Source of the DNA: Spirochaetales bacterium
Lineage (GTDB): Bacteria; Spirochaetota; Spirochaetia; UBA9216
DNA: 64,000 nt
Direction of reading: 5' to 3'
Assembly (NCBI GenBank): GCA_016839055.1
Contig: JAEKNX010000002.1
Coordinates: forward strand, 62,001 to 126,000
In this document: positions 1-64,000 of the stretch, piece by piece
How positions within the stretch are numbered: position 1 is the first letter of the stretch
How the letters are laid out: each line of letters begins with the position of its first letter
Program-made: the position numbers and the translations under genes
Notes under the pieces: generated by a model
Database searches by the model: none
What the model saw: only the letters and a program-made list of their open reading frames with translations
Told to the model about the DNA's origin: nothing

Positions 1-580
1 TTTCTTCAGGAATCTCGGCAAAAAGCTTCTTGCCGGAGATCTCGCCGGTTTCTTTGTCGAAATTATAAGACCAGATGCAGCTTGCAAACATCTCTGTGAC
101 ATAAAACCTGCTGCCGTCCTGGTTGAAAGCCAGACCGTTTGGAAGTGCAAGTCCGCCGACAGCTTCTTCGATCGTCAGATCCTTGTTTACACGGAACACG
201 CAGCCGTCCTTAGAATAGAGATCTGCGCAGTTATATGCTCCGAAATAAAAACATCCGTCAGGTCCGGCAGTGCCGTCACCTAGGAGCATATCTTTCCTTC
301 CCTTCAGCGGGTTGCCAAGATCTTCGATAATTTTGAAGTTTTCGTCACAGGTCACAAGCCTGTCGTCCAGTACGGCAATCCATCCTCCAGATTCCCGGAA
401 TCCGAGACACTGAAAGTTTCCCTCGAGTTCATGTTCTACCGTCTTCCCGCTCGCAGGATCGAGCTCGGTGCAAGTCGGATTACCTGTGTCGATAAAATAC
501 AAGAATCCAGTCGCCGGATGAACAACTGGAGCCTCCCCGCAAAAATATTGTATCTTTGTTTTCTGGAAATCGCCGCTCAT
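1..580 (-). CDS. SMP-30/gluconolactonase family protein (3' end cut off by the window)
   Basis: About 193 N-terminal residues are visible; the gene continues beyond position 1. Family members are six-bladed beta-propeller lactonases that hydrolyse sugar lactones with a bound divalent metal. Seen here: an N-terminal block GEAPVVHPATGFLYFID, matching the first metal-ligand Glu region of SMP-30, and LPNGLAFNQDGSRFYVTE, which contains the conserved Asn metal-ligand region. The third ligand (Asp) would lie in the missing part. The start ATG at 580 has GGAG seven bases upstream. It diverges from an IclR regulator at 792, the usual arrangement for a sugar-acid catabolic gene and its repressor. The substrate cannot be told from this fragment. 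Confidence 0.85.
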   Translation of the reverse strand, partial: MSGDFQKTKIQYFCGEAPVVHPATGFLYFIDTGNPTCTELDPASGKTVEHELEGNFQCLGFRESGGWIAVLDDRLVTCDENFKIIEDLGNPLKGRKDMLLGDGTAGPDGCFYFGAYNCADLYSKDGCVFRVNKDLTIEEAVGGLALPNGLAFNQDGSRFYVTEMFASCIWSYNFDKETGEISGKKLFAEIPEE

Positions 581-599
581 AAATTCTCCATATCCGATA

Positions 600-633
600 A
601 TATTAGTAATCAATATGGTAACATGCAATATGG
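600..633 (-). promoter_or_regulatory. Promoter of the SMP-30 gene with a direct repeat
   Basis: Reading the minus strand, TTGCAT (628-623) and TAATAT (605-600) are 17 bp apart, 20 bp before the start codon at 580. The octamer CAATATGG (plus strand) occurs at 611-618 and again at 626-633. The two copies lie on the spacer and the -35 box with a 15-bp period. They could be a regulator site; the divergent IclR protein is the obvious candidate. Confidence 0.45.
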
Positions 634-728
634 AAAGAATCAAATATTTGCAGGTAAAAAATGAGAATATATGATGTGAAATTTCTAAACTGTTTATATA
701 AAAAACATTTTAAAATAAATTATGGATA

Positions 729-761
729 TTGACTAATTAGAAAACTGCCGTGATAATTAGT
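729..761 (+). promoter_or_regulatory. Promoter of the IclR gene with overlapping inverted repeat
   Basis: TTGACT (729-734) and GATAAT (752-757) are spaced by 17 bp. A perfect inverted repeat ACTAATTA (732-739) N14 TAATTAGT (754-761) covers both boxes. Occupancy would block RNA polymerase, so autoregulation by the IclR product of 792 is a simple reading (inference). Confidence 0.55.
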
Positions 762-791
762 TCTACTAAATTTAATTAAGGAAACAATTTT

Positions 792-1592
792 ATGGATGAT
801 TTCGAACTTGACCGTGAGAAGAATAAATATCTGATTCCAAATATTGCCAGAGCTCTCAAGATTATCGAATATCTTGCCAAGGAGAAGCAGGAAGCGAGCA
901 TTACTGAAATATCAGACGATTTTAAATATCCAAAGAACAGTGTTTTCCGAATTCTTAATACGCTTGAGTATTACGGCTATGTTGAAGAGCATCATCGAAA
1001 ATACAAGGCAACACCCAGGCTTCTCTACCTCGGCTATGCCGGTATGAGAAATAATGGTATAACCGAAAACTCGCTAGATGTGATGCACGCTATTAGAGAC
1101 GAGATTAATGAGACGGTAATGCTTGGAACGCTGCTAGGCAATGAGGTTGTAATAGTCGAACAGCTTCCGTCGTTTCAGTTTATAAAATTTACTACCGAGA
1201 TAGGGCATAGAGTTAATATTCATACCTCAGCCCCCGGTAAAGCCATCGCGGCATTTCTGCCTGAAAAGGAACAGAAAGACCTGATAAGCCATCTGACATT
1301 TACAAGATATACAAACGGCACCATCCCGAGCCAGAATGAAATGGTCAAAGAGCTTGAGAGGGTGAAAGAACTCGGATACGCAATAGACAACGGTGAAGAA
1401 GTACCCGAGGTTCACTGTGTCGGCGCGCCTATTTTTGATTACCGTAATTACCCCATCGCTGCCGTCTGGTGTTCCGGGCCTGCATTCCGGCTGGATAGAG
1501 AACAACAGTCACATTTCGGGGAGAGAATAAAAGACTACGCCATGCAGATATCAAGAAAATTCGGCTATGACCCCGGACTGAAAAGAAAGTAG
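792..1592 (+). CDS. IclR family transcriptional regulator
   Basis: 266 aa. An N-terminal winged helix-turn-helix (about residues 15-75, with ALKIIEYLAKEKQEASITEI and the recognition region KNSVFRILNTLEYYGYVEE) is followed by the IclR effector domain (about 85-260), including the conserved segment GHRVNIHTSAPGKAIAAFLP. The C-terminal block VGAPIFDYRNYPIAAVWCSG is typical of the ligand pocket. AAGGA lies 9 bases before the ATG. It is divergent from the SMP-30 lactonase gene, so it probably represses a sugar-acid or aromatic pathway that includes that gene. The inverted repeat at 732-761 suggests autoregulation. Its stop codon directly abuts the stop of the mini-ORF on the other strand. Confidence 0.93.
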   Translation: MDDFELDREKNKYLIPNIARALKIIEYLAKEKQEASITEISDDFKYPKNSVFRILNTLEYYGYVEEHHRKYKATPRLLYLGYAGMRNNGITENSLDVMHAIRDEINETVMLGTLLGNEVVIVEQLPSFQFIKFTTEIGHRVNIHTSAPGKAIAAFLPEKEQKDLISHLTFTRYTNGTIPSQNEMVKELERVKELGYAIDNGEEVPEVHCVGAPIFDYRNYPIAAVWCSGPAFRLDREQQSHFGERIKDYAMQISRKFGYDPGLKRK

Positions 1593-1694
1593 TCAGATGT
1601 CATTGATTTCAAAGAACTCGGAGGCCGAATTAATACAAAGACCAGAAAATTCTTCGTCAATGTTTCGGGGAACTATCTCAGTCTTCTCTGCCAT
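1593..1694 (-). CDS. Putative 33-aa small protein with strong ribosome-binding site
   Basis: This mini-ORF begins MAEKTEIVPRNIDEEFSGL and ends in EINDI. It is preceded by AAGGAG six bases from the ATG, the strongest Shine-Dalgarno of this region. A minus-strand promoter candidate (TTGTTT, 16-bp spacer, TAGAAT) lies just upstream. The gene ends exactly where the IclR gene ends and diverges from the DUF2148 gene. The product would be acidic and soluble, with one Cys and no membrane segment. I do not recognise it. Support is the RBS, promoter and precise fit between neighbours; chance remains possible. Confidence 0.4.
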   Translation of the reverse strand: MAEKTEIVPRNIDEEFSGLCINSASEFFEINDI

Positions 1695-1787
1695 GATTAT
1701 CTCCTTCTGTTTTATATTCTAGTGTTTGGGCTATTGAAAACAAAGAAATATGTTAAAATACTGTCAGACAATCGATAGGAGAGATCT

Positions 1788-2321
1788 ATGATAACTGAAG
1801 ATGAGATAAAAGAACAGGTTGTAATCCAAGTTGCCCAGCAGATGCTTGTAGCGGCCAAAACAGCCCCTAAGGGGAAGGGTGTTGATAATATAGTAGCCGC
1901 CGTTCTCACCGGCGATGAGATTAAGAAGGTTTCCGATCATCTTCTTAAAATGGAGGAAGCTGGTGAGGCTCCGGAATATTTTGCGCGGGACGCCGGGAAT
2001 CTTCTCCAGGCCCAGGCTTTATTTTTAATAGGTACAAAGGTAGAGGCTATGGGTGTTGCACCCTGCGGGAACTGCGGTTTTAAAAACTGCGCAGAGAAAA
2101 ATAAATTTCCCGACGTACCTTGCAGTTTCAATACAGGTGATCTCGGAATTGCGGTGGGCTCGGCGGTCAGCCTTGCTATAGATAACCGGGTTGATAACCG
2201 CGTAATGTATACTGTCGGAATCGCAGCTAAACAACTTGGTATTCTTGGCGCGGACGTTAAGATCATTTATGGAATACCTCTTACTTCAGCATCTAAGAAT
2301 CCCTTCTTCGACCGTAAATAG
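1788..2321 (+). CDS. DUF2148 ferredoxin-domain protein
   Basis: 177 aa. The cysteine-rich motif CGNCGFKNCAEK (about residues 91-102), with a further Cys in VPCSFN, matches the DUF2148 family of uncharacterised proteins with a ferredoxin-like iron-sulfur domain. The C-terminal half (LGIAVGSAVSLAIDNRVDNR) is the conserved DUF2148 core. No signal peptide or TM segment is seen, so it is probably cytoplasmic. The ATG has GGAGAG eight bases upstream. The gene stands alone, divergent from the mini-ORF. The family function is not established; an electron-transfer or metal-handling role is inference. Confidence 0.85.
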   Translation: MITEDEIKEQVVIQVAQQMLVAAKTAPKGKGVDNIVAAVLTGDEIKKVSDHLLKMEEAGEAPEYFARDAGNLLQAQALFLIGTKVEAMGVAPCGNCGFKNCAEKNKFPDVPCSFNTGDLGIAVGSAVSLAIDNRVDNRVMYTVGIAAKQLGILGADVKIIYGIPLTSASKNPFFDRK

Positions 2322-2365
2322 GGATTTAAGAACGTGATATGGGCCTCTTAATCTTATTTAAAGTA

Positions 2366-2386
2366 GAGCCTGGACATTCCAGGCTC
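2366..2386. terminator. Hairpin between convergent genes
   Basis: GAGCCTGG (2366-2373) and CCAGGCTC (2379-2386) form a perfect 8-bp stem with a 5-base loop. It lies between the ends of the DUF2148 gene and the FabH-like gene. No long U tract follows on either strand, so its strength as a terminator is uncertain. Confidence 0.5.
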
Positions 2387-2423
2387 ATAAAAAGATTACC
2401 CTGTTTTTTGTATATTAAGAGTT

Positions 2424-3434
2424 TTAAATCCTGATAATATTACCTGCGACAGAGAGCCCTGCCCCCGAGGCTACAGTCAGAACAACATCACCCTTTTTCA
2501 CTCTGCCGCTTTTTATCCCGTCATCGAGTGCCATCGGAACACAGCCTGAACCGGTGTAACCGTACTTATCCATTATCATGAGTGCCTTATTCTCCGGCTG
2601 TCCGAGAACTTTCATGACTTCTCTGATGACGCTTGCATTTATCTGGGTGAAGATAAAGTGATCGATATCATCGAGCCGGAGCCCGGCCTTGGCGGCAAGA
2701 TGCTCCGTAAAAGAAGGCCAAAGCTTCACATTCCTGTCGCCGGGCAGGCGGTTGAGCAGCTGCAGTCCCCATTCTTCGGCTTCGAGCCGTTCATGGGTGA
2801 TCGGCTGCCGCGCTCCGCCCGAATACACTCCTATGTAGTTCCACTGCGTGCCGTCGGCAAGCCTGTGCCCGGTTATGTAACCGGAGTCACTCTTGTCATC
2901 CGTCTTACTGAGGACTACGGCTCCGGCGCCATCGGCGAAGATAGAGTAGCCGAAGGCATCGCCCGGGCGGAAAAAGGCCGGCATGTTGTATACGCCGACT
3001 ATTACTGCGTGTTTTATCTCCGGGTCATAGGCTACCATCCTGGCTCCCACGTCGAGGGCGCTCGTGAAGCTCGCACAGGATGAGGCAACATCGAAGGCGC
3101 CGCAGTTGTGCTCTCCCTTTTGCAGTCGCCCCTGAACAAGGATGGCCGTGGCGGGGGATATATATTCAGGTGTATCAGTTCCTACAATGAAGAGATCTAT
3201 GTCATCAGGAGTAAGCCCGGCGGCCTCGATGGCAGACGCTGCCGCCTTCGTCGAGAAATCGGCAGTTGTTTCATCGATCCCCCGAAGGTGGGCGATGTGC
3301 CGATATCTGATTCCGGTTTTTGCCGCTAGTTTTTCTGTGTCGAATTTGATGTCGGCAAGGCTGCAGACCTCGCTGTTTGATATAGGTTCTCCCGGCACGT
3401 AGGTGCCGGTTCCGCTTATTACCGCTTTATTCAT
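2424..3434 (-). CDS. FabH-like (KAS III family) acyl synthase lacking the catalytic His and Asn
   Basis: 336 aa when started at the ATG at 3434, which has GGAGAGAGG upstream and lies 1 base after the thiolase stop codon (3436-3438). The thiolase fold is clear. The nucleophile Cys is present in FDVASSCASF (near residue 112). The His of the FabH motif PHQAN is replaced by Thr (FTQIN), and the Asn of HGNTS by Tyr (YGYTGSG). FabH uses His and Asn for decarboxylative condensation, so this protein probably does not decarboxylate malonyl-ACP. It may transfer acyl groups or act as a non-catalytic partner of the adjacent thiolase, as PhlA does with PhlC in the PhlACB acyltransferase. It is co-transcribed with the thiolase. 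Family call is firm; reaction is unknown. Confidence 0.85.
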   Translation of the reverse strand: MNKAVISGTGTYVPGEPISNSEVCSLADIKFDTEKLAAKTGIRYRHIAHLRGIDETTADFSTKAAASAIEAAGLTPDDIDLFIVGTDTPEYISPATAILVQGRLQKGEHNCGAFDVASSCASFTSALDVGARMVAYDPEIKHAVIVGVYNMPAFFRPGDAFGYSIFADGAGAVVLSKTDDKSDSGYITGHRLADGTQWNYIGVYSGGARQPITHERLEAEEWGLQLLNRLPGDRNVKLWPSFTEHLAAKAGLRLDDIDHFIFTQINASVIREVMKVLGQPENKALMIMDKYGYTGSGCVPMALDDGIKSGRVKKGDVVLTVASGAGLSVAGNIIRI

Positions 3435-3435
3435 T

Positions 3436-4695
3436 TTAATCCTCTCTCCTAAGAACTGTAACACAATTTGTCACCGCAGACCCTCCGACATTTAAAACAG
3501 CAGCGGTTTGGGGTGTTTTTCCGGCGGGTGACAACCCTATGGGTTCTCCTATCAGTTGTTTATACAGCAGCGCATGCATGGAAACTCCAGTCGCGCCGAC
3601 TGGATGCCCCTTAGCCTTGAGGCCTCCGGAGAGGTTGATTCCGCATTTATCATCCGAACCGAATCTGCCGTCACGGTAATCATAGCCTGATCTGCCGTCT
3701 GCCGAGAGCCCTAGAGCCTCGGTGCAAAGCAGTTGATTGATTGTGAAACAGTCATGCACCTCTGCAATATCTATATCTTTCGCTGTTATTCCGGCTTCAG
3801 CATAGGCCTGACGGGCGGCTTCCTTAGCGGCCATCAGCTCATACATATTCGGCCTCTGGCTGATAGCCAGCCGCTCGGTAGTATGTCCTATTCCCGCTAT
3901 TCTTACCGGCCGGGCGCCGCTTTTTAAGGCTGCGTCTCCGGCTGATAGAACAATAGCTGCCGCGCCGTCTGTTATAAGGGAGCAGTCATGAAGCCTCAGG
4001 GGCTCGGCTATCATCGGGTTCTTTTCCTCCGGCATTCCCAGAATCGCCTCAGCCGAAAAGAGTCCAAGCTTCTCTGGAACCGCGCCCGGTCCGAAGTGGG
4101 CAAGAGGATTCTCCAATGCGTTTCGGTACATGAGCGCGGTTACATGGGCCAGCATTTCGGCCATCTCCCTGTCGTTTATTCCATAATGAGCCTTATAACC
4201 CTTGGCATACTCGGCAAAGAGTCCCGGGAATGTCATTCCCTTTCCGCCTTCTTCCGGCCAGTATGATGAGCAGGCCAGGGCATGGGTCACACCCTTGGTA
4301 TTGAGCAGAGACATTTTCTCGGCACCGATAACAAGAACCCGCTTGTATCGTCCGGATTCAATTCCATAGAGGGCATTGTAGAGGGCGACTGACGAAGACG
4401 CACAGGCGCCTTCAACACGGGTTGCCGGTAGAAAGCGGAAGTCCTCCGGGCATACTTCAACGCCGAGAGGTCCGACATGTTCCTGATTAACAAAGAGGGA
4501 AGGCGAACAGGATCCTATCCATATTGCGTCAATATCCGAGGTTTCTAGTCCCGAATCCTCGACTGCGCCGAGCCCTGCTTCCTTGATGAGGTCATAAAAA
4601 GAGTGAAGGTCGGTTATTTCTCCAGTTTCCCTGTTCTTTTTAGCAAAGGTTCCGAATTTTGTATTATAAGCACCGATAATCGATGTTCGGCTCAT
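3436..4695 (-). CDS. SCP2-type thiolase family protein
   Basis: 419 aa. The nucleophile is Cys98 in RVEGACASSSVAL. The two active-site His blocks are HDCF, near residue 315, and GGLKAKGHPVGATG near 360; the C-terminal block is NVGGSAVTNC. These place it in the SCP-x/acetyl-CoA acetyltransferase branch, not the tetrameric biosynthetic thiolases. Members cleave or form 3-oxoacyl-CoA, or act with a FabH-like partner and a DUF35 protein (PhlACB, archaeal HMG-CoA synthase complexes). The FabH-like partner follows directly, but no DUF35 gene is visible in this window. The promoter at 4748-4776 carries the 14-bp element shared with the hydrolase and Liv promoters. Confidence 0.88.
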   Translation of the reverse strand: MSRTSIIGAYNTKFGTFAKKNRETGEITDLHSFYDLIKEAGLGAVEDSGLETSDIDAIWIGSCSPSLFVNQEHVGPLGVEVCPEDFRFLPATRVEGACASSSVALYNALYGIESGRYKRVLVIGAEKMSLLNTKGVTHALACSSYWPEEGGKGMTFPGLFAEYAKGYKAHYGINDREMAEMLAHVTALMYRNALENPLAHFGPGAVPEKLGLFSAEAILGMPEEKNPMIAEPLRLHDCSLITDGAAAIVLSAGDAALKSGARPVRIAGIGHTTERLAISQRPNMYELMAAKEAARQAYAEAGITAKDIDIAEVHDCFTINQLLCTEALGLSADGRSGYDYRDGRFGSDDKCGINLSGGLKAKGHPVGATGVSMHALLYKQLIGEPIGLSPAGKTPQTAAVLNVGGSAVTNCVTVLRRED

Positions 4696-4729
4696 TTGTT
4701 TCTCCTATATTTTGGGATCTGAGTAAAGA

Positions 4730-4776
4730 GTGAATCATCTCTCATTCAGATTAACGCAAAAAGTCATAACTGTCAA
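4730..4776 (-). promoter_or_regulatory. Thiolase operon promoter with shared 14-bp element
   Basis: On the minus strand TTGACA (4776-4771), 17 bp, TAATCT (4753-4748). Four bases after the -10 box comes GAGAGATGATTCAC (4743-4730), where the transcript would begin. The identical 14-mer occurs at the hydrolase promoter (5748-5735), and a 12/14 match occurs at the Liv promoter (6844-6857), all at nearly the same distance from the -10 box. Confidence 0.65.
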
Positions 4777-4911
4777 ATTTATATTTTGATAATAATTTTT
4801 ATTGATATTTGTAAAATACGGCTTGAAATTGAGACGTGATATAGTTTTAAGGCTGGATAAGCAGTTATAGAGAATATTTTAATTAGCAAATTGCAGGAAA
4901 TTATGGTTGTA

Positions 4912-5718
4912 TTAACTCTTATTAAGGAATCCTGAGATAAGAGTTTTTAGTTCTTCCGGTTTCTCAAAGATGGCTACATGACCACAATTCGGAATTGTAA
5001 AAAACTCACTTCTGTTTATATTTGCAGCGATTATTCTGGAAAAAGACGGCGGTTTCAAGATGTCATCTTCTCCGCATATTACTAGGCTTGGGCAGGTGAT
5101 TTTTTTAAGGTCAGATGTAATATCCAATGTCAGAAATGATTGATAGAGACGAATTTGGCCCGTAAAGTAGTCTTTCGGAATAGCCGTCATCATTTTCTCC
5201 CGTTCTTTAAGCATTTCCATATTCCTGTTAATAAAACTGCTGCTGTAAAGCCAGGGGAGGGCACATCTATAAAAAATGGTACCGTTGCCTGTTTCGGCCG
5301 TGTCGATCCAGGATGAAATTGTCGTCTTTATCAGCGAGTCCAATTCACTTACCGAATCGATTATTACTATTTTCGAAATTATAGCAGGATATTTAATTGC
5401 AAAACATAGAGCGACCTCTCCTCCGTAACTCGTTCCGGCAAGAATAACCTTATCAATTTTGAGTTTTTTAAGAAGAACGGATAAATCCTGGACGTGGTCG
5501 TCAAAGCTTATCTCTTTATCAGGTTTTGAAGATTTAAGCTGCCCCCTGAAGTCATGAAGGAGGATACTGTAACCCATTTTTCTGAAATGATCAGTGAAGT
5601 CGTCCCAGCTTCCTAATGACGCCATTACTCCGTTAAGGAAAACAATTGTGCCCCTGGGGTTATTTTCCTGAAAATATTCGTAGTAGATTTCGGTTTCATT
5701 TATGCTGATTAATGGCAT
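4912..5718 (-). CDS. Alpha/beta hydrolase
   Basis: 268 aa. The full alpha/beta-hydrolase pattern is visible. There is an oxyanion-region GTIVFLNGVMASLGSWDD near residue 25 and the nucleophile elbow GTSYGGE (Ser near 96). The acid loop is VICGEDDILKPPS and the catalytic His is in NCGHVAIFEKPEEL near the C terminus. No signal peptide is seen, so it is cytoplasmic. It resembles MhpC/3-oxoadipate enol-lactonase type esterases or C-C hydrolases, but the substrate cannot be read from sequence. Its promoter carries the same 14-bp element as the thiolase and Liv operons, so it probably works on the same imported compound or a CoA/acid derived from it. Confidence 0.9.
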   Translation of the reverse strand: MPLISINETEIYYEYFQENNPRGTIVFLNGVMASLGSWDDFTDHFRKMGYSILLHDFRGQLKSSKPDKEISFDDHVQDLSVLLKKLKIDKVILAGTSYGGEVALCFAIKYPAIISKIVIIDSVSELDSLIKTTISSWIDTAETGNGTIFYRCALPWLYSSSFINRNMEMLKEREKMMTAIPKDYFTGQIRLYQSFLTLDITSDLKKITCPSLVICGEDDILKPPSFSRIIAANINRSEFFTIPNCGHVAIFEKPEELKTLISGFLNKS

Positions 5719-5734
5719 TTATTCCCCCTAATAA

Positions 5735-5780
5735 GTGAATCATCTCTCGAAATATTAACATCAAGGTTTATATTTAACAA
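5735..5780 (-). promoter_or_regulatory. Hydrolase promoter with shared 14-bp element
   Basis: On the minus strand TTGTTA (5780-5775), 17 bp, TAATAT (5757-5752). GAGAGATGATTCAC (5748-5735) follows three bases later and is identical to the copy at 4743-4730. The rest of the gap up to the TetR gene (5781-6012) is AT-rich and shows no gene that I can support. Confidence 0.6.
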
Positions 5781-6012
5781 GTTTTTTAGTAGCAATTTGG
5801 AATTTGGCTGCAATTATTTAAGTATTCGGCCTGATTTCGATTACTATCTCTATGAAGCGGGTTTAGGGGTTATTCTGAATTAAGCAAAAAGAAAAAAATA
5901 TCAAATATTTAAAATTGAAGATTTTTCTAACCGCTTTCGGGCCGTATAATTCGAATTGCTGTTGACGAGGAAGAGATGGAAATACAAAAAACCTGATTTG
6001 TATCTATGGGAC

Positions 6013-6043
6013 TTCAGGACATCAAAAAGAGTGATGTTCTGAA
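6013..6043 (-). terminator. Hairpin downstream of the TetR gene
   Basis: TTCAGGACATC (6013-6023) pairs with GATGTTCTGAA (6033-6043) over 11 bp with one G-U pair and a 9-base loop. It lies just after the stop of the TetR gene. An alternative stem (CTGAATG / CATTCAG, 6039-6059) overlaps its base. There is no strong U tract. Confidence 0.4.
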
Positions 6044-6051
6044 TGGTCGTA

Positions 6052-6696
6052 TCATTCAGGGAGATTGAATGCACCCTCGCTTATTATCTTCATTACATCT
6101 TCCAGAACCTTTTGGGGTACCGGTTTTTTCTCGAAAATAATCCATTTCAGGGCTATGAAATTTGTAATTCCCATAAGGCAGTATACTAAAGTGGTTGGAT
6201 CATAGTCCTTGACCTCTCCGCTTTTCTGGGCTTTTTTTATACCTACTAAATAATGCTGGGCAAAATTTTCGTAGTACTCCATAAAGGCTTCCTCAATAAC
6301 AAACTGGGCATCCCACACAATACGAAACAGCCCGTTATGCTTGTTTACGAAACTGAAGAAGGTTTCAAATCCCACCTTTTCCTCTTCCTTACGGTTTTTG
6401 CAGTCTACTGTAGCCTCGACAATCTCTTTTCTGAGAGCATGGTTCAGCTCTTCCATAAGGTATCTGAAGATACTCTTTTTATCAGGGAAATATATATAGA
6501 AGGTTCCTGAAGCTACATTAGCAGATTCAACTATTTCGGTAATCTTGGTATTATAAAATCCTTTCTGGCTGAAAAGATCTTCCGCGGCCTTAAGTATACG
6601 TGCAAGTGTTTTTTTGCCGCGTGCCGTTTTTGGCTTATTGATCAGTTCCAGAACGGAAGTGTTAGGTTTTAGGGTATTATGTTCAGTCATGTTCAT
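6052..6696 (-). CDS. TetR/AcrR family transcriptional regulator
   Basis: 214 aa from the ATG at 6696, chosen because GAGG lies 6 bases upstream; longer in-frame starts up to 6741 lack a good site. The N-terminal HTH (about residues 20-75) contains ILKAAEDLFSQKGFYNTKI and the recognition region VASGTFYIYFPDKKSIFRYL, typical of TetR proteins. The C-terminal domain binds an unknown ligand. The gene lies between the hydrolase and Liv operons and is divergent from Liv. It is the best candidate for the protein that reads the shared 14-bp element or the inverted repeat at 6767-6806. The predicted -10 box is only about 17 bp before the ATG, giving a very short leader. Confidence 0.92.
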   Translation of the reverse strand: MNMTEHNTLKPNTSVLELINKPKTARGKKTLARILKAAEDLFSQKGFYNTKITEIVESANVASGTFYIYFPDKKSIFRYLMEELNHALRKEIVEATVDCKNRKEEEKVGFETFFSFVNKHNGLFRIVWDAQFVIEEAFMEYYENFAQHYLVGIKKAQKSGEVKDYDPTTLVYCLMGITNFIALKWIIFEKKPVPQKVLEDVMKIISEGAFNLPE

Positions 6697-6712
6697 GTTA
6701 TTCCTCAAACGA

Positions 6713-6741
6713 TTATTAAACATAAGATTACCTGTTGTCAA
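6713..6741 (-). promoter_or_regulatory. Promoter of the TetR gene
   Basis: On the minus strand TTGACA (6741-6736), 17 bp, TAATAA (6718-6713). The transcript would begin about 10 bases before the ATG at 6696, leaving only the GAGGAA ribosome-binding site in the leader. Confidence 0.5.
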
Positions 6742-6766
6742 TGACCCGAATCATGAATCGAGGTTC

Positions 6767-6806
6767 ATATTTCATTATATTACTATTAAAATCACCAATG
6801 AAATAT
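6767..6806. promoter_or_regulatory. 10-bp inverted repeat between TetR gene and Liv operon
   Basis: ATATTTCATT (6767-6776) and AATGAAATAT (6797-6806) are perfect inverted copies separated by 20 bp. They sit directly upstream of the Liv -35 box (6811). This could be a TetR operator; TetR operators usually have a shorter gap, so a two-dimer or looped arrangement would be needed. Confidence 0.4.
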
Positions 6807-6810
6807 ATTC

Positions 6811-6857
6811 TTGACAGATATAAAAAGCTGTGGGAAAATAACTGAGAGTAGATTCAC
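6811..6857 (+). promoter_or_regulatory. Liv operon promoter with variant of the shared element
   Basis: TTGACA (6811-6816), 17 bp, GAAAAT (6834-6839). After four bases comes GAGAGTAGATTCAC (6844-6857). It matches the element of the thiolase and hydrolase promoters at 12 of 14 positions, in the same orientation and at the same distance from the -10 box. Confidence 0.6.
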
Positions 6858-6884
6858 GTTTCATTTGCAAAATAGGAGGCTAAT

Positions 6885-8117
6885 ATGAAAAGTGGGATAA
6901 AAACCTTAGTTTTGGTTCTTATGATTTTATTGATTAGTACCGCTTTATTCGCGGGCGGACAGAGTGAAGAGGGTGTCAAGCCTATTAAGCTTGGTGGTGT
7001 GTGGCCCCTGGCTGACATTACAGGAGAACAGGGAAGTAAATCCGCACAGCTCGCAGTTGATGAGATTAATGCAGCCGGAGGTCTTCTTGGACGTCCTGTA
7101 GAACTTATTGTTATTGACAGCGAATTTAAACCGGAGAAGGGCGCAGCAGCAATTGATCGTCTTGCGACCATCGAAAATGTAGATGTCTTCTTAGGCGGAA
7201 TGTCCAGTGGAGTTCATCTTGGACAGATTCCTACTTTGAAGAAATACAAAAAGGTAACTGTATGGACCGGAGCCGCTTCAGGAAGAGCTGAAGAAGCCAT
7301 GGGTCCCGACGCGGCCTGGTACTTTCACCTGCACCCATGGGATTACAATCAGGGTGCGAGCTATGTAGAAGGCTGGGAGGCTATAGGGGCAAAGTACCCT
7401 GACCTGGCCACTGCCAAATGGTTTATGGCATATGAAGAGGGTGCTTTCGGAACCGCGTCTTTCAACAACTGGGTAGAGCTTTGGGGTGATAACGGAATTG
7501 TTGAAGGCGAATCATTTACCAGTGCCGCTTTCGGCGGAGGTGATTACAGCGCAGTTCTCGAACATGCAAAAGAGGCGAATCCCGATATTTTCGTCTGGGC
7601 AGGCTATGCCGCTGATGCTCTTCCTATGATGGAACAGACAAAGGCCGTTGGTTTTGAACCGAAAACATACATAGGTTCTCCTCCGGGTTGGCCCAGTGAT
7701 TTTGGCGACTCTCCCCTTGCCGAGAATGTCATGTTTTACGGTATGTGGACTCCTGAAATGAATAAGATCAACAAGATAAGTAAGCATTACTATGATGCAT
7801 ATGTGAAAAAATATAAAGCTACTCCTGAAACATACTTTGCTCCTCTTGGTTATACAGCCGTCTATATTATTGCTGAAGCTATTAAGAGAGCCGGGACAGT
7901 TGAAACCGAAGCTCTTATTAAAGCTCTTGAGGCAACCGCTTATGAATCTCCCCTAGGTGAAACCATTACCTTCGGACCTTCCAACATCATTCAGCATCAG
8001 GGAATCAGAAGACAGAAGATAATTCAGTGGCAGAATGATAAACAGGAAATAATCTGGCCTTTTGAATACAAGACCTCTGATCCTGTGTATCCATTTCCTT
8101 CCTGGAATAAACGATAA
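6885..8117 (+). CDS. Liv-type ABC transporter substrate-binding protein
   Basis: 410 aa. An N-terminal signal peptide (about residues 1-23) ends in LFAGGQSEE, so the protein is exported. The mature part is a type I periplasmic binding fold of the branched-chain amino-acid/amide family: KLGGVWPLADITGEQGSK, then LAVDEINAAGGLLGRPVELI, then repeated alpha/beta units. These proteins deliver branched-chain amino acids, amides, urea or aromatic acids to a LivHMGF importer. The four importer genes follow, after a hairpin at 8171-8195 that may keep binding-protein mRNA more abundant. The regulatory link to thiolase and hydrolase genes argues against plain leucine uptake; an acyl or aromatic acid is possible (inference). 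AGGAGG lies 7 bases before the ATG. Confidence 0.92.
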   Translation: MKSGIKTLVLVLMILLISTALFAGGQSEEGVKPIKLGGVWPLADITGEQGSKSAQLAVDEINAAGGLLGRPVELIVIDSEFKPEKGAAAIDRLATIENVDVFLGGMSSGVHLGQIPTLKKYKKVTVWTGAASGRAEEAMGPDAAWYFHLHPWDYNQGASYVEGWEAIGAKYPDLATAKWFMAYEEGAFGTASFNNWVELWGDNGIVEGESFTSAAFGGGDYSAVLEHAKEANPDIFVWAGYAADALPMMEQTKAVGFEPKTYIGSPPGWPSDFGDSPLAENVMFYGMWTPEMNKINKISKHYYDAYVKKYKATPETYFAPLGYTAVYIIAEAIKRAGTVETEALIKALEATAYESPLGETITFGPSNIIQHQGIRRQKIIQWQNDKQEIIWPFEYKTSDPVYPFPSWNKR

Positions 8118-8170
8118 TCTTCTGAGAATCGTCCGGAAGATAGCCTGATTAAATTAAATTAAACAACTTG

Positions 8171-8198
8171 CAGCCGGGTTCTAAAAGCCCGGCTGTTT
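8171..8198 (+). terminator. Intra-operon hairpin after the binding-protein gene
   Basis: CAGCCGGG (8171-8178) and CCCGGCTG (8188-8195) form an 8-bp GC stem followed by TTTAA. Such partial terminators between a binding protein and its permease usually lower downstream expression or stabilise the upstream message. Confidence 0.6.
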
Positions 8199-8215
8199 AA
8201 AATGGAGAAATAAAT

Positions 8216-9148
8216 ATGGCGGAGAGAATTTTAAAACGTCCTCTGTATATCATTGTCGGTCTGCTCAGTGCAGCTGTCATTGTTCTATTACTGTTCTGGA
8301 AACCGACAGTGGTGGTCTATGGTGTTCAGAGAGCGGGTCTTTATGCGGGCATCGCCCTGCCTATGGCTCTGATACTTGGGATTGTGCATATTGTAAATTT
8401 GGCCCACGGCGAGTTCATGATAACAGCGGCTTACATCACATATTTTTTATGCAACTCTTTCGGTATGAGCCCGTTTGCGGCCCTGGTGCCTGTAGTTATT
8501 GTGATGTTTTTACTTGGCATGCTGATATTCAAGTTTACCATTAAGCATACCCTGAAGGCGCCTGAGCTTAATCAGCTTATTCTTACTTTTGGACTAGCAA
8601 TGGTGTTGACACAGGGTCTTAACCTGATTGCGACTTCCCAACCACGAAAAATATCACTTGATTTTGTTACATCTTCCGCCACCGTGGGAGAAACAACCTT
8701 CGGTACCTATGGTTTTATATATGATCTTGCTGCCGTATTGATCCTGGCAGGACTGCTTTTTTTTCTGAGAAAAACAAAGTTCGGAAAAGCGGCGGTGGCT
8801 GTGGGGCAGAACCCGAGAGGGGCGAGAATAATCGGAATAGATGTAAATAAGATCTATATCCTTGTTTTCAGCCTGGCTATCGCCTTAACCGGAATAATGG
8901 GAGTTTTATTTCTGACAAGTCAATCCATCTTCCCCCTGGCCGGAGGCTCTTATACTATGAAGTCATTCTGTCTTGTTGCCATGGCCGGAATGGGAAGCCT
9001 TCCGGGAATTGTCTTTGCAAGTATTGGTCTGGGAATTGCTGAAAGTTTTATTATGTCCTTTCAGGGATATGGTGGATGGTCGAATATTGTTTTCTTTGCC
9101 CTCATTATAATTGTCATTTTAATTAAGTCATTTAAGGGGAAACGATAA
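8216..9148 (+). CDS. livH: Liv-type ABC transporter permease (LivH)
   Basis: 310 aa, about eight hydrophobic segments. The LivH signature GIALPMALILGIVHIVNLAHGEFMI (about residues 45-65) and the coupling-helix region GQNPRGARIIGIDVNKIYI are present, as is the conserved AMAGMGSLPGIVFA near residue 255. It is an inner-membrane subunit that forms the translocation path with LivM. GGAGAA precedes the ATG, and the stop overlaps the LivM start by one base. Confidence 0.92.
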   Translation: MAERILKRPLYIIVGLLSAAVIVLLLFWKPTVVVYGVQRAGLYAGIALPMALILGIVHIVNLAHGEFMITAAYITYFLCNSFGMSPFAALVPVVIVMFLLGMLIFKFTIKHTLKAPELNQLILTFGLAMVLTQGLNLIATSQPRKISLDFVTSSATVGETTFGTYGFIYDLAAVLILAGLLFFLRKTKFGKAAVAVGQNPRGARIIGIDVNKIYILVFSLAIALTGIMGVLFLTSQSIFPLAGGSYTMKSFCLVAMAGMGSLPGIVFASIGLGIAESFIMSFQGYGGWSNIVFFALIIIVILIKSFKGKR

Positions 9149-10077
9149 TGATTAAGTATTGGAAATATATACTAATAGCAATAATTCTGCTTCTGGGAGT
9201 CTTGTTTCCCTTCTACGCCGGAGCATATCAGCAGTCTATCGCGCGGACGGTTTTAATCTATCTTGTTCTTGCCATAAGCTGGGACATGCTCCTCCGCTCG
9301 GGCCAATTGTCTTTCGGTATGGCGGGCCTTTTCGGTATCGGTTCATATGCTTCGGTTCTGCTGCTGCTTCGTTTGGGTGCCAGCCCCATGTTGTCGATTC
9401 TCGGAGCGGGATTGGTTGCTTTTGTAGTGGCAGCCTTACTCGGGATTCTTGTCCTCCGGCTTCGGGCAATGTATTTTGCGATAACTACCCTTGCAATCGG
9501 TGAGATATTCAGAATCATCATCAGGAACTGGTCAAGTTTTACCGGCGGCCCGGAGGGAGCAATTCTTCCGAACATTATATTTGACGGGGATCCGGTGTTA
9601 TCATACTGGCTTGTTTTAGGTCTTGCTCTGCTTGCAATTGTTTTATCTGTTATTTTTCAAAAAACAAGAATATATTTCGCTCTTACTGCAATAAGAAACA
9701 ATGAGGTCGTCGCAAAATCAAGCGGAATTAATATCTTTAAATATCTTGTAATAGTTTTTGCTATTACATCAGCCCTGCAGGGAATGGCCGGAGGTGTTTT
9801 TGCCCAGACCTACGGATTCGTTACGCCGGAGAGCAGCTTCAGCGCTGATTATATTCTTCTGCCCATAGCAATGGCCTTACTCGGTGGTATCTACGGAACC
9901 CTTGGACCCATAATTGGTACTGTGCTGCTAGGCGTACTGGCGGAATATCTGAAATTATACATTCCATATGGTCATCTCATTGTGTATGGAATAATAATTA
10001 TCTGTATCATTATGTTTATGCCTCAGGGAATTGTCGGGGTAGTGAGATCTAAAATAATAAGGAGGGAGGTGGGATGA
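9148..10077 (+). CDS. livM: Liv-type ABC transporter permease (LivM)
   Basis: 309 aa with about eight to ten TM segments. LivM hallmarks are SGQLSFGMAGLFGIGSYAS near residue 50, FRIIIRNWSSFTGGPEGA near 115, and the coupling region ALTAIRNNEVVAKSSGINIFKYL near 185. It pairs with LivH in the inner membrane. It starts at the A of the LivH stop (TAATG) and overlaps livG by 4 bases, indicating translational coupling. Confidence 0.92.
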   Translation: MIKYWKYILIAIILLLGVLFPFYAGAYQQSIARTVLIYLVLAISWDMLLRSGQLSFGMAGLFGIGSYASVLLLLRLGASPMLSILGAGLVAFVVAALLGILVLRLRAMYFAITTLAIGEIFRIIIRNWSSFTGGPEGAILPNIIFDGDPVLSYWLVLGLALLAIVLSVIFQKTRIYFALTAIRNNEVVAKSSGINIFKYLVIVFAITSALQGMAGGVFAQTYGFVTPESSFSADYILLPIAMALLGGIYGTLGPIIGTVLLGVLAEYLKLYIPYGHLIVYGIIIICIIMFMPQGIVGVVRSKIIRREVG

Positions 10078-10793
10078 GCAAACTAGTAGTTAAATCTTTA
10101 ACAAGAAGATTCGGCGGTCTTGTAGCCGTTGATAATCTGGATTTTGAACTTGGTAATGGCGAAATAGTTGGAATAATCGGTCCTAACGGAGCCGGTAAAA
10201 CCACCCTCATCAACCTGATATCGGGAATATGTATGCCGACGAGCGGCAGTATTCTTTTTGATGATAAGGATATTACCCTTACTCCTGCCCATATAAGAAG
10301 CAGAATGGGAATCGGCAGAACATTCCAGCTAATACATCCCCTTGAAAATTTATCCCTTATTGAAAACATAATGACCGGATTTCTTTTCAGCCAGGGAGAA
10401 AATAAAAAGAAAGCCAGGCTTCGTGCCGAAGACCTATGCGCTCTCATGAATCTCACCGATACCGGCCGTGAGATATCCCAGCTGAATATTCTTGAGATGA
10501 AGAAGATGGAGATTGCCCACGCACTTGCTACCGGTCCCAGCATACTTTTTCTTGACGAGGTAATGGCCGGCCTTAATTCCGATGAGACAAAGGAAATAAT
10601 TAAGATAGCAAAGAAAATTGCTTCCAGCCACAATATGGCCATCGGGGTTGTTGAGCATGTCATGGGAGTAATCAAGGAGCTTACTGAGAGAGTTATCGTC
10701 CTGGATTCAGGTAAGCTGATCGCCAAAGGCGTCTACGAAGAAGTATCCAAAGACCCGAAGGTTATAACGGCTTACCTTGGAGGAGCAGCATAG
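10074..10793 (+). CDS. livG: Liv-type ABC transporter ATPase (LivG)
   Basis: 239 aa. Walker A GPNGAGKTT (near residue 38), Q-loop region FQLIHPLENLSLIENI, Walker B ILFLDEVMAGL and H-loop GVVEHVM are clear. The ABC signature normally LSGGQ/LSYGQ is replaced by LNILEMKKMEIAHAL, a degenerate form also met in some other LivG proteins. AGGAGG lies before the ATG, inside the end of livM. It couples ATP hydrolysis to transport with LivF on the cytoplasmic side. Confidence 0.92.
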   Translation: MSKLVVKSLTRRFGGLVAVDNLDFELGNGEIVGIIGPNGAGKTTLINLISGICMPTSGSILFDDKDITLTPAHIRSRMGIGRTFQLIHPLENLSLIENIMTGFLFSQGENKKKARLRAEDLCALMNLTDTGREISQLNILEMKKMEIAHALATGPSILFLDEVMAGLNSDETKEIIKIAKKIASSHNMAIGVVEHVMGVIKELTERVIVLDSGKLIAKGVYEEVSKDPKVITAYLGGAA

Positions 10794-11495
10794 ATGTTAG
10801 AGATAAATGGAATAGACTGCTATTACGGTAAATTGCATGTCCTTAGAAATCTCTCTTTTAAAATTGGAGATGAAGCTGTGGGTCTGTTCGGTCCTAACGG
10901 CGCGGGAAAAACTACTTTGATAAATGCAATAATAAGCCTGATTAAACCAGCTGCGGGAGATATTATTTTTGACGGCGAGAATATCACTACCAGCGAGACT
11001 CACACAATAGCAAAAAAAGGGATTGCGCTGGTTCCTCAGGAAAGGGAACTTTTTCCGGAGATGACGGTTTATGAAAACCTTGAGCTTGGGGCGGCATTCA
11101 TTCCCCATGTTAAAAACAGGACTGCTGAAAGACTTGAGTTTGTGTATAATTTTTTTCCTGTATTAAAAGAACGGGAAAAACAGCATGCAGGAACCATGAG
11201 CGGTGGGCAGCAGAGAATGCTTGCCATAGGACGGGCTCTTATGGCCGATCCTAAGCTGCTGATTCTTGATGAACCCTCCCTGGGGCTTCAGCCCTCCATC
11301 GTGTCGGAACTTTTTGAAAAACTTGCAGAGATGAAAAAGCATATTTCCGTTCTTGTAACCGAGCAGAATGTAAGGGAAAGTCTTAAATCCGTTGACCGTG
11401 GTTATGTTCTTGAAAATGGTGAAATAGCTTTAGAAGATACCGCCGAAAATCTGAAGAGCAATCCTCATGTTATCAAGGCTTATCTTGGAATTTAG
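10794..11495 (+). CDS. livF: Liv-type ABC transporter ATPase (LivF)
   Basis: 233 aa. Walker A GPNGAGKTT (near residue 36), a canonical signature MSGGQQRMLAIGRAL, Walker B LLILDEPSLGL and switch region VLVTEQN are present. It starts directly after the livG stop. In this LivG/LivF pair only LivF has a canonical signature, so the two ATP sites may be unequal. Last gene of the operon; a terminator follows at 11518. Confidence 0.92.
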   Translation: MLEINGIDCYYGKLHVLRNLSFKIGDEAVGLFGPNGAGKTTLINAIISLIKPAAGDIIFDGENITTSETHTIAKKGIALVPQERELFPEMTVYENLELGAAFIPHVKNRTAERLEFVYNFFPVLKEREKQHAGTMSGGQQRMLAIGRALMADPKLLILDEPSLGLQPSIVSELFEKLAEMKKHISVLVTEQNVRESLKSVDRGYVLENGEIALEDTAENLKSNPHVIKAYLGI

Positions 11496-11517
11496 AATAT
11501 CTTTTTCAGCATAATAG

Positions 11518-11554
11518 AGAAGGGCTGCTCCGGTATCGGTACAGCCCTTCTTTT
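11518..11554 (+). terminator. Rho-independent terminator of the Liv operon
   Basis: AGAAGGGCTG (11518-11527) pairs perfectly with CAGCCCTTCT (11542-11551) around a 14-base loop. The stem ends in a T run on the plus strand. Confidence 0.8.
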
Positions 11555-11633
11555 CATGAGACCTCTGATATTTTGATTCTGGTCATAAATATTGATTGAA
11601 TTCTCCATGCTTAGACCAGAGGCAAAAAAATAT

Positions 11634-12707
11634 TTAGCGTCTATCCTTATAATATATCTTAATCTGTTTTGCTATGCCTTTCCACTTCTTTGCTTCCAAT
11701 CCGGCGGCGCCTTCATCCTGTTTCATCTTTAGATAATTTAGTTCCTTCATTTGCTCAAGGTAGCTCTCGTATCTTCGGCTGTCAAGTTCTCCCGATACCA
11801 TCGCCTCCTGCACCGCGCAGCCGGGTTCGCCCTGGTGGGAACAGTCATTGAATCGGCAGTTTTCGGCAAAAGTAGTGATGTCACTGAAGGTCTCGCCGGC
11901 ACTATCTATATCGGCCCATAACTGCAGCTCCCTGAGGCCCGGGCTGTCGATAAGCATTACCCCCGAGTCGAGCCTGAAAAGCTCCCTGTGAGTCGTTGTA
12001 TGCCGTCCCCTTAGGTCGGCTTCACGTTGTGCACCTGTTTTCAGGTTGAGTCCGCCAGACATGGCATTTATCAGAGTGGATTTGCCGACCCCCGAAGGGC
12101 CTGCAAGCGCTATTGTTTGCCCCGGAACTGATGCTGCCTCGAGCTCTTTAAGCCCTTCTCCAGTAGCCGCGCTCACCAGGTGAATAGCCACCCCAGGCGC
12201 GGCGGTTTCGGCTCTCAGAACCGCGGATGCCCGCTCTTCCTCGCTGCATAGATCGGCTTTGTTTAGAAGAACTACCGGCACAGCTCCGCTATTCCACGCC
12301 AGCGTGAGATAGCGCTCGAGGCCGCCTTCGGTGAAATTCCGTCCTCCGTTTATCCCGAAAACTAGAAAGATCACGTCTACATTGGCCGCTATTATCTGTT
12401 CGTCGGTCCGGCTGCCGGCGCTTTTTCTTGAGAAGCTGCTCTTCCGGCTGAAAAGCCAATCTATTATTGCATGGCTGCCGTCTTCTGCATGGAATGCCGC
12501 CCAGTCCCCAACCGCGGGATAGTCTGAACGCTGGGCCGCCTTATAGCGGAAAGCGCCGGTGACCTCGGCTGTCAGAATATCCTCCCCCGAAGCTAAAAGA
12601 TATTGTCCGCGGTTTTCCCTGATTACCCGTCCAAGGGATAATCCTTCGGCATCAGCTCGTGTTCTTTCTTCGATCGAAGGGAGTGATCCCCATTTTTCAT
12701 TATTCAT
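11634..12707 (-). CDS. rsgA: Ribosome small subunit-dependent GTPase RsgA
   Basis: 357 aa. An N-terminal OB-fold is followed by a circularly permuted GTPase domain: G4 NKADL comes before G1 GPSGVGKSTLINAM (about residue 204) and G3 DSPG, the order that defines RsgA/YjeQ. The C-terminal zinc region has CRFNDCSHQGEPGC. RsgA binds the 30S subunit late in assembly and checks the decoding centre. The start overlaps the end of the RNHCP gene by 4 bases (ATGA), so the two are translationally coupled. Confidence 0.95.
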   Translation of the reverse strand: MNNEKWGSLPSIEERTRADAEGLSLGRVIRENRGQYLLASGEDILTAEVTGAFRYKAAQRSDYPAVGDWAAFHAEDGSHAIIDWLFSRKSSFSRKSAGSRTDEQIIAANVDVIFLVFGINGGRNFTEGGLERYLTLAWNSGAVPVVLLNKADLCSEEERASAVLRAETAAPGVAIHLVSAATGEGLKELEAASVPGQTIALAGPSGVGKSTLINAMSGGLNLKTGAQREADLRGRHTTTHRELFRLDSGVMLIDSPGLRELQLWADIDSAGETFSDITTFAENCRFNDCSHQGEPGCAVQEAMVSGELDSRRYESYLEQMKELNYLKMKQDEGAAGLEAKKWKGIAKQIKIYYKDRR

Positions 12708-13075
12708 CCAATTTTCTCCAGTGTTTTTTGTGCCGGAAAGGGCAGCATCGTCAGTGGTTTAGCCGCCATTGAAAAAAGGAGAAGCTCGTTATCGTCTCCT
12801 GCTATCCGGTTTGTCCTTATGAATCCGCAGTTTATGCAGCGGTGAATTACTGCCCATTCTCCGGATGGTTTAACCCATACTGAGATGGGTTCCATCTCCC
12901 CCCTGCATCCGCAGCGGCGATCACCGGTTCTGAGGTCGACATGAAGACTCCAGAGGCAGAAGGGGCAGTGGTTCCGCTGATGTCCGCCTGCTTCCACGGG
13001 TACTACGGTACTCCCGCAATGCCGACAGATGAATGACTGCTGAGATGTTATTTTCGTATGTCTGTATCTGGACAT
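12704..13075 (-). CDS. RNHCP domain protein
   Basis: 123 aa. The family-defining motif RNHCPFC (about residues 34-40) lies within a protein with four Cys pairs: CRHC, CPFC, CGC and CINC. It is probably a zinc-ribbon protein, cytoplasmic. The RNHCP family has no established biochemical role. Coupling to rsgA by a 4-base overlap suggests a link to ribosomes or RNA, which is inference. The coding strand is preceded by a 13-codon micro-ORF at 13248-13207. Confidence 0.9.
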   Translation of the reverse strand: MSRYRHTKITSQQSFICRHCGSTVVPVEAGGHQRNHCPFCLWSLHVDLRTGDRRCGCRGEMEPISVWVKPSGEWAVIHRCINCGFIRTNRIAGDDNELLLFSMAAKPLTMLPFPAQKTLEKIG

Positions 13076-13206
13076 GATAATTCCTTTACCTGTTGTATTA
13101 CTGAGGTGGCGGAATAGATGTCCTGTTCGATAAAAAATTCAGTGAGATTTTCTGAGGGAAAAGACTGGATTATTGAAAATTAAAATTTTAAATTTCTATG
13201 TCCGGC

Positions 13207-13248
13207 CTATTCCTGAACAGGAACATCCCATACCACAAAATTCAACAT
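13207..13248 (-). CDS. Possible 13-aa leader peptide upstream of RNHCP-rsgA
   Basis: MLNFVVWDVPVQE with a perfect AAGGAGG seven bases before the ATG. It lies about 130 bases upstream of the RNHCP gene on the same strand. The end of the micro-ORF overlaps a palindrome TTCCTGAACAGGAA (13210-13223). It may be a leader peptide or a chance SD; I see no attenuator hairpin downstream. Otherwise the 317-base gap (13076-13392) holds only AT-rich promoter-like sequence for the divergent phosphofructokinase gene. Confidence 0.25.
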   Translation of the reverse strand: MLNFVVWDVPVQE

Positions 13249-13392
13249 AAAAGCCTCCTTAAATTGCTTAGGTATTAAAAACATATCCTGAAAAATGAAT
13301 TTTGACAAGCTAAACTTTCAAAAATTTCGGATAAGATTGATTCATGTGGCAATCAGAAGTAATATTAACCCAATAGAAAATGGAGACAAATA

Positions 13393-14679
13393 ATGAAGAA
13401 AAATGTCATAGTCGCTCAATCCGGAGGACCCTCCCCGGTAATAAACTCATCCCTTCTTGGGATTATCGAGGCATGCAGATCCCGGCCTGATGTCTTTGGC
13501 CGCATTTTTGCCGCCTGGCATGGAGTCGAGGGGATTCTTAAAGAGGAGCTTCTCGACATCGATGCCGAGGATGATTATGAGATCTCTCTTCTAAAACACA
13601 CACCGGCCTCGGGCGCTATAGGAACCTGCCGCTATAAGCTGAATGACAGCAATGCCGAAGACTTTGAGCGTATAATAGATGTCTGCCGTGCCCAGGATGT
13701 AGGTTGGTTCTTTTATATCGGCGGAAACGATTCGATGGATACTGCGTCAAAGGTAGCCCGTCTTGCGAAAATGCGCGGTTTTGAGCTAATAGCCGCCGGA
13801 GTTCCAAAGACAATCGATAATGACATTGGTGATGATGGCTTTACTATTATCGATCATACCCCCGGCTACGGTAGTGCTGCCCGCTATTGGAGCCATATTA
13901 TTCAGGAGGCCGGAGAGGAGAACCGCGCCATTGGAGTATCGGAACCTGTTGCCGTATTTCAGGCGATGGGAAGAACCAGCGGCTACATTCCGGCCTCAGC
14001 CCGCCTTGCCGACCCGAACAGGGAGATGCCGCTTCAGCTCTATCTTGCCGAAACCGAGCACAATCTCGAGTCACTCGCGGATAATGTTAACCGGATGCTG
14101 CTGCAGCGCGGTCGGTGCATAGTTGTTGCGAGTGAAGGCTTTAATGTCGGAACCCTCGGTGAGGCTCGTGACGGTTTCGGACACATAGAATACGGGGCCA
14201 GCGAGTCGACTGTTGCTCAGAAGATAGTTAACCACCTGAACAGTGTCGGCCTGAAGGCAAGAGGGCAGGCGACAGGCCAGGTTCCTGGAATACTTCAGCG
14301 AAGCACCAGTTTACTGGCGTCAACCGTCGACATAGAGGAAGCATATCAGGTCGGCCGAAAAGCCGTCGAGGTAGCGGTCGAGGACGGTTCAGGCTGGATG
14401 TCAACAATTCTGCGAGATCGGAGCGTATCGGAATACAGGGTATACTATGATAAGGTTGAGCTTGAAAAGGCCGCGAATGTTGCAAGGCAGCTGCCCAAGA
14501 GCTGGATAAGCGAAGACGGACTGGACGTGACCGATGACTTTATCGACTACGCTCTTCCTCTGATTGGAAACGGGCCGCCGAAAATCCCGTATGAGGACGG
14601 ACTGATGCGTTTTACGCGTTTTAAGAGGGTGTTTAAAGAGAAGAAGGCCCCGGACTACATTCCGGTTAACATGAGGTGA
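13393..14679 (+). CDS. pfp: Pyrophosphate-dependent 6-phosphofructokinase
   Basis: 428 aa. N-terminal AQSGGPSPVINSS and GIEGI-like GVEGI blocks are typical of phosphofructokinases. The phosphoryl-donor site reads FYIGGNDSMDT (near residue 115), where ATP enzymes have GGDGS, and the catalytic segment is PKTIDNDI, where ATP enzymes have PGTIDND. Asp in place of Gly and Lys in place of Gly are the features of the PPi-using group. It interconverts fructose 6-phosphate and fructose 1,6-bisphosphate with PPi and phosphate, reversibly. The PPi type is common in spirochaetes. GGAG precedes the ATG. Its 3' end overlaps the convergent gene at 14666 by 14 bases. Confidence 0.92.
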   Translation: MKKNVIVAQSGGPSPVINSSLLGIIEACRSRPDVFGRIFAAWHGVEGILKEELLDIDAEDDYEISLLKHTPASGAIGTCRYKLNDSNAEDFERIIDVCRAQDVGWFFYIGGNDSMDTASKVARLAKMRGFELIAAGVPKTIDNDIGDDGFTIIDHTPGYGSAARYWSHIIQEAGEENRAIGVSEPVAVFQAMGRTSGYIPASARLADPNREMPLQLYLAETEHNLESLADNVNRMLLQRGRCIVVASEGFNVGTLGEARDGFGHIEYGASESTVAQKIVNHLNSVGLKARGQATGQVPGILQRSTSLLASTVDIEEAYQVGRKAVEVAVEDGSGWMSTILRDRSVSEYRVYYDKVELEKAANVARQLPKSWISEDGLDVTDDFIDYALPLIGNGPPKIPYEDGLMRFTRFKRVFKEKKAPDYIPVNMR

Positions 14680-15364
14680 AAAGCAGGCGGTTACCTTCTT
14701 TTCCTGTTATTTCAATCAGCTCTAGTTTTCGAAGCAGATAAGTTATCTGTCCCGCCAGACGGACCTTGCCGCGTTTATTGATTCCGGTGAGCCCGGTCGC
14801 AACCTCTTTATTATCGAAGGAGGAACCTATACCCGCGGGCAGGAGGGTCAGATAATCGGAAATCCGGCTGAAGTGCCGAATCTCTTCCACCTCAAGGAGG
14901 ACTCTGTCCTCGATTGAAACTCCCTTTCTTCTCCAGCTTCCGTTTCCATCATCGCGCCGGACTTCCTCCTGTTTTACGAGAAGGATTTCAACCGAGAGGT
15001 TCGGGTGGGGAAGAAGCTCTGCGAGATAAAGAAGTTCCGCGGCGGCTGACGACAGACTGCCTTTTTTCGGAGATCTTCGTCGTGACCTGAGCGTATGTCC
15101 GTCTTCATTATATGTGGAAATCATTGTCTCGGCCGCTATCGGGTAAACTAGGAGCACTCTATGTTCGGTAAGCAGACAGGCCAGCTTGTTCCTCATCGCG
15201 GAAAAATTTCCGGTCTGAATTTCAACCAGTTCATCAGGACGCACAATATCAATTACATAACCTGATACCTTTGCTTCCATAATTGAACCCTTGGTACAGT
15301 ATAGTTCTTTCAACTGGCGGTGAAGGCTCTTCTCGTTAAGGCCTCCTATGATCGGGGAAGTCAT
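14666..15364 (-). CDS. Conserved hypothetical protein with nuclease-like N-terminal motif
   Basis: 232 aa, not recognised with certainty. The N-terminal part has LNEKSLHRQLKELY, then YVIDIVRPDELVEIQTGNF (about residues 37-55). The spacing of Asp and the ExQ pattern, followed by a Lys-containing helix, recalls PD-(D/E)XK-type nuclease folds of the ExQ subtype. The middle is rich in Arg/Lys (RSRRRSPKKG). The C-terminal part (YLTLLPAGIGSSFDNKEVAT) looks like a winged helix. No signal or TM. The start overlaps the GNAT gene end by 4 bases, so the two are co-translated. A DNA/RNA-binding role is inference. Confidence 0.6.
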   Translation of the reverse strand: MTSPIIGGLNEKSLHRQLKELYCTKGSIMEAKVSGYVIDIVRPDELVEIQTGNFSAMRNKLACLLTEHRVLLVYPIAAETMISTYNEDGHTLRSRRRSPKKGSLSSAAAELLYLAELLPHPNLSVEILLVKQEEVRRDDGNGSWRRKGVSIEDRVLLEVEEIRHFSRISDYLTLLPAGIGSSFDNKEVATGLTGINKRGKVRLAGQITYLLRKLELIEITGKEGNRLLFTSC

Positions 15365-16155
15365 GAAGTCGTGTTTTTTCGCTGGAGGGTAAACTCGCTG
15401 TATTCTGCATTTATTCGGAATCCTATTCTCTCATAGCATGCAATAGCAGGCTTGTTTTCCGTGCTCACATTGAGTCCCACCCGGAGACCCTCAGATAAAA
15501 GCATCCGGCAGAGCCTTGACGTGACTATGCCCGCAAGACCCCTTCCCCGATGAGCCGGTAGGGTCGTGATGTTTCCGATTGCCGCTGCCCTGTATGCCGG
15601 AGAGTAGACATGGGTTCCGGCGACGCAGAGGAGTCTCCCGTCTTTCTTAATGCCGAAGTACCTGTTCTGATCGAGCATGTCCGGATCAAACCAGTTGCCT
15701 GGGTAACTCATCGCATAGAGGGCCTGCAGCAGCGAGATATCGCCGGAGGTGAGCCGTACAATCTCATCAGCTCCGGAGTCGCTGAGTAGGTTGCCGCCGG
15801 AGAGCGCCATCTTGTAATGAGTCTTAGCCGATTCAAAATCATGAGACTCAGTGAACAGTTTTTCGAGGCCGGGGCTCAGGTGGGCAAAGAATTTATATGG
15901 AAGAAGGTATCTTACATCCTCAAGCAGCCGGGTCATGGCGGCAGCGTCGTCTGAGAGTGCAAGGAGGGTCGGGACATCGGGTCCGGCATAAAGGCAGACT
16001 GCCGCTGCAAGCTTCCCCTTCTCCCTGTATCCGTACCAGCAGGTGCGGGGCCAGAAGAGATCATCCAGATCTCCTAGGCCGTAAATATTTAAATAAGGAT
16101 CATGCTCGAATAATCCTATGATTTCATCTTTCTCATGAAGAGTGCAAAACGGCAT
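15361..16155 (-). CDS. GNAT family N-acetyltransferase
   Basis: 264 aa. The C-terminal half carries the acetyl-CoA pyrophosphate loop in ITTLPAHRGRGLAG (about residues 202-215) and the closing GNAT block NKPAIACYERIGF. The N-terminal half is a second, degenerate GNAT-like unit (LNIYGLGDLDDLFW), as in two-domain acetyltransferases. Acceptor unknown. It follows the amino-acid ABC ATPase by 9 bases and overlaps the next gene by 4 bases, so it belongs to the same transcription unit. Its ribosome-binding site is weak. Confidence 0.85.
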   Translation of the reverse strand: MPFCTLHEKDEIIGLFEHDPYLNIYGLGDLDDLFWPRTCWYGYREKGKLAAAVCLYAGPDVPTLLALSDDAAAMTRLLEDVRYLLPYKFFAHLSPGLEKLFTESHDFESAKTHYKMALSGGNLLSDSGADEIVRLTSGDISLLQALYAMSYPGNWFDPDMLDQNRYFGIKKDGRLLCVAGTHVYSPAYRAAAIGNITTLPAHRGRGLAGIVTSRLCRMLLSEGLRVGLNVSTENKPAIACYERIGFRINAEYSEFTLQRKNTTS

Positions 16156-16164
16156 GGCAGTGTT

Positions 16165-16908
16165 TTATAACCGTCCTGCTTCGATTATCCTCTGGAGAAA
16201 TTGTCTTGTCCGCGGATTCTCCGGTTCAGATAAAAGCTTTGCAGGCGGTGCTTCTTCCAGGATTCGCCCGCCGTCAAGGAAACAGATGCGATCTGCCACG
16301 TCTCGGGCAAAACCCATCTCGTGGGTGACTATGAGCATCGTCATTCCCTGCTTTTTAAGACTCTTGATTACCGAAAGGACATCGCCGATGAGCTCCGGAT
16401 CCAAGGCTGCGGTGACCTCATCGAGCAGAAGAATCTCAGGCCTGGTTGCCATTGCCCTGATTATTGCGACGCGCTGCTGCTGACCTCCGGAAAGTTGTTC
16501 CGGATATGAGTTGGCAAAGCACTCCAGACCGAACAAGGCAAGAAGCTCGTAGGCATAGGCCTCACTCTCTTCCTTCTTTATCTGATGGACCTTGCGGGGG
16601 GCCAGGGTAATATTATCAAGAACTGTCATTGTCGGGAACAGATTATAAGCCTGAAACACTATTCCTACACGTTTGTATAAGTCCCTTACAGGGAACTCCG
16701 GAGAGTGGATGGACAATCCATTAATTTTCACAATGCCGCTGTCGAAGGGAACAAGATCGTTAACACAGCGCAGGAGGGTGGATTTTCCGGATCCGGAGGC
16801 TCCGATGAGACAGACTACCTCATGCTCCCTAACCTTGAGATCAATATTGTCGAGGACCAGTTTGTCGCCGAAGTATTTCGTCAGATTTTCAATTTCAATT
16901 TTATGCAT
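16165..16908 (-). CDS. Polar amino-acid ABC transporter ATP-binding protein
   Basis: 247 aa. Walker A GASGSGKSTLLRC (near residue 36), Q-loop FQAYNLFPTMTVLDNI, signature LSGGQQQRVAI, Walker B ILLLDEVTAAL and H-loop VTHEMGFA match the GlnQ/HisP family. It energises the permease and binding protein encoded just upstream. Its ATG follows the permease stop codon with no gap. Confidence 0.93.
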   Translation of the reverse strand: MHKIEIENLTKYFGDKLVLDNIDLKVREHEVVCLIGASGSGKSTLLRCVNDLVPFDSGIVKINGLSIHSPEFPVRDLYKRVGIVFQAYNLFPTMTVLDNITLAPRKVHQIKKEESEAYAYELLALFGLECFANSYPEQLSGGQQQRVAIIRAMATRPEILLLDEVTAALDPELIGDVLSVIKSLKKQGMTMLIVTHEMGFARDVADRICFLDGGRILEEAPPAKLLSEPENPRTRQFLQRIIEAGRL

Positions 16909-17757
16909 CTATGTAGTCCTCTGAAGTCGGCGTTCCCGGTCTTTTTTGGTGACGTAATCGGTTAGTCTGGCCAGAGGGATGGTTGCTGCCAAAAAGAGTG
17001 CCGCCGCCGCGATAAGGGTTGAGTAGTTGAAGGTTCGGGCCGTATAAATCTGGGCTTCTCTTACTGCGTCTCGAATGCCGAGGACACTTAAGAGGGCGAC
17101 GTCTTTCTGCAGAGCTACCGCAAGATTAAGCAGTGATGGAAAGACATTCCGAATGGCCTGCGGGAGTATGGCGTACCTTAGCGTCTGCCCCTGGTTGAGT
17201 CCCAGGGCTTTTGCCGCGGCCCGCTGTCCGTCGTGGACTGAATCCATGCCGGACCGGTAAACTTCAGCCGCATAAGCCGAATAACTAGAAATCATAGCTA
17301 TTGCTCCCCAAAAGAGGCTGCTTTTCGGTAGTCCGGGGATCTGCAGCGCCGGCATACCGAAGCCGAACAGAAGAACAAGAAGCAGTGACGGCAGTCCGCG
17401 CAGGAGATCAATGTAGACTATTGAAAATACCTTTAGAGGCGCGAACCAGGGGCCGGTGAGTGATCTCAATATTGCAAGTACCAGTGCCCAGACGGCGATT
17501 ACAACCAGGGCTATACCCCAAACGGACATGTTTATGCCGAAGCCGTGGAGAACTTTAGGGAAAACTTCTATTATTACGTCAAGATTGAAGAATTGCGCCT
17601 TGATTCTAGGCCATTGCTCCGCCCTTAAGATTAATGCACGGAAAATAAGTACAGCACCTAAAACGGTTGCTGTACTTATTAAATGGGGTAAAACACGGTC
17701 ACGCATTCTGAGCGTGCGACCCGTCCGCTTTCGCGAACGGGTGCCCTTAAAAATCAT
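16909..17757 (-). CDS. Polar amino-acid ABC transporter permease
   Basis: 282 aa. About five TM segments follow an unusually basic N terminus (TRSRKRTGRTLRMRDR). The family motif is visible as YIDLLRGLPSLLLVLLF near residue 125 and EVYRSGMDSVHDGQRAAAKALGLNQG near 190, with the EAA-loop that contacts the ATPase. Only one permease gene is present, so a homodimer is expected. It overlaps the binding-protein gene by 4 bases. Confidence 0.92.
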   Translation of the reverse strand: MIFKGTRSRKRTGRTLRMRDRVLPHLISTATVLGAVLIFRALILRAEQWPRIKAQFFNLDVIIEVFPKVLHGFGINMSVWGIALVVIAVWALVLAILRSLTGPWFAPLKVFSIVYIDLLRGLPSLLLVLLFGFGMPALQIPGLPKSSLFWGAIAMISSYSAYAAEVYRSGMDSVHDGQRAAAKALGLNQGQTLRYAILPQAIRNVFPSLLNLAVALQKDVALLSVLGIRDAVREAQIYTARTFNYSTLIAAAALFLAATIPLARLTDYVTKKDRERRLQRTT

Positions 17758-18614
17758 TTGGAAATTTCCGGTATTGAGTCATCACCAATCAAGTACTGTG
17801 AAGTGAGGTCTGCAATAACTCCGTCGGCAATGATGGCCTCAAGGCCTTCATTAATCCATTCGACGATGGGGTTGCCTTTCTCGAAAATCATACCATGGCC
17901 GAGATCTTTCGGATCATGGGGAAGAATTGCAGCGACAGTTGCTTCAGGAACCTGGACCGCTGTGACAAAGAGAGCAGTCGGCAGCTCGATACAGGTTGCG
18001 TCAATCTGGCCGCCCAGGAGTGCCTGGAAGGTTCCGATCTGGTCATTGAAGACTGCAACACCTTTAGCGCCAATGATGTTTTCGATATAAAAGAGATCGG
18101 CGGTTCCGATGGTTGCTCCCCATTTAAGCTTTCTCAGGTCGGCAAAGCTTTTTGCTTTCGATGCGCCGCTTCCCGGAAGGGCGACAACAGCTTTTTCTGG
18201 CTGATAGTAAACCATGGAGAAGTCCACGAACTCACGTCGTTCTTCGGTAACAGTGTACTGCTGAATGTTAAAGTCGTAGGGTTTTGCACCTGGAGCTATT
18301 CCCTGGTCGAAGGTCTGGCGTACCCAGACAACGTCTTCTTTTGCGAATCCGAGCTCTGCTGCCAGAGCATAGATCATAGCGTTCTCAAATCCGATGCCGC
18401 TTTCAGGATCGTCATCCATCATCCATGGCGGATAAGCGGGTTCTCCGGTTGCTACGGTAAGTTTTCCAGGCGTAAAAAGCCTTGGATCGTTAATGGTTTT
18501 TTCAGCGGCAGCAGTATTGTCGTCGTCTGCTGGTGCTTCCTGCTGTCCGCCGGCGAATGCGGGAATAGCAAGAAGGCTGATCAGTAACAGGAACATTAGA
18601 ATGCGTCGAGTCAT
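17754..18614 (-). CDS. Amino-acid ABC transporter substrate-binding protein
   Basis: 286 aa. The signal peptide ends in PAFAGGQQEAP, the same AGGQ context as the Liv binding protein. The mature part is a bacterial extracellular solute-binding family 3 fold: GKLTVATGEPAYPPWM, then GFENAMIYALAAELGF, then KLKWGATIGTADLFYIENIIG. Substrate is probably a polar amino acid or close analogue; it cannot be told more exactly. GAGGAGG lies 8 bases before the ATG. It is the first gene of a four- or five-gene operon with permease, ATPase, GNAT and the hypothetical protein. Confidence 0.92.
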   Translation of the reverse strand: MTRRILMFLLLISLLAIPAFAGGQQEAPADDDNTAAAEKTINDPRLFTPGKLTVATGEPAYPPWMMDDDPESGIGFENAMIYALAAELGFAKEDVVWVRQTFDQGIAPGAKPYDFNIQQYTVTEERREFVDFSMVYYQPEKAVVALPGSGASKAKSFADLRKLKWGATIGTADLFYIENIIGAKGVAVFNDQIGTFQALLGGQIDATCIELPTALFVTAVQVPEATVAAILPHDPKDLGHGMIFEKGNPIVEWINEGLEAIIADGVIADLTSQYLIGDDSIPEISK

Positions 18615-18665
18615 TTTTTTCCTCCTCGAAATTACATCAGTTTAAATAAACTGTTTGTTGAAATA

Positions 18666-18694
18666 AGATTAGGGGGTAATTAAAGATTGGTCAA
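18666..18694 (-). promoter_or_regulatory. Promoter of the amino-acid ABC operon
   Basis: On the minus strand TTGACC (18694-18689), 17 bp, TAATCT (18671-18666), about 50 bp before the start codon at 18614. The long palindrome at 18697-18742 lies directly upstream of the -35 box. Confidence 0.5.
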
Positions 18695-18696
18695 TG

Positions 18697-18742
18697 ATCA
18701 AAAGTCAAAAAAAATATTAAGAATATTTTTTTGACTTTTGAT
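18697..18742. repeat. Long AT-rich palindrome upstream of the amino-acid ABC promoter
   Basis: A 22-base left arm (18697-18718) and a 21-base right arm (18722-18742) are complementary with one bulged A and a 3-base loop. The arms begin ATCAAAAGTC and end GACTTTTGAT. It could be a terminator for the FAD-enzyme gene, which is transcribed toward it, or an operator. The rest of the 358-base gap (18615-18972) has no gene that I can support. Confidence 0.6.
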
Positions 18743-18972
18743 TTGGAGTTTCCCGGAGACGGGAAACGTCCATCAAAAACCGCTTTACAAATAATTAATC
18801 TTTTTACTCTTTGATCATTCTCTTAAGGGCTTACTCCAATCGGAAAATCCTGTCCGAAGATAAACGATATAGGATATTGTTCGGAAAGAGCTATAGCCGT
18901 TATTATATTACTGCCTTCAACTATTGGTGAAGGACTATTAGATATAACAATGCTTAAGGAATAATTCTATTG

Positions 18973-20412
18973 TTATTCAAGCAGAGCAGCGAGTTTTACA
19001 GCCGAATCGAGTGCCTGATGTGTTCCAAGGCCCGAACCTCCCGCATCGCAGCCGACGAAATAGAGACCAGCTACCGGTGATAAGTGTCCTGGCTGTGCAG
19101 GGCCGCTCTGGCCAGTAGAGAGTGCCAGGCCATAGGATTCTCCGCCCTGACCGGGCAGGACGATATCTGTGCCTATTCCTGCTACATTCCCCGGGCCGAA
19201 AGTTTCGGTATGACTGATATGGTCAAAGAGTTCAGGCATGATTTTGCGTACTCTCTTCTCAACATATTCAAGGTAAGGACTGATATCAAGCTCTGGATCG
19301 GCTATGCATGACATGCAGGCATAGACAAGCTGTTTGCCTGGAGGTGCGGTGTCCGGGTAGAGTGATGTTGTGCCCAGATATATATAGGAATGCGCAGGTT
19401 TTATGAGTCCGGAGGCCATGTCTTCAAACTCCTTGTATGGAGCTACGCATCCTTCAGGATAATAGATATACATCGGATACTCCAGTACCGGTGCATCGAG
19501 GAAATAGCGGAAGCCGGCACAGGCCAGATTATGCTCAAGATTACGGCACCATGACAGATATTCTTCGGAAAAATGCTTCTTGCCGGCCAGCTTCAAGACT
19601 GTCTGCCGCAGCCCCGCATTGCTGACGACTATCGGCGCGTCAAACTTCTGTCCATCCTCTGTAGTGACGCCGCATGCCGCGCCTTTTCTAAAATTTATAT
19701 GGTCCACACGGGTATTCATAAGCACCTTTCCGCCAAGTTCTTCCACCCGCCGGGTGTAGGCTTCAAAAACTGTACCTATACCACCCCTGTAATATCTGCC
19801 GCCGCCATTTTTCTGTGCGGCCTGAAAGAGCTTTAGCATCTCCGCGGCGCTTGTGTGATCACTAGGCATCTCGAAGGCGCCTTCGCCGAAGGAGGCGAGG
19901 ATGTATGTTCTGATGCCCTCAGGAAGCGGTTCGAATCGTTTGAAATATTGCATTGCAGAAATATCATAGAGCTTCTCAATCTCTGCAGGGGGGAGGGTTG
20001 CCATCTCTTTTAGTGCACGGAAGGTTCGGATAAGGCTTAGGGGTTTCCATAACCTGACTCCCAGGGCCGTCATGAGTCCCCATGGGGAGCTGCCCATTAC
20101 CCATCTGTTCAATTTTCCGGCAGAGTCCTCATAATAAAGCACGCCGACTTTTTTCGGGAGAACAGGCTGGAGTTCCTCTTCGAGGTCCAGCCTGCGGCTG
20201 ACTTCTTCGAACAGCGAGTTTCGTGCAGGGACGCCGTTGATGGGAAACATTTCATAGGAAAACCCATGCTTTCGAACGGTAAGCATGCGTCCGCCGGCAC
20301 GCGGGTTTTTATCGACAACGAGAACCTTCCTGCCTTTCTTGGCCATCAATGCGGCAAGGGTACTGCCGCCGGGACCTGCTCCAATAACAATCAAATCAAA
20401 ACTTTCTTTCAT
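18973..20412 (-). CDS. FAD-dependent oxidoreductase, phytoene desaturase (CrtI)-like
   Basis: 479 aa from the ATG at 20412 (MKESFDL), which has GGGAG eight bases upstream. A longer reading frame to 20550 would run 49 bases into the preceding gene. The N-terminal dinucleotide motif is DLIVIGAGPGGSTLAALMAKKG, followed by the GG-doublet region PRAGGRML. The C-terminal FAD block is GLYFVGCDAGGSGLGTHQALDS. This is the amine-oxidase/CrtI superfamily, which includes carotenoid desaturases, isomerases and other polyprenyl or amino-acid oxidoreductases. No other carotenoid gene is nearby, so the substrate is unknown. It is probably in one transcript with the two genes upstream. Confidence 0.85.
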   Translation of the reverse strand: MKESFDLIVIGAGPGGSTLAALMAKKGRKVLVVDKNPRAGGRMLTVRKHGFSYEMFPINGVPARNSLFEEVSRRLDLEEELQPVLPKKVGVLYYEDSAGKLNRWVMGSSPWGLMTALGVRLWKPLSLIRTFRALKEMATLPPAEIEKLYDISAMQYFKRFEPLPEGIRTYILASFGEGAFEMPSDHTSAAEMLKLFQAAQKNGGGRYYRGGIGTVFEAYTRRVEELGGKVLMNTRVDHINFRKGAACGVTTEDGQKFDAPIVVSNAGLRQTVLKLAGKKHFSEEYLSWCRNLEHNLACAGFRYFLDAPVLEYPMYIYYPEGCVAPYKEFEDMASGLIKPAHSYIYLGTTSLYPDTAPPGKQLVYACMSCIADPELDISPYLEYVEKRVRKIMPELFDHISHTETFGPGNVAGIGTDIVLPGQGGESYGLALSTGQSGPAQPGHLSPVAGLYFVGCDAGGSGLGTHQALDSAVKLAALLE

Positions 20413-20501
20413 CTTCTTACTCCCTATTTGTTGAGGGAATGCCGGGTGCTTATTATTCTCTGTGCATTCGGGGGATGCGGTTTGAATAATGCTTGTTGTT
20501 T

Positions 20502-21686
20502 CTACTCTCTGTGCAGCCCCTGATAAACATCGTTCCGGCTGATATCCCATGACGCTTCAACACGTTCGGGGTATCTGGCATTTAGATCTATTTCAATATC
20601 AATTAGACCAACGGTTTCTTCAAACTCAATTTTTTCATTTTTCAGGCACTCAAGGTTGTAAACCTTTCGTTCGTGGTTATATACAAGCAGAACTTCCGCT
20701 TTCGCGCTTCCATTGTTATCCGGATACATATGCAGGGTCATTGAGCCGTCAACTGGAACTCCCTTGCGATCTATGAAGCTGAATGTCCACTCATTATGAT
20801 ACTCTTCGGAGTCCGGCAGATAAAAGGTATGGCTGTCTCTCAGTACGCGCTGGATACGGTACAGCCTGTCATTATAATGCCTCGTGGGATCTTCGAGGAC
20901 GATGGTTTTTCCTGAGATAATCCTGAACTCCTTGCGCCAATGTTCAAACCGGATTTCAGGCTCAATCACTATTCCGAAATTTGGTCCCAGGTCGATTTCT
21001 ACGGTGTGAATTCCCGGTTGAAGTTCCATTTCCACGGGAGTTGTTGAATTACCCGGAGTGTAACCGTAGAAGTCGTCGTCCAGATAGATCCGGGCGTCGA
21101 TGAGGGGTGAGAATAGTTTCAGTGTTCCCGGCGGCAGCAGTTCCTGTTTGATAATAGGTATTGCCGAATCGGCGGTGCGAAACAAAACATTTTTTCCGGT
21201 GAGTTTTCTGGTTATTTTCTCGGCCGCCGCGTGAATGATGTCTTCGGTTCCGCCGCGGGTGGAGAAGGAGAGCACCTTTGTTGTCTCAACATCAATAAGT
21301 GTAACATCCAGCAGCACTTCATTTCCTATTACAATAAAGCTGCCTCCGGCAAGGTAATCACTTCCCAGGAGCCGGCCCGCTTCCACGGCCTCAGTTTCTT
21401 CAAAAAGTCCTGAAATCTGCAGCCGCTGCTCTTCAAGTATGCTGTTTATCATGAGGCGGTCAAGCAGTTCGATTCCTAGGGTATCGGAGAGATCTTCTCG
21501 AAGAATAGCGGAGATAAGGCCGGCAAGGTAGTCATGATCACCATTTTCTTCCATATTTTCAAAGCCGATCAGCGCCAGGCGTGTCAATCCCTCATTAGAA
21601 GACCCGGAATCCTGGGCCGAGGCTGTTGCCGGAACCATCAGAACAAGAATGAATAAAACGATGCTCAGGTTGAGTATTTTCTTCAT
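20502..21686 (-). CDS. Exported CsgG/TolB-like protein with PEGA-like segment
   Basis: 394 aa from the second ATG (21686), which has AAGGA close upstream; the ATG at 21698 is possible. A signal peptide (LNLSIVLFILVLMVPATASAQ) is followed by a domain (about residues 35-160) with LALIGFENMEENGDHDYLAGLISAIL and LLDRLMINSILEEQ. This is the pattern of the CsgG/TolB-N alpha/beta fold that builds periplasmic assemblies. A PEGA-like beta segment with FYGYTPGNSTTPVEMELQPG comes next, then a beta-rich C terminus without clear family. Probably periplasmic or envelope-anchored. No Cys lipobox is seen. The assignment of the first domain is moderate; the overall role is unknown. Confidence 0.6.
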   Translation of the reverse strand: MKKILNLSIVLFILVLMVPATASAQDSGSSNEGLTRLALIGFENMEENGDHDYLAGLISAILREDLSDTLGIELLDRLMINSILEEQRLQISGLFEETEAVEAGRLLGSDYLAGGSFIVIGNEVLLDVTLIDVETTKVLSFSTRGGTEDIIHAAAEKITRKLTGKNVLFRTADSAIPIIKQELLPPGTLKLFSPLIDARIYLDDDFYGYTPGNSTTPVEMELQPGIHTVEIDLGPNFGIVIEPEIRFEHWRKEFRIISGKTIVLEDPTRHYNDRLYRIQRVLRDSHTFYLPDSEEYHNEWTFSFIDRKGVPVDGSMTLHMYPDNNGSAKAEVLLVYNHERKVYNLECLKNEKIEFEETVGLIDIEIDLNARYPERVEASWDISRNDVYQGLHRE

Positions 21687-21700
21687 ATTTTCCTTCATTA

Positions 21701-23308
21701 TTATTTAAAACCTTCAATTATGCCGCCGACTGAAACGGGAGACCATCTCCCGCCTTCCAGCCGCATTCCATAAATTTCATTCAGGTTTTCTTTTAGCCCG
21801 GCATAAAGATTTCTGGCTGTTCCTCTGAAGTCCTTAGCCGGATCTTCGTGACTCGGAAAATCAGGCTCGTCAAGCAGCAGTCCGCTGGTCATGAATGATT
21901 CGAGAAGCAGCTTGGCAGCAAGATAACGCTGATATTTGTTCACTCCTAAAATCAGGGGTCTATCGATCATCCCGATAATCTCCCAGGTCACCTGTTCGGC
22001 CTGGGAATAGGCGCCGGCATCCTTTTCCTGATCGGAAAAACGCATAGGAAGGTTTTTTACTATATGATCTAGGTTTTCCGTAATATATTGCAGATTGAAA
22101 AGGCCTGTGGCGCAATTGTAGAGAATTTTTTTCCCTGAGGCTTCCTGTCTGTCTACCTCCTCACGCGAGACGGCCGGACCTATGTCCGCGCAGTTAAGAT
22201 TGCCATTCTGATCACGGATTAGAATGCCGCCTTTTATGTCCACCGGTGTCTTGAAGGCAAACTCAAATGATGCCTCTACTCCCGAGAGAGCTGTCAGGGC
22301 TATTGATACCGGATCAGGCAGGTTCCCAAGGTTGTCGACATTGCTGAGATAGATGAATTTTTTTCCGGCCTCGTTGTAAAGATACCGGTAGATCTCCGAG
22401 AGGATAATGAAATTCTGTCCATGTCCGCCCGGGATGGGCAGCATTTCACCGTCCCGCCCATAGGCGTTTGTGAAAATTTGCTTCGGTTTACCGACCCCGG
22501 AATGGGAGAAGGCAGCGAGCATCGGCTGTACCCCTGTAAGAACCCCGGTAATATCGACACCGGAGGCCTTTATGAGATCCTTTAGAAGAGGACTGTTTTT
22601 ATATTCTTCAAGTTCTGCTTTAATCTGTTCATCAGTATAAACACTCGTCATCTGGAACATAGGATAAAGCGAGGCAGCTTTCTTTTCGGTGGAATCGCCA
22701 GTGAAAATTTCGTTTTCTTTGGTTATTGTAGTCTGATATCGGAGGTTCTCTATCAAGAGAGCCCTCATCTTGAGTTCCAGGAAGCCCGGGCCGCCGCTTC
22801 CGTCCGGATTAGTAAAGGCTGCCGTAATTCCTTTTGCCTGTCCGGCCGCCTTCTTTGATGTTTTTTTAAAAAGGATGTCGTAGACTTTCATTAGATCAGG
22901 ATTCAGTGCTGTGTTCTTCCTGCTGTCCACGTAGCTTGAAGCCGAACCGCCGTTTAAGATACCGTAGGAGACATAGGGGTAAAGCTGAACCCCCAGCATT
23001 TTTAGTTCATAGGCTGATAAGGTAATTACCTCTTTGCCGTCTGATTGGGAAATCTGCCCTAGGGCGGAACCGAGACGAGCGATATTCAGGTTTTTATTAA
23101 TTTTCTTGAGATTATCACATACTTCAGAATAGCTTCCGGACCAGGAGGTTATATTTTCTCTGTCAATAATGTTGTCGCCGTCAATTTTTGGAATTTCATC
23201 GACTTTTACAGGGACAACATTGTCGTAAAGACCGTTATTATAGTTATGGAGAATCTCATTTGTAAGATTGAGGTCAATGTGTTTTCTGTTCATGCTTGAT
23301 AATAACAT
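21701..23308 (-). CDS. UTP-sugar-1-phosphate uridylyltransferase (UDPGP) family protein
   Basis: 535 aa. Several blocks match the eukaryote-like UDP-sugar pyrophosphorylase family. These are LNGGSASSYVDSRK (nucleotide loop, usually LNGG.GT.MG...K), PIPGGHGQNF (usually PPGHG), YLSNVDNLG (metal and sugar site, usually SN.DNLG) and KGGILI. The enzymes make UDP-glucose, UDP-GlcNAc or related sugars from UTP. The first loop is altered, so specificity and even activity are open. Cytoplasmic, no signal. It lies upstream of the CsgG-like gene by 14 bases, suggesting an envelope or glycan role for the cluster. Confidence 0.7.
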   Translation of the reverse strand: MLLSSMNRKHIDLNLTNEILHNYNNGLYDNVVPVKVDEIPKIDGDNIIDRENITSWSGSYSEVCDNLKKINKNLNIARLGSALGQISQSDGKEVITLSAYELKMLGVQLYPYVSYGILNGGSASSYVDSRKNTALNPDLMKVYDILFKKTSKKAAGQAKGITAAFTNPDGSGGPGFLELKMRALLIENLRYQTTITKENEIFTGDSTEKKAASLYPMFQMTSVYTDEQIKAELEEYKNSPLLKDLIKASGVDITGVLTGVQPMLAAFSHSGVGKPKQIFTNAYGRDGEMLPIPGGHGQNFIILSEIYRYLYNEAGKKFIYLSNVDNLGNLPDPVSIALTALSGVEASFEFAFKTPVDIKGGILIRDQNGNLNCADIGPAVSREEVDRQEASGKKILYNCATGLFNLQYITENLDHIVKNLPMRFSDQEKDAGAYSQAEQVTWEIIGMIDRPLILGVNKYQRYLAAKLLLESFMTSGLLLDEPDFPSHEDPAKDFRGTARNLYAGLKENLNEIYGMRLEGGRWSPVSVGGIIEGFK

Positions 23309-23413
23309 TCTTTTAAAAAGGCATCAAACTGATTATACTAAAAATTATATGGTATCGGCCGTCATAGTTTAAGAGCGGACTGCTATTTATTACCTGCATC
23401 AGGAGGGGTTTGA

Positions 23414-23932
23414 ATGAAAGGGTCAGAATTAAAGAAACTGTCGTTTTTAGACAGGGGTGTAGCTCAGATTGCCTTCGTTGTTGAAGATCTCGAAAAAACA
23501 GTTGAAAACTATTATAAATCTTTCGGAATTGGTCCCTGGCATTTTTATACTTACGAGAAACCGCTGATTAAAACCATGTCAATTAACGGGAAACCGGCTG
23601 ATTACCGCATGAGAATAGCGCTCTCATATTTCGGGTCCACACGTATAGAGCTTATTCAGGATCTCGACGGTGATACTGTCTACAGAGATTTCATCAGTAA
23701 ACACGGCTATGGTGTACAGCATCTCGGCTTCCTCGTTGACGATATGGCGACGGCGATAAAGGAAGCCGAGGAAGCAGGCCTGAGGATGACTATGGACGGC
23801 ACGGGTTTCGGACTCGATGGAGATGGGCATTATGCCTACTTTGAAACCGATGAAGAACTCGGAACCACAATAGAATTAATTCAGCGGCCCCGGGCTAAAC
23901 ATCCCCCTGAAAAGATATATCCGGAGCTATAG
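23414..23932 (+). CDS. VOC family protein (methylmalonyl-CoA epimerase-like)
   Basis: 172 aa. Two beta-alpha-beta-beta-beta units of the vicinal oxygen chelate fold are seen: VAQIAFVVEDLEKTVENYYKSFG at the start and YGVQHLGFLVDDMATAIKEAEEAG in the second half. Metal-ligand positions fit a His (QHLGF) and Glu (TTIELIQ, TRIELIQ); the usual first His is replaced by Gln (VAQIAF). The closest functional class is methylmalonyl-CoA/glyoxalase-type enzymes, but assignment stays at family level. AGGAGGGG lies just before the ATG. It stands alone upstream of the parvulin gene. Confidence 0.85.
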   Translation: MKGSELKKLSFLDRGVAQIAFVVEDLEKTVENYYKSFGIGPWHFYTYEKPLIKTMSINGKPADYRMRIALSYFGSTRIELIQDLDGDTVYRDFISKHGYGVQHLGFLVDDMATAIKEAEEAGLRMTMDGTGFGLDGDGHYAYFETDEELGTTIELIQRPRAKHPPEKIYPEL

Positions 23933-23982
23933 TGTAGACAGTTTTTACCGGTTTCTGTATTCTAAATAGATAGGAGTGCTAT

Positions 23983-24951
23983 GTGACAAAGAAAATTTTA
24001 ATATTAGCAGTAGTTTTACTGCTATCGGCTGTCTTTATATCGAGTGTTTTCGCAGAAGCAGAGACACAACAGGGTGATGTTGTATCAGTCAATGGTACTA
24101 TTATTGGTGCCGACGATGTTAAGCGGGAAATGAATATGATGTACCAGCAGTCTGTTCAGCAGGGAGTTTATCCTGAGGCATCAGAAATTGATGCTTACTG
24201 GAGCAGGGCTGTAGATACGCTGATAGGAAGAGAGTTACTGTATCAGGACGCGGTGTCCAAGGGTTATACTCCTGATTCCGTCAAAATTGAAGAATATATC
24301 AAGAATCTCATCATGAACAGCGGAGGCGAAGAGGCTCTTCAGGAAAAACTCGATGAGCAGGGACTAAATATTGATAAGCTGCGGAAAGATTCAGGCACCT
24401 ATTATGTGATAAGTGAGTATGTCTCGGGCGAACTTAGTACCGGCGTGACCGTATCAGATGATGAAGTAAAGAAATATTATGATGAAAATACTGGAATGTT
24501 TAAGCAGGAGGAGACCGTCTCTGCCAGGCATATTCTGTTGACAATAGAAGAGGGCGCCGAGCAGGTTGTTGTAGACCAGACAAAGGCCCGGATATTAGCC
24601 CTCCGGGATAGGATAATAGCCGGCGAGGACTTTGCGCAGCTCGCAAGCGAGACTTCAGATTGCCCAAGCAGCGAGCAAGGCGGAAGCCTAGGCGAGTTCG
24701 GCCGCGGTCGCATGGTGCCGCCTTTTGATAATGTAGCGTTTTCACTCGAACCTGGAGTTATAAGTGAACCCGTTTTGACGCAATTCGGGTATCATATCAT
24801 AGAGGTTACTTCCAAAAACGGTGGCGGAGAAATACCTTTTTCTGACATCGAGCCGAGACTTCGCGAATATCTCTCGAATATTGCTCTCGAGAAGAAGATT
24901 AATCTCTATGTGGAAGGTATCAGGGAAAAGAGCGAAATTATTATTTTCTAA
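23983..24951 (+). CDS. Exported parvulin-type peptidyl-prolyl isomerase (SurA/PrsA-like)
   Basis: 322 aa. It starts at GTG (23983) behind AGGAG; the overlapping ATG is out of frame and stops at once (ATGTGA). A signal peptide (ILILAVVLLLSAVFISSVFA) is followed by a SurA-N-like helical chaperone domain (about 30-170). A rotamase domain (about 180-285) then carries VSARHILLTI, the block CPSSEQGGSLGEFGRGRMVP, and FGYHIIEV. It probably assists folding of exported or outer-membrane proteins in the periplasm. Confidence 0.9.
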   Translation: MTKKILILAVVLLLSAVFISSVFAEAETQQGDVVSVNGTIIGADDVKREMNMMYQQSVQQGVYPEASEIDAYWSRAVDTLIGRELLYQDAVSKGYTPDSVKIEEYIKNLIMNSGGEEALQEKLDEQGLNIDKLRKDSGTYYVISEYVSGELSTGVTVSDDEVKKYYDENTGMFKQEETVSARHILLTIEEGAEQVVVDQTKARILALRDRIIAGEDFAQLASETSDCPSSEQGGSLGEFGRGRMVPPFDNVAFSLEPGVISEPVLTQFGYHIIEVTSKNGGGEIPFSDIEPRLREYLSNIALEKKINLYVEGIREKSEIIIF

Positions 24952-25032
24952 TAGCCTTTTGCTGCTATTCGATGCATATTTAAATAAGAAGATCGGATAA
25001 ATCGTTAAAAATTAAAAAAATATCGATTTACC

Positions 25033-25061
25033 TTGACGAACTTGTAACTATATATTATTAT
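25033..25061 (+). promoter_or_regulatory. Promoter of the thioredoxin gene
   Basis: TTGACG (25033-25038), exactly 17 bp, TATTAT (25056-25061). A 7-bp inverted repeat (TAAATCG 24998-25004, CGATTTA 25024-25030) abuts the -35 box and may instead belong to the end of the parvulin transcript. Confidence 0.65.
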
Positions 25062-25092
25062 GTATATATAGAGAAAAACAAGGAGGGCCCCA

Positions 25093-25443
25093 ATGGCTGA
25101 AGTTATAACATCAAAGGATTTTAAAGAAAAGGTATTCGACTATGAAAAGAATACTGAATGGAAGTATGAGGGAGAACTCCCCGCAGTAATTGATTTTTTC
25201 GCTGACTGGTGCATGCCGTGTAAGATGCTCGCTCCGACAATCGATAAGCTTGCTGAAGAGTATGCAGGCAAGGTGAACTTTTATAAGGTTAATACCGAGA
25301 GCGAACCGGAACTCGCAGGTGCGTTTGGCATTCAGAGTATTCCGTCATTACTATTTATCCCAAAAGAGGGACAGCCTCAGATGTCTGCAGGCGCATTGCC
25401 TGAGGCCCAGCTTAAGAAGATAATCGAGGATAGTCTGCTTTAG
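25093..25443 (+). CDS. Thioredoxin with WCMPC active site
   Basis: 116 aa, one thioredoxin fold. The active site is FFADWCMPCKMLAP (Cys near residues 41 and 44), so the dipeptide between the Cys is Met-Pro, not the canonical Gly-Pro. The cis-Pro loop SIPSLLFI is intact. It is a cytoplasmic dithiol reductant, without a signal peptide. GGAGGG lies 8 bases before the ATG, and a strong promoter and terminator frame it as a monocistronic gene. Confidence 0.93.
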   Translation: MAEVITSKDFKEKVFDYEKNTEWKYEGELPAVIDFFADWCMPCKMLAPTIDKLAEEYAGKVNFYKVNTESEPELAGAFGIQSIPSLLFIPKEGQPQMSAGALPEAQLKKIIEDSLL

Positions 25444-25466
25444 ACCAGGTTTTGAAGTTTGACTGC

Positions 25467-25493
25467 AAACCCGCCTATACGGCGGGTTTTTTT
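25467..25493 (+). terminator. Rho-independent terminator of the thioredoxin gene
   Basis: AAACCCGCC (25467-25475), 5-base loop, GGCGGGTTT (25481-25489), followed by four more T. Confidence 0.88.
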
Positions 25494-25563
25494 GCTCTGA
25501 GCATCAGTATGATATCAATAAGAGATTAGGCCTGCTTGCGGCTGCTGAAATGTTAACCAGCCC

Positions 25564-25592
25564 TTGAAGATTTTACGAAAAATGGATATATT
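25564..25592 (+). promoter_or_regulatory. Promoter of the 104-aa hypothetical gene
   Basis: TTGAAG (25564-25569), 17 bp, TATATT (25587-25592), about 55 bp before the ATG at 25649. Confidence 0.45.
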
Positions 25593-25648
25593 ATACTCGT
25601 AGCCAATTATTAAACCAACCAACAATTCTCGAAAAATGGGGAAACACT

Positions 25649-25963
25649 ATGAAACGTACTGATCTTGAACGTAAAGAAAGAGATATAAAAAGAGCAGCAA
25701 AAAAAGAAGAACGGCTTGAAAAGGGCGGAGCACCTGAGAAGTCCGTAGGCGACTATATTAATGAACTTCACTCATTATTTTTCCACGATGAGACCAAGAT
25801 CTATAATGTCGCTATTGATGAGAGGATTCCTGATCTTCTTGAAGAGATGATGCTGGACCTTGAACAAAAGCAGTGGGAAAATATTATCAGAAAAGCCGTC
25901 CGTAAGACGGGAGTAAAAGAAAAGGAGCCCGCAATTAAGGAGCTCCTGGAATTTATGGAATAA
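25649..25963 (+). CDS. Hypothetical 104-aa protein with charged N terminus
   Basis: Not recognised. The first 35 residues are highly charged and Lys/Arg/Glu-rich (RKERDIKRAAKKEERLEKGG), probably helical or disordered. The rest (VGDYINELHSLFFHDETKI onward) looks like a small alpha-helical domain with acidic and amphipathic helices (IPDLLEEMMLDLEQKQWENI). No signal, TM or Cys. It has its own promoter and terminator, which supports a real single gene. The basic head could bind nucleic acid (inference). Confidence 0.7.
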   Translation: MKRTDLERKERDIKRAAKKEERLEKGGAPEKSVGDYINELHSLFFHDETKIYNVAIDERIPDLLEEMMLDLEQKQWENIIRKAVRKTGVKEKEPAIKELLEFME

Positions 25964-25971
25964 TTGCATGA

Positions 25972-25996
25972 GAGTTTTTGACATCGTCAAAAACTC
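25972..25996 (+). terminator. Hairpin after the 104-aa gene
   Basis: GAGTTTTTGAC (25972-25982) and GTCAAAAACTC (25986-25996) form a perfect 11-bp stem with a 3-base loop. A second hairpin follows at once. Confidence 0.6.
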
Positions 25997-26001
25997 AGGG
26001 G

Positions 26002-26034
26002 GAACTATTAAAAATTTTTTATTTTTAATAGTTC
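26002..26034. terminator. Hairpin overlapping the end of leuD
   Basis: GAACTATTAAAAAT (26002-26015) and ATTTTTAATAGTTC (26021-26034) form a perfect 14-bp stem with a T5 loop. The right arm contains the leuD stop codon. The A/T-rich arms give U runs in both directions, so it may end both convergent transcripts. Confidence 0.6.
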
Positions 26035-26549
26035 TCGTCGGCGTATTCAACCCATCCGCCGGCCTTAACGAGGGCGGCATCAAAGCTTGAGATTTTAAAA
26101 TTAAGAATAGTTTTCTTACTATCCGCACTAACAGTAAATGTGCCGGCATCAAAGTCGGTGAGTATCGTAGTTTCTTTATCAGCATATTCCTCGAACAGGA
26201 CATCAACTTCTTTCTCGGAGATTTCTACCGCCATCATTCCGCAGTTGAACATGTTCTGTCTGAAAATACGGGCAAAGCCCGGGGCTATTACGAGGTTGAT
26301 ATTGTTAACCTCCAGGGCCCATGGCGCATGCTCCCGCGATGAGCCGCAGCCGAAGTTATTCCGGGTAACAACTACTCTTATGCCGTCCAGATTAGTTTGA
26401 GGATCGAATCCGTCCATTATTAGGTCTTCAAGAAGATGCGGGCCCATGGCTTTTTTGGTTATCTCCGTCAGATACTTGGCGGGGATTATTTCATCGGTAT
26501 TAATATCACTCCTGTCAAGAAACAGGACTTTTCCGGAAAAGTCTTTCAT
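26025..26549 (-). CDS. leuD: 3-isopropylmalate dehydratase-like small subunit
   Basis: 174 aa. The swivelling aconitase domain is clear: FLDRSDINTDEIIPAKYLTE, then the substrate-binding block NNFGCGSSREHAPWAL (near residues 64-80), then GFARIFRQNMFNCG. With the large subunit it forms a [4Fe-4S] hydro-lyase of the LeuCD/HacAB class. No leuA or leuB is in the window, so leucine synthesis is only one option; homoaconitate-type or other 2-alkylmalate substrates are equally possible. It follows the large-subunit gene by 10 bases. Confidence 0.88.
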   Translation of the reverse strand: MKDFSGKVLFLDRSDINTDEIIPAKYLTEITKKAMGPHLLEDLIMDGFDPQTNLDGIRVVVTRNNFGCGSSREHAPWALEVNNINLVIAPGFARIFRQNMFNCGMMAVEISEKEVDVLFEEYADKETTILTDFDAGTFTVSADSKKTILNFKISSFDAALVKAGGWVEYADENY

Positions 26550-26559
26550 TATAAATCTC

Positions 26560-27840
26560 CTATAAATTCTCGGCTGTGGTAAGAAATCCGGCTACAGCAG
26601 TAGCCGCAGCTGTGGCGGGGCTTACAAGATGCACCATTCCGCCTTTTCCCATCCTTCCGTTAAAATTTCTGTTCGTTGTTGATACGCAGACTTCGCCGTC
26701 GGCAAGAACTCCGTTACTCATTCCCAGGCATGCGCCGCAGGTAGGGTTAGTCAGGCAGCATCCGGAATCCATGAAAATATCAATCAGCCCCTCGGAGAGG
26801 GCCTGCCGGTATACCGCTGGTGTTGCCGGAGAGACGATGACTCTGACAGAATCGGCAATCTTCCGGTTTTTAAGGACGGCCGCAGCCTCACGAAGATCTT
26901 CAATTCGTCCGTTGGTACACGAGCCGATGTACACCTGATCTACTTTTATGCCGCTTAATTCTTCAACCGGCCTAACCATATCAGGTTTATAGCCGTAGGT
27001 CGCAAGGGGTTTCAGGCTGGTCAGGTCAAGTTTAAGATCCTTCGCGTAATCCGCATCAGTGTCGGGAAGAAATTTTCTGTATTCGTTTAATGCCGTTTCT
27101 TTTGAAACAAACTCATCCTTTATAAACGGCCAGAGATATTCGACAGTTGTCATATCGGGATAACATATGCCGCAGGTTGCGCCTGCCTCAACGGCCATAT
27201 TGCAGACAGTCATTCTGCCTTCCATGGACATCGCATCAATTACTGATCCGGTGAACTCAATTACATGGTTTGTCGCGCCGTCGGTTCCGATTGTACTGAT
27301 TACATGAAGGATGATGTCCTTCGGGCTGACGGCCGCTGATGGAGTACCCGTCAGCTTGATTCTGATAGTTTCGGGTGATTTAAACGCACAGATTCCTTTC
27401 AGAATTCCGACTTCAAGGTCGGTGGTACCGACACCTGCCGCAAAAGCACCGAAGGCGCCGTGAGTGCAGGTATGTGAATCACCCATGATTATGGTATATC
27501 CGGGCCGTGCAAAACCCTTTTCCGGAAAGATTGCGTGGCAGACGCCATTTCGGCCTACATCAAAAAAGTCTTTAATGTTCTGCCGTCCGGCCCATTCGCG
27601 GAGGACCTTTCCTTGTTCTGCTGTCAGTGAGTCTTTTGCCGGTGTAACATGATCAATTACTGCCTTGATCTTTGAGGGATCGAATACTCTGTCTTTTCCG
27701 CGCTCCTGCAGATCGATGATTGCGGTGGGAGTCGTGATTTCATGACAGAAGACAGCATCAAGATTGATAACCTCTATCCCTTCTGAAGGGGAGTCGATGC
27801 AGTGAGAATCAAATATTTTTCGGGCTGTTGTTTTTCCCAT
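26560..27840 (-). CDS. leuC: 3-isopropylmalate dehydratase-like large subunit
   Basis: 426 aa, the size of the prokaryote/archaeal-type LeuC/HacA group, which is shorter than E. coli LeuC. The three cluster-ligand Cys are visible in YIGSCTNGR and CCLTNPTCGACLG. The active-site block GDSHTCTHGAFGAFAAGVG is intact. It dehydrates and rehydrates a 2- or 3-alkylmalate. A cupin-type XRE regulator gene lies immediately upstream on the same strand and may control it. Confidence 0.88.
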   Translation of the reverse strand: MGKTTARKIFDSHCIDSPSEGIEVINLDAVFCHEITTPTAIIDLQERGKDRVFDPSKIKAVIDHVTPAKDSLTAEQGKVLREWAGRQNIKDFFDVGRNGVCHAIFPEKGFARPGYTIIMGDSHTCTHGAFGAFAAGVGTTDLEVGILKGICAFKSPETIRIKLTGTPSAAVSPKDIILHVISTIGTDGATNHVIEFTGSVIDAMSMEGRMTVCNMAVEAGATCGICYPDMTTVEYLWPFIKDEFVSKETALNEYRKFLPDTDADYAKDLKLDLTSLKPLATYGYKPDMVRPVEELSGIKVDQVYIGSCTNGRIEDLREAAAVLKNRKIADSVRVIVSPATPAVYRQALSEGLIDIFMDSGCCLTNPTCGACLGMSNGVLADGEVCVSTTNRNFNGRMGKGGMVHLVSPATAAATAVAGFLTTAENL

Positions 27841-27861
27841 TTATTGCTCCTTATGTACTAT

Positions 27862-28446
27862 CTAAGATTCATTTCTGATAAATATTCTACCGGGAGTGAT
27901 TATCCACATCGCCCTCAGCGTAGTTTTCCCTGTATTCCTGACAATATGCGGAATATCAGAAGGAAAAGAAATTGTATCGCCTGTAGTCAGATTGTATTTA
28001 GATGTTCCGTAGATCAGTTCGGCCTCGCCTTCAACAATAGTGCCTAGCTCTCTGCCCGGGTGTCCGAACTCAAGATCTCCCTTTTCCTTTCCTACTGGGA
28101 TGTCTATATAGAAGGCTTCTACCGACGGATTGATCTCACTCTCCGGAATATAGGACAGTTCCTGATATTCAATACCGTGCATTGTCAATTTATTGCGATC
28201 TGCCGGTTTTACAATCGATACGGCCTTATCATGTTTCAAATCCTTGAAAAGGTACTCAAGATCAATATCAAGGGTATTTGCAATCGCAATCAGGGTATCA
28301 ATTGACGGCGAGACTTTATTCCGTTCAATCTGGCTGATGAGGCTTTCACTTACGCCGGCCTTACCAGCGACGTCTTTTAGCGTCATGTGTTTACGCTCTC
28401 TGACTAGTCTCAGCTTGCTTCCGAATTCGGCATTTTTCTTTATCAA
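27862..28446 (-). CDS. XRE-type regulator with C-terminal cupin domain
   Basis: 194 aa. It starts at TTG (28446) with GAGG eight bases upstream; no ATG is available at the right place. The HTH is GSKLRLVRERKHMTLKDVAG plus GVSESLISQIERNKVSPSIDTL (residues 8-55). The C-terminal cupin (about 110-190) contains GHPGRELGTIVEGEAELIYG and the second motif DTISFPSDIPHIVRNTG. This is the PuuR-like class that senses small metabolites. It precedes leuCD by 21 bases and is divergent from the aminotransferase gene, so it probably controls one or both. Confidence 0.92.
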   Translation of the reverse strand: MIKKNAEFGSKLRLVRERKHMTLKDVAGKAGVSESLISQIERNKVSPSIDTLIAIANTLDIDLEYLFKDLKHDKAVSIVKPADRNKLTMHGIEYQELSYIPESEINPSVEAFYIDIPVGKEKGDLEFGHPGRELGTIVEGEAELIYGTSKYNLTTGDTISFPSDIPHIVRNTGKTTLRAMWIITPGRIFIRNES

Positions 28447-28455
28447 TACTTAAAC

Positions 28456-28495
28456 CTCTTTAGTATAATTTAAAAGAGAATTTGCCTATTGTCAA
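28456..28495 (-). promoter_or_regulatory. Promoter region of the XRE-cupin gene with inverted repeat
   Basis: On the minus strand TTGACA (28495-28490) is followed after 17 bp by TAAATT (28472-28467) and then TATACT (28467-28462). CTCTTT (28456-28461) and AAAGAG (28473-28478) form a 6-bp inverted repeat over the -10 region, a possible site for self-control. Confidence 0.4.
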
Positions 28496-28676
28496 GGGAA
28501 TTCTTAGGAAGATCAATTAAAGATGGTGAAGCTGCAAGCCCTAGATTAATGTAGAACCTTCAAAAGATCAATAAAACAGCAGTTGAACTTGAATTTTGAT
28601 ATCTTGCTTGCAATCCATCTGGTATTGGGTTATTTTATCTTTTATAGAAGTTTTTAACAACAATATGGAGCATAAG

Positions 28677-29858
28677 ATGGCAATATCCACGCGCATCGCC
28701 GACATGATGGCTGGTTCTTCTTTTATCAGAAAAATGTTTGAGACGGGGGCAAAGCTCAAGGCACAGTATGGCGCCGACAATGTTTATGATTTCAGTCTCG
28801 GTAACCCTAATGTCAAGCCGATAAGTGATTTCAGCGCTGACCTGCATAGGATAATCGATGAAGATCAGGTCGGAAAACACGGATACATGCCGAACGCGGG
28901 TTATCCATGGGTTAGGGCTGCTGTAGCCGAATATGTCTCTGAAGAGCAGAAGATGAAAATTGATGAAGGCTGCGTTATCATGACCTGCGGCGCTGGCGGC
29001 GGCATGAATATTGCGTTAAAATCTATTCTTAATCCCGGAGACAAGGTTCTTGTCAGCTCTCCATGCTTCATGGAATATAAGTTTTACGCGGACAATCACG
29101 GCGGCCAACTGGAGATTATTCCTTCTGCCGAAGGTTTTGATCTTGATATCGACGCATTTGAGAAGAGTATAGATGCTAGTGTCGCGGCAGTAATAATAAA
29201 TTCACCGAATAATCCGTCAGGAAAAATATATTCTGAGGAGAATCTTAAAGATTTCAGCCTGATGCTTGATCGAGCTTCGACGAGAACCGGGCGTAGTATT
29301 TATCTTCTCTGTGACGAGCCTTACCGGAAGATTGTCTTTGACGGTGCCGAGGTGCCTGCGGTTTTCCCCTTATACCGGAACACAATAGTAGTAACCTCCT
29401 ATTCCAAGGATCTTTCAATACCGGGCGAGAGGATAGGCTATGCTGCAATTAATCCCGGCGCTGATGATTTTGAAAATCTTATAAATGCGATGATTCTCTG
29501 TAACAGAATTCTCGGTTTTGTTAACGCACCGGCTTTAATGCAGCGGGTGGTTGCCGGACTTCAGGGTCGTAGTGTGGATATTGAGGCCTACCGGCGAAAA
29601 CGAGACCTTCTATGTGACGGGCTGTCCGACATCGGGTATAAGCTTGAAAAACCGAAAGGAACTTTCTACCTCTTTCTTGAAGTCCCCGGAGGAGATGACC
29701 TCAGCTTTGTTGATCTTCTTCAGGAAGAACGAGTCCTCGTCGTTCCCGGAAGCGGGTTTGCCATGCCGGGCTATTTCAGGATTTCCTACTGCGTGGATGA
29801 CAGTGTTATTATTAATTCAATGAATGGGTTCAGGACTGCTTTCGATAAAATAAAATAA
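28677..29858 (+). CDS. Class I/II PLP-dependent aminotransferase
   Basis: 393 aa from the ATG at 28677, which has GGAG six bases upstream; the ATG at 28665 is an alternative. Fold-type I features: MTCGAGGGMNIALKSILNPG, the N-binding INSPNNPSGKIYSEE near residue 185, DEPYRKI, and the PLP Lys in SYSKDLSIPGERIGY near 245. It transfers an amino group to 2-oxoglutarate or a similar acceptor. The position upstream of iorAB-paaK makes an aromatic or branched-chain amino acid likely (inference). A small unknown gene follows. Confidence 0.9.
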   Translation: MAISTRIADMMAGSSFIRKMFETGAKLKAQYGADNVYDFSLGNPNVKPISDFSADLHRIIDEDQVGKHGYMPNAGYPWVRAAVAEYVSEEQKMKIDEGCVIMTCGAGGGMNIALKSILNPGDKVLVSSPCFMEYKFYADNHGGQLEIIPSAEGFDLDIDAFEKSIDASVAAVIINSPNNPSGKIYSEENLKDFSLMLDRASTRTGRSIYLLCDEPYRKIVFDGAEVPAVFPLYRNTIVVTSYSKDLSIPGERIGYAAINPGADDFENLINAMILCNRILGFVNAPALMQRVVAGLQGRSVDIEAYRRKRDLLCDGLSDIGYKLEKPKGTFYLFLEVPGGDDLSFVDLLQEERVLVVPGSGFAMPGYFRISYCVDDSVIINSMNGFRTAFDKIK

Positions 29859-29875
29859 AAAGGCCGGGTGATATA

Positions 29876-30130
29876 TTGGGTTTGATGGATAAATCGCTTG
29901 AAGCAAGAAGAATTTTTACTGCCTCGAATAAACGGATGCTCGACGCAGTAAATGCCCTCGCCGCTGCCGGTGAACAGGGAATGCTTGAGCGGATAAATCT
30001 GGTTATGCCGGTTACAGTCTATGAGCAGATGATTGATCAGGGATTTTATTCCTCAGTAAAAAGGAAAAGACAGGACCGAAGATCGACCGATCGCAGGAAC
30101 GGAGATCGCCGGCATTCCGGCAAACGTTAA
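29876..30130 (+). CDS. Hypothetical 84-aa protein with DRR-repeat tail
   Basis: Starts at TTG (29876) or ATG (29885); both lie close behind GGCCGGGTGATA. The body (about residues 5-60) is helical: LEARRIFTASNKRMLDAVNA. The tail is strongly basic with RRSTDRRNGDRR, a repeat also found at the ends of some bacterial signalling proteins. No Cys, no TM. It follows the aminotransferase by 17 bases and is probably co-transcribed. Function unknown. Confidence 0.6.
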   Translation: MGLMDKSLEARRIFTASNKRMLDAVNALAAAGEQGMLERINLVMPVTVYEQMIDQGFYSSVKRKRQDRRSTDRRNGDRRHSGKR

Positions 30131-30238
30131 TAACCTGTGCATATCCTGTGAATAATTAACTTATTTCTAATTGGATATATAATAATTTCATGTTACAATA
30201 CCGATATTATATAATATAACATTTCAGGAGTTAGCCAA

Positions 30239-30376
30239 ATGGGTGTTGCTGCATACGTTTTTCTTTTTTTATCGATTGTCGGCTGTATCGCGTACGGTCT
30301 GATTAACTGGAGCAAGGAAAGTACGGTTCCTTCGGTCGTCATTGAAGAAAAAGATAAAGAAAAAACCGCGGGTTGA
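30239..30376 (+). CDS. 45-aa membrane protein resembling a symporter small accessory protein
   Basis: One TM segment near the N terminus (VAAYVFLFLSIVGCIAYGLI) is followed by NWSK and an acidic/basic cytoplasmic tail ending KEKTAG. Size, single TM and the GLINW motif resemble the small proteins encoded beside sodium/solute symporters. AGGAG lies 9 bases before the ATG. Here no symporter gene is adjacent: the upstream gene is the 84-aa protein and iorA follows at 30670. The nearest symporter is at 51558. Either it is an orphan or it serves another membrane protein. Confidence 0.6.
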   Translation: MGVAAYVFLFLSIVGCIAYGLINWSKESTVPSVVIEEKDKEKTAG

Positions 30377-30554
30377 AACAGACTGTCCTTTATGAAGTCT
30401 AATTTTTATAGATAGGACGGAATCACAAAAATCACAATAAACAGAAATATTTGAAAGAGCCTTATAGGTTTTATAATTATAACAAAAGTTGTTTCCCTAT
30501 GTACAAAACTCCGAGATCTTGAGATACTAGATAAACATTAAAATGAACGCTTTT

Positions 30555-30581
30555 CCGGCATCCGAAACACGATGCCGGTTT
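30555..30581 (+). terminator. First of two tandem hairpins before iorA
   Basis: CCGGCATC (30555-30562) and GATGCCGG (30571-30578) with an 8-base loop and TTT after the stem. It may end the upstream transcript. The 293-base gap 30377-30669 otherwise holds promoter-like AT-rich sequence (a TATAAT near 30470) and no gene that I can support. Confidence 0.6.
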
Positions 30582-30616
30582 AATACCGGGACAGACTGAA
30601 GACTGTCCCGGTATTT
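30582..30616 (+). terminator. Second tandem hairpin before iorA
   Basis: AATACCGGGACAG (30582-30594) and CTGTCCCGGTATT (30603-30615) form a perfect 13-bp stem with an 8-base loop. It ends 54 bases before the iorA start. It is either a second terminator or part of an iorA leader structure. Confidence 0.55.
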
Positions 30617-30669
30617 CAGATTATAACTTCCAATAAGTTAAGGTTATTTGCGTTCAGGAGGATTGAAGA

Positions 30670-32271
30670 ATGAGCGAACTGGTTCTTTTGGGAGATGAGG
30701 CACTTGCGCTTGGCGCAATTGATGCTGGAATATCATCAGCTTACGGATATCCCGGAACTCCCTCCAGCGAGATAATGGAATATCTCCTGAATTATACGAA
30801 AAAGAATGATGGAATCTTTGCTTCATGGTGTTCAAATGAGAAGACCGCGTATGAGGAAGCTTTGGGCACGTCGATAGTGGGTAAGAGGGTCCTTGTTACT
30901 ATGAAACATGTCGGCCTGAATGTTGCCGCCGACCCCTTCATGAACTCTGCCCTCCTTGATATCAGGGGCGGCCTCGTAATTGCTGTCGCTGATGACCCGG
31001 GCATGCATTCCTCACAGGGAGAACAGGACTCACGTTATTTCTCCGCCTTTGCGAGAATCATGTGTTTCGAGCCGCGTAACCAGCAGGAAACCTATGAGAT
31101 GACCCGTGAAGCCTTCGAGGTTTCCGAAAAATTTCATATCCCTGTAATGATCAGGATTGTAACAAGACTCGCTCATTCCCGCGCTGTGGTTAATACGTCA
31201 GCTGCCAGGGCTCAGAATGAACTTAAAAAAACCGATAACACCCTCGGGTGGATGCTGCTTCCGGCTCTCGCGAGGCGCAACTGGGCGGCTCTTCTTGAGC
31301 AGCAGGCGGATTTTGAGAAATATACAACAGAATCAGATTATAACCCGCTTTCAATTAATAAGGATTTCAGTGAGTTCGGCGTAATAACTACCGGCCTCGG
31401 CAGAAACTATTATGATGAAGCGTCGACCGAGCTTACACATAAGCCTTCACACCTTCACATTAGCGCTTACCCTGTTCCGGCTGAAAAGGTCAGAAAGCTG
31501 TGCGGTGCGGTTAAAAGGGTTGTCGTGATTGAAGAGGGCTGTACCTTCGTCGAGGATTACCTCAGGGGATACCTCAAGCAGTCTGTTGAAATAGCTGGAA
31601 AGCAGGACGGCGCTCTGCCTATAACCGGCGAGCTTAATCCGGATAATATCAGACCCGCTCTGGGGCTTGAGACAAGGTCAGGTCTTAATACCGATATGGA
31701 ACTTCCGGGCCGGCCCCCGCAGTTATGCCAGGGTTGTCCGCATGCCGACACCTATGCTGCGCTTAATGAGGCGCGCACCGCCTTCGACGAGTCCATTGTT
31801 ACCTCGGATATTGGATGCTATTCCCTCGGTGCGCTACCGCCGCATAAGGCGATAGAGACCATCATCTGCATGGGCGCGTCAATCGGAACCGCGAAGGGAG
31901 CCGCGGAAGCGGGCTTTGGCCCGGCGGTTGCCGTAATAGGCGACAGCACCTTCCTTCATTCCGGGATCTCGCCCCTTGTAGACGCTATCTCATGCGGAAC
32001 TCCGATGACAGTCATCATCCTCGATAACGGAACAGTAGCTATGACCGGCGGACAGGAAACCATTCTCCCGTCATCAAGGCTTCATACACTTATTGAGGGC
32101 ATAGGAATTGACCCTGATCACATCAGGACTATTACTCCGCTTAAGAAGCACCATGATGAGAACGTCGAAATACTTAAAACTGAAATGAAATATCAGGGAA
32201 TCTCGGTCATTATCGCTCTGCGGGAATGTATTGAGACAGCCAAGAAACATAAAACCGGGGGCAGCAAATGA
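30670..32271 (+). CDS. iorA: Indolepyruvate ferredoxin oxidoreductase alpha subunit without the ferredoxin domain
   Basis: 533 aa. The pyrimidine domain GAIDAGISSAYGYPGTPSSE (near residue 17), the CQGCPHADTY block, and the TPP-binding region IGDSTFLHSG...ILDNGTVAMTGGQ (near 425-465) identify IorA. The enzyme oxidatively decarboxylates arylpyruvates to aryl-acetyl-CoA. Usual IorA proteins continue after VVIARREC with two CX2CX2CX3C ferredoxin motifs; this one ends at IIALRECIETAKKHK plus five residues. The iorB start overlaps the stop by 4 bases, so nothing is frameshifted off. A separate ferredoxin must carry electrons, or the chemistry differs. AGGAGG lies 7 bases before the ATG. Confidence 0.92.
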   Translation: MSELVLLGDEALALGAIDAGISSAYGYPGTPSSEIMEYLLNYTKKNDGIFASWCSNEKTAYEEALGTSIVGKRVLVTMKHVGLNVAADPFMNSALLDIRGGLVIAVADDPGMHSSQGEQDSRYFSAFARIMCFEPRNQQETYEMTREAFEVSEKFHIPVMIRIVTRLAHSRAVVNTSAARAQNELKKTDNTLGWMLLPALARRNWAALLEQQADFEKYTTESDYNPLSINKDFSEFGVITTGLGRNYYDEASTELTHKPSHLHISAYPVPAEKVRKLCGAVKRVVVIEEGCTFVEDYLRGYLKQSVEIAGKQDGALPITGELNPDNIRPALGLETRSGLNTDMELPGRPPQLCQGCPHADTYAALNEARTAFDESIVTSDIGCYSLGALPPHKAIETIICMGASIGTAKGAAEAGFGPAVAVIGDSTFLHSGISPLVDAISCGTPMTVIILDNGTVAMTGGQETILPSSRLHTLIEGIGIDPDHIRTITPLKKHHDENVEILKTEMKYQGISVIIALRECIETAKKHKTGGSK

Positions 32272-32831
32272 CTTACGATATAATCTTAGCCGGAGTAGGC
32301 GGACAGGGAGTTCTGTCAGTTGCCGCCGGAATTGCTACAGGCGCAATGCTGCAGGGACTGAATGTCAGGCAGTCCGAGGTTCACGGAATGGCGCAGCGTG
32401 GCGGGGCGGTAATGAGTCACCTCAGAATTTCCGATGAGATTATTCACGGAGACCTGGTAGGAAAGGGCAGCGCCGACATGATTCTCAGCATGGAACCGCT
32501 TGAGGCTCTGCGGTACCTTGATTACCTTAAACCGGACGGGAAGCTTGTTACCGCATCCAGTCCGGTTATAAATATTCCAAATTACCCTGATGAGGCTGAA
32601 ATTCTGAAGAATGTAGAGGCTACCGGAGTCGCGGTCGTCATTGATGCAAAGGCAATCGCCAAAGAATCGGGCAACATGCGCGCCTCTAATATGGCCATGG
32701 TCGGAGCAGCTTCGAGTTATCTTCCGATTAAACAGGATATAATTGAAGAAGCAATAAAGCAGATGTTTCGATCCAAGGGTGAGACAATAATTCAGCAGAA
32801 TATAAAAGCGTTCAGGATCGGCCGGGCCTAG
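32268..32831 (+). CDS. iorB: Indolepyruvate ferredoxin oxidoreductase beta subunit
   Basis: 187 aa. The gamma-type domain of 2-oxoacid oxidoreductases is seen: ILAGVGGQGVLSVAAGIATGA at the start and QSEVHGMAQRGGAVMSHLRI near residue 35. It completes the IorAB heteromer. Four-base overlap with iorA. No Fe-S cluster motif is present in this subunit either, so the complex as encoded lacks CX2C-type clusters apart from the CQGC of IorA. Confidence 0.93.
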   Translation: MTYDIILAGVGGQGVLSVAAGIATGAMLQGLNVRQSEVHGMAQRGGAVMSHLRISDEIIHGDLVGKGSADMILSMEPLEALRYLDYLKPDGKLVTASSPVINIPNYPDEAEILKNVEATGVAVVIDAKAIAKESGNMRASNMAMVGAASSYLPIKQDIIEEAIKQMFRSKGETIIQQNIKAFRIGRA

Positions 32832-32849
32832 GCTATAATCGGGGTAATA

Positions 32850-34151
32850 ATGGAAGTTAAGTACTGGAACAAGGAAATTGAGACTATTGAAAGGGAGAAG
32901 CTTGAAGACCTTCAGTTTGAGCGGCTTAAAAAGACTGTAACCCAGGCACTTAAGACGGATTTTTACCGGAAACGCCTTCCTGAGTTCGGAATAAACTCCG
33001 CCGAGGATTTATCGTCTCTCGAGGATCTGAGGCGGCTTCCGTTTACGACCAAGAATGACCTGCGCGATGCATACCCCTACGGGATGATGGCCGTGGACAG
33101 GAGTGAGGTTGTCCGGATGCATGCATCAAGCGGGACGACAGGAACTCCTACGGTCATATATCTAACAGCCGATGATCTTGCGCGTTCTACAGATATAACA
33201 ACAAGATCCATCGTCGCAACCGGAGGCGGCCGGGAAGACGTGTTTCAGAATATGATGACCTACGGCCTTTTTACCGGAGGCATAGTCCTGCATTACGGGG
33301 CCGAGGCTCTAGGTATGATGGTAATTCCTGCAAGCTCTGGAAATACCGCCCGGCAGTTCAAAATGATGAAGGATTTTTCAACCAGCATTATCCATGCTAC
33401 TCCTAGTTATATGCTCTACCTCCATTCCCGAATGGAGGAGTTTGGTATAAAACCGGAAGATTTGAACGTGAAGAAAGCCTTTGTAGGCGCCGAACCCCAC
33501 TCTGAGGATGTCAGAAAAAAGATTGAACGCCTATGGGGCATAGACGTCTATAATTCCTACGGCCTTTCCGAGATGAACGGGCCTGGCCTGGCTTTTGAAT
33601 GCGTTTACAAGGACTGCATGCATGTCTGGGAAGATGCCTACATAATGGAAATTGTCGATCCTGATACCCTCGAACCTGTTCCGGATGGTGAATTCGGAGA
33701 ACTTGTGCTGACCATTCTGCAGAGGGACGCAATGCCGCTGCTCCGCTACCGAACACGCGACCTTACCCGAATAATTCCAGGGGCCTGCGCCTGCGGACGC
33801 ACCCACCGGCGTCTCGCGAGAATGAAAGGCCGAACCGATGACATGCTCATTATTAACGGAATCAATGTCTTTCCTTCACAGATTGAAGAAGTAATTATGA
33901 GGATGCCGGAAGTCGGCACAAACTACCTCATAGTTGTTCAGAAAAACGGCCCTCTCGACCGGCTGATTGTAAAGACCGAGATTACTCCCGAAATACTGAC
34001 AGACGACACCCGGGACCTATACGCACTCAAGAAGAAAATTGCCGAGAACCTGAAGGCATCAATATCTCTCAATCCTGTTGTAGAACTTCATGAACACGGC
34101 GTGCTGCCTGTCTCGGAAGGCAAGGCAAAGAGGGTTGTGGACGAGCGGTAG
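32850..34151 (+). CDS. paaK: Phenylacetate-CoA ligase family protein
   Basis: 433 aa. AMP-binding motifs: MHASSGTTGTPTVIYLT (near residue 90), YNSYGLSEMNGPG (near 233), RYRTRDLT and the hinge GRTDDMLIINGINVFPSQIEEV. PaaK enzymes form arylacetyl-CoA from the acid with ATP. The order iorA-iorB-paaK is common in anaerobes. The ligase may work in reverse metabolic direction, or re-activate aryl-acetate. It begins 18 bases after iorB. Confidence 0.92.
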   Translation: MEVKYWNKEIETIEREKLEDLQFERLKKTVTQALKTDFYRKRLPEFGINSAEDLSSLEDLRRLPFTTKNDLRDAYPYGMMAVDRSEVVRMHASSGTTGTPTVIYLTADDLARSTDITTRSIVATGGGREDVFQNMMTYGLFTGGIVLHYGAEALGMMVIPASSGNTARQFKMMKDFSTSIIHATPSYMLYLHSRMEEFGIKPEDLNVKKAFVGAEPHSEDVRKKIERLWGIDVYNSYGLSEMNGPGLAFECVYKDCMHVWEDAYIMEIVDPDTLEPVPDGEFGELVLTILQRDAMPLLRYRTRDLTRIIPGACACGRTHRRLARMKGRTDDMLIINGINVFPSQIEEVIMRMPEVGTNYLIVVQKNGPLDRLIVKTEITPEILTDDTRDLYALKKKIAENLKASISLNPVVELHEHGVLPVSEGKAKRVVDER

Positions 34152-34263
34152 GAACTGTAGGAAGGTTAAGACTTTAGCTTCGCTTCCGTCCTGGTTTTTG
34201 CACTCTAGTGCTCAAGTGGACCCATCGAGGCGAAGGAAAAACAGGATCAGCTTTAACTGTAAA

Positions 34264-34983
34264 TTATTTTCCTTCCGGAAAAAATATATAGCCTGAACCG
34301 CGTACTGTCGTGAAGTAAACAGGCTTTGCCGGATCCGGCTCGAAATATTTCCGGAGGCGCATCATGAAGTTTTCAGGAGTCCTTGTTTCCGTATCGGAAT
34401 CGATATCCCAGACATTCATCAAGAGTTCCTCCCTGGTTACTATTCTATTTGAGTTACTGATTAGATATTTCAGCAACGAGGCTTCAAGCAGGGTCAGGCT
34501 GAATGATTTTTTCCCGGAATGAGCGGATTGCGTCTTCAGATCTACTTTAAAATCGCCAATAGATATTTCCTTCATGGCACTGAGATCTATTTTATACCAA
34601 TCTTTTCGTTTAAGCATTCCCTTCACTCTGAGGATTAATTCCTGTAGATGAAACGGCTTTGTCAGATAATCATCGGCTCCCAGTTCCAGTCCGGTAATCC
34701 GGTCAGAGGAGCTTGTGCGGGCGGTAAGTACTATAATCGGTATTTGAGGAGAGACGGGGCGTATTTTTTTGATTACCTCAAATCCATCGAGATGGGGGAG
34801 CATGATATCGAGGATGATTAGGTCGAAAATTTCCCGGGTAAAGATTTCGATGGCCTCCTTTCCGTTATTCGCCCGGCTGACCTTATACCCTTCTGCTTCC
34901 AGGTTATACTCCAGGGCTATTGCAAGATTTTCCTCATCTTCGACTATAAGTATTTTATATCTATTTGATTCTGACTTAGCCAG
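34264..34983 (-). CDS. OmpR/PhoB-type response regulator, probable CTG start
   Basis: 239 aa from CTG at 34983. No ATG or GTG is available near the start of the receiver domain; the open frame reaches a TTG at 35082, deep inside the kinase gene. AAGGAG lies seven bases before the CTG, and the resulting N terminus AKSESNRYKILIVEDEE fits the family. Receiver domain: acidic DE pair, phospho-acceptor Asp in LIILDIMLPH (near residue 57), Thr/Lys in VLTARTS and LTKPF. The C-terminal winged helix (about 140-236) includes TPENFMMRLRKYFEP. It overlaps the kinase stop by 8 bases. Confidence 0.85.
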   Translation of the reverse strand: MAKSESNRYKILIVEDEENLAIALEYNLEAEGYKVSRANNGKEAIEIFTREIFDLIILDIMLPHLDGFEVIKKIRPVSPQIPIIVLTARTSSSDRITGLELGADDYLTKPFHLQELILRVKGMLKRKDWYKIDLSAMKEISIGDFKVDLKTQSAHSGKKSFSLTLLEASLLKYLISNSNRIVTREELLMNVWDIDSDTETRTPENFMMRLRKYFEPDPAKPVYFTTVRGSGYIFFPEGK

Positions 34984-35965
34984 GAGTACTCTCCTTGAAG
35001 ATCTCTGATTTATCGGGTTTGGGCGGGTAGACCGGGAGTTCGATTTTAAAGATGCAGCCCTGATGATTTTTATTATTAACAATTGAGAGCCTGCCGCCGT
35101 GGCGTTTTAATATTTCACTGCACCAGAATAATCCAATTCCGGTGCCTTTGACATTAGGGCTTTCCGGATCTTTTAAGCGGGAGAATTTCTTAAAAACCTC
35201 CTTGCGGCTTGCCATAGGAATACCAATTCCATTGTCGGAAAGGTAGAGTGAAAATTTTTTATCTGTATATTCAAAGTGGATTCCGATTTTAACAGCATTG
35301 TTGTTATACTTGATGGCATTATTTATCAAGTTGTTCAGGATTGTGTGAAGACCTCGACGGTCCATCCTGATGGTGCATGGAGCCTTGCCTGATATTGAAA
35401 GGGTCTCGGGGGAGAGCTTGAACTGCCTGATGGCCTCTTCTGCCACTTTAGATATCGTCTCATCAGCGATAAGTTCTTCCGGATTAAAAATATCCCGATT
35501 ATCATCCAAAAGTGACATCTCTATAATTGAACCTATAAGTTTATTAAGCCGTGCCGTATCCATACTCATCATCTCGAGGAATTCCTGCTGCTTGTGTTCG
35601 GGAATTCTTCTTTGTTGTAAGGTCTCAAGGCATAATTGAATTGACGCAAGCGGAGTTTTTAATTCATGGGAGACGGAATTTATGAAGTCATCATATATTC
35701 TATTTTTTTCTGTTTGTCTGATTAGTCTGTCAAAGATGAGGATTAGCCCGGTTGCTATCAGGATGAGAAGTATTATTCCGGCAATAAACAGTTTTATACC
35801 CTGGTTCTGGATAAGCAGCTCAGGGGTAATGAAATTGGCAATATTTGTATACATGATATTGTTGGATGTGAACCAGTAAATCCAGAACCCCAGCAGAGTA
35901 ATGCATAAAAAAAGCACTACTATAAATAATATCATTGAATAGATTCTAATATATTTGTTATTCAT
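34976..35965 (-). CDS. Sensor histidine kinase
   Basis: 329 aa. Two TM segments (about residues 10-32 and 58-80) enclose a short extracytoplasmic loop of about 25 residues. The H-box is FINSVSHELKTPLASIQ (His near 99), followed by N box LNNLINNAIKYN, G1 DNGIGIP and G2 GTGIGLFWC. No PAS or HAMP is clear, so sensing may be within the membrane or through a partner. It is transcribed with the response regulator and diverges from the radical SAM gene. The stimulus is unknown. Confidence 0.93.
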   Translation of the reverse strand: MNNKYIRIYSMILFIVVLFLCITLLGFWIYWFTSNNIMYTNIANFITPELLIQNQGIKLFIAGIILLILIATGLILIFDRLIRQTEKNRIYDDFINSVSHELKTPLASIQLCLETLQQRRIPEHKQQEFLEMMSMDTARLNKLIGSIIEMSLLDDNRDIFNPEELIADETISKVAEEAIRQFKLSPETLSISGKAPCTIRMDRRGLHTILNNLINNAIKYNNNAVKIGIHFEYTDKKFSLYLSDNGIGIPMASRKEVFKKFSRLKDPESPNVKGTGIGLFWCSEILKRHGGRLSIVNNKNHQGCIFKIELPVYPPKPDKSEIFKESTPG

Positions 35966-36055
35966 CAGTCAGCCATACTTTTACATTTGTTTTACACAGC
36001 AGTCTTCAAATAAGACTTATAATTATAACATGATAATTACCGGAGAAGAAAAATA

Positions 36056-37537
36056 ATGAAGATATTACTGATTTATCCAGAATTCCCAGTAACTCATTGG
36101 AACTTTAAGCATGTGCTCAAGCTTGTAGCAAAAAAAGCCACAGAGCCGCCCCTTGGGCTGATTACGGTTGCTTCCATGCTGCCTAAGGACTGGGAGCGTA
36201 AACTTGTTGATATGAATGTCGGCCGATTAAAAGATAGTGATATTGAATGGGCTGATATGGTTTTTATAAGCGGTATGATTATTCAGAAAAAATCATTTGA
36301 TCAAACTGTCCAGAGGTGTAAGAAACTTGGAGTCAGGGTTGTTGCAGGAGGTCCTATGGTTACTGAGCAACCTGAAAATTATCCGGAGCCTGATCACCTG
36401 ATTCTCAATGAAGCCGAGATTACCCTATTGCCATTTTTAGAAGATCTAACCGCAGGAAACCCCAAAAGGGTATACAGTTCAGATGTTTTTCCGGATATAA
36501 CAAGCACCCCGATTCCGGACTGGAGTCTGCTTGATATGAAGCGCTATGTTACGATGGATCTGCAGTATTCACGTGGCTGCCCGTTTAACTGTGAGTTTTG
36601 CAGTATCACCGCATTATTCGGACATCGCCCCCGTGTTAAAACGGCTCAGCAGTTTATTGCAGAACTTGAATCCTTATACAATGCAGGCTGGTGCGGTCAC
36701 GTTTTTATTGTTGATGATAATTTTATCGGCAATAAAAGGTATCTGAAAAGTGATCTTCTACCGGGCATCATAGAATGGCAGAAGGCACATGGCTATCCAT
36801 TCAGTTTTAATACCGAGGTATCGATTAATCTTGCTGATGATGAGGAGTTAATGGATTTGATGGCTGATTCCGGCTTTACCGCATGTTTTGTAGGTATTGA
36901 AACTCCTGATGATGAAAGTCTGTCTGAATGCGGCAAGACTCAGAACAGGGGTATAAATATGATAGATTCAGTTAAACGTATGCAGCGGAAGGGGCTAAAT
37001 GTATCTGCAGGCTTTATAGTTGGCTTCGATAGTGATGATGAAGATATCTTTGAGAGGCAGTTCAATTTTATTCAGAAGAGTGGAATTGTCAATGCGATGG
37101 TGGGACTCTTGAGTGCGCCGTTCGGAACGAGGCTGTATAAGAGGTTGGAAGCGGAAAACCGAATTATTGAAGATCCTAGCGGAGACAATGTGGACGGCAG
37201 TCTAAATTTTAAACCGAAAATGAATCCTGATATTTTAATCAGGAATTATAAAAGCCTGGTGAAAAAAATATACTCTCCGAAATATTTCATGGAGAGGCTT
37301 GCTACCTTTCTGCTGGAATACAAGATTTCAGATATTAAATTCGGAAAGTCCAATAAAAATATTGTCAGCACCGCTGTTCGCGTATTCTTAAGATTGGGAA
37401 TCTTTCAGTCAAAGGGTAAAAGATGTTTCTGGAAAACAATACGCACTACTATAACCAAATATCCGAAAAAGATTACTACGGCTGTTACATTGTTGGTTTA
37501 TGGACTTCATTTTAGAAAGGTGGCTGATAAACTTTAA
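36056..37537 (+). CDS. B12-binding radical SAM protein (HpnP-like, DUF4070 type)
   Basis: 493 aa. N-terminal cobalamin-binding-like domain (about 1-150: MKILLIYPEFPVTHWNFKHV). Radical SAM cluster motif is CPFNCEFC (CX3CX2C, near residue 181) in QYSRGCPFNCEFCSITALFG. Then FIVDDNFIGNKRYL and a C-terminal helical domain (about 370-490) of the DUF4070 type. The nearest described relatives methylate hopanoids or modify lipids and antibiotics. The cobalamin-domain DxHxxG is not evident, so B12 binding may be base-off without His or absent. Solitary gene; substrate unknown. Confidence 0.82.
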   Translation: MKILLIYPEFPVTHWNFKHVLKLVAKKATEPPLGLITVASMLPKDWERKLVDMNVGRLKDSDIEWADMVFISGMIIQKKSFDQTVQRCKKLGVRVVAGGPMVTEQPENYPEPDHLILNEAEITLLPFLEDLTAGNPKRVYSSDVFPDITSTPIPDWSLLDMKRYVTMDLQYSRGCPFNCEFCSITALFGHRPRVKTAQQFIAELESLYNAGWCGHVFIVDDNFIGNKRYLKSDLLPGIIEWQKAHGYPFSFNTEVSINLADDEELMDLMADSGFTACFVGIETPDDESLSECGKTQNRGINMIDSVKRMQRKGLNVSAGFIVGFDSDDEDIFERQFNFIQKSGIVNAMVGLLSAPFGTRLYKRLEAENRIIEDPSGDNVDGSLNFKPKMNPDILIRNYKSLVKKIYSPKYFMERLATFLLEYKISDIKFGKSNKNIVSTAVRVFLRLGIFQSKGKRCFWKTIRTTITKYPKKITTAVTLLVYGLHFRKVADKL

Positions 37538-37569
37538 GCCGCTTGGTAAATCTTGATTCAAAATTAATG

Positions 37570-37604
37570 AAAAGGCTGTTCAGTACTTTCTGGACAGCCT
37601 TTTT
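37570..37604 (+). terminator. Rho-independent terminator after the radical SAM gene
   Basis: AAAAGGCTGT (37570-37579) pairs with ACAGCCTTTT (37594-37603) around a 14-base loop, with T run at the end of the right arm. Confidence 0.82.
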
Positions 37605-37733
37605 GGATAGGAAGAAAATAAATTAATACTCAAGACCTCTGAGAGCGAATGCAAGATATTCTGTGTGTACGATGCAATCATCCATATGGGCTAAAGTATA
37701 TGTACTTATGAAATTAATCTTAATCTATCGATT

Positions 37734-38360
37734 TTAAACTGATATAAGCTTTATTAAACCCTGGTAGGCATAATAAACTGCAAATAATATAAGAACCGAA
37801 CCCAGTATTTTCATAGAGACAAGATAGACTGCCGGATGCTTGAAAGCCTTTGTCTTTGAAACTATAAGAGAGAGAATAACTCTTGAACCAATCAGGAGGG
37901 TATAAAATCCTGTTACATAAAGAATTGATGATAGGGGATTTATTGACCAGGATTCAACAACTGCTACAGATCCAATTGTGAACCAAAAAATATAGACATT
38001 AGGATTCAGGAAATTTGCTACAATCCCCTTTTTTAGCGAATTTGGAGATTCAAGGTTCTCATTGATTTCGATTGGTTTTGATTTTATTCCCTTTATTCCA
38101 AGACGAGTAATGAATATTGATCCGATCAGGAAAATAATACCGAGACATATTTCTTTATTTGGAAGCCTGCTGATAACAAGAATCGAGATGACTGCGATAG
38201 GCAGATCTGTTATAAGCGGAGCAAGAGCAATTTTAATTCCTTCACTTGCATTGTATTTGATGGTCTGGGCTATAGACAATGTCATTATTGGGGATGGACT
38301 TAATCCTATTGTTAAACCAAGAATGCATCCTGAAAACACCAGACTAAGAGTACTGAACAT
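37734..38360 (-). CDS. LysE family transporter
   Basis: 208 aa, about six TM segments. The LysE motif near the N terminus is ILGLTIGLSPSPIMTLSIAQTI (Pro pair GLSPSP, usually SPGP). It exports amino acids such as lysine, threonine or homoserine lactone by proton exchange; substrate unknown. GGAG lies about 8 bases before the ATG. It is downstream of the AroA-like gene on the same strand, separated by a hairpin. Confidence 0.85.
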   Translation of the reverse strand: MFSTLSLVFSGCILGLTIGLSPSPIMTLSIAQTIKYNASEGIKIALAPLITDLPIAVISILVISRLPNKEICLGIIFLIGSIFITRLGIKGIKSKPIEINENLESPNSLKKGIVANFLNPNVYIFWFTIGSVAVVESWSINPLSSILYVTGFYTLLIGSRVILSLIVSKTKAFKHPAVYLVSMKILGSVLILFAVYYAYQGLIKLISV

Positions 38361-38376
38361 ATATTTCTCCAGAAAT

Positions 38377-38397
38377 ACCCTCCCTTAATGGGAGGGT
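38377..38397 (-). terminator. Hairpin between AroA-like and LysE genes
   Basis: ACCCTCCC (38377-38384) and GGGAGGGT (38390-38397) with a 5-base loop, 8 bases after the AroA-like stop codon. No U tract, so it may be a partial terminator. Confidence 0.5.
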
Positions 38398-38404
38398 GGA
38401 ATGA

Positions 38405-39712
38405 TTATTCTACTACTTCTAGACGTTCAATATTGGCGCCGAGAGATTTCATTGTTTCATAGAAACCGGGGTATGAGACTCCAGTGAATTCTGCGTGGTC
38501 AATAATTGTCGGACCGTCGGCAATAAGGGCTGCAATCGATGTAGCCATAACTATCCGGTGATCATGATGGCCGTCTATAAACGTGCCTTTTAGATCTGAA
38601 TGATAAATTGTGAGGCTGTCTCTGGTTTCTTCAAAACGACCTCCCATTTTTTCGAGCTCTTTCCTGATAATGGCAGTTCGATCCGTTTCTTTGAGCCTGC
38701 TGGCGTCAACGTTTTTAAGAACTGTTTTACCCTGAGCTTTACAGCCTAATACCGCCAGGATAGGTACTGCGTCCGGTGTTCCTGAGCAGTCAATCTCTAT
38801 ACCTTGAAGCTTATCTGTTCCTTCTACCGTGATACCATCTTTTCCGTTGTTTCTGATATCTACCTTTGCTCCCATTTTTTTTAGAATATCAACATAGGCC
38901 TTTTCTCCTGCATAATCCTCTGTATTCAGATTATGAAAGGTAACTTTCGAATTTGTGATAGCCGAGGCTATCATTGGATAACCTGAGGTTCCCCAGTCGG
39001 CCGGAATGTGGAAGTCAGTCGCCTTCATCTCCTGTTTTCCCTTTACACGGAACTCAAGGTAGTCGTCTGAGTGTTCAACTATAACTCCAACCTGCTTAAG
39101 CATTCCAATGGTCATGTTGATATAGGGGTGTTCAAGCATTTTTTCATCGGTAATTTTAATTACCGTGTCATTCTCGGCCTGAGAACAGGCAACCAGAAGG
39201 GGAGATAGCCACTGTGAGTTTATTCCAGGGAGTTCGGCGTTTCCTCCCTTTAGAACCCCACGTATAACAAGTGGTGCCAGACCGGAATTTCTGGTGGAAT
39301 AAATATCAGCGCCAAGTGCGTTGAGAGCATCAATCTGTGGTCCTGCCGGACGGTAGCATATCTGATAATCGCCTGTTACAACAGAACATCCGTTTATCAA
39401 ACTTGCAATTGCGACAACCATATAGAAGCCTGTCCCTGAGTTTTCCGCATCAAGCACTCCTGCAGGGATCTTTAGGTTGCCGCCGCTTCCCTCAATTGAC
39501 CAGAGTTCAGGATTTGATGTATCTATATTTACGCCCATATCTCTGAACATTTTGATTACTGAAAAGCTGTCAATATTAAGAAGGGGGTTGTGAATCCGGC
39601 TTGTGCCGCTGGCGAGAGAGCCGAGTATTATTGAGCGGGCAGTTCCAGATTTATTTCCAGGTACCCTTACATCACCCGACAATGTGTTGGTTTTGTTTAC
39701 TAAAAATTTCAT
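38405..39712 (-). CDS. aroA: EPSP synthase-like enolpyruvyl transferase
   Basis: 435 aa. The fold and most active-site residues match EPSP synthase: NKSGTAR (Lys-Ser...Arg), ENSGTG, YRPAG (Arg), NSQWL, TPDAV (Asp), SRLKETDR (Lys-Glu) and DHRIVM (Arg). Differences from the E. coli enzyme: the Lys of AKTFP is Val (GVSYP), and one Ser of the shikimate site SSQ is Asn. The enzyme may be a divergent shikimate EPSP synthase or may act on another alcohol substrate. No other shikimate gene is near. It diverges from a TAXI TRAP transporter operon, and both promoters carry LacI-type operators, which is odd for a housekeeping aroA. Confidence 0.8.
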   Translation of the reverse strand: MKFLVNKTNTLSGDVRVPGNKSGTARSIILGSLASGTSRIHNPLLNIDSFSVIKMFRDMGVNIDTSNPELWSIEGSGGNLKIPAGVLDAENSGTGFYMVVAIASLINGCSVVTGDYQICYRPAGPQIDALNALGADIYSTRNSGLAPLVIRGVLKGGNAELPGINSQWLSPLLVACSQAENDTVIKITDEKMLEHPYINMTIGMLKQVGVIVEHSDDYLEFRVKGKQEMKATDFHIPADWGTSGYPMIASAITNSKVTFHNLNTEDYAGEKAYVDILKKMGAKVDIRNNGKDGITVEGTDKLQGIEIDCSGTPDAVPILAVLGCKAQGKTVLKNVDASRLKETDRTAIIRKELEKMGGRFEETRDSLTIYHSDLKGTFIDGHHDHRIVMATSIAALIADGPTIIDHAEFTGVSYPGFYETMKSLGANIERLEVVE

Positions 39713-39738
39713 TAAGCATCCTTAATTATGATATTACA

Positions 39739-39786
39739 GAAAACGTTTACAGTTGCTATGATAGACAAAAGAGGTGGTGTTGTCAA
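39739..39786 (-). promoter_or_regulatory. Promoter and LacI-type operator of the AroA-like gene
   Basis: On the minus strand TTGACA (39786-39781), 17 bp, TATCAT (39763-39758). The operator-like GAAAACGTTTAC (plus strand, 39739-39750) lies just after the -10 box, where RNA synthesis would begin. It shares the GTAAACG core of LacI-family sites with the copy at 39876. Confidence 0.65.
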
Positions 39787-39836
39787 TATTAATCAATATT
39801 TGATGGCCTATTTGGCAAATAGTCGCTAAATATAGT

Positions 39837-39887
39837 TTGACAACTAAATGGATTCACTGCTAATATGTTAAAACGGTAAACGATTAC
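39837..39887 (+). promoter_or_regulatory. Promoter and LacI-type operator of the TAXI-TRAP operon
   Basis: TTGACA (39837-39842), 18 bp, TAATAT (39861-39866). The near-palindrome GTAAACGATTAC (39876-39887) follows about 10 bases after the -10 box. The likely reader is the LacI protein encoded at the end of the operon (43292). Confidence 0.65.
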
Positions 39888-39918
39888 AGTAGTTTTTGAA
39901 TAAAAATCGGAGGAAAGA

Positions 39919-40899
39919 ATGAATAAGAAAATTGTTATGTTTTTAGTTTTTACTATGTTACTGACTTCAATCTGCTTTGCGGGTGGTAATCAAGAGAAAA
40001 GTGAAGCAATCTCTATTGCTACTGCCGGAACAGCCGGAGCACTTTACCCAATGGGTGTAGCCCTTGCGCAGGTTATCAGTGAAAAGGCTGACGGAGTGAC
40101 CGCTTCTGCTGAATCGAGCGGAGCATCGCTTGAAAATATGAGAAACCTAAAACAGGGAAATGTAGAATGGGGAATCAGCCAGAATGAGGTTGCATATCAG
40201 GCCATTGCCGGTATGGGACCGTATGAAAATAATGAGTTCAGTGATCTTCGCTCGCTTTTTGGTACTTTAATAAGCTGGGTACAGATTTTTGTTCCTAAAG
40301 ACAGTGAGATTGAGAGCGTAGCGGATTTTGCGGGTAAACGAATCGGCGTCGGCCAGGCTGGCAGCGGTGGAGAAGCAGCAGCAAAAAAAGTTCTTGCCTA
40401 TTCCGGCCTTGATTATGATTCAATCAGACCTGAGTTTATTTCCGATTCAGAGATGGTAAATGCGCTTAAAGATGGAGTCATCGACGGTTTTATAAGTACT
40501 CATCCATTAAAATCAGCAGCGCTTCTTGATCTTACAACAACATTCAAGGTTAAAATTATTCCAATTGCTGATGCCGGTTTCTATACTGAGTATCCCTATT
40601 ATACAAAACTTACTATTCCCCCTGGCACATATAAGGGTGTTGATTATCCGGTAGACACTCCTACATCAAGAATTGTAATGTATACTACAAAGGCATTATC
40701 AGAAGATGTTGTATATGAATCAATGAAGGCCATCTGGGGAAATATGGATGACTGGGTAAAGGTTCATGCAGCTGTAGAGAAATATACTAGTTTAGAAGAT
40801 GCATGTACAAACCTTTCAGCTCCTTTACATAAGGGTGCGGCAAAATATTATAAAGAGATGGGTGTTGCGATACCCGCGGAATATGCTTCTATTGATTAA
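39919..40899 (+). CDS. TAXI family TRAP transporter solute-binding protein
   Basis: 326 aa. The signal peptide ends in CFAGGNQEKSE, then the mature TAXI fold: ISIATAGTAGALYPMGVALAQVI near residue 32 and WGISQNEVAYQAIAG. The TAXI family name comes from such a TAxI motif region. It captures a carboxylate or related anion in the periplasm for the fused TRAP permease at 41396. GGAGG lies before the ATG. Typical order TAXI, DUF1850, fused permease is kept. Confidence 0.92.
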   Translation: MNKKIVMFLVFTMLLTSICFAGGNQEKSEAISIATAGTAGALYPMGVALAQVISEKADGVTASAESSGASLENMRNLKQGNVEWGISQNEVAYQAIAGMGPYENNEFSDLRSLFGTLISWVQIFVPKDSEIESVADFAGKRIGVGQAGSGGEAAAKKVLAYSGLDYDSIRPEFISDSEMVNALKDGVIDGFISTHPLKSAALLDLTTTFKVKIIPIADAGFYTEYPYYTKLTIPPGTYKGVDYPVDTPTSRIVMYTTKALSEDVVYESMKAIWGNMDDWVKVHAAVEKYTSLEDACTNLSAPLHKGAAKYYKEMGVAIPAEYASID

Positions 40900-41392
40900 G
40901 AAATCCGGACGGAGAGCGCGATTTTTTATAGTCGTATCTCTTGCTGTTTTGATTATTATCTTAGTGGTAGTATTCTTACCACGGTCAACTTTTATAATAT
41001 ATAATAAAACAAAGGAGTGCCTCGTTTATGAGGCACTCTCAATAGATGTATTGGAAATCTATTATAAATATCAGCAATCTTACGATCGCGGACTCATTGA
41101 AGAAAAGTTTATATTGGGTGAAGATAATATAATTCCAACAACAATGATTTATGACACAGATTCTTATGATTATCATGGCAGTCGATACAAGAATGCCGAT
41201 TACGAGGTCAACCAGGAACGCTCTCATGTATTTATTCATGAACATCCTGGATATCCAGAAATTCGCTATAGAGTGGGATATACGATAGAGCAGGAGATAA
41301 GTATCTCAACCAGGGAAGAAGAGAAAACTTTTCTTTTTCAGGATATTGGAGATCCTGGAGACCTGCTGCTCGTAACCCAACTGAAGAGGTAA
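40883..41392 (+). CDS. DUF1850 domain protein of the TAXI-TRAP operon
   Basis: 169 aa from the ATG at 40883, overlapping the TAXI gene end by 17 bases; the frame is open further upstream but lies inside the TAXI gene. One N-terminal TM segment (FFIVVSLAVLIIILVVVFL) and a beta-rich exported domain with IHEHPGYPEIRYRVGYTI. DUF1850 proteins commonly stand between TAXI and the fused permease; their role is not known. Membrane-anchored, facing the periplasm. Confidence 0.75.
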   Translation: MLLLIKKSGRRARFFIVVSLAVLIIILVVVFLPRSTFIIYNKTKECLVYEALSIDVLEIYYKYQQSYDRGLIEEKFILGEDNIIPTTMIYDTDSYDYHGSRYKNADYEVNQERSHVFIHEHPGYPEIRYRVGYTIEQEISISTREEEKTFLFQDIGDPGDLLLVTQLKR

Positions 41393-41395
41393 TTA

Positions 41396-43291
41396 ATGAC
41401 AGAGAAAACTTCAATTATTAAGGTGGCTACGGCAGTTCTCTGCTTCGCTTTCTCAATATTTCACTTATATACTGCATTGTTCGGTATATTAACACCAATC
41501 CTTCAAGGGGGGCTGCATCTATTTACACTGCTCGCCCTCGGAATGCTTTTGTATACAGGGAAAACGTCGGAGAAACTAACTGCTCCCTCACCTGCATGGT
41601 ATAACATTGTACTCTTTGTGGCGGTCGCGTCTGTAGCCCTGGTTTTTCTTTTCAGGTTGAGCCCGGATGAAATCCTGAACCGTGGTGTTTTCGGGCCTTC
41701 CCGTTTTGAACAAATTCTCGGACTCATAATTCTTCTGCTTGTGCTTGAAGGAACACGAAGAACAGTAGGTCTTCCTATCGTTCTTGTTGCCCTCTTTTTT
41801 ATCGTCTATGCCCTTTTTGGATCTTATATGCCCTCACTTATCTCTCACAAGGGATATTCAATCTGGCGACTTGTTGACAATCTTGTTTGGACAACCCAGG
41901 GGATATTTGGCGTACCCATAGCAGTTTCATCTACATTTGTAATAATCTTCATTCTTTTCGGAAGTATGCTTGATAAGCTGGGAGCGGGGACCTTTTTTAT
42001 AAATTTTGCCTATGCACTCACCGGCCATCGCAAAGGCGGGCCTGCACAGACTGCGGTTATTGCAAGCGGCTTTATGGGTAGTATCTCAGGTTCGTCGGTA
42101 AGTAATGTTGTTACAACAGGTGCTTTTACAATACCATTGATGAAAAAAACCGGTTATTCCGCCGAATATGCGGCCGCTGTAGAAGCTGTTGCTTCAACTG
42201 GTGGCCAGATAATGCCTCCTGTTATGGGAGCTGCGGCCTTCGTGATGGCTGATATGCTGGGGCTTCCATATTACAGGATAGCTCTTGCCGCCCTCATCCC
42301 GGCTCTGCTTTATTTTCTTTCGGTCAGTTTCATGGTGAACTTTCAAGCCAGCAAGAAGGGCCTGAAAGCTGTGGATAAGAAAGATCTTCCTTCCGCCCTT
42401 GAAGTGCTTAAGAATGGTTATTATGTAGCTATTCCCATCATCGCTCTGGTTTATTTTCTTTTTATCAGAATGTATTCTCCGATGAGAGCCGGTGTTTTTA
42501 CTATCTTTGTTCTCATTGCAGTGAGCTTTTTCTGGACTTTTATGAGGGAAAAACGGCTGATGTTCCGGGAACTTTTTGACGCTCTTGTCCATGGAGCCAA
42601 GATTGCAGTTCCAGTTGCAATGGCCTGCGCCTCAGCTGGAATTGTTATTGGTATTGTTTCCCTTACAGGACTCGGGGTTCGTTTTACTCAGCTCATTATA
42701 AGTTTGTCCGGCGGGCATCTTTTTCCAGCCCTGCTACTTACAATGCTCGCTTGTCTTATTCTCGGTATGGGACTTCCTACAACGGCAGCCTACATCATTA
42801 CCTCTGTTTTGGCAGTTCCAGCTCTCTCATCCATGGGAGTTCCGACATTAGCGGCTCACTTTTTTATCCTCTATTTTGCTATCATATCTTTTATTACTCC
42901 TCCGGTCGCTATTTCGGCCTTCGCCGCTGCGGGTATTGCGGGCTCTGATAGTATGAAAACCGGATTCACTGCTTTTAGAATAGGAATAGCCGGATTTATT
43001 GTCCCATTTATGTTTGTGTATGGTCCATCTTTGCTTTTTATCGGAGACTGGTGGGATATTGTAATTAACACAATAAAGGCTATAGTCGGAGTAATTCTCC
43101 TGGCTGGCTTTCTTGAAGGCTGGTTTTTCCGGAGACTTCTTCCTGTTGTTCCTCGATTGATACTTGGAGCATCGGCTGTTTTTCTTATTTTCCCAAGGAT
43201 ATGGTCAGGGCTTGTCGGGCTTGGGCTATTGTTGATTGCCTATTTATTTGTTACCTTTGTCAGTAAATCTGTTACAAGTAAGAGAGCTTAA
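41396..43291 (+). CDS. TRAP transporter fused permease (DctQM, TAXI type)
   Basis: 631 aa with about 16 TM segments. The large DctM-like part contains FIIFILFGSMLDKLGAGTF, GFMGSISGSSVSNVVTTGAF (near residue 220), the EAVASTGGQIMPPVMGAAAF core and LACLILGMGLPTTAAYII near 460. The small DctQ-like part is fused at the N terminus. It couples uptake of the TAXI-bound solute to the sodium gradient in this family. It starts 3 bases after the DUF1850 stop. Confidence 0.93.
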   Translation: MTEKTSIIKVATAVLCFAFSIFHLYTALFGILTPILQGGLHLFTLLALGMLLYTGKTSEKLTAPSPAWYNIVLFVAVASVALVFLFRLSPDEILNRGVFGPSRFEQILGLIILLLVLEGTRRTVGLPIVLVALFFIVYALFGSYMPSLISHKGYSIWRLVDNLVWTTQGIFGVPIAVSSTFVIIFILFGSMLDKLGAGTFFINFAYALTGHRKGGPAQTAVIASGFMGSISGSSVSNVVTTGAFTIPLMKKTGYSAEYAAAVEAVASTGGQIMPPVMGAAAFVMADMLGLPYYRIALAALIPALLYFLSVSFMVNFQASKKGLKAVDKKDLPSALEVLKNGYYVAIPIIALVYFLFIRMYSPMRAGVFTIFVLIAVSFFWTFMREKRLMFRELFDALVHGAKIAVPVAMACASAGIVIGIVSLTGLGVRFTQLIISLSGGHLFPALLLTMLACLILGMGLPTTAAYIITSVLAVPALSSMGVPTLAAHFFILYFAIISFITPPVAISAFAAAGIAGSDSMKTGFTAFRIGIAGFIVPFMFVYGPSLLFIGDWWDIVINTIKAIVGVILLAGFLEGWFFRRLLPVVPRLILGASAVFLIFPRIWSGLVGLGLLLIAYLFVTFVSKSVTSKRA

Positions 43292-44356
43292 ATGAATAAT
43301 GGCAGTATCCCTACCATGGCAGAGGTTGCCGCGAGGGCAGGGGTCTCGATAGCTACAGTTTCACGTTATCTAAACGGAATAAAAATAAAACCGAAACTCG
43401 TAGACAAGGTTAAAAAGGCAATAGATGAGCTTGATTATAAACCTAATCAGGCTGCCCGCTCTATCAGAGGGAGCCGAAGCCATACTATCGGGATGATACT
43501 GCCACAGCTCGAACATCCCTACTTTTCAGCAGTGCTGGAAGGGGCTACCCAGGAAGCCCGGAAGCATGATCAAACTATACTTGTTGCATCCAGTCAGGGA
43601 AAGAGGGATATCGAACATCAGATTATCCATCAATTTTCTCGCAGTATTATCGATGGTTTAATTTATACACCGGTAGCAACCGGCGATTCATTTATTGAAG
43701 AGGATTCTTTCAGGAATTTGCCGGTGATTATAACAGGGCGGAGCCCATCAGTATATCCTGAATTCAACCATGTTTTTCAGAATACCCGTGCCGGAGGTTA
43801 TCTATCGACTAACTATCTTCTTTCTCTCGGGCATAAGAAAATTGCATTTTTTGCCAGTTTCTGGGAACCCATTTGTGAATCTAATTCTATCATGGAATGT
43901 CTTACACTTCCGGGAGCAGGAGTTTATTCCAGTTTGGAAAGATTTCGCGGTTATCTGGATGCTCTCAAAGAGGCTGATGTAGAGTACGATTCAAATCTTG
44001 TAGTTATCTGCAGCTATGGTTTTAAGGACGGGCAGCAGGCTGCAAGGGATCTTCTCTCACGCTGTATAGCATTTGATGCCATTGTTACAGCATCAGACAC
44101 TGTTGCCTGCGGGGTTATTAATACTCTTAGAGCTCAGGGAATCCAAATTCCGTCAGACGTCTCGATACTTGGATATGGGAACCTGGAAATAGGTTCAATA
44201 ATTACTCCTCAACTGACATCTATTCATCAGGATATGTTTGCATTGGGAGTAGAATCAGTCAAAGCTTTTAATGCATTGCTCAATGGAGAGGCTCTATCTA
44301 ATAAGATTTTGGATGTAAAGCTTGTCGTTCGCGATTCTACCAGCAAGAAGCTTTAA
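43292..44356 (+). CDS. LacI family transcriptional regulator
   Basis: 354 aa. HTH and hinge: PTMAEVAARAGVSIATVSRYLNG and LDYKPNQAARSIRG (residues 5-60). The effector domain (about 60-350) has the IGMILPQLEHPYFSAVLEGA and VTASDTVACGVINTLRAQGIQIP blocks. It follows the permease stop codon with no gap, so it is co-transcribed with the transporter it probably controls. Two LacI-type operators at 39739 and 39876 are its best candidate sites, making an autoregulatory circuit (inference). Confidence 0.93.
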   Translation: MNNGSIPTMAEVAARAGVSIATVSRYLNGIKIKPKLVDKVKKAIDELDYKPNQAARSIRGSRSHTIGMILPQLEHPYFSAVLEGATQEARKHDQTILVASSQGKRDIEHQIIHQFSRSIIDGLIYTPVATGDSFIEEDSFRNLPVIITGRSPSVYPEFNHVFQNTRAGGYLSTNYLLSLGHKKIAFFASFWEPICESNSIMECLTLPGAGVYSSLERFRGYLDALKEADVEYDSNLVVICSYGFKDGQQAARDLLSRCIAFDAIVTASDTVACGVINTLRAQGIQIPSDVSILGYGNLEIGSIITPQLTSIHQDMFALGVESVKAFNALLNGEALSNKILDVKLVVRDSTSKKL

Positions 44357-44434
44357 GAAAATAAAATAGCTTTTCCTTTCTTCCTCTCGCCTTTAAGTTT
44401 ATAATTACCTCCTAACCATTTGAGGGGGATATTA

Positions 44435-46696
44435 GTGAATACCGGACGACAGAAAGAGATTGAAGAAGTAATTGAGGCTGCCTGGGGGCAGGGCCGCAGA
44501 CAGCTTTTTGAGCATGAGGTTTATTCAATACTTGAAATTCTGTATATCCGGACACCTGTGTACCGGAAAATTGACAGTGAAGAGGAAATTACCCGGGAAC
44601 TGCTCTCCTCCTTTGGTTCCAGCAGGGTTGTAATGAAAATTATCAGCTCTGAGGTGGCTCATAAAGAGAAACTCGGAGGGGTCAAGGTTCTTCATAAAGA
44701 TCTCGATTTCATCTGCTACTCATACCGAAAGATGACCGACATATTCACCGGACAGGGGCTGAAGGTTGAGGGGGTGCTTTTAGTTGATTTTGTCGAGTAC
44801 TCACCGGCCCTCGGAAATGAAATCCTTATCGGCTTTCAGGAGAGTGAGGTCTTCGGACCTGTCCTCTCATTCAGCAAGGGCGGCTCGGACGCCGAACTTT
44901 TCGCGGAGCGCTTTTCTCCTCCTAACCTGCTGCTGCCGCCGGTCACCGCAGACTGGGCCCGCGCATTGCTTGCCTCAACTGAAATTCATAATAAATATAT
45001 TCAGGAAGGAAAGGCCGACTACATCGACCGGATTCTCGAACTTAAACTCAAGATGAGCGAGCTGTCCATAGCATTTTCCAATTTTTTTACCAGCACATCC
45101 TCATTCGCTCTAAAGGAGTTTGAAATAAACCCCTTTGTTTTTGATCCTGACGGCAGGCTCATCGCACTCGACGGCTACGCCGTCTTCGACCGAAAGAAGG
45201 GTTCCTCTCCCAAACCGCAGCGTCCTCCGGTTGAAACGCTCAAACCGTTTTTCCATCCTGATGGAATTGCCGTTGTCGGGGTCAGCGCATCATCAACTGA
45301 CAGCGCAGGAAATATCATCACCGGGAATCTGCTCCGGCTCGGACGGGAAGATGTCTTCTGCGTAAATCCGAAGGGCGGCGAGGTCGATATAGAGGGCCGG
45401 ATGATTCCTCTGTATTCGCAGCTTGGCTCGCTTCCAAAGGAAGCTGAGCTTGTAATAATTACAGTGCCGGCCGAAGCCACCCTTGAGGTTGTGCGGCAGG
45501 CCGCGGGTGCGGGGTGCCGGGCTGTTCTGCTTATTCCGGGAGGCTTTAATGAGACAGGGAAAAATGAAGGGCTTGAAGATAAGATAGCCGCTATTGCGCT
45601 TGAGGCCGGCATGAGGGTCATGGGGCCGAACTGCCTCGGAATAGTCTATGCCGGAGGAAGGGGGGAAGCCGGGCTTAATACCTTCTTCATTCCGGAGAAG
45701 AAGTTCAAGATTGATTTCAGCCGTGAGCAGAATATTGCCCTCTTCAGCCAGAGTGGGGCCCTGGGCCTTGTCGAACTGTCAAACCTTAAGAAATCAGTGA
45801 GTCCCAAGGTTGCAGTCAGCTATGGAAACCAGCTGGACGTAGACCCTGGAGACCTAGTCGAATACTTTCAGGATGAGGACGGAATAAAGGCAATAGGCAT
45901 TTACATAGAAGGTTTTAAGCCGGGTGCCGGCAGAAGGTTTTTCGAGATTACAAGCCGCAGCCGGATACCGATTGTGGTTTATAAGGCGGGGCGCACCAAG
46001 GCGGGGCGGATGGCAACCCAGTCACATACTGCCAGTATGGCAGGCGAGTATGCCGTTGCTAAGGCCGCGTTGAAGCAGGCGGGGCTGGTAGTAGCGGACA
46101 CTATGGCAGATCATCTCGGATGTTTAAAGATTTTTGCCATGCTGCATGAAAAGAAAGTCCACGGCAGGAGAATTGCCGTTGTTACTAACGCGGGTTATGA
46201 GAAGGCAAATGCCGCCGATAACCTTAAGAATCTGGAACTCGCCGAGCTCTCGCCTGAGACCTCAAGGCTATTGGAGAGTATTCTCCCTTCCTTTGTGACC
46301 GTCGAACCCCTTCTGGATCTCACCCCGATGGTTGATGATGCGGTCTTCGTCCGTTCAGTTGAGATTCTCCTCGGCGCTCCCGAAGTTGACGCGGTCTGCG
46401 TCTCGATTGTTCCCCAGGCGGGACTCATTCACACAACCGATGATGAGGTAGACAACTACAGCGCGAACATCGGCCGCAGCCTTGCTGATGCTGCCGCCTC
46501 ATCCTATAAACCAATGGTAATATCGCTGACTGTGGCAGGCGGGGGCGATGAGGTCTTTGGACGACTCATCGAGGTGATGGAATCCGGAGGCCTTCCTACC
46601 TATTTCAGCGCCGAGCAGGCTATGTCGTACTTAAATGAGTTTATCCGCTACCGCCTGATTCGAGAGCAGAATCTTCTTGGAGAGAGGATGAAGTAG
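44435..46696 (+). CDS. ADP-forming acyl-CoA synthetase (fused beta-alpha)
   Basis: 753 aa from GTG at 44435 behind GAGGGGG; an in-frame TTG at 44420 has no such site. The ATP-grasp (beta-like) domain comes first (about 1-240: RVVMKIISSEVAHKEKLGGV, EINPFVFDPDG). A CoA-binding and succinyl-CoA-ligase-like alpha part follows (about 255-700: GIAVVGVSASS, MGPNCLGIV). The phospho-His is in TQSHTASMAG (near residue 530). The enzyme converts acyl-CoA, ADP and phosphate to acid, CoA and ATP. Such enzymes conserve energy in amino-acid fermenters. It may take acyl-CoA from IorAB. Single gene with hairpin after it. Confidence 0.9.
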   Translation: MNTGRQKEIEEVIEAAWGQGRRQLFEHEVYSILEILYIRTPVYRKIDSEEEITRELLSSFGSSRVVMKIISSEVAHKEKLGGVKVLHKDLDFICYSYRKMTDIFTGQGLKVEGVLLVDFVEYSPALGNEILIGFQESEVFGPVLSFSKGGSDAELFAERFSPPNLLLPPVTADWARALLASTEIHNKYIQEGKADYIDRILELKLKMSELSIAFSNFFTSTSSFALKEFEINPFVFDPDGRLIALDGYAVFDRKKGSSPKPQRPPVETLKPFFHPDGIAVVGVSASSTDSAGNIITGNLLRLGREDVFCVNPKGGEVDIEGRMIPLYSQLGSLPKEAELVIITVPAEATLEVVRQAAGAGCRAVLLIPGGFNETGKNEGLEDKIAAIALEAGMRVMGPNCLGIVYAGGRGEAGLNTFFIPEKKFKIDFSREQNIALFSQSGALGLVELSNLKKSVSPKVAVSYGNQLDVDPGDLVEYFQDEDGIKAIGIYIEGFKPGAGRRFFEITSRSRIPIVVYKAGRTKAGRMATQSHTASMAGEYAVAKAALKQAGLVVADTMADHLGCLKIFAMLHEKKVHGRRIAVVTNAGYEKANAADNLKNLELAELSPETSRLLESILPSFVTVEPLLDLTPMVDDAVFVRSVEILLGAPEVDAVCVSIVPQAGLIHTTDDEVDNYSANIGRSLADAAASSYKPMVISLTVAGGGDEVFGRLIEVMESGGLPTYFSAEQAMSYLNEFIRYRLIREQNLLGERMK

Positions 46697-46715
46697 ATTC
46701 TATTTAAGGAACTAT

Positions 46716-46743
46716 TACCCTGCCGGAATTATCCGGCAGGGTA
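46716..46743. terminator. Hairpin between convergent genes
   Basis: TACCCTGCCGG (46716-46726) and CCGGCAGGGTA (46733-46743) form a perfect 11-bp stem with a 6-base loop. Little U tract on either strand; bidirectional use is possible. Confidence 0.6.
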
Positions 46744-46756
46744 AAATGAATTTAAT

Positions 46757-48274
46757 TTAGAATAGAAAAAGTGATAATAATGATCCTATTAATCCCAGAA
46801 TAACGAAGACTATAACAGGTTTAACCGGCATCACGCCATTGTTTTTCATTGCCTTTCCGAACATTCCAAAAACTACAGGATGAACCAGAAAGGGCATGGC
46901 GAAAATGAAAGGAATAAGCTGAGCCGTACCATGGCCGAACATGTCGCCCTGAACCGCGGCAAACAGCCCGAAATGAGAAATAGCTGATGAGGTGGCCATT
47001 GAGGCATTCCATATTTCAAGTCCGCTGAAATGAAGAAGCAGAAAACTGCCGAAGACTGCAGTGAGCTGCCAGCCGAAGCAGAAGAGCATAAGGCCATTAA
47101 TCTCTTTAACTTCATTTCCCTCAGCTTTTCGGAGTCGCAGAAGGGAGATGAATGTCAGGATTACGCCAAGCAGTACTACTAATGCTCCAGGCAGAACAAG
47201 AAGTGAACCTCTTGCGGCACTGTAGGCAAGGATTGTAAAAACAAAGATATGTCCGAAAAAAGGTATATTAATCATAATCGGAGCACGGGCAGCAGCCTCT
47301 TCTCCGAGGTCTTCCGCAGTACACGCCCCTGTAAGACCCGAGTGGGACAATGAGCCTGCCATGCCGGGGGCTAAATTCCTGACATGGTTGGCCTTACCAA
47401 TCATTATCAGCAGTAGAATACCGCCGAACATCCATAGGAGCTGTCCGAAGAATCCGTAGCCCATAACCTTGGCCATATTGTCTATTGTGAAGGCATAGAG
47501 CATTCGTGAGCCGCCTACCAGGAAGTTTGCGGCTAATACCAGAGGAATACCGGCAAACAGAAGGGACCGCATTGTCGGCCCAAAATGCCATTTTACAAAG
47601 ATAAATCCGCAGGTAGCAGAGAGCAGCATCGCGAAGAAAATCTGAGGCAGTGGAATTACATTTCTTATTCCGAAAGAGATTCCCTTTGATAATACCAGGA
47701 GACCGAGAATAGCAACCATCTCGATGAGACCTTTAAGAATATAAAGCGGTTTGTTTTTAATTGTTGCAGCGGGATCAATAATGATCACCGTTCCGATTAC
47801 GCCGAGATAAGTCAGAATAGGATATACTTTAGCAAGAGGATCATCATCTGCATAGCCCATGATCATCGCATAGGCTCCCTGAACCGCCATTAAAATAAAG
47901 AATGACCTTATTATAAAATATAACTGAGTTCTTTTGGTTCCAAGAAGAATTTCATCCTGAGACTGGATTACCAAATCATCAATCTCAAGGTGCTTCTTTA
48001 TAAGGATTTTATTCAGTTCCTGACCGCCGACAAAAAAAGTGACAATTAGTACTACAACTGTAACCCTGCTCATCAATCCTACGATTGTAAAATCGGGCAG
48101 ACCGGGCGCGGCAACTCCGCTTTTTTCGAGAAGGAAGCCCATAAGAAGGCCGAACACAACAATAATAAGAATTGGTGAATACTTTGTGCCTGCTACAACT
48201 GTTCTTGCTATCAGAACAATTGGTATTAACAGAAGAAAGGCTAGAAACATTTGATTTAAGCTTGATAAATCCAA
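46757..48274 (-). CDS. Polytopic membrane protein of unknown family
   Basis: 505 aa with about 12 hydrophobic segments. I do not recognise the family. A charged cytoplasmic loop lies near residues 85-115 (GGQELNKILIKKHLEIDDLV). Conserved-looking polar blocks are GMAGSLSHSGLTGACTAEDL (near 310) and SSAISHFGLFAAVQGDMFGHG (near 440), plus ATIKNKPL near 175. The pattern of Gly/Ser/His-rich re-entrant-like loops in a 12-TM frame suggests an ion-coupled transporter, but this is inference. It diverges from the Cache-PAS-DUF294 gene across a perfect palindrome at 48351. Confidence 0.75.
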   Translation of the reverse strand: MDLSSLNQMFLAFLLLIPIVLIARTVVAGTKYSPILIIVVFGLLMGFLLEKSGVAAPGLPDFTIVGLMSRVTVVVLIVTFFVGGQELNKILIKKHLEIDDLVIQSQDEILLGTKRTQLYFIIRSFFILMAVQGAYAMIMGYADDDPLAKVYPILTYLGVIGTVIIIDPAATIKNKPLYILKGLIEMVAILGLLVLSKGISFGIRNVIPLPQIFFAMLLSATCGFIFVKWHFGPTMRSLLFAGIPLVLAANFLVGGSRMLYAFTIDNMAKVMGYGFFGQLLWMFGGILLLIMIGKANHVRNLAPGMAGSLSHSGLTGACTAEDLGEEAAARAPIMINIPFFGHIFVFTILAYSAARGSLLVLPGALVVLLGVILTFISLLRLRKAEGNEVKEINGLMLFCFGWQLTAVFGSFLLLHFSGLEIWNASMATSSAISHFGLFAAVQGDMFGHGTAQLIPFIFAMPFLVHPVVFGMFGKAMKNNGVMPVKPVIVFVILGLIGSLLSLFLF

Positions 48275-48350
48275 AATTATCTCCTTTTTTTTAGTATTAA
48301 CGAATGGTAATACGGATTTATTATTCCTACAACTTTTTTAATTTTTTCCC

Positions 48351-48366
48351 GACAAAGGCCTTTGTC
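48351..48366. promoter_or_regulatory. Perfect 16-bp palindrome in divergent promoter region
   Basis: GACAAAGGCCTTTGTC reads the same on both strands, 77 bp before the membrane protein start and 103 bp before the signalling gene. It could be a dimeric regulator site. No loop is left, so a transcription terminator is unlikely. Confidence 0.45.
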
Positions 48367-48468
48367 TTGATCTTGTATGTCGTGCAGGTATGCCTCAGGT
48401 TTTTAAAAATCAAGTATTCAAAAACATAATTTCAGGGTAGAATCTTTTATCTGAAATGCGGCAGGTAA

Positions 48469-51033
48469 ATGAAAATCACTGAACATGCGGATCACACAGA
48501 GAAGCTCTATGGCCTCCGGTCTGAGGATATCCATAAATGGATGGACGGTTATTTTGACCGTCAAAGCTTTGAGCATTTTCTTCAGCACGGCCGCGAGCCT
48601 GGATGGGATCCATACAAGCATCGAAAATTCCGGCATTGCAGGGAAGCCTTTCCTGAAGTCCTGAAGGAGTTCTCGTATAAATATAACGAGCAGCAGATAA
48701 CCAGGGTTTTTGAATGTCACATCAGAGATGATTATGATGGCTACATCCCGTCCCGTGAAGATTTTACTAATGGAACCTTTAAAGAAAAATACCATGAATC
48801 AGAAGATAAAACAGAAGCAATTCTGACTCCCGGTGAACTGACTCGTTATTTCCGGGGCTTATATTATAAGAGAAAGCGTTCGGATAAATCTCTGATAAGC
48901 CGTTTTGGAATACGTATTATAGTTCCTGCGGCAATCTCATTAATCCTCTTCGTAATTTCGGTTTTCATTTTTATTCTTCCTCTTTTCCATGACAGCCTGA
49001 TGTCGGAGAAAGAGGATGGACTCAAGGAAATATCTTCAGTTGCGGTAAGCATCCTGGATTACTATTCATCCCTTGAAGAGGATGGAGCCTTATCCAGGCA
49101 GAGCGCGCAGGATTCCGCAGTAAAAGAAATACAAAAACTGCGCTATGGCCCTCTGAATGACAACTATTTCTGGATAACCGATATGCAGCCGGTAATGATA
49201 ATGCATCCCTGGAGGCCTGATTTAGTAGGCCTGGATCTCACCGAGTACCGGGATAATATGAACCGTAGCGGAAAAAATCTTTTTATAGAATCGGTTGAAC
49301 TAGTGCGGCGGCAGGGAGGGGGATTTCTCAAGTATCTCTGGCAGCTTGATGAGGAGGGGAGCCGTGTTGTTCCTAAACTATCCTATGTCCAGGGGGTCGG
49401 TCATTGGGGCTGGATTATCGGAACAGGCATCTATGTTCATGATGTTGAGGAGGAGATAGCCCGGCTGACAAATAAACTGATAATCATATTACTCATTATC
49501 ACGGCCTTGATGGTGCTGCTTGTCCTTTATATGGTAACAGCAAGCCTGAAGATTGAACACAACAGGCAACAGGCGGAATCAGGACTTGTTGAGGCCAAAG
49601 AACGTTACAGAGCTCTTGTAGAGGCGTCAAATGAGGGCTACATCCTGATGATGAGCCACCGGAATGTTTTCTCGAACCCTACATTTCAGAGGATGACCGG
49701 TTATTCAGAGGATGACCTTCTCGCCGATGATTTCTGGGAAAATCTTTTCCCGGAGGACAGGGCTAATGAACGAGTTAAGACTCATCTTGAGAATTTGAAA
49801 CAGGAAAATCCTGTATCAGACGAATTTGAAACCGCAATACGCTGCCGGAGCGGTATCCGCCTGGATGTGATTGTGAGGATTTCCCGAATTTTCCTGTCTG
49901 AGGAAAATGGACAGGTCATCTCATTCCGCGTGCTTATGAATAAATCATTTACCCTCCCACTGTTTATGGACTCAGTTTCACTCGATGATCCCGTCCTGCT
50001 GCTCGAACAGCTGAGAAATAGTGAGAGCGCGGCGCATACTGTCAGATTGCTGAACGAGCTGCCTGTTTCGGTTCGTTCCATGGTACTAGGGGATATTGAA
50101 GCTCATGAAATCCGCGTGTTTATTAGTGACGCCTACAGTGAAGGCTTGAAAAGCATAGCCGCCCATTCAATTAAGGAAGCAGGAACCCCTCCGGCAGAGA
50201 TGGCTTTTCTGTCATTCGGCAGTTCCGGGCGCAGGGAACTGACCCTTTTCTCTGATCAGGATAATGCAATTGTGTTTAGAACCAGCAGTGAAGGGGAGGC
50301 TCTGGAGAAGATTCGGCTGTATTTTCTGAATTTATCTGATCGCGTCTGCAGCCTGCTCAATCAGGCAGGCTTTCCATTTTGCCCGGGCGGGATAATGGCG
50401 GTAAACCCCGCCTACTGTCTTAGCCTGGAGGAATGGAAACAGCAGTACCGCAGCTGGTTTAATCAGGCAGACAGTCTCTCGCTTTTGGATATTCATGTGT
50501 TTTTTGATATTTCCTGTGGTTTCGGAGACTCTTCGGCCGCGGTGGAACTGCAGGCTTACATTTTTGAGTTATGCAGGAATCGTCCGGAGTTCCTTGTGCA
50601 TTTTGCCCGGAATTGTCTGAACTACAAGCCTCAGCTCGGATTGCTGGGTACGGTGAAAACTGAGAGGCGCGATGGATTTCAGGTAATTAATATCAAAGAA
50701 TCTTTAATTCCGCTTATTAATGCCGCCAGGATTTATGCATTGAAAGAGGAGCTTACATGCTCATCAACATTGTCCCGGATTGAGGAGCTGGTCCGAAGAG
50801 AGGTTTTAAGCAAGGAAACGGGGAATGAAATGAAGGAGACCTTTGAAATCCTCTGGAGGCTCAGGTTGTCAAATCAAATTCTTTCTCATGGAGAACTCCG
50901 CAAAGTCAATGATGATCTTGATCCGGCGGGACTGTCTGATGAGAACCGCAGGGAGCTGCAGAAGGCTCTTTCGGTAATTTCAGGTATTCAGTCAAGGTTG
51001 AGCTATGATTTTCTGGGAATGGATCTTTCCTGA
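48469..51033 (+). CDS. Cache-PAS-DUF294 signalling protein with novel N-terminal domain
   Basis: 854 aa. Order: an unrecognised His/Trp/Tyr-rich cytoplasmic domain (1-130: ADHTEKLYGLRSEDIHKWMD, DPYKHRKFRH); TM1 (about 143-170); a single Cache domain outside (about 180-325, with NDNYFWITDMQPVMIMHPW and GWIIGTGIYV); TM2 (about 336-360); PAS (about 375-480); then a DUF294 nucleotidyltransferase with FGSSGRRELTLFSDQDNAIVF (near 585) and a GlnD-like C terminus. The Cache domain should bind a small carboxylate, as sCache_2 domains do. The output is probably nucleotidyl transfer to a protein or nucleotide. It lies beside an ActP-like symporter cluster. Confidence 0.82.
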   Translation: MKITEHADHTEKLYGLRSEDIHKWMDGYFDRQSFEHFLQHGREPGWDPYKHRKFRHCREAFPEVLKEFSYKYNEQQITRVFECHIRDDYDGYIPSREDFTNGTFKEKYHESEDKTEAILTPGELTRYFRGLYYKRKRSDKSLISRFGIRIIVPAAISLILFVISVFIFILPLFHDSLMSEKEDGLKEISSVAVSILDYYSSLEEDGALSRQSAQDSAVKEIQKLRYGPLNDNYFWITDMQPVMIMHPWRPDLVGLDLTEYRDNMNRSGKNLFIESVELVRRQGGGFLKYLWQLDEEGSRVVPKLSYVQGVGHWGWIIGTGIYVHDVEEEIARLTNKLIIILLIITALMVLLVLYMVTASLKIEHNRQQAESGLVEAKERYRALVEASNEGYILMMSHRNVFSNPTFQRMTGYSEDDLLADDFWENLFPEDRANERVKTHLENLKQENPVSDEFETAIRCRSGIRLDVIVRISRIFLSEENGQVISFRVLMNKSFTLPLFMDSVSLDDPVLLLEQLRNSESAAHTVRLLNELPVSVRSMVLGDIEAHEIRVFISDAYSEGLKSIAAHSIKEAGTPPAEMAFLSFGSSGRRELTLFSDQDNAIVFRTSSEGEALEKIRLYFLNLSDRVCSLLNQAGFPFCPGGIMAVNPAYCLSLEEWKQQYRSWFNQADSLSLLDIHVFFDISCGFGDSSAAVELQAYIFELCRNRPEFLVHFARNCLNYKPQLGLLGTVKTERRDGFQVINIKESLIPLINAARIYALKEELTCSSTLSRIEELVRREVLSKETGNEMKETFEILWRLRLSNQILSHGELRKVNDDLDPAGLSDENRRELQKALSVISGIQSRLSYDFLGMDLS

Positions 51034-51509
51034 TTGAGCATTTCCAGCAGCGAGTCCGGCGCAGTTGTCATTACCTCTGTTTCTACAAGCATCATTCGGC
51101 TCACCCCGTCAAGCTCACCGGGTTCATCAAGCCCCCGGCAAAGGAGTCCCAAAGCAAGGTCAATATAGGCTGAGTGATAGCTCCTTTTCATCTCCCTGCT
51201 CAATGGTTTCTGTTTCGGAATGAATAGAATTGTAAAAACCCCTTCCGGGGTGATGCTGCCTGTAAGGAAATATTCAATGCTTTCAGGCAGAACGATGTCG
51301 TAATGATGTGTTCGTTCCCCATCAATAATACAGGGGATGACTGCGAGGTAGAGGTTTTTATGGTCACTGCCGGCCTTGAAAAGATAGCCGCCTTTCTCGG
51401 TGCGTATTTTCCTATTATTTAAAGCGGAAATAAGCTCTCTACTGCTTTTCCCCCCTGCTTTCTTTCCGTTTAGATATAATTTTTTCAGCTGATTATCCGA
51501 ATAGGGCAT
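51003..51509 (-). CDS. Hypothetical 168-aa protein next to the symporter
   Basis: Not recognised. Soluble, no signal or TM. N terminus has NQLKKLYLNGKKAGGKSSRE; the middle reads as a beta-rich segment (YLAVIPCIIDGERTHHYDI), and the end is helical. It lies after the symporter gene on the same strand and overlaps the end of the signalling gene by 31 bases on the other strand. GGAGG precedes the ATG. Possibly an accessory of the symporter unit (inference). Confidence 0.6.
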   Translation of the reverse strand: MPYSDNQLKKLYLNGKKAGGKSSRELISALNNRKIRTEKGGYLFKAGSDHKNLYLAVIPCIIDGERTHHYDIVLPESIEYFLTGSITPEGVFTILFIPKQKPLSREMKRSYHSAYIDLALGLLCRGLDEPGELDGVSRMMLVETEVMTTAPDSLLEMLNQERSIPRKS

Positions 51510-51528
51510 AGGCCTCCTCTAGGAAATG

Positions 51529-51549
51529 GGGCTGCCTTTCAGGCAGCCC
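51529..51549 (-). terminator. Hairpin after the symporter gene
   Basis: GGGCTGCCT (51529-51537), TTC loop, AGGCAGCCC (51541-51549): perfect 9-bp stem. On the minus strand it follows the symporter stop by 8 bases; the best T run is on the plus strand. It may let only part of the transcript reach the 168-aa gene. Confidence 0.6.
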
Positions 51550-51557
51550 AGGGTTTT

Positions 51558-53450
51558 TTAAGCTTTGACTTTTTTCTGAGTTAGAAGTGAAACAATCACC
51601 AGAGTGAGAAAACTGAGCGGAATAGATATTATCCCCGGGTTATCCAGAGGTATTATTGCCTGACTTGCCAGGAGTCCGTAGCGTTCGAACATGCTTGGAG
51701 ACAGGAGAATTATTCCGATTGCAGAGATCATTCCAACACCGACAGAGGAGGCAATTCCTTGTGCGGTCGTTTTTTTCCAGAACAGGAGCATTATGATGGA
51801 AGGAAAGTTGGCTGATGCGGCAATTGCAAATGCCCAGCCGACGAGGAAAGATACGTTCATTCCTTTAAATAGTATTCCGAGAACTATTGCTATAGCGCCT
51901 ACGCTTACAGCCGCGGTTTTTCCAACAATTACCTTTCTCTTGTCGGTCATCTTTACCTTGAAGAAACGGTCGACCAGGTCGTGTGCCACCGCGCCGGATG
52001 AGGCTACAATCAGTCCGCTGACCGTTCCCAGTACTGTCGCAAAGGCTATAGCAGATATTATCGAGAAAAGTATACTTCCGAATGATTTAGCAAGCAGGGG
52101 TGCCGCCATATTTGAGCTTTCAACATCGAGAACGCCGCTGGTCATCGCGCCGAGTCCTATGAAGAGGGTCAGAACATAGAAGAATCCTATCGCGATTATC
52201 GCAAGAATAGTGGATTTCCGGGCGTCGCGGGCGCTCGGGACCGTATAATACCGAATGAGTACATGGGGCAGAGCCGATGTTCCGAAGAAGAGCGCCAGCA
52301 TGAGTGACACAAAGTTTAGTTTTGAGAGCGGGGTTGAGCCCTTATCAACCTTGAACTTCAGACCAGGGCGCAGGATTTCACTTCCCGATGTCGGTTCCTG
52401 ATACCAGATTGAAACGTGTTCGTCTTCAAAGGTAAATCCGTACTTTTCAAAGCGGACGACCTGGCTGCTTTCGATTGTTGAAAGATAACTGAACGGATTG
52501 AGCGGTCCTGTGGCCTCAACTTCCTTTCCATTCACAATGACTTTACTCATATGTCCTACAGGGTAAAACCGTTCTTCCTCTATCGGAGCGCCGTTGTAGA
52601 GTTTTATTCCTTCTTTTGAGTCAACAATGCTGAGGGCTTCGGAGATCTTTCCCTTCTCTGATACCTTCCACCAGTTGTTGTAGCCGTCGTTTTTGAGGCG
52701 GATGAAATATCCTTTTGAGTCGGACAGCTCTCCGGTAATTTCATATCCTGCTTCCTTTATATCTGAGACAGTTTCTCCGTTCATAACGGCAGTCAGTTCC
52801 ACGAAATCATGATAATCATCTGAAACATCTTTATTCAGGCCATTATAAAGCAGCATTCCTACAAGGATGGTTGAGAATACGATGAGCAGGCCGCCTTTAA
52901 TAAACTGAACATAGGTAGTAGATTTCATGCCGGCCGTAGCAACTATGAAGATTACTATTGAGCCGACCATTATAACGCCGACGTAATGGGGCAGGCCGAG
53001 AAGCGGGGTAACCAGGGCTCCGGCCCCGACCATTTGGGGAATAAGGTAGAATATTGATACAAGAAGAGTGCTGATTCCGGCCATAAGCTGGATGGCCGGG
53101 GAGTTGAATTTCGAATCAAGAGCATCGGTAAATGTGTATTTTCCGAGCTTTTTCATCGGTTCGGCTACAACAAAAAGCGCCATAACCCAGCCGGCAAGGT
53201 ATCCTATTGAATACAGGAACCCGTCATATCCGGACATGGCAATCATGCCGCAGATTCCGAGAAAAGAAGCCGCGGAAAGGTAATCTCCGGCAAATGCAAT
53301 ACCATTAACTGTCCATGGAATGTTTCCGCCGGCTGCAAAATATCCTTTTACCGAGCTTGTTTTTCTGGCCGAAAGAATGGAGATGGTCAGAACGGAAATA
53401 ACGATGGTTAAGAATAAGATAATAGGTAGAATGGATGCGTTGTAAATCAT
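51558..53450 (-). CDS. ActP-like sodium/solute symporter with large insertion
   Basis: 630 aa, against about 550 for E. coli ActP. About 13 TM segments; SSS-family blocks YFAAGGNIPWTVNGIAFAGDYLSAASFLG at the N terminus, and LPHVLIRYYTVPSARDARKS near residue 395. Between about residues 205 and 375 there is a polar insertion of some 170 residues without TM, probably outside the cell, where ActP has only about 40 residues. Substrate is likely acetate or another short monocarboxylate. The DUF485 gene precedes it with a 4-base overlap. The Cache-PAS-DUF294 protein nearby could sense the same solute (inference). Confidence 0.88.
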   Translation of the reverse strand: MIYNASILPIILFLTIVISVLTISILSARKTSSVKGYFAAGGNIPWTVNGIAFAGDYLSAASFLGICGMIAMSGYDGFLYSIGYLAGWVMALFVVAEPMKKLGKYTFTDALDSKFNSPAIQLMAGISTLLVSIFYLIPQMVGAGALVTPLLGLPHYVGVIMVGSIVIFIVATAGMKSTTYVQFIKGGLLIVFSTILVGMLLYNGLNKDVSDDYHDFVELTAVMNGETVSDIKEAGYEITGELSDSKGYFIRLKNDGYNNWWKVSEKGKISEALSIVDSKEGIKLYNGAPIEEERFYPVGHMSKVIVNGKEVEATGPLNPFSYLSTIESSQVVRFEKYGFTFEDEHVSIWYQEPTSGSEILRPGLKFKVDKGSTPLSKLNFVSLMLALFFGTSALPHVLIRYYTVPSARDARKSTILAIIAIGFFYVLTLFIGLGAMTSGVLDVESSNMAAPLLAKSFGSILFSIISAIAFATVLGTVSGLIVASSGAVAHDLVDRFFKVKMTDKRKVIVGKTAAVSVGAIAIVLGILFKGMNVSFLVGWAFAIAASANFPSIIMLLFWKKTTAQGIASSVGVGMISAIGIILLSPSMFERYGLLASQAIIPLDNPGIISIPLSFLTLVIVSLLTQKKVKA

Positions 53451-53743
53451 TCGTTTGTCTCCCCGTTCTTCTCAGCGGCTTCCATTTCATCTTCTTTTCT
53501 AGTGCAGATTGCGTTGTAAATCAATCCCGAGATTATTGCGAGGAGGATAAGTCCGAATCCATAAGTTACCGCGAGGTTGAGTCCGAAGACTATCTGTCTT
53601 CCCATGAGTTTCGGTGCGGCAGTGTTTATTATTATAAATCCCGCATATACGACAGCATAAGCAATGAACATGCGAATGCCAACTTTCTTCTTGAACTCTG
53701 AGGCTGGGTCGTTTCCTGCCTGAGCTGCCGGTTCATGTAACAT
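53447..53743 (-). CDS. DUF485 membrane protein (YjcH-like)
   Basis: 98 aa. Two TM segments (about 25-45 and 60-82) with the family pattern FIAYAVVYAGFIIINTAAPKLMG and LNLAVTYGFGLILLAIISGLIYN. DUF485 genes normally precede ActP-like symporters and the protein is thought to be a small partner subunit. The 4-base overlap with the symporter (ATGA) shows coupling. AAGGAG lies upstream of the ATG. Confidence 0.9.
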   Translation of the reverse strand: MLHEPAAQAGNDPASEFKKKVGIRMFIAYAVVYAGFIIINTAAPKLMGRQIVFGLNLAVTYGFGLILLAIISGLIYNAICTRKEDEMEAAEKNGETNE

Positions 53744-53904
53744 GATTTTCTCCTTAGAATTATCATATCAGGTTATCATAAAGGGAACCGAAGTCAAGCT
53801 TAGTTTTTTTTTCAGCGCTGTTGCGGCAGGCAATTCTTCTCTATTTAGCGCTGTGGGAAATACTAAAGAATCATTTAAAGATCAGCATCTCAGTACTGAA
53901 ATAT

Positions 53905-53960
53905 GATAATAAATTATTATAAATTTGACAATGGCGGCTCTGGATGATAAATTATTATCA
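53905..53960 (+). promoter_or_regulatory. Repeated AT-rich palindromic element upstream of tryptophanase
   Basis: The segments starting at 53905 and 53943 match at 15 of 16 positions (GATRATAAATTATTAT). The second copy is extended as TGATAAATTATTATCA (53945-53960), an inverted repeat. They are 38 bp apart, close to four helical turns, and 48-104 bp before the tryptophanase start. A candidate operator for the downstream YheO-like regulator. Confidence 0.45.
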
Positions 53961-54008
53961 GCACGCAGCTAAAATATCTTTTTAAAGAGACAGCCGGAGA
54001 TATTAATT

Positions 54009-55391
54009 ATGTCAGTTAAATACATACCCGAACCATTTCGGATAAAGATGGTAGAGACTATAAAGATGCTCAGCCGTGATGAGCGCGAGCTGAAGATAGC
54101 GGAAGCAAAGTACAATATGTTTAATCTCAGAGCAGAGGATGTTTATATTGACCTGCTGACAGACAGCGGTACTAATGCAATGAGTCAGGAGCAGTGGGCC
54201 GGAGTAATGCGGGCTGACGAAGCATACGCGGGAGGTTCCAGTTATTTCAAACTTCTTGAGGCTGCAAGGGATGTTACAGGCTATGAGTATATCCAGCCGG
54301 TTCATCAGGGACGCGCGGCGGAGAAGATCCTCTTTGGCCTTCTGCTCCGGGAAGGTAAATATTCAATCTCCAATATGCACTTTGATACAACTCGGGCGCA
54401 TGTTGAACTTGCAGGCGCGCGGGCAATTGACTGCGTAGTTCCCGAAGCCGGAGACCCTTCAAAGAGGGTTCCATTCAAGGGAAACATGGATGTTGAAAAA
54501 CTCGAATCCCTGATAAAAAAATACGGGGCGGAGAACATCGGTCTTGTTGTTATTACCGTTACAAATAACTCGGCAGGCGGCCAGCCAGTCTCAATGCGGA
54601 ACGTACGTGAGACCGCCGCGGTCTGCAGGAAATATAACATTAAATTAAATATCGACGCTGCAAGATATGCTGAGAATGCATACTTTATCAAGCAGCGTGA
54701 AGAAGGCTATTCGAATAAGTCGATAAAAGAAATAATCAACGAGATGTTCAGCTATGCGGATATGTTTACGATGAGCGCGAAGAAGGACTCCATAGTTAAT
54801 ATGGGCGGCCTGCTCGGGATCAAGGAAGATGAACAGCTATTCTCGAGCTGTAAAGTCCGGACGATATCATTCGAGGGATTCATTTCCTATGGAGGGCTCT
54901 CCGGACGTGATCTTGAGTGTCTTGCAATCGGTCTTTATGAAGGGCTTGATGAAAATTACCTCCGCTACCGGATAGGGCAGATGGAGTATCTCGCAGCCCT
55001 TCTCGATGACGCGGGAATTATCTATCAGGCTCCGGTCGGCGGCCACGGGGTCTTTGTAGATGCGCAGGCGATGTTCCCCCACATTCCATATTATGAGTTT
55101 CCCGGTCAGGCCTTAGCAGTTGAGCTCTATAAGGAAGCCGGAATCAGGGCCTGCGACATAGGATCTTATATGCTCGGAAATGATCCTGATACCGGAGAGC
55201 AGCTTCATTCGGCCTTTGAGTTTACTCGTCTGGCTGTTCCGAGACGGGTTTATACTCAGGCCCATCTTGATGTTATAGCTGATGCGTTGATTGAGATAAA
55301 GGTGAGGGCAGCCGAAGTTAAGGGCTACCGAATCACCTGGGAGCCGCCGGTGCTTAGGCATTTTCAGGCAAGTCTTGAACTAGTAGGATAG
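54009..55391 (+). CDS. tnaA: Tryptophanase
   Basis: 460 aa. The tryptophanase/tyrosine phenol-lyase family is certain: [30 protein letters not shown], the PLP Lys in SAKKDS near residue 258, GGHGVFVDA. Three specificity positions point to Trp: Asp in [10 protein letters not shown] (TPL has Thr), Ile in [10 protein letters not shown] (TPL has the phenol-binding Arg there), and His451 in LRHFQ (TPL has Phe). It would split tryptophan to indole, pyruvate and ammonia. The N-terminal half is otherwise TPL-like, so a test is needed. A YheO-like regulator follows 15 bases later. No tnaC-like leader with Trp is seen. Confidence 0.85.
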
Positions 55392-55406
55392 GAACCGGAA
55401 TGGAAG

Positions 55407-56084
55407 ATGAATGAAGATCTTAAGAAAAAGTATAGTATAATCGTCGAATTTCTTGGAAATGCCCTCGGACCTGATTATGAGGTTGTTCTCCATGATACCG
55501 AAGATCATATCAACTCGATAGTTGCCATAGCAAATGGACAGGTCAGCGGGCGGGAGGTCGGCGGCCCCCTCACTAATTTCGGACTCGAAGTTATCTCGGA
55601 TGAAAGCTATAAATCCCTGGATTACAAGCTGAATTATAACGGCGTATTAAAAGATAAACGGATCCTCCGATCATCCTCGATGTTTATTAAAGATGACGAT
55701 CAGAATGTTACAGGGATGCTCTGTATCAATTTTGACGACAGGCGCTATAAGGAGATTGGGGAGAATCTTCTGAGGCTTTGCCATCCGGATGCTTTGATAG
55801 AGATAAACAGTTCCTATGATTCGGTTGATTCTCTAGTAGAAAATGCCGGTGAGAGATTTTATGATTCGGTTTCAGAAGATGCCTATGAGATTATTCAAGG
55901 ATATCTAACGGAGAATGGAAAGGCGGCAGATAATTTGACCCACTCGGACAGGCAGAAAATCGTGGATGTTCTGAACTATAAGGGCATTTTCAACTTCAAG
56001 GGTGCCGTTCGTGAGGTAGCTAAGCAGCTTACTTGCTCTGAGCCGAGTATCTACCGTTATCTTAATAAATCAAATAATGATTGA
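55407..56084 (+). CDS. YheO-like PAS/HTH transcriptional regulator
   Basis: 225 aa. N-terminal YheO-like PAS domain (about 5-125: YSIIVEFLGNALGPDYEVVLHD, GMLCINFD) and a C-terminal HTH of the DauR type (about 175-222: LTHSDRQKIVDVLNYKGIF and VAKQLTCSEPSIYRYLN). Members sense amino acids or small ligands. Co-transcription with tryptophanase suggests it controls that gene, possibly through the repeats at 53905 and 53943 (inference). Confidence 0.88.
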   Translation: MNEDLKKKYSIIVEFLGNALGPDYEVVLHDTEDHINSIVAIANGQVSGREVGGPLTNFGLEVISDESYKSLDYKLNYNGVLKDKRILRSSSMFIKDDDQNVTGMLCINFDDRRYKEIGENLLRLCHPDALIEINSSYDSVDSLVENAGERFYDSVSEDAYEIIQGYLTENGKAADNLTHSDRQKIVDVLNYKGIFNFKGAVREVAKQLTCSEPSIYRYLNKSNND

Positions 56085-56095
56085 GTCCTCCTTGT

Positions 56096-56362
56096 TTAGA
56101 TTCCCATACTGCTGAGAGCATTCATAATACGGTCGAGAATACCGGTTATGGTAGGGTGTTCAGCCTCGAAATGCTCAATATTGCCCTGAATGCCGTCAAT
56201 AAGATCATCGTTCTTACTGCTTTCTGCCGGGGAATCCAGCGCCTCTTCGATGTTGCCTGCAAGTTCATTCAGCCGGCTGAGAACCTGCGGATCTTTATCC
56301 TCAAGATTGCCAATCTCGATTTTAAGCTCTTCCAGATAGTTTTTCAGTTGCGCTCTGTTCAT
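56096..56362 (-). CDS. DUF4404 family protein
   Basis: 88 aa from the ATG at 56362 (MNRAQLKNYLEELKIEIGNL); a TTG at 56398 would add 12 residues. Two helical segments end in the family block HPTITGILDRIMNALSSMGI, close to the DUF4404 consensus. Small, acidic, cytoplasmic; function unknown. It is convergent with the YheO-like gene. Confidence 0.8.
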   Translation of the reverse strand: MNRAQLKNYLEELKIEIGNLEDKDPQVLSRLNELAGNIEEALDSPAESSKNDDLIDGIQGNIEHFEAEHPTITGILDRIMNALSSMGI

Positions 56363-56553
56363 ACTTATATGATAATACTTTGCTGCCTGTAATAGCAAAT
56401 TTTTTTAAAAAGGTTTTTCAATTTCATGTTTCGAAAAATTTGAAATATATGCCCGAAAATGCTATTTTAATTGTTCATAGTCTGGTTAACCTCTAAGGTA
56501 ATGCTATAAGGCTATCAATAATTCTTGTTTTGGACAGCTATAAAGAGGATGCA

Positions 56554-59223
56554 ATGAGCTATGAAAATCCGGTGATTATTCTTATTCAGAACTATCACTT
56601 GAAAATTGAATGGATTACAGGAAATAATGAAAAATCGAAATCCATTGTTGAAATTCATAAGGCTTTAGATGATGCTTTTTCAAAATCCCCATATCAGGCT
56701 CTTTTTCAATTAGCATTTATAACAGATGAGAACAAAATTTCTGCTAATCTTGAGTTTTGGAAAGGCTTTGCAAGGCTTTTTACCGAAACTCTCCGTTTGA
56801 GTGAATCTTTAGAAGTCTTACGGGAAAAACAGCTTATACAAGTAGAACAATCTGTTCTTCAGGATCTTTGTAGCAAGGCACCCTACTTTCAGGGGTTTGA
56901 ATATTTAAACACCGACTGTCTCGATTATCATTGGAGCAAGTTAAATGACTTTTTCCAAAAAGAGATTAAACAACACGAAGGTTCTGTTGAAAGCTTCTTT
57001 TTGAAATACTCAACGGATGTACATCTGGTTGGTAAAATATATTTCCATCTTGTTGAACAGAAATCAAAGAGTTCATCTTTTGCCTTTATGGCGACATATT
57101 CAGTTGGTTTGAATAAAAAAAAGCAGGCACAGCACCGTCCACTGCAATATGCCCTGTCTGAATTTGAAAAGGATCAGGATAAGCTGCTTGAATTACTATC
57201 TACAGTATCAATCGCCTCGCGGGATAGTGAATTTCTTAAAAGTCTACTCGATTCAGGGGAACTTTTTTATCCTCTTAACTTCTCCCCAGATGAATCCTTT
57301 CAATTTCTCAAAGAAATTCCTCTTTATGAAAAAGCCGGCATACTCTGCCGAATCCCTAACTGGTGGCGGAGCGGGAAAAAGTCGTCCTCTCTTTCAATTT
57401 CTTTTGGTGATGAAAAGCAGACTTCGTTTTTTGGTCTTGATTCTCTGATAGATTTTAAAGCTAAAATAATGATTGGAGATGTTGAGCTCACAACTGCCGA
57501 GGCGCAGGAAATCCTCAAACAATCAGAAGGACTGGCGCAGATCAAGGGAAAATGGGTTGTAGTCGACAGGGATAAACTCTCGCAAAGCCTTGAAAACTGG
57601 GAAAAGGCTACTAGTTTATTGGAAGACGAGAATATTGCCCTCAGTGATGCACTAAGGATGCTGATGAGCAGGCAGGGAAACTCATTCTCTGATATTTTAA
57701 ATAGTGATAATGTCGAAATTGGTGTAGGGGATTGGCTAAAAGGCATTATTGATAAAATGCAGAACCCTGAATTGCTCAAAGAAACGATAATTACAAAAGA
57801 TTTCAAAGCAGTTCTCAGACCATACCAGCAGACAGGATTAAACTGGCTAACACTACTGGATTCGCTGCATTTCGGAGCCTGCCTTGCTGATGATATGGGT
57901 CTTGGAAAAACCATCCAGGTTATAGCCCTTTTTAACAGTTTGCGAAAGAAAAAAAACTACACAACAAGCCTTCTCGTCTTGCCGGCGTCTCTTATCCACA
58001 ACTGGGCATCAGAGTTTGACAAGTTCGCGCCGAAGATAAAATTTATCATTGCCCATCCCGGCGGCGGTAAAGATATTCTGGGGCAGAATCCTTCACCCGA
58101 TCAAATCTCATCCTGGGATATGATAATTACAACCTATGGATACGTAAAAAGGTATCAATGGATTCAGGATTATAAGTGGAATTACGTCATTCTGGATGAA
58201 GCTCAGGCTATTAAAAATGCCGGCACAGCGCAGACAAGGGCTGTTAAAAAACTCCGAAGTAACAACCGTATTGTTTTAACCGGAACTCCTATAGAGAACA
58301 GACTCTCTGATCTTTGGTCTCTTTTCGACTTTCTTAATCCCGGCATGCTCGGTAATAAGACCGAATTTTCCAATTTTATTAAAAACAGTGAGGATCTTGG
58401 CGCTCTGCGGCAGGTTATCAGTCCTTATATTCTGCGAAGGCTTAAGACTGATAAAAATGTTATCTCCGATCTCCCCGACAAGATTGAAGTTAATTCTTTT
58501 TCACGTTTGAGTAAGACTCAGCATCTGCTTTATCAACAGCAGGTTGATCTGCTAAAGAATGCTCTTGAAGAAACAGATGCCGGAATGAAACGTAAGGGGC
58601 TGATTTTGTCATCACTGATAAAGTTCAAGCAGATTTGTAATCACCCTGATCAATATCTTGGGAATTCAGCATATAAGCCCATGGAAAGCGGAAAGTTTCA
58701 GCGACTACGGGAGATCTGTGAGACCATCTATGAAAAGCGGGAAAAGGTCCTGGTTTTTACTCAATTTAAGGAAATTATTGAGCATTTGGAAAATTTTATG
58801 GAAGAGATATTTAAGCGTAAGGGCTTGAGCCTTCATGGTTCCACCCCAATTGCCAAACGGAAGAAAATTGTTAACCAGTTTCAAAGCGACGAGTATATAC
58901 CGTTTTTTATTTTGTCTATAAAGGCCGGAGGTACGGGCCTGAACCTTACTGCGGCAAATCATGTGATTCATTTTGACCGATGGTGGAATCCCGCAGTTGA
59001 AAATCAGGCAACAGACAGAGCTTTTCGAATTGGGCAGAAAAAGAGTGTAGTGGTACATAAATTTATCACGGAAGGAACAATTGAGGAAAAAATTGCCATG
59101 ATGCTGGAAGAAAAAAAGGCTCTTTCCGACGAGGTGCTGGAGAGCTCAGGCGAATCCTCCTTCATTACAGAAATGAATGATAAAGAGCTGATTAATCTAT
59201 TTTCTCTAAAGGCCGGAATATAA
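56554..59223 (+). CDS. SNF2 family DEAD-like helicase
   Basis: 889 aa from the ATG at 56554 (GAGG five bases before); a TTG at 56530 is an alternative. The N-terminal 430 residues are a bacterial-type extension without recognised motifs. The ATPase part has motif I DDMGLGKTIQV (near 445), Ia LLVLPASLIHNW, II LDEAQAIKNA (near 547), III TGTPIEN, V IKAGGTGLNLTAAN and VI QATDRAFRIGQ. SNF2 enzymes use ATP to move along duplex DNA. It forms a pair with the SWIM protein that starts at its stop codon. Confidence 0.92.
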   Translation: MSYENPVIILIQNYHLKIEWITGNNEKSKSIVEIHKALDDAFSKSPYQALFQLAFITDENKISANLEFWKGFARLFTETLRLSESLEVLREKQLIQVEQSVLQDLCSKAPYFQGFEYLNTDCLDYHWSKLNDFFQKEIKQHEGSVESFFLKYSTDVHLVGKIYFHLVEQKSKSSSFAFMATYSVGLNKKKQAQHRPLQYALSEFEKDQDKLLELLSTVSIASRDSEFLKSLLDSGELFYPLNFSPDESFQFLKEIPLYEKAGILCRIPNWWRSGKKSSSLSISFGDEKQTSFFGLDSLIDFKAKIMIGDVELTTAEAQEILKQSEGLAQIKGKWVVVDRDKLSQSLENWEKATSLLEDENIALSDALRMLMSRQGNSFSDILNSDNVEIGVGDWLKGIIDKMQNPELLKETIITKDFKAVLRPYQQTGLNWLTLLDSLHFGACLADDMGLGKTIQVIALFNSLRKKKNYTTSLLVLPASLIHNWASEFDKFAPKIKFIIAHPGGGKDILGQNPSPDQISSWDMIITTYGYVKRYQWIQDYKWNYVILDEAQAIKNAGTAQTRAVKKLRSNNRIVLTGTPIENRLSDLWSLFDFLNPGMLGNKTEFSNFIKNSEDLGALRQVISPYILRRLKTDKNVISDLPDKIEVNSFSRLSKTQHLLYQQQVDLLKNALEETDAGMKRKGLILSSLIKFKQICNHPDQYLGNSAYKPMESGKFQRLREICETIYEKREKVLVFTQFKEIIEHLENFMEEIFKRKGLSLHGSTPIAKRKKIVNQFQSDEYIPFFILSIKAGGTGLNLTAANHVIHFDRWWNPAVENQATDRAFRIGQKKSVVVHKFITEGTIEEKIAMMLEEKKALSDEVLESSGESSFITEMNDKELINLFSLKAGI

Positions 59224-59969
59224 TGGGCTGGGGGAATTACGGGTACGGACGCAGCGAATCTGTCGCAGAGAAAAAAGCAAAAGCAGAAAGGAAAATTGCC
59301 GCCCTGCTTAAAAAAGGTATAAAGATTTCACCTGTAATTATTGAAGGCCGGAAAATAGCAAAAAGTTGGTGGGGGCTGGCATGGAACAGCAATCTTGAGT
59401 ATTATGCCGACTTTGCTAACAGGCTTGCCCGGGGACGCAGCTATGTCACCCATGGTTGTGTTATCGACCTGCAAATACTCCCGGGGAAAATAGAAGCACA
59501 GGTACTAGGATCGGGCAGAAGTGTTTACAAATGTGAAATAGAGATTGACGCGCTGAGTAAAAAAGACTGGAAGAACATTACTAAACTCGTAGAAGGCAGG
59601 ATTTCCTCCCTCTCTGATTTACTCAAAGGAGAATTTCCCGTTGAACTTGAAGCCGTTTTAACTGATAAAAATTGGGGACTTTTCCCGGCTCCTAAAAAGT
59701 TTCACCCCTATTGTAACTGCCCTGACGGCGCAAGATTCTGTAAACATTTGGCCGCTGTTATCTATGGAGTAGGGAACCGGCTTGATACGAAGCCCGAGCT
59801 CTTGTTTACCCTCCGGAGTGTCAAACCTTCAGAACTAATTTCAGAGGCTATTACAAAAGAAAAAGACAACCTGATTGCAAAGGCAAAAAAAGTCAAAAGT
59901 ACCAGACTTCTTAAGCTCGAAGATAATGATTTATCGAGTATGTTTAACATTGATTTTACAAAGCCCTGA
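59223..59969 (+). CDS. SWIM zinc-finger protein partnered with SNF2 helicase
   Basis: 248 aa. The SWIM motif CNCPDGARFCKHLAAVIYG (CxCx(n)CxH, about residues 163-181) is clear. The N terminus KSWWGLAWNSNLEYYADFANRLARG is typical of bacterial SWIM proteins. SWIM domains bind DNA or proteins. The start overlaps the helicase stop by one base (TAATG), so both are coupled. Such SNF2-SWIM pairs are common; role unknown, possibly genome maintenance. Confidence 0.9.
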   Translation: MGWGNYGYGRSESVAEKKAKAERKIAALLKKGIKISPVIIEGRKIAKSWWGLAWNSNLEYYADFANRLARGRSYVTHGCVIDLQILPGKIEAQVLGSGRSVYKCEIEIDALSKKDWKNITKLVEGRISSLSDLLKGEFPVELEAVLTDKNWGLFPAPKKFHPYCNCPDGARFCKHLAAVIYGVGNRLDTKPELLFTLRSVKPSELISEAITKEKDNLIAKAKKVKSTRLLKLEDNDLSSMFNIDFTKP

Positions 59970-60032
59970 TGTAGGTGTTAATCAGAAATTTAGTATTCAA
60001 GTCATACCAAAAAAACGTCGCAGAACCGACTG

Positions 60033-60590
60033 GTGCCTGTAAAGCATTTTATAAGTGAAAGCATAAGGCGCGGGCCGTCGGCAGGACCTCTCTTTATCCT
60101 CGGTCACGGTATACTGGAACTTCTGCTTATAGGGGCTCTGTTTTTAGGACTCGCGCCTTTTTTAAAACGGCTCCTGGTTTTTAAAGTCATTGCTCTAGCA
60201 GGCGGTGGATTCTTGATCTTTATGGCGGCAGGTATGTTTAGGGAAATAAAAACCCTCAGCCTTGAGACAGCAGGAGAACATCCAGTGAAAGGAAATATCA
60301 TTTTTCAGGGGACGGGGCTTAGTCTGGCGAACCCATATTGGATAATTTGGTGGGCTACAATTGGACTTAGCTATATTCTTTCGGCGGGAAAGATGGGGGC
60401 ATCAGGCGTGGTCGTCCTCTTTGCCGGTCATATATTGGCAGACCTGTTATGGTATTCATTTGTATCAGCTGGAATAGCTAAAAGCCGGAAGATAATGTCC
60501 GACAGAGTCTACAGAATGCTGACAGGAGTGTGTGCGCTCTTTCTTGTGAGCTATGCTGTGTATTTGATTGTTTCTTCGATGTTTTTTTAG
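60033..60590 (+). pseudogene. LysE family transporter gene, 5' end missing
   Basis: The frame starts at a GTG with no ribosome-binding site. It begins with VKHFISESIRRGPSAGPLFILGHG, which in LysE proteins follows the first TM and the SPGP motif. That first TM is absent: the 62 bases between the SWIM stop and this start hold an in-frame stop at 59991. About 185 residues and five TM segments remain. Probably a 5'-truncated remnant, unless a short form is still made. Confidence 0.65.
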
Positions 60591-60766
60591 AATCCTGGCT
60601 GCTGAATTGCCTGATATCTAATCCGCGGCACTTCTGAATACGGGAACTGCTCTTTGAAGAGCTCGGGCTCCTTGTGGTTTACGAGTAAAATTTTTGATAA
60701 ATCAGTGAATTTTGTGTCTTGGAATGTTGAAGGGGGCCATCCGAAATTAATGGGCTAGCCCCTTTT

Positions 60767-60793
60767 GGGTTTACCAGCGAAGCTGGTAAACCC
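60767..60793 (-). terminator. Hairpin downstream of the FMN/FAD reductase gene
   Basis: GGGTTTACCAGC (60767-60778) and GCTGGTAAACCC (60782-60793) form a perfect 12-bp stem with a 3-base loop, 16 bases after the stop codon. A second small palindrome GGGCTAGCCC follows at 60752. The rest of 60591-60750 shows no gene that I can support. Confidence 0.65.
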
Positions 60794-60808
60794 GGTTAAA
60801 GATTTATT

Positions 60809-62725
60809 TTATTTTTTTGGTATAAAGTCAGGCAGTGTTCCTGTTGAGGCGAACTGCCCTGCAATATAACCGTGGGAGACACAGTCTACAACCGCGTTTG
60901 AACCAAGTCTGTTTGTACCGTGGATTCCTCCGACGGCTTCACCAGCTGCATAGAATCCTGGAATAACCTTACCCCAGATGTCTTTGACTTCGGTTTTGGG
61001 AGTAATTGTAAGACCTCCCATTGTGTGGTGTACTGACGGCCACTGCGGTATTGCATAGAAAGGTCCTTTCTCGATGCTCATCATAACACCTTTGTCGATG
61101 ACCTTTCCGAAATCGGGATCTGCTCCCGCTTTTACATAACCATTATGAATCCGGATTGTCTCCATAAGGTCCGAAGCAGAAATGTTGATTTTTATGTCCT
61201 TATAAGTCCTCTTGTTAATTTCTGCAGTGAGAGCTTCGAGGGTATCTGCCTTGAAAATACGATCGGCTTTCATTCCACTCTCAAGCTGGGCCTCTGTTAT
61301 GAATCCGCCTTTCCTGACTATATCTTCACCCATAATACTGAATGTAGGGAAGCTGCCGGTGTCCTGCGCGGCCTTTGAACAGACGTCTCGTCTTTCGCCC
61401 TCATTAACGTATCTTTTTCCATGTGCATCAACATAGACAATACCTGCGCTTGGTCCGCTGAACGGAATTACAGCATAGGGATCAAGTCTTCCGTTATTTG
61501 GATTGGCAAAGGGATAAAGCTGAATATATCCCATGTGGATGGTATTCGCACCAATTTCCTGAGCCATGCTAATACCTTCACCGGTTGCTCCTACATGGTT
61601 GGTTGTAGGAAGATCTTCGGTTAGAGCCGGGACATACTGGGAACGCATTGCAACATTACCGGCAAACCCGCCGGTAGCAAGAATAAGACCTTTTTTTGCC
61701 TCAATGTTCTTGATTCCGTCTTCAGTCTCGGTCTTTATACCGACAACTCTTCCGCTTTTCGCGTCACGATAGATTTCTATCATCTTGGTGCTGGTCATTA
61801 CTGTAGCGCCTGATTTCTCGACGAGCTTTTTCTGTACCTTAACTATATCTCCTCCAACACCATTGATGGTTGTGTAGGTTCTATAGCCGTAATGCCCTCC
61901 AGGTCTGGTGAGGGATTCTCTGACTTTCAGCCCGTTATCAAGCAGCAGGTTGAGATAGAAGGGTGCACCGTAAACAAAGTTTTTTACAAGAGCAACGTCG
62001 CTCATGTAATCTCCGCCCTTTATGGTGTCCTCAATATGTTTTTCAGCTGTATCTGGAACAAGGTCAAGTTTCTGCTGAAGATCAGAGGCTATCTTACTGG
62101 TATAGGATGCGTAAACACCGCCATTGATCTGAGAATTACCGCCTACAAACGGCATCTTATCAATAAGAAGGGTCTTTGCTCCATTATCCGCAGCAGCATG
62201 AGTAGCTGCAAGGCCTGCGAACCCTCCTCCTACGACTACTATGTCAAAGCTCATATCCCATTTTGATGGAATGTCGTTAGAGCCAAGCTTGCGTCTATCT
62301 GCATCCGTTAATGAGACTGCTTCTGAAGCAATTTTGAAGTCTTCAGCATTGCCGCCGGCTTTGTTAATTGCTGCTGCAACGGCCGCAAGAATTCCATTAC
62401 TCGTATATGTAGCGCCAGTAACAACATCAATGTTAATACTCTGCGCATCGATAATCCTCTGCGGCATTTTCTCAAGAGCAACATCGGAAACACCCGGAGT
62501 CTCGGCATGCTTTACAATAGTAATACTGTCGATCTTCTTTTCGGACAGTTTCACATCAATAACCATACCCTCATGAATACCTTTAACGGTTTCCGTGTAG
62601 GTACCGGCCTTCATTGAGCTTACATCCTTACTTGTCGCGTCGGATGACGATTCTGATCCGCAGGCAATGAAGCCCATTGCCAGAACGAGTACAAACAGTA
62701 CCGATAGAATCTTTTTTGCTTTCAT
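60809..62725 (-). CDS. Exported flavocytochrome-type reductase (FMN-binding and FAD domains)
   Basis: 638 aa from the ATG at 62725, chosen for AAGGAG six bases upstream. A lipoprotein signal ends in LAMGFIACGS (Cys lipobox). The FMN-binding domain (about 35-130) has the attachment motif VVTGATYTSNGI (Thr for covalent FMN). The FAD domain (about 155-635) has VVVGGGFAGLAATHAAADNG, MPFVGGNSQINGG, the reductase block HHTMGGLTI and GEAVGGIHGTNRLGSNA. It is of the fumarate/urocanate reductase type. It reduces an unsaturated acid outside the membrane as an electron sink. No cytochrome domain is present. A 28-bp palindrome overlaps its promoter. Confidence 0.9.
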   Translation of the reverse strand: MKAKKILSVLFVLVLAMGFIACGSESSSDATSKDVSSMKAGTYTETVKGIHEGMVIDVKLSEKKIDSITIVKHAETPGVSDVALEKMPQRIIDAQSINIDVVTGATYTSNGILAAVAAAINKAGGNAEDFKIASEAVSLTDADRRKLGSNDIPSKWDMSFDIVVVGGGFAGLAATHAAADNGAKTLLIDKMPFVGGNSQINGGVYASYTSKIASDLQQKLDLVPDTAEKHIEDTIKGGDYMSDVALVKNFVYGAPFYLNLLLDNGLKVRESLTRPGGHYGYRTYTTINGVGGDIVKVQKKLVEKSGATVMTSTKMIEIYRDAKSGRVVGIKTETEDGIKNIEAKKGLILATGGFAGNVAMRSQYVPALTEDLPTTNHVGATGEGISMAQEIGANTIHMGYIQLYPFANPNNGRLDPYAVIPFSGPSAGIVYVDAHGKRYVNEGERRDVCSKAAQDTGSFPTFSIMGEDIVRKGGFITEAQLESGMKADRIFKADTLEALTAEINKRTYKDIKINISASDLMETIRIHNGYVKAGADPDFGKVIDKGVMMSIEKGPFYAIPQWPSVHHTMGGLTITPKTEVKDIWGKVIPGFYAAGEAVGGIHGTNRLGSNAVVDCVSHGYIAGQFASTGTLPDFIPKK

Positions 62726-62837
62726 CTTTATCTCCTTCTGATGATTCACCGGTCCGGAACTCTTTTGGGCTGCAGCTATCGGGTAGTCATCGTTATAATT
62801 CTTCGAGGGAATAATAGATCTGGAGCAGCTTTATGTC

Positions 62838-62872
62838 AATATATTAATATCGATATAAATATATTTTTTCAA
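62838..62872 (-). promoter_or_regulatory. Promoter of the reductase gene with 28-bp palindrome
   Basis: On the minus strand TTGAAA (62872-62867), 17 bp, TATTAA (62849-62844). Positions 62838-62865 form a palindrome centred on ATCGAT, with 13 of 14 base pairs matching. It covers the spacer and the -10 box, a typical repressor site. The leader to the start at 62725 is about 110 bases. Confidence 0.55.
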
Positions 62873-62942
62873 TATAATAAAATCACTCACTTTAATGTGG
62901 GAGTCAACATAAGGAAATAAATTTTGAAAGTGAATATTTTCG

Positions 62943-62979
62943 GACCGTCTGCTTAAAATAAAAGATTTAGCAGACGGTC
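62943..62979 (-). terminator. Terminator-like hairpin after the hsp20 genes
   Basis: GACCGTCTGC (62943-62952) pairs with GCAGACGGTC (62970-62979); four more A-T pairs extend the stem past one bulged T. It lies 11 bases after the stop of the second Hsp20 gene. Confidence 0.65.
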
Positions 62980-62989
62980 TATGACGACA

Positions 62990-63349
62990 CTATCCTGCAT
63001 TAATTTCAATTTTCCGCGGTTTGACAGACTCTTTGATACTCAGGATTAGTGTTACAACTCCATTCTTTACTGTTGCGTCAATATTGTTTTTATCAATTGT
63101 ATCATCAAGGGTGAATTCCTGATAAAAGTCTCCCTGGCGGATTTCTCTGCTAAGATATTCGCCGCTCCTGCTTCTCTGTTCTTTTCTGCCGGTGATAATC
63201 AGGCGATCATTATCCACCTTTATATCAAGATTGTTTTTTGGCACTCCGGGCATCTCCAGCTTCAGGATAACACTATCCTCACCATGGAAAATATCGCAAC
63301 ATGCGGAGCGCATTTTTTTCTTTTCCTCTATTTCATGTTTGCTTATCAT
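62990..63349 (-). CDS. Small heat-shock protein, Hsp20 family
   Basis: 119 aa. Alpha-crystallin domain (about 15-112) with VILKLEMPGVPKNNLDIKV, ITGRKEQRS, the F-type strand REIRQGDFYQEFTLDDTID, and the conserved AxVKNGVVTLILS (A-x-x-x-n-G-v-L pattern). It is short: the N-terminal arm is only about 15 residues and the C-terminal I-x-I motif reads IEI. ATP-independent holdase. It follows the first Hsp20 gene by 11 bases and belongs to the same operon. Confidence 0.93.
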   Translation of the reverse strand: MISKHEIEEKKKMRSACCDIFHGEDSVILKLEMPGVPKNNLDIKVDNDRLIITGRKEQRSRSGEYLSREIRQGDFYQEFTLDDTIDKNNIDATVKNGVVTLILSIKESVKPRKIEINAG

Positions 63350-63360
63350 AACAATGCTCC

Positions 63361-63819
63361 TTATTTTACCTTAACCGAAATTTGTTTGGGTTTTGCTTCT
63401 TCTGTTTTAGGAATAGTAACTAGAAGAATTCCGTTTTTAAGTTCAGCTTCAATTTTATTGATGTCTACGGAAACCGGCAGAGAAAGAGTCCGCTGAAAGG
63501 TTCCGGACCAGGTTTCCCTTCGATAATACTTTCCGCTATTGGCCTCCTTTTCATCGTTTTTTGATCCCTTAATAGTAAGAACATTGGCCGCGATTGAGAT
63601 CTCAACTTCTTCCTGCTCTATGCCGGGGAGTTCGCAAGATATATTGAAAGCTTGCTCGTCCTCAAACACATCCATAGCCGGAGAAACGTTTCGGTCAAAC
63701 AGGCCGGAAGATGACGGATAACGATCGACGTTAAAAAGATCGTTGATCTCATTCTGAAGAGTCTGAAGTTCAGTCCAGGGATCATTTTGATTTTCTTTTT
63801 TCCATTTCGTGATTGCCAT
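63361..63819 (-). CDS. Small heat-shock protein, Hsp20 family
   Basis: 152 aa. A full-length bacterial Hsp20: N-terminal arm with WTELQTLQNEINDLFNVDRY, then the alpha-crystallin domain (about 45-145) with NISCELPGIEQEEVEISI, YYRRETWSGTFQRTLSLP and AELKNGILLVTIPK, and C-terminal IxV-like KQISVKV. It binds unfolding proteins as large oligomers. GGAGG lies 8 bases before the ATG. First gene of the two-gene operon behind the sigma-54-type promoter at 63873. Confidence 0.94.
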   Translation of the reverse strand: MAITKWKKENQNDPWTELQTLQNEINDLFNVDRYPSSSGLFDRNVSPAMDVFEDEQAFNISCELPGIEQEEVEISIAANVLTIKGSKNDEKEANSGKYYRRETWSGTFQRTLSLPVSVDINKIEAELKNGILLVTIPKTEEAKPKQISVKVK

Positions 63820-63855
63820 AACAGCACCTCCTGATAAATTGTTCTAAAAATTATT

Positions 63856-63873
63856 AAGCATAAATCATGCCAA
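63856..63873 (-). promoter_or_regulatory. Sigma-54-type promoter of the hsp20 operon
   Basis: On the minus strand TTGGCATGATTTATGCTT: GG and GC are separated by exactly 10 bases, the diagnostic -24/-12 spacing of RpoN promoters (TTGGCACG-N4-TTGCT consensus). The -12 box would be about 40 bases before the start codon at 63819. A short palindrome CAGGAG-TT-CTCCTG (63933-63946) lies about 60 bases further upstream, where an activator could bind. No CIRCE element is seen. Confidence 0.6.
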
Positions 63874-64000
63874 AACTGTTTTGAGTGGTTTTTTATAAAT
63901 GCTTGTTGTGTAAGTAATTAAAATAAACTCGGCAGGAGTTCTCCTGGTTGTTGAAGAATGAACAAAGAAGAAAATTGTGGCATTTTGACTCAGAATTTAT

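Follow-up and report, generated by a model that had tools for sequence, protein, structure and literature searches.

A conserved 21-bp element at uptake, hydrolase and thiolase promoters in a Spirochaetales genome, and a single-chain double-TetR protein as its probable reader

A 64,000-nucleotide stretch of a Spirochaetales genome of 5.0 Mb (C43:62001-126000, here called the window) has one short element downstream of the -10 boxes of a thiolase-FabH operon, an alpha/beta-hydrolase gene and a Liv importer operon. Is this element a real control site and, if so, which protein reads it?

Three promoters of the window

The SCP2-type thiolase (3436-4695, minus strand; Pfam/NCBIfam) and the FabH-like beta-ketoacyl synthase III (2424-3464, minus strand; Pfam) share one promoter. 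The former has 64-68% relatives in genomes that carry a double-TetR protein (dTetR, described below), and the latter has 53-64% relatives next to dTetR elsewhere. The alpha/beta hydrolase (4912-5718, minus strand; Pfam/NCBIfam), whose best NCBIfam match was PcaD, below cut-off, and the importer operon of livK-H-M-G-F type (6885-11495, plus strand) have relatives in dTetR clusters at 37-40% and 53-66%, respectively. A TetR-family gene (6052-6696, minus strand) lies between the hydrolase gene and the Liv operon; the closest solved structure to its product is SaFadR, and this local regulator probably does not read the element. A DUF2148 ferredoxin-domain gene (1788-2321) adjoins the thiolase operon, and a 66% relative of it flanks the merged cluster of sister genome G004 (L128:4325-4858).

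The 14-mer GAGAGATGATTCAC was present exactly at 4743-4730 and 5748-5735 (both minus strand) and as a 12/14 version at 6844-6857 (plus strand), and a promoter with a 17-bp spacer preceded each copy, the 14-mer starting 3-4 bp past the -10 box; both points agree with the preliminary description. The predicted promoters are TTGACA-17-TAATCT for the thiolase-FabH operon (4748-4776, minus strand), TTGTTA-17-TAATAT for the hydrolase gene (5752-5780, minus strand) and TTGACA-17-GAAAAT for the Liv operon (6811-6839, plus strand). The 14 bp proved to be the core of a motif of ~21 bp, TGAGAGnTGATTCAYnnnTYA, which has an extra T at the 5′ end and a T-Y-A further downstream, the latter found in all three window sites. 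In this register the motif begins one base before the 14-mer, 2-3 bp past the -10 box. The candidate operators are operator 1, TGAGAGATGATTCACTCTTTA, at the SCP2-thiolase/FabH promoter (4724-4744, minus strand; no mismatch to the extended motif, and conserved at the orthologous G004 thiolase promoter), operator 2, CGAGAGATGATTCACTTATTA, at the hydrolase promoter (5729-5749, minus strand; one mismatch) and operator 3, TGAGAGTAGATTCACGTTTCA, at the livK promoter (6843-6863, plus strand; one mismatch). Apart from these three sites at 0-1 mismatch, the window held no match to the extended motif under 3 mismatches.

Repetition of the 14-mer was weak evidence when taken alone, because by an arithmetic estimate 64 kb should contain ~15 exact 14-bp pairs and the 10 window matches at ≤3 mismatches showed no excess over the 7.5 found in shuffles. 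The repeat by itself was therefore dropped as proof, and the case had to rest on data outside the window.

A second gene cluster and the double-TetR protein

The 16-mer AATGAGAGNTGATTCA occurred exactly only four times in the whole genome: at operator 1 and at three promoters of a second gene cluster on the same contig, ~66-76 kb away. These three copies, each straight after a promoter, include a third exact 14-mer at C43:142791 and 12/14 versions at C43:134261 and 136237; they precede an SDR gene, a second livK operon and a CoA-transferase gene. In addition, a weaker, reversed copy of the element precedes a second CoA-transferase gene. The extended motif had 9 matches genome-wide, 6 of them at promoters; the match at C43:13787 overlaps what reads as a start codon. 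The 39 genome matches at ≤2 mismatches were rejected as a set of regulon members, most of them lying inside long open frames.

The second Liv operon ends with the gene for dTetR, a protein of 376 aa (contig 141.6-142.7 kb) encoded outside the window, 73 kb downstream. It has two TetR_N stretches in one polypeptide, an architecture of the Mce3R type. AlphaFold modelled a dTetR ortholog of the G004 type as a single chain with pLDDT 91 and pTM 0.88; the best full-length fold match of the model was Mce3R, a loose one (TM 0.55, rmsd 8.8 Å, ~15% identity). The C-terminal half is 29% identical to the window TetR, with a similar recognition helix, and also matches SaFadR. Against the NCBIfam FadR cut-off of 200 bits, dTetR scored 53 bits and the window TetR 43 bits, both below it. 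Full-length relatives of dTetR were present in 19 of 393 phylum genomes, this one included. Among 19 aligned dTetRs the recognition helix of the N-terminal half, SNGx[FY]Y, is invariant and that of the C-terminal half is more variable; this alignment is the best basis for judging helix conservation, since the 80 dTetR loci considered below were found partly through the conserved SNG peptide.

In the same cluster a single 568-aa frame joins a LivM-type permease to an alpha/beta hydrolase domain (L031:13907-15613, that is, C43:139907-141613). Pfam confirmed the same fusion in locus L169; L128, L160, L164 and L171 have LivM genes of comparable length. A long inverted repeat (ATCAGATCATGAAAC...GTTTCATGATCTGAT) lies upstream of the HMGS-like gene at L031:6826-6885.

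Conservation of the element and its association with dTetR

In G004, whose dTetR is 60% identical, a single merged locus unites the thiolase-FabH genes with the second cluster. The preliminary description had made its case depend on the element being kept at orthologous promoters, and exact copies were found at the thiolase and SDR promoters of G004. Four genomes of the same family that lack a dTetR match had no exact copy of the element. The dTetR locus of G005 (39% identity, short contig) had no clear element, and 1-mismatch matches in G005, G006 and G004:C295 were rejected as sites because of their coding or unrelated positions. In 19 further dTetR loci, as far as the contigs reach, relatives of the window genes accompany dTetR; the families represented are FabH (53-64%), SCP2 thiolase (65-68%), livK1-type importer, alpha/beta hydrolase, HMGS-like KAS III, SDR and CoA-transferase. 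The livK1-type promoters of G209 and L253 likewise bear the element. In G209, livK and an HMGS-like gene have sites upstream that are unlinked to dTetR, as does a thiolase gene in G251.

The exact core TGAGAGNTGATTCA was found in 15 of 19 dTetR-positive genomes, mostly directly beside dTetR, compared with 30 of 374 dTetR-negative genomes (Fisher p=2e-12); the other four dTetR-positive genomes had element copies only at 1-3 mismatches. A scan of named genomes yielded 80 dTetR loci, mostly from Spirochaetota with others from Acidobacteriota/Holophagaceae and Thermotogota; two cultured strains, Geothrix fermentans DSM 14018 (L316) and Marinitoga lauensis (L291), have both dTetR and the element. 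Within ~600 bp upstream of dTetR, the element was present exactly in 41 of 79 loci and at ≤1 mismatch in 61 of 79. At ≤1 mismatch the controls gave far fewer matches: the reversed pattern had 0/79 and shuffled patterns 0/1975, and windows taken elsewhere in these loci had 8/1090. These genomes are not independent of one another; of 40 aligned dTetRs, 24 are <60% identical to each other. Altogether, 69 of the 80 loci contained 118 sites, nearly all at cluster promoters, and the genes behind them are nearly all HMGS-like, SDR, thiolase, livK, hydrolase, CoA-transferase or dTetR genes. A logo of 116 sites, ARTGAGAGnTGATTCAYnnnTYA, has a strong left part and a weak mirror half. In this genome and in G004, where dTetR lies within an operon, no site directly precedes it, so that the evidence for an association comes there from the cluster as a whole. 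These findings confirmed that the element is a real control site found across phyla.

The preliminary description had joined two ideas: that uptake, hydrolase and thiolase genes form one regulon with a shared operator, and that the window TetR is its regulator. The first is supported by the conservation of the element at orthologous promoters and by its tracking of dTetR clusters across genomes. The second is probably wrong: only 4 of the 393 phylum genomes sampled, this one included, yielded an ortholog of the window TetR, and the element follows dTetR instead.

Reader of the element and proposed mechanism

Very likely, dTetR is a single-chain double-TetR repressor that has the element as its operator; it would be released by a CoA-ester and would control a shared uptake, hydrolase and CoA-ester pathway. 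We infer binding of dTetR to the element, the assignment of its halves to the two sides, repression and a ligand as follows. The N-terminal half, with its near-invariant recognition helix, would read the strictly conserved TGAGAG/TGA side, and the C-terminal half, with its more variable helix, would read the weak mirror half TCAnnnnTYA; the lopsided motif is paralleled by a protein with one invariant and one more variable helix. Since the site overlaps the predicted transcription start or follows it closely, bound dTetR would block RNA polymerase. Position over the predicted start and occurrence in both orientations fit a roadblock repressor, although dTetR could instead act as an activator. 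Release of dTetR would be brought about by an intermediate of the pathway, for which an acyl-CoA or a keto-acid CoA-ester is the likeliest candidate, and would co-induce Liv import, hydrolysis, the thiolase/KAS III/SDR/CoA-transferase steps and dTetR itself. The nearest NCBIfam model to the CoA-transferases was butyryl-CoA:acetate transferase, below cut-off, and the HMGS-like gene matched PRK06840 above cut-off; judging from such gene assignments, a pathway via a short-chain or keto-acid CoA-ester is plausible.

It is possible, though unlikely, that both proteins read the element, with dTetR acting as repressor throughout the regulon and the window TetR joining it locally at overlapping half-sites (TGATTCA, TGAA/TTCA). 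The recognition helices of the dTetR C-terminal half and the window TetR are related, and element-like sites in G329 overlap a TATGAA-N6-TTCATA palindrome. However, in the window the corresponding ATGAA-N6-TTCAT palindrome, ATGAATCGAGGTTCAT (6753-6768), is 75 bp from operator 3 and has no second copy in the window, which leaves operators 1 and 2 without one. This palindrome is a candidate separate operator, through which the window TetR probably controls itself and livK. Loci of window-TetR orthologs (G000, G004 and G329, with remote ones in G002, G310 and G365) bear ATGAA-N5/6-TTCAT palindromes, with N6 arms at the G004 and G329 orthologs.

The window TetR is improbable as the chief regulator of the three promoters. 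The location of its gene, its likeness to SaFadR and to the dTetR C-terminal half, and a G329 ortholog near two degenerate element copies would favour such a role; however, the protein is missing from most element-bearing genomes, its ortholog locus in G004 has no element, and its loci have the other palindrome in common. Still less probable is a core-promoter or 5′-leader (RNA) signal, such as one read by an alternative sigma factor. The element does lie directly past the -10 box, inside the likely transcript, but its distance from the -10 box varies over ~0-15 bp, it occurs in both orientations and is reversed at dTetR promoters, ordinary TTGACA/TATAAT-like boxes are present, and it tracks dTetR. 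A chance repeat, in keeping with the pair and shuffle counts in the window, is contradicted by the genome-wide and cross-genome statistics on the 16-mer, the extended motif and dTetR association, and can be set aside.

The operator of Bacillus FadR (YsiA), a protein that has the TetR fold in common with dTetR, is TGAATGANTANTCATTCA. It resembles operator 1 read as TGAATGAGAGATGATTCA, a likeness that holds for operator 1 only. A Bacillus FadR-type palindrome was rejected as the general element, being derived from operator 1 and not general.

The dTetR protein resembles Mce3R (about 400 aa) of Mycobacterium tuberculosis in having two TetR halves in one chain. Mce3R is a double TetR-family repressor with an asymmetric operator and two sites per intergenic region (PMC11667970; PDB 9b7y), and the lopsided motif found here is consistent with binding of dTetR, too, to an asymmetric operator. 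Mce3R controls lipid uptake and metabolism, and the dTetR clusters combine uptake and CoA-ester genes. The operators differ, however, in sequence and in the recognisable weak mirror half seen here, and the hosts belong to different phyla. For dTetR, the predicted regulon consists of Liv ABC, KAS III, thiolase and CoA-transferase genes rather than mce genes; with ~15% identity and other gene families behind the sites, dTetR was not classed as an Mce3R ortholog. SaFadR of Sulfolobus acidocaldarius is reported to repress a lipase and beta-oxidation gene cluster and to be released by acyl-CoA (PMC6449355; PDB 6el2/6en8). It is a sequence relative of the dTetR C-terminal half and of the window TetR, and by this similarity these proteins may respond to acyl-CoA as well; it is a single-domain homodimer on a 16-bp dyad-symmetric site, whereas dTetR is a single-chain double protein, and the abstract of the SaFadR paper names no Liv importer (PMC6449355).

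No earlier description of GAGAGATGATTCA was found in the literature searched, and Mce3R was the only natural double-TetR regulator there; because few subscription papers were within reach of the search, novelty is a provisional judgement. Together with its relatives in Spirochaetota, Acidobacteriota and Thermotogota, dTetR probably forms an undescribed family of single-chain double-TetR repressors that keeps one lopsided 21-bp operator across phyla and controls an uncharacterised import-and-cleavage pathway for carboxylic or keto acids, including the permease-hydrolase fusion. Experimental knowledge of double-TetR proteins comes almost solely from Mce3R, and dTetR would be a second, well-populated family. 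Since its operator is sharply defined, with >100 natural sites, the idea of a pseudo-dimer with two different recognition helices on a lopsided operator is directly testable. The presence of importer, hydrolase, KAS III-like, thiolase and CoA-transferase genes in one regulon offers a handle on the substrate.

Three genomes showed variant arrangements. G383 has two dTetR paralogs (L166 and L170), each with its own cluster and its own element. In Marinitoga lauensis, two tandem element copies 21 bp apart precede an SDR gene (L291:263-297). G002 (L231) has a parallel cluster of thiolase, SDR, HMGS-like, Liv and CoA-transferase genes in which a single TetR replaces dTetR and a TGAATAAAGTTCA palindrome follows the -10 box, an apparent regulator swap.
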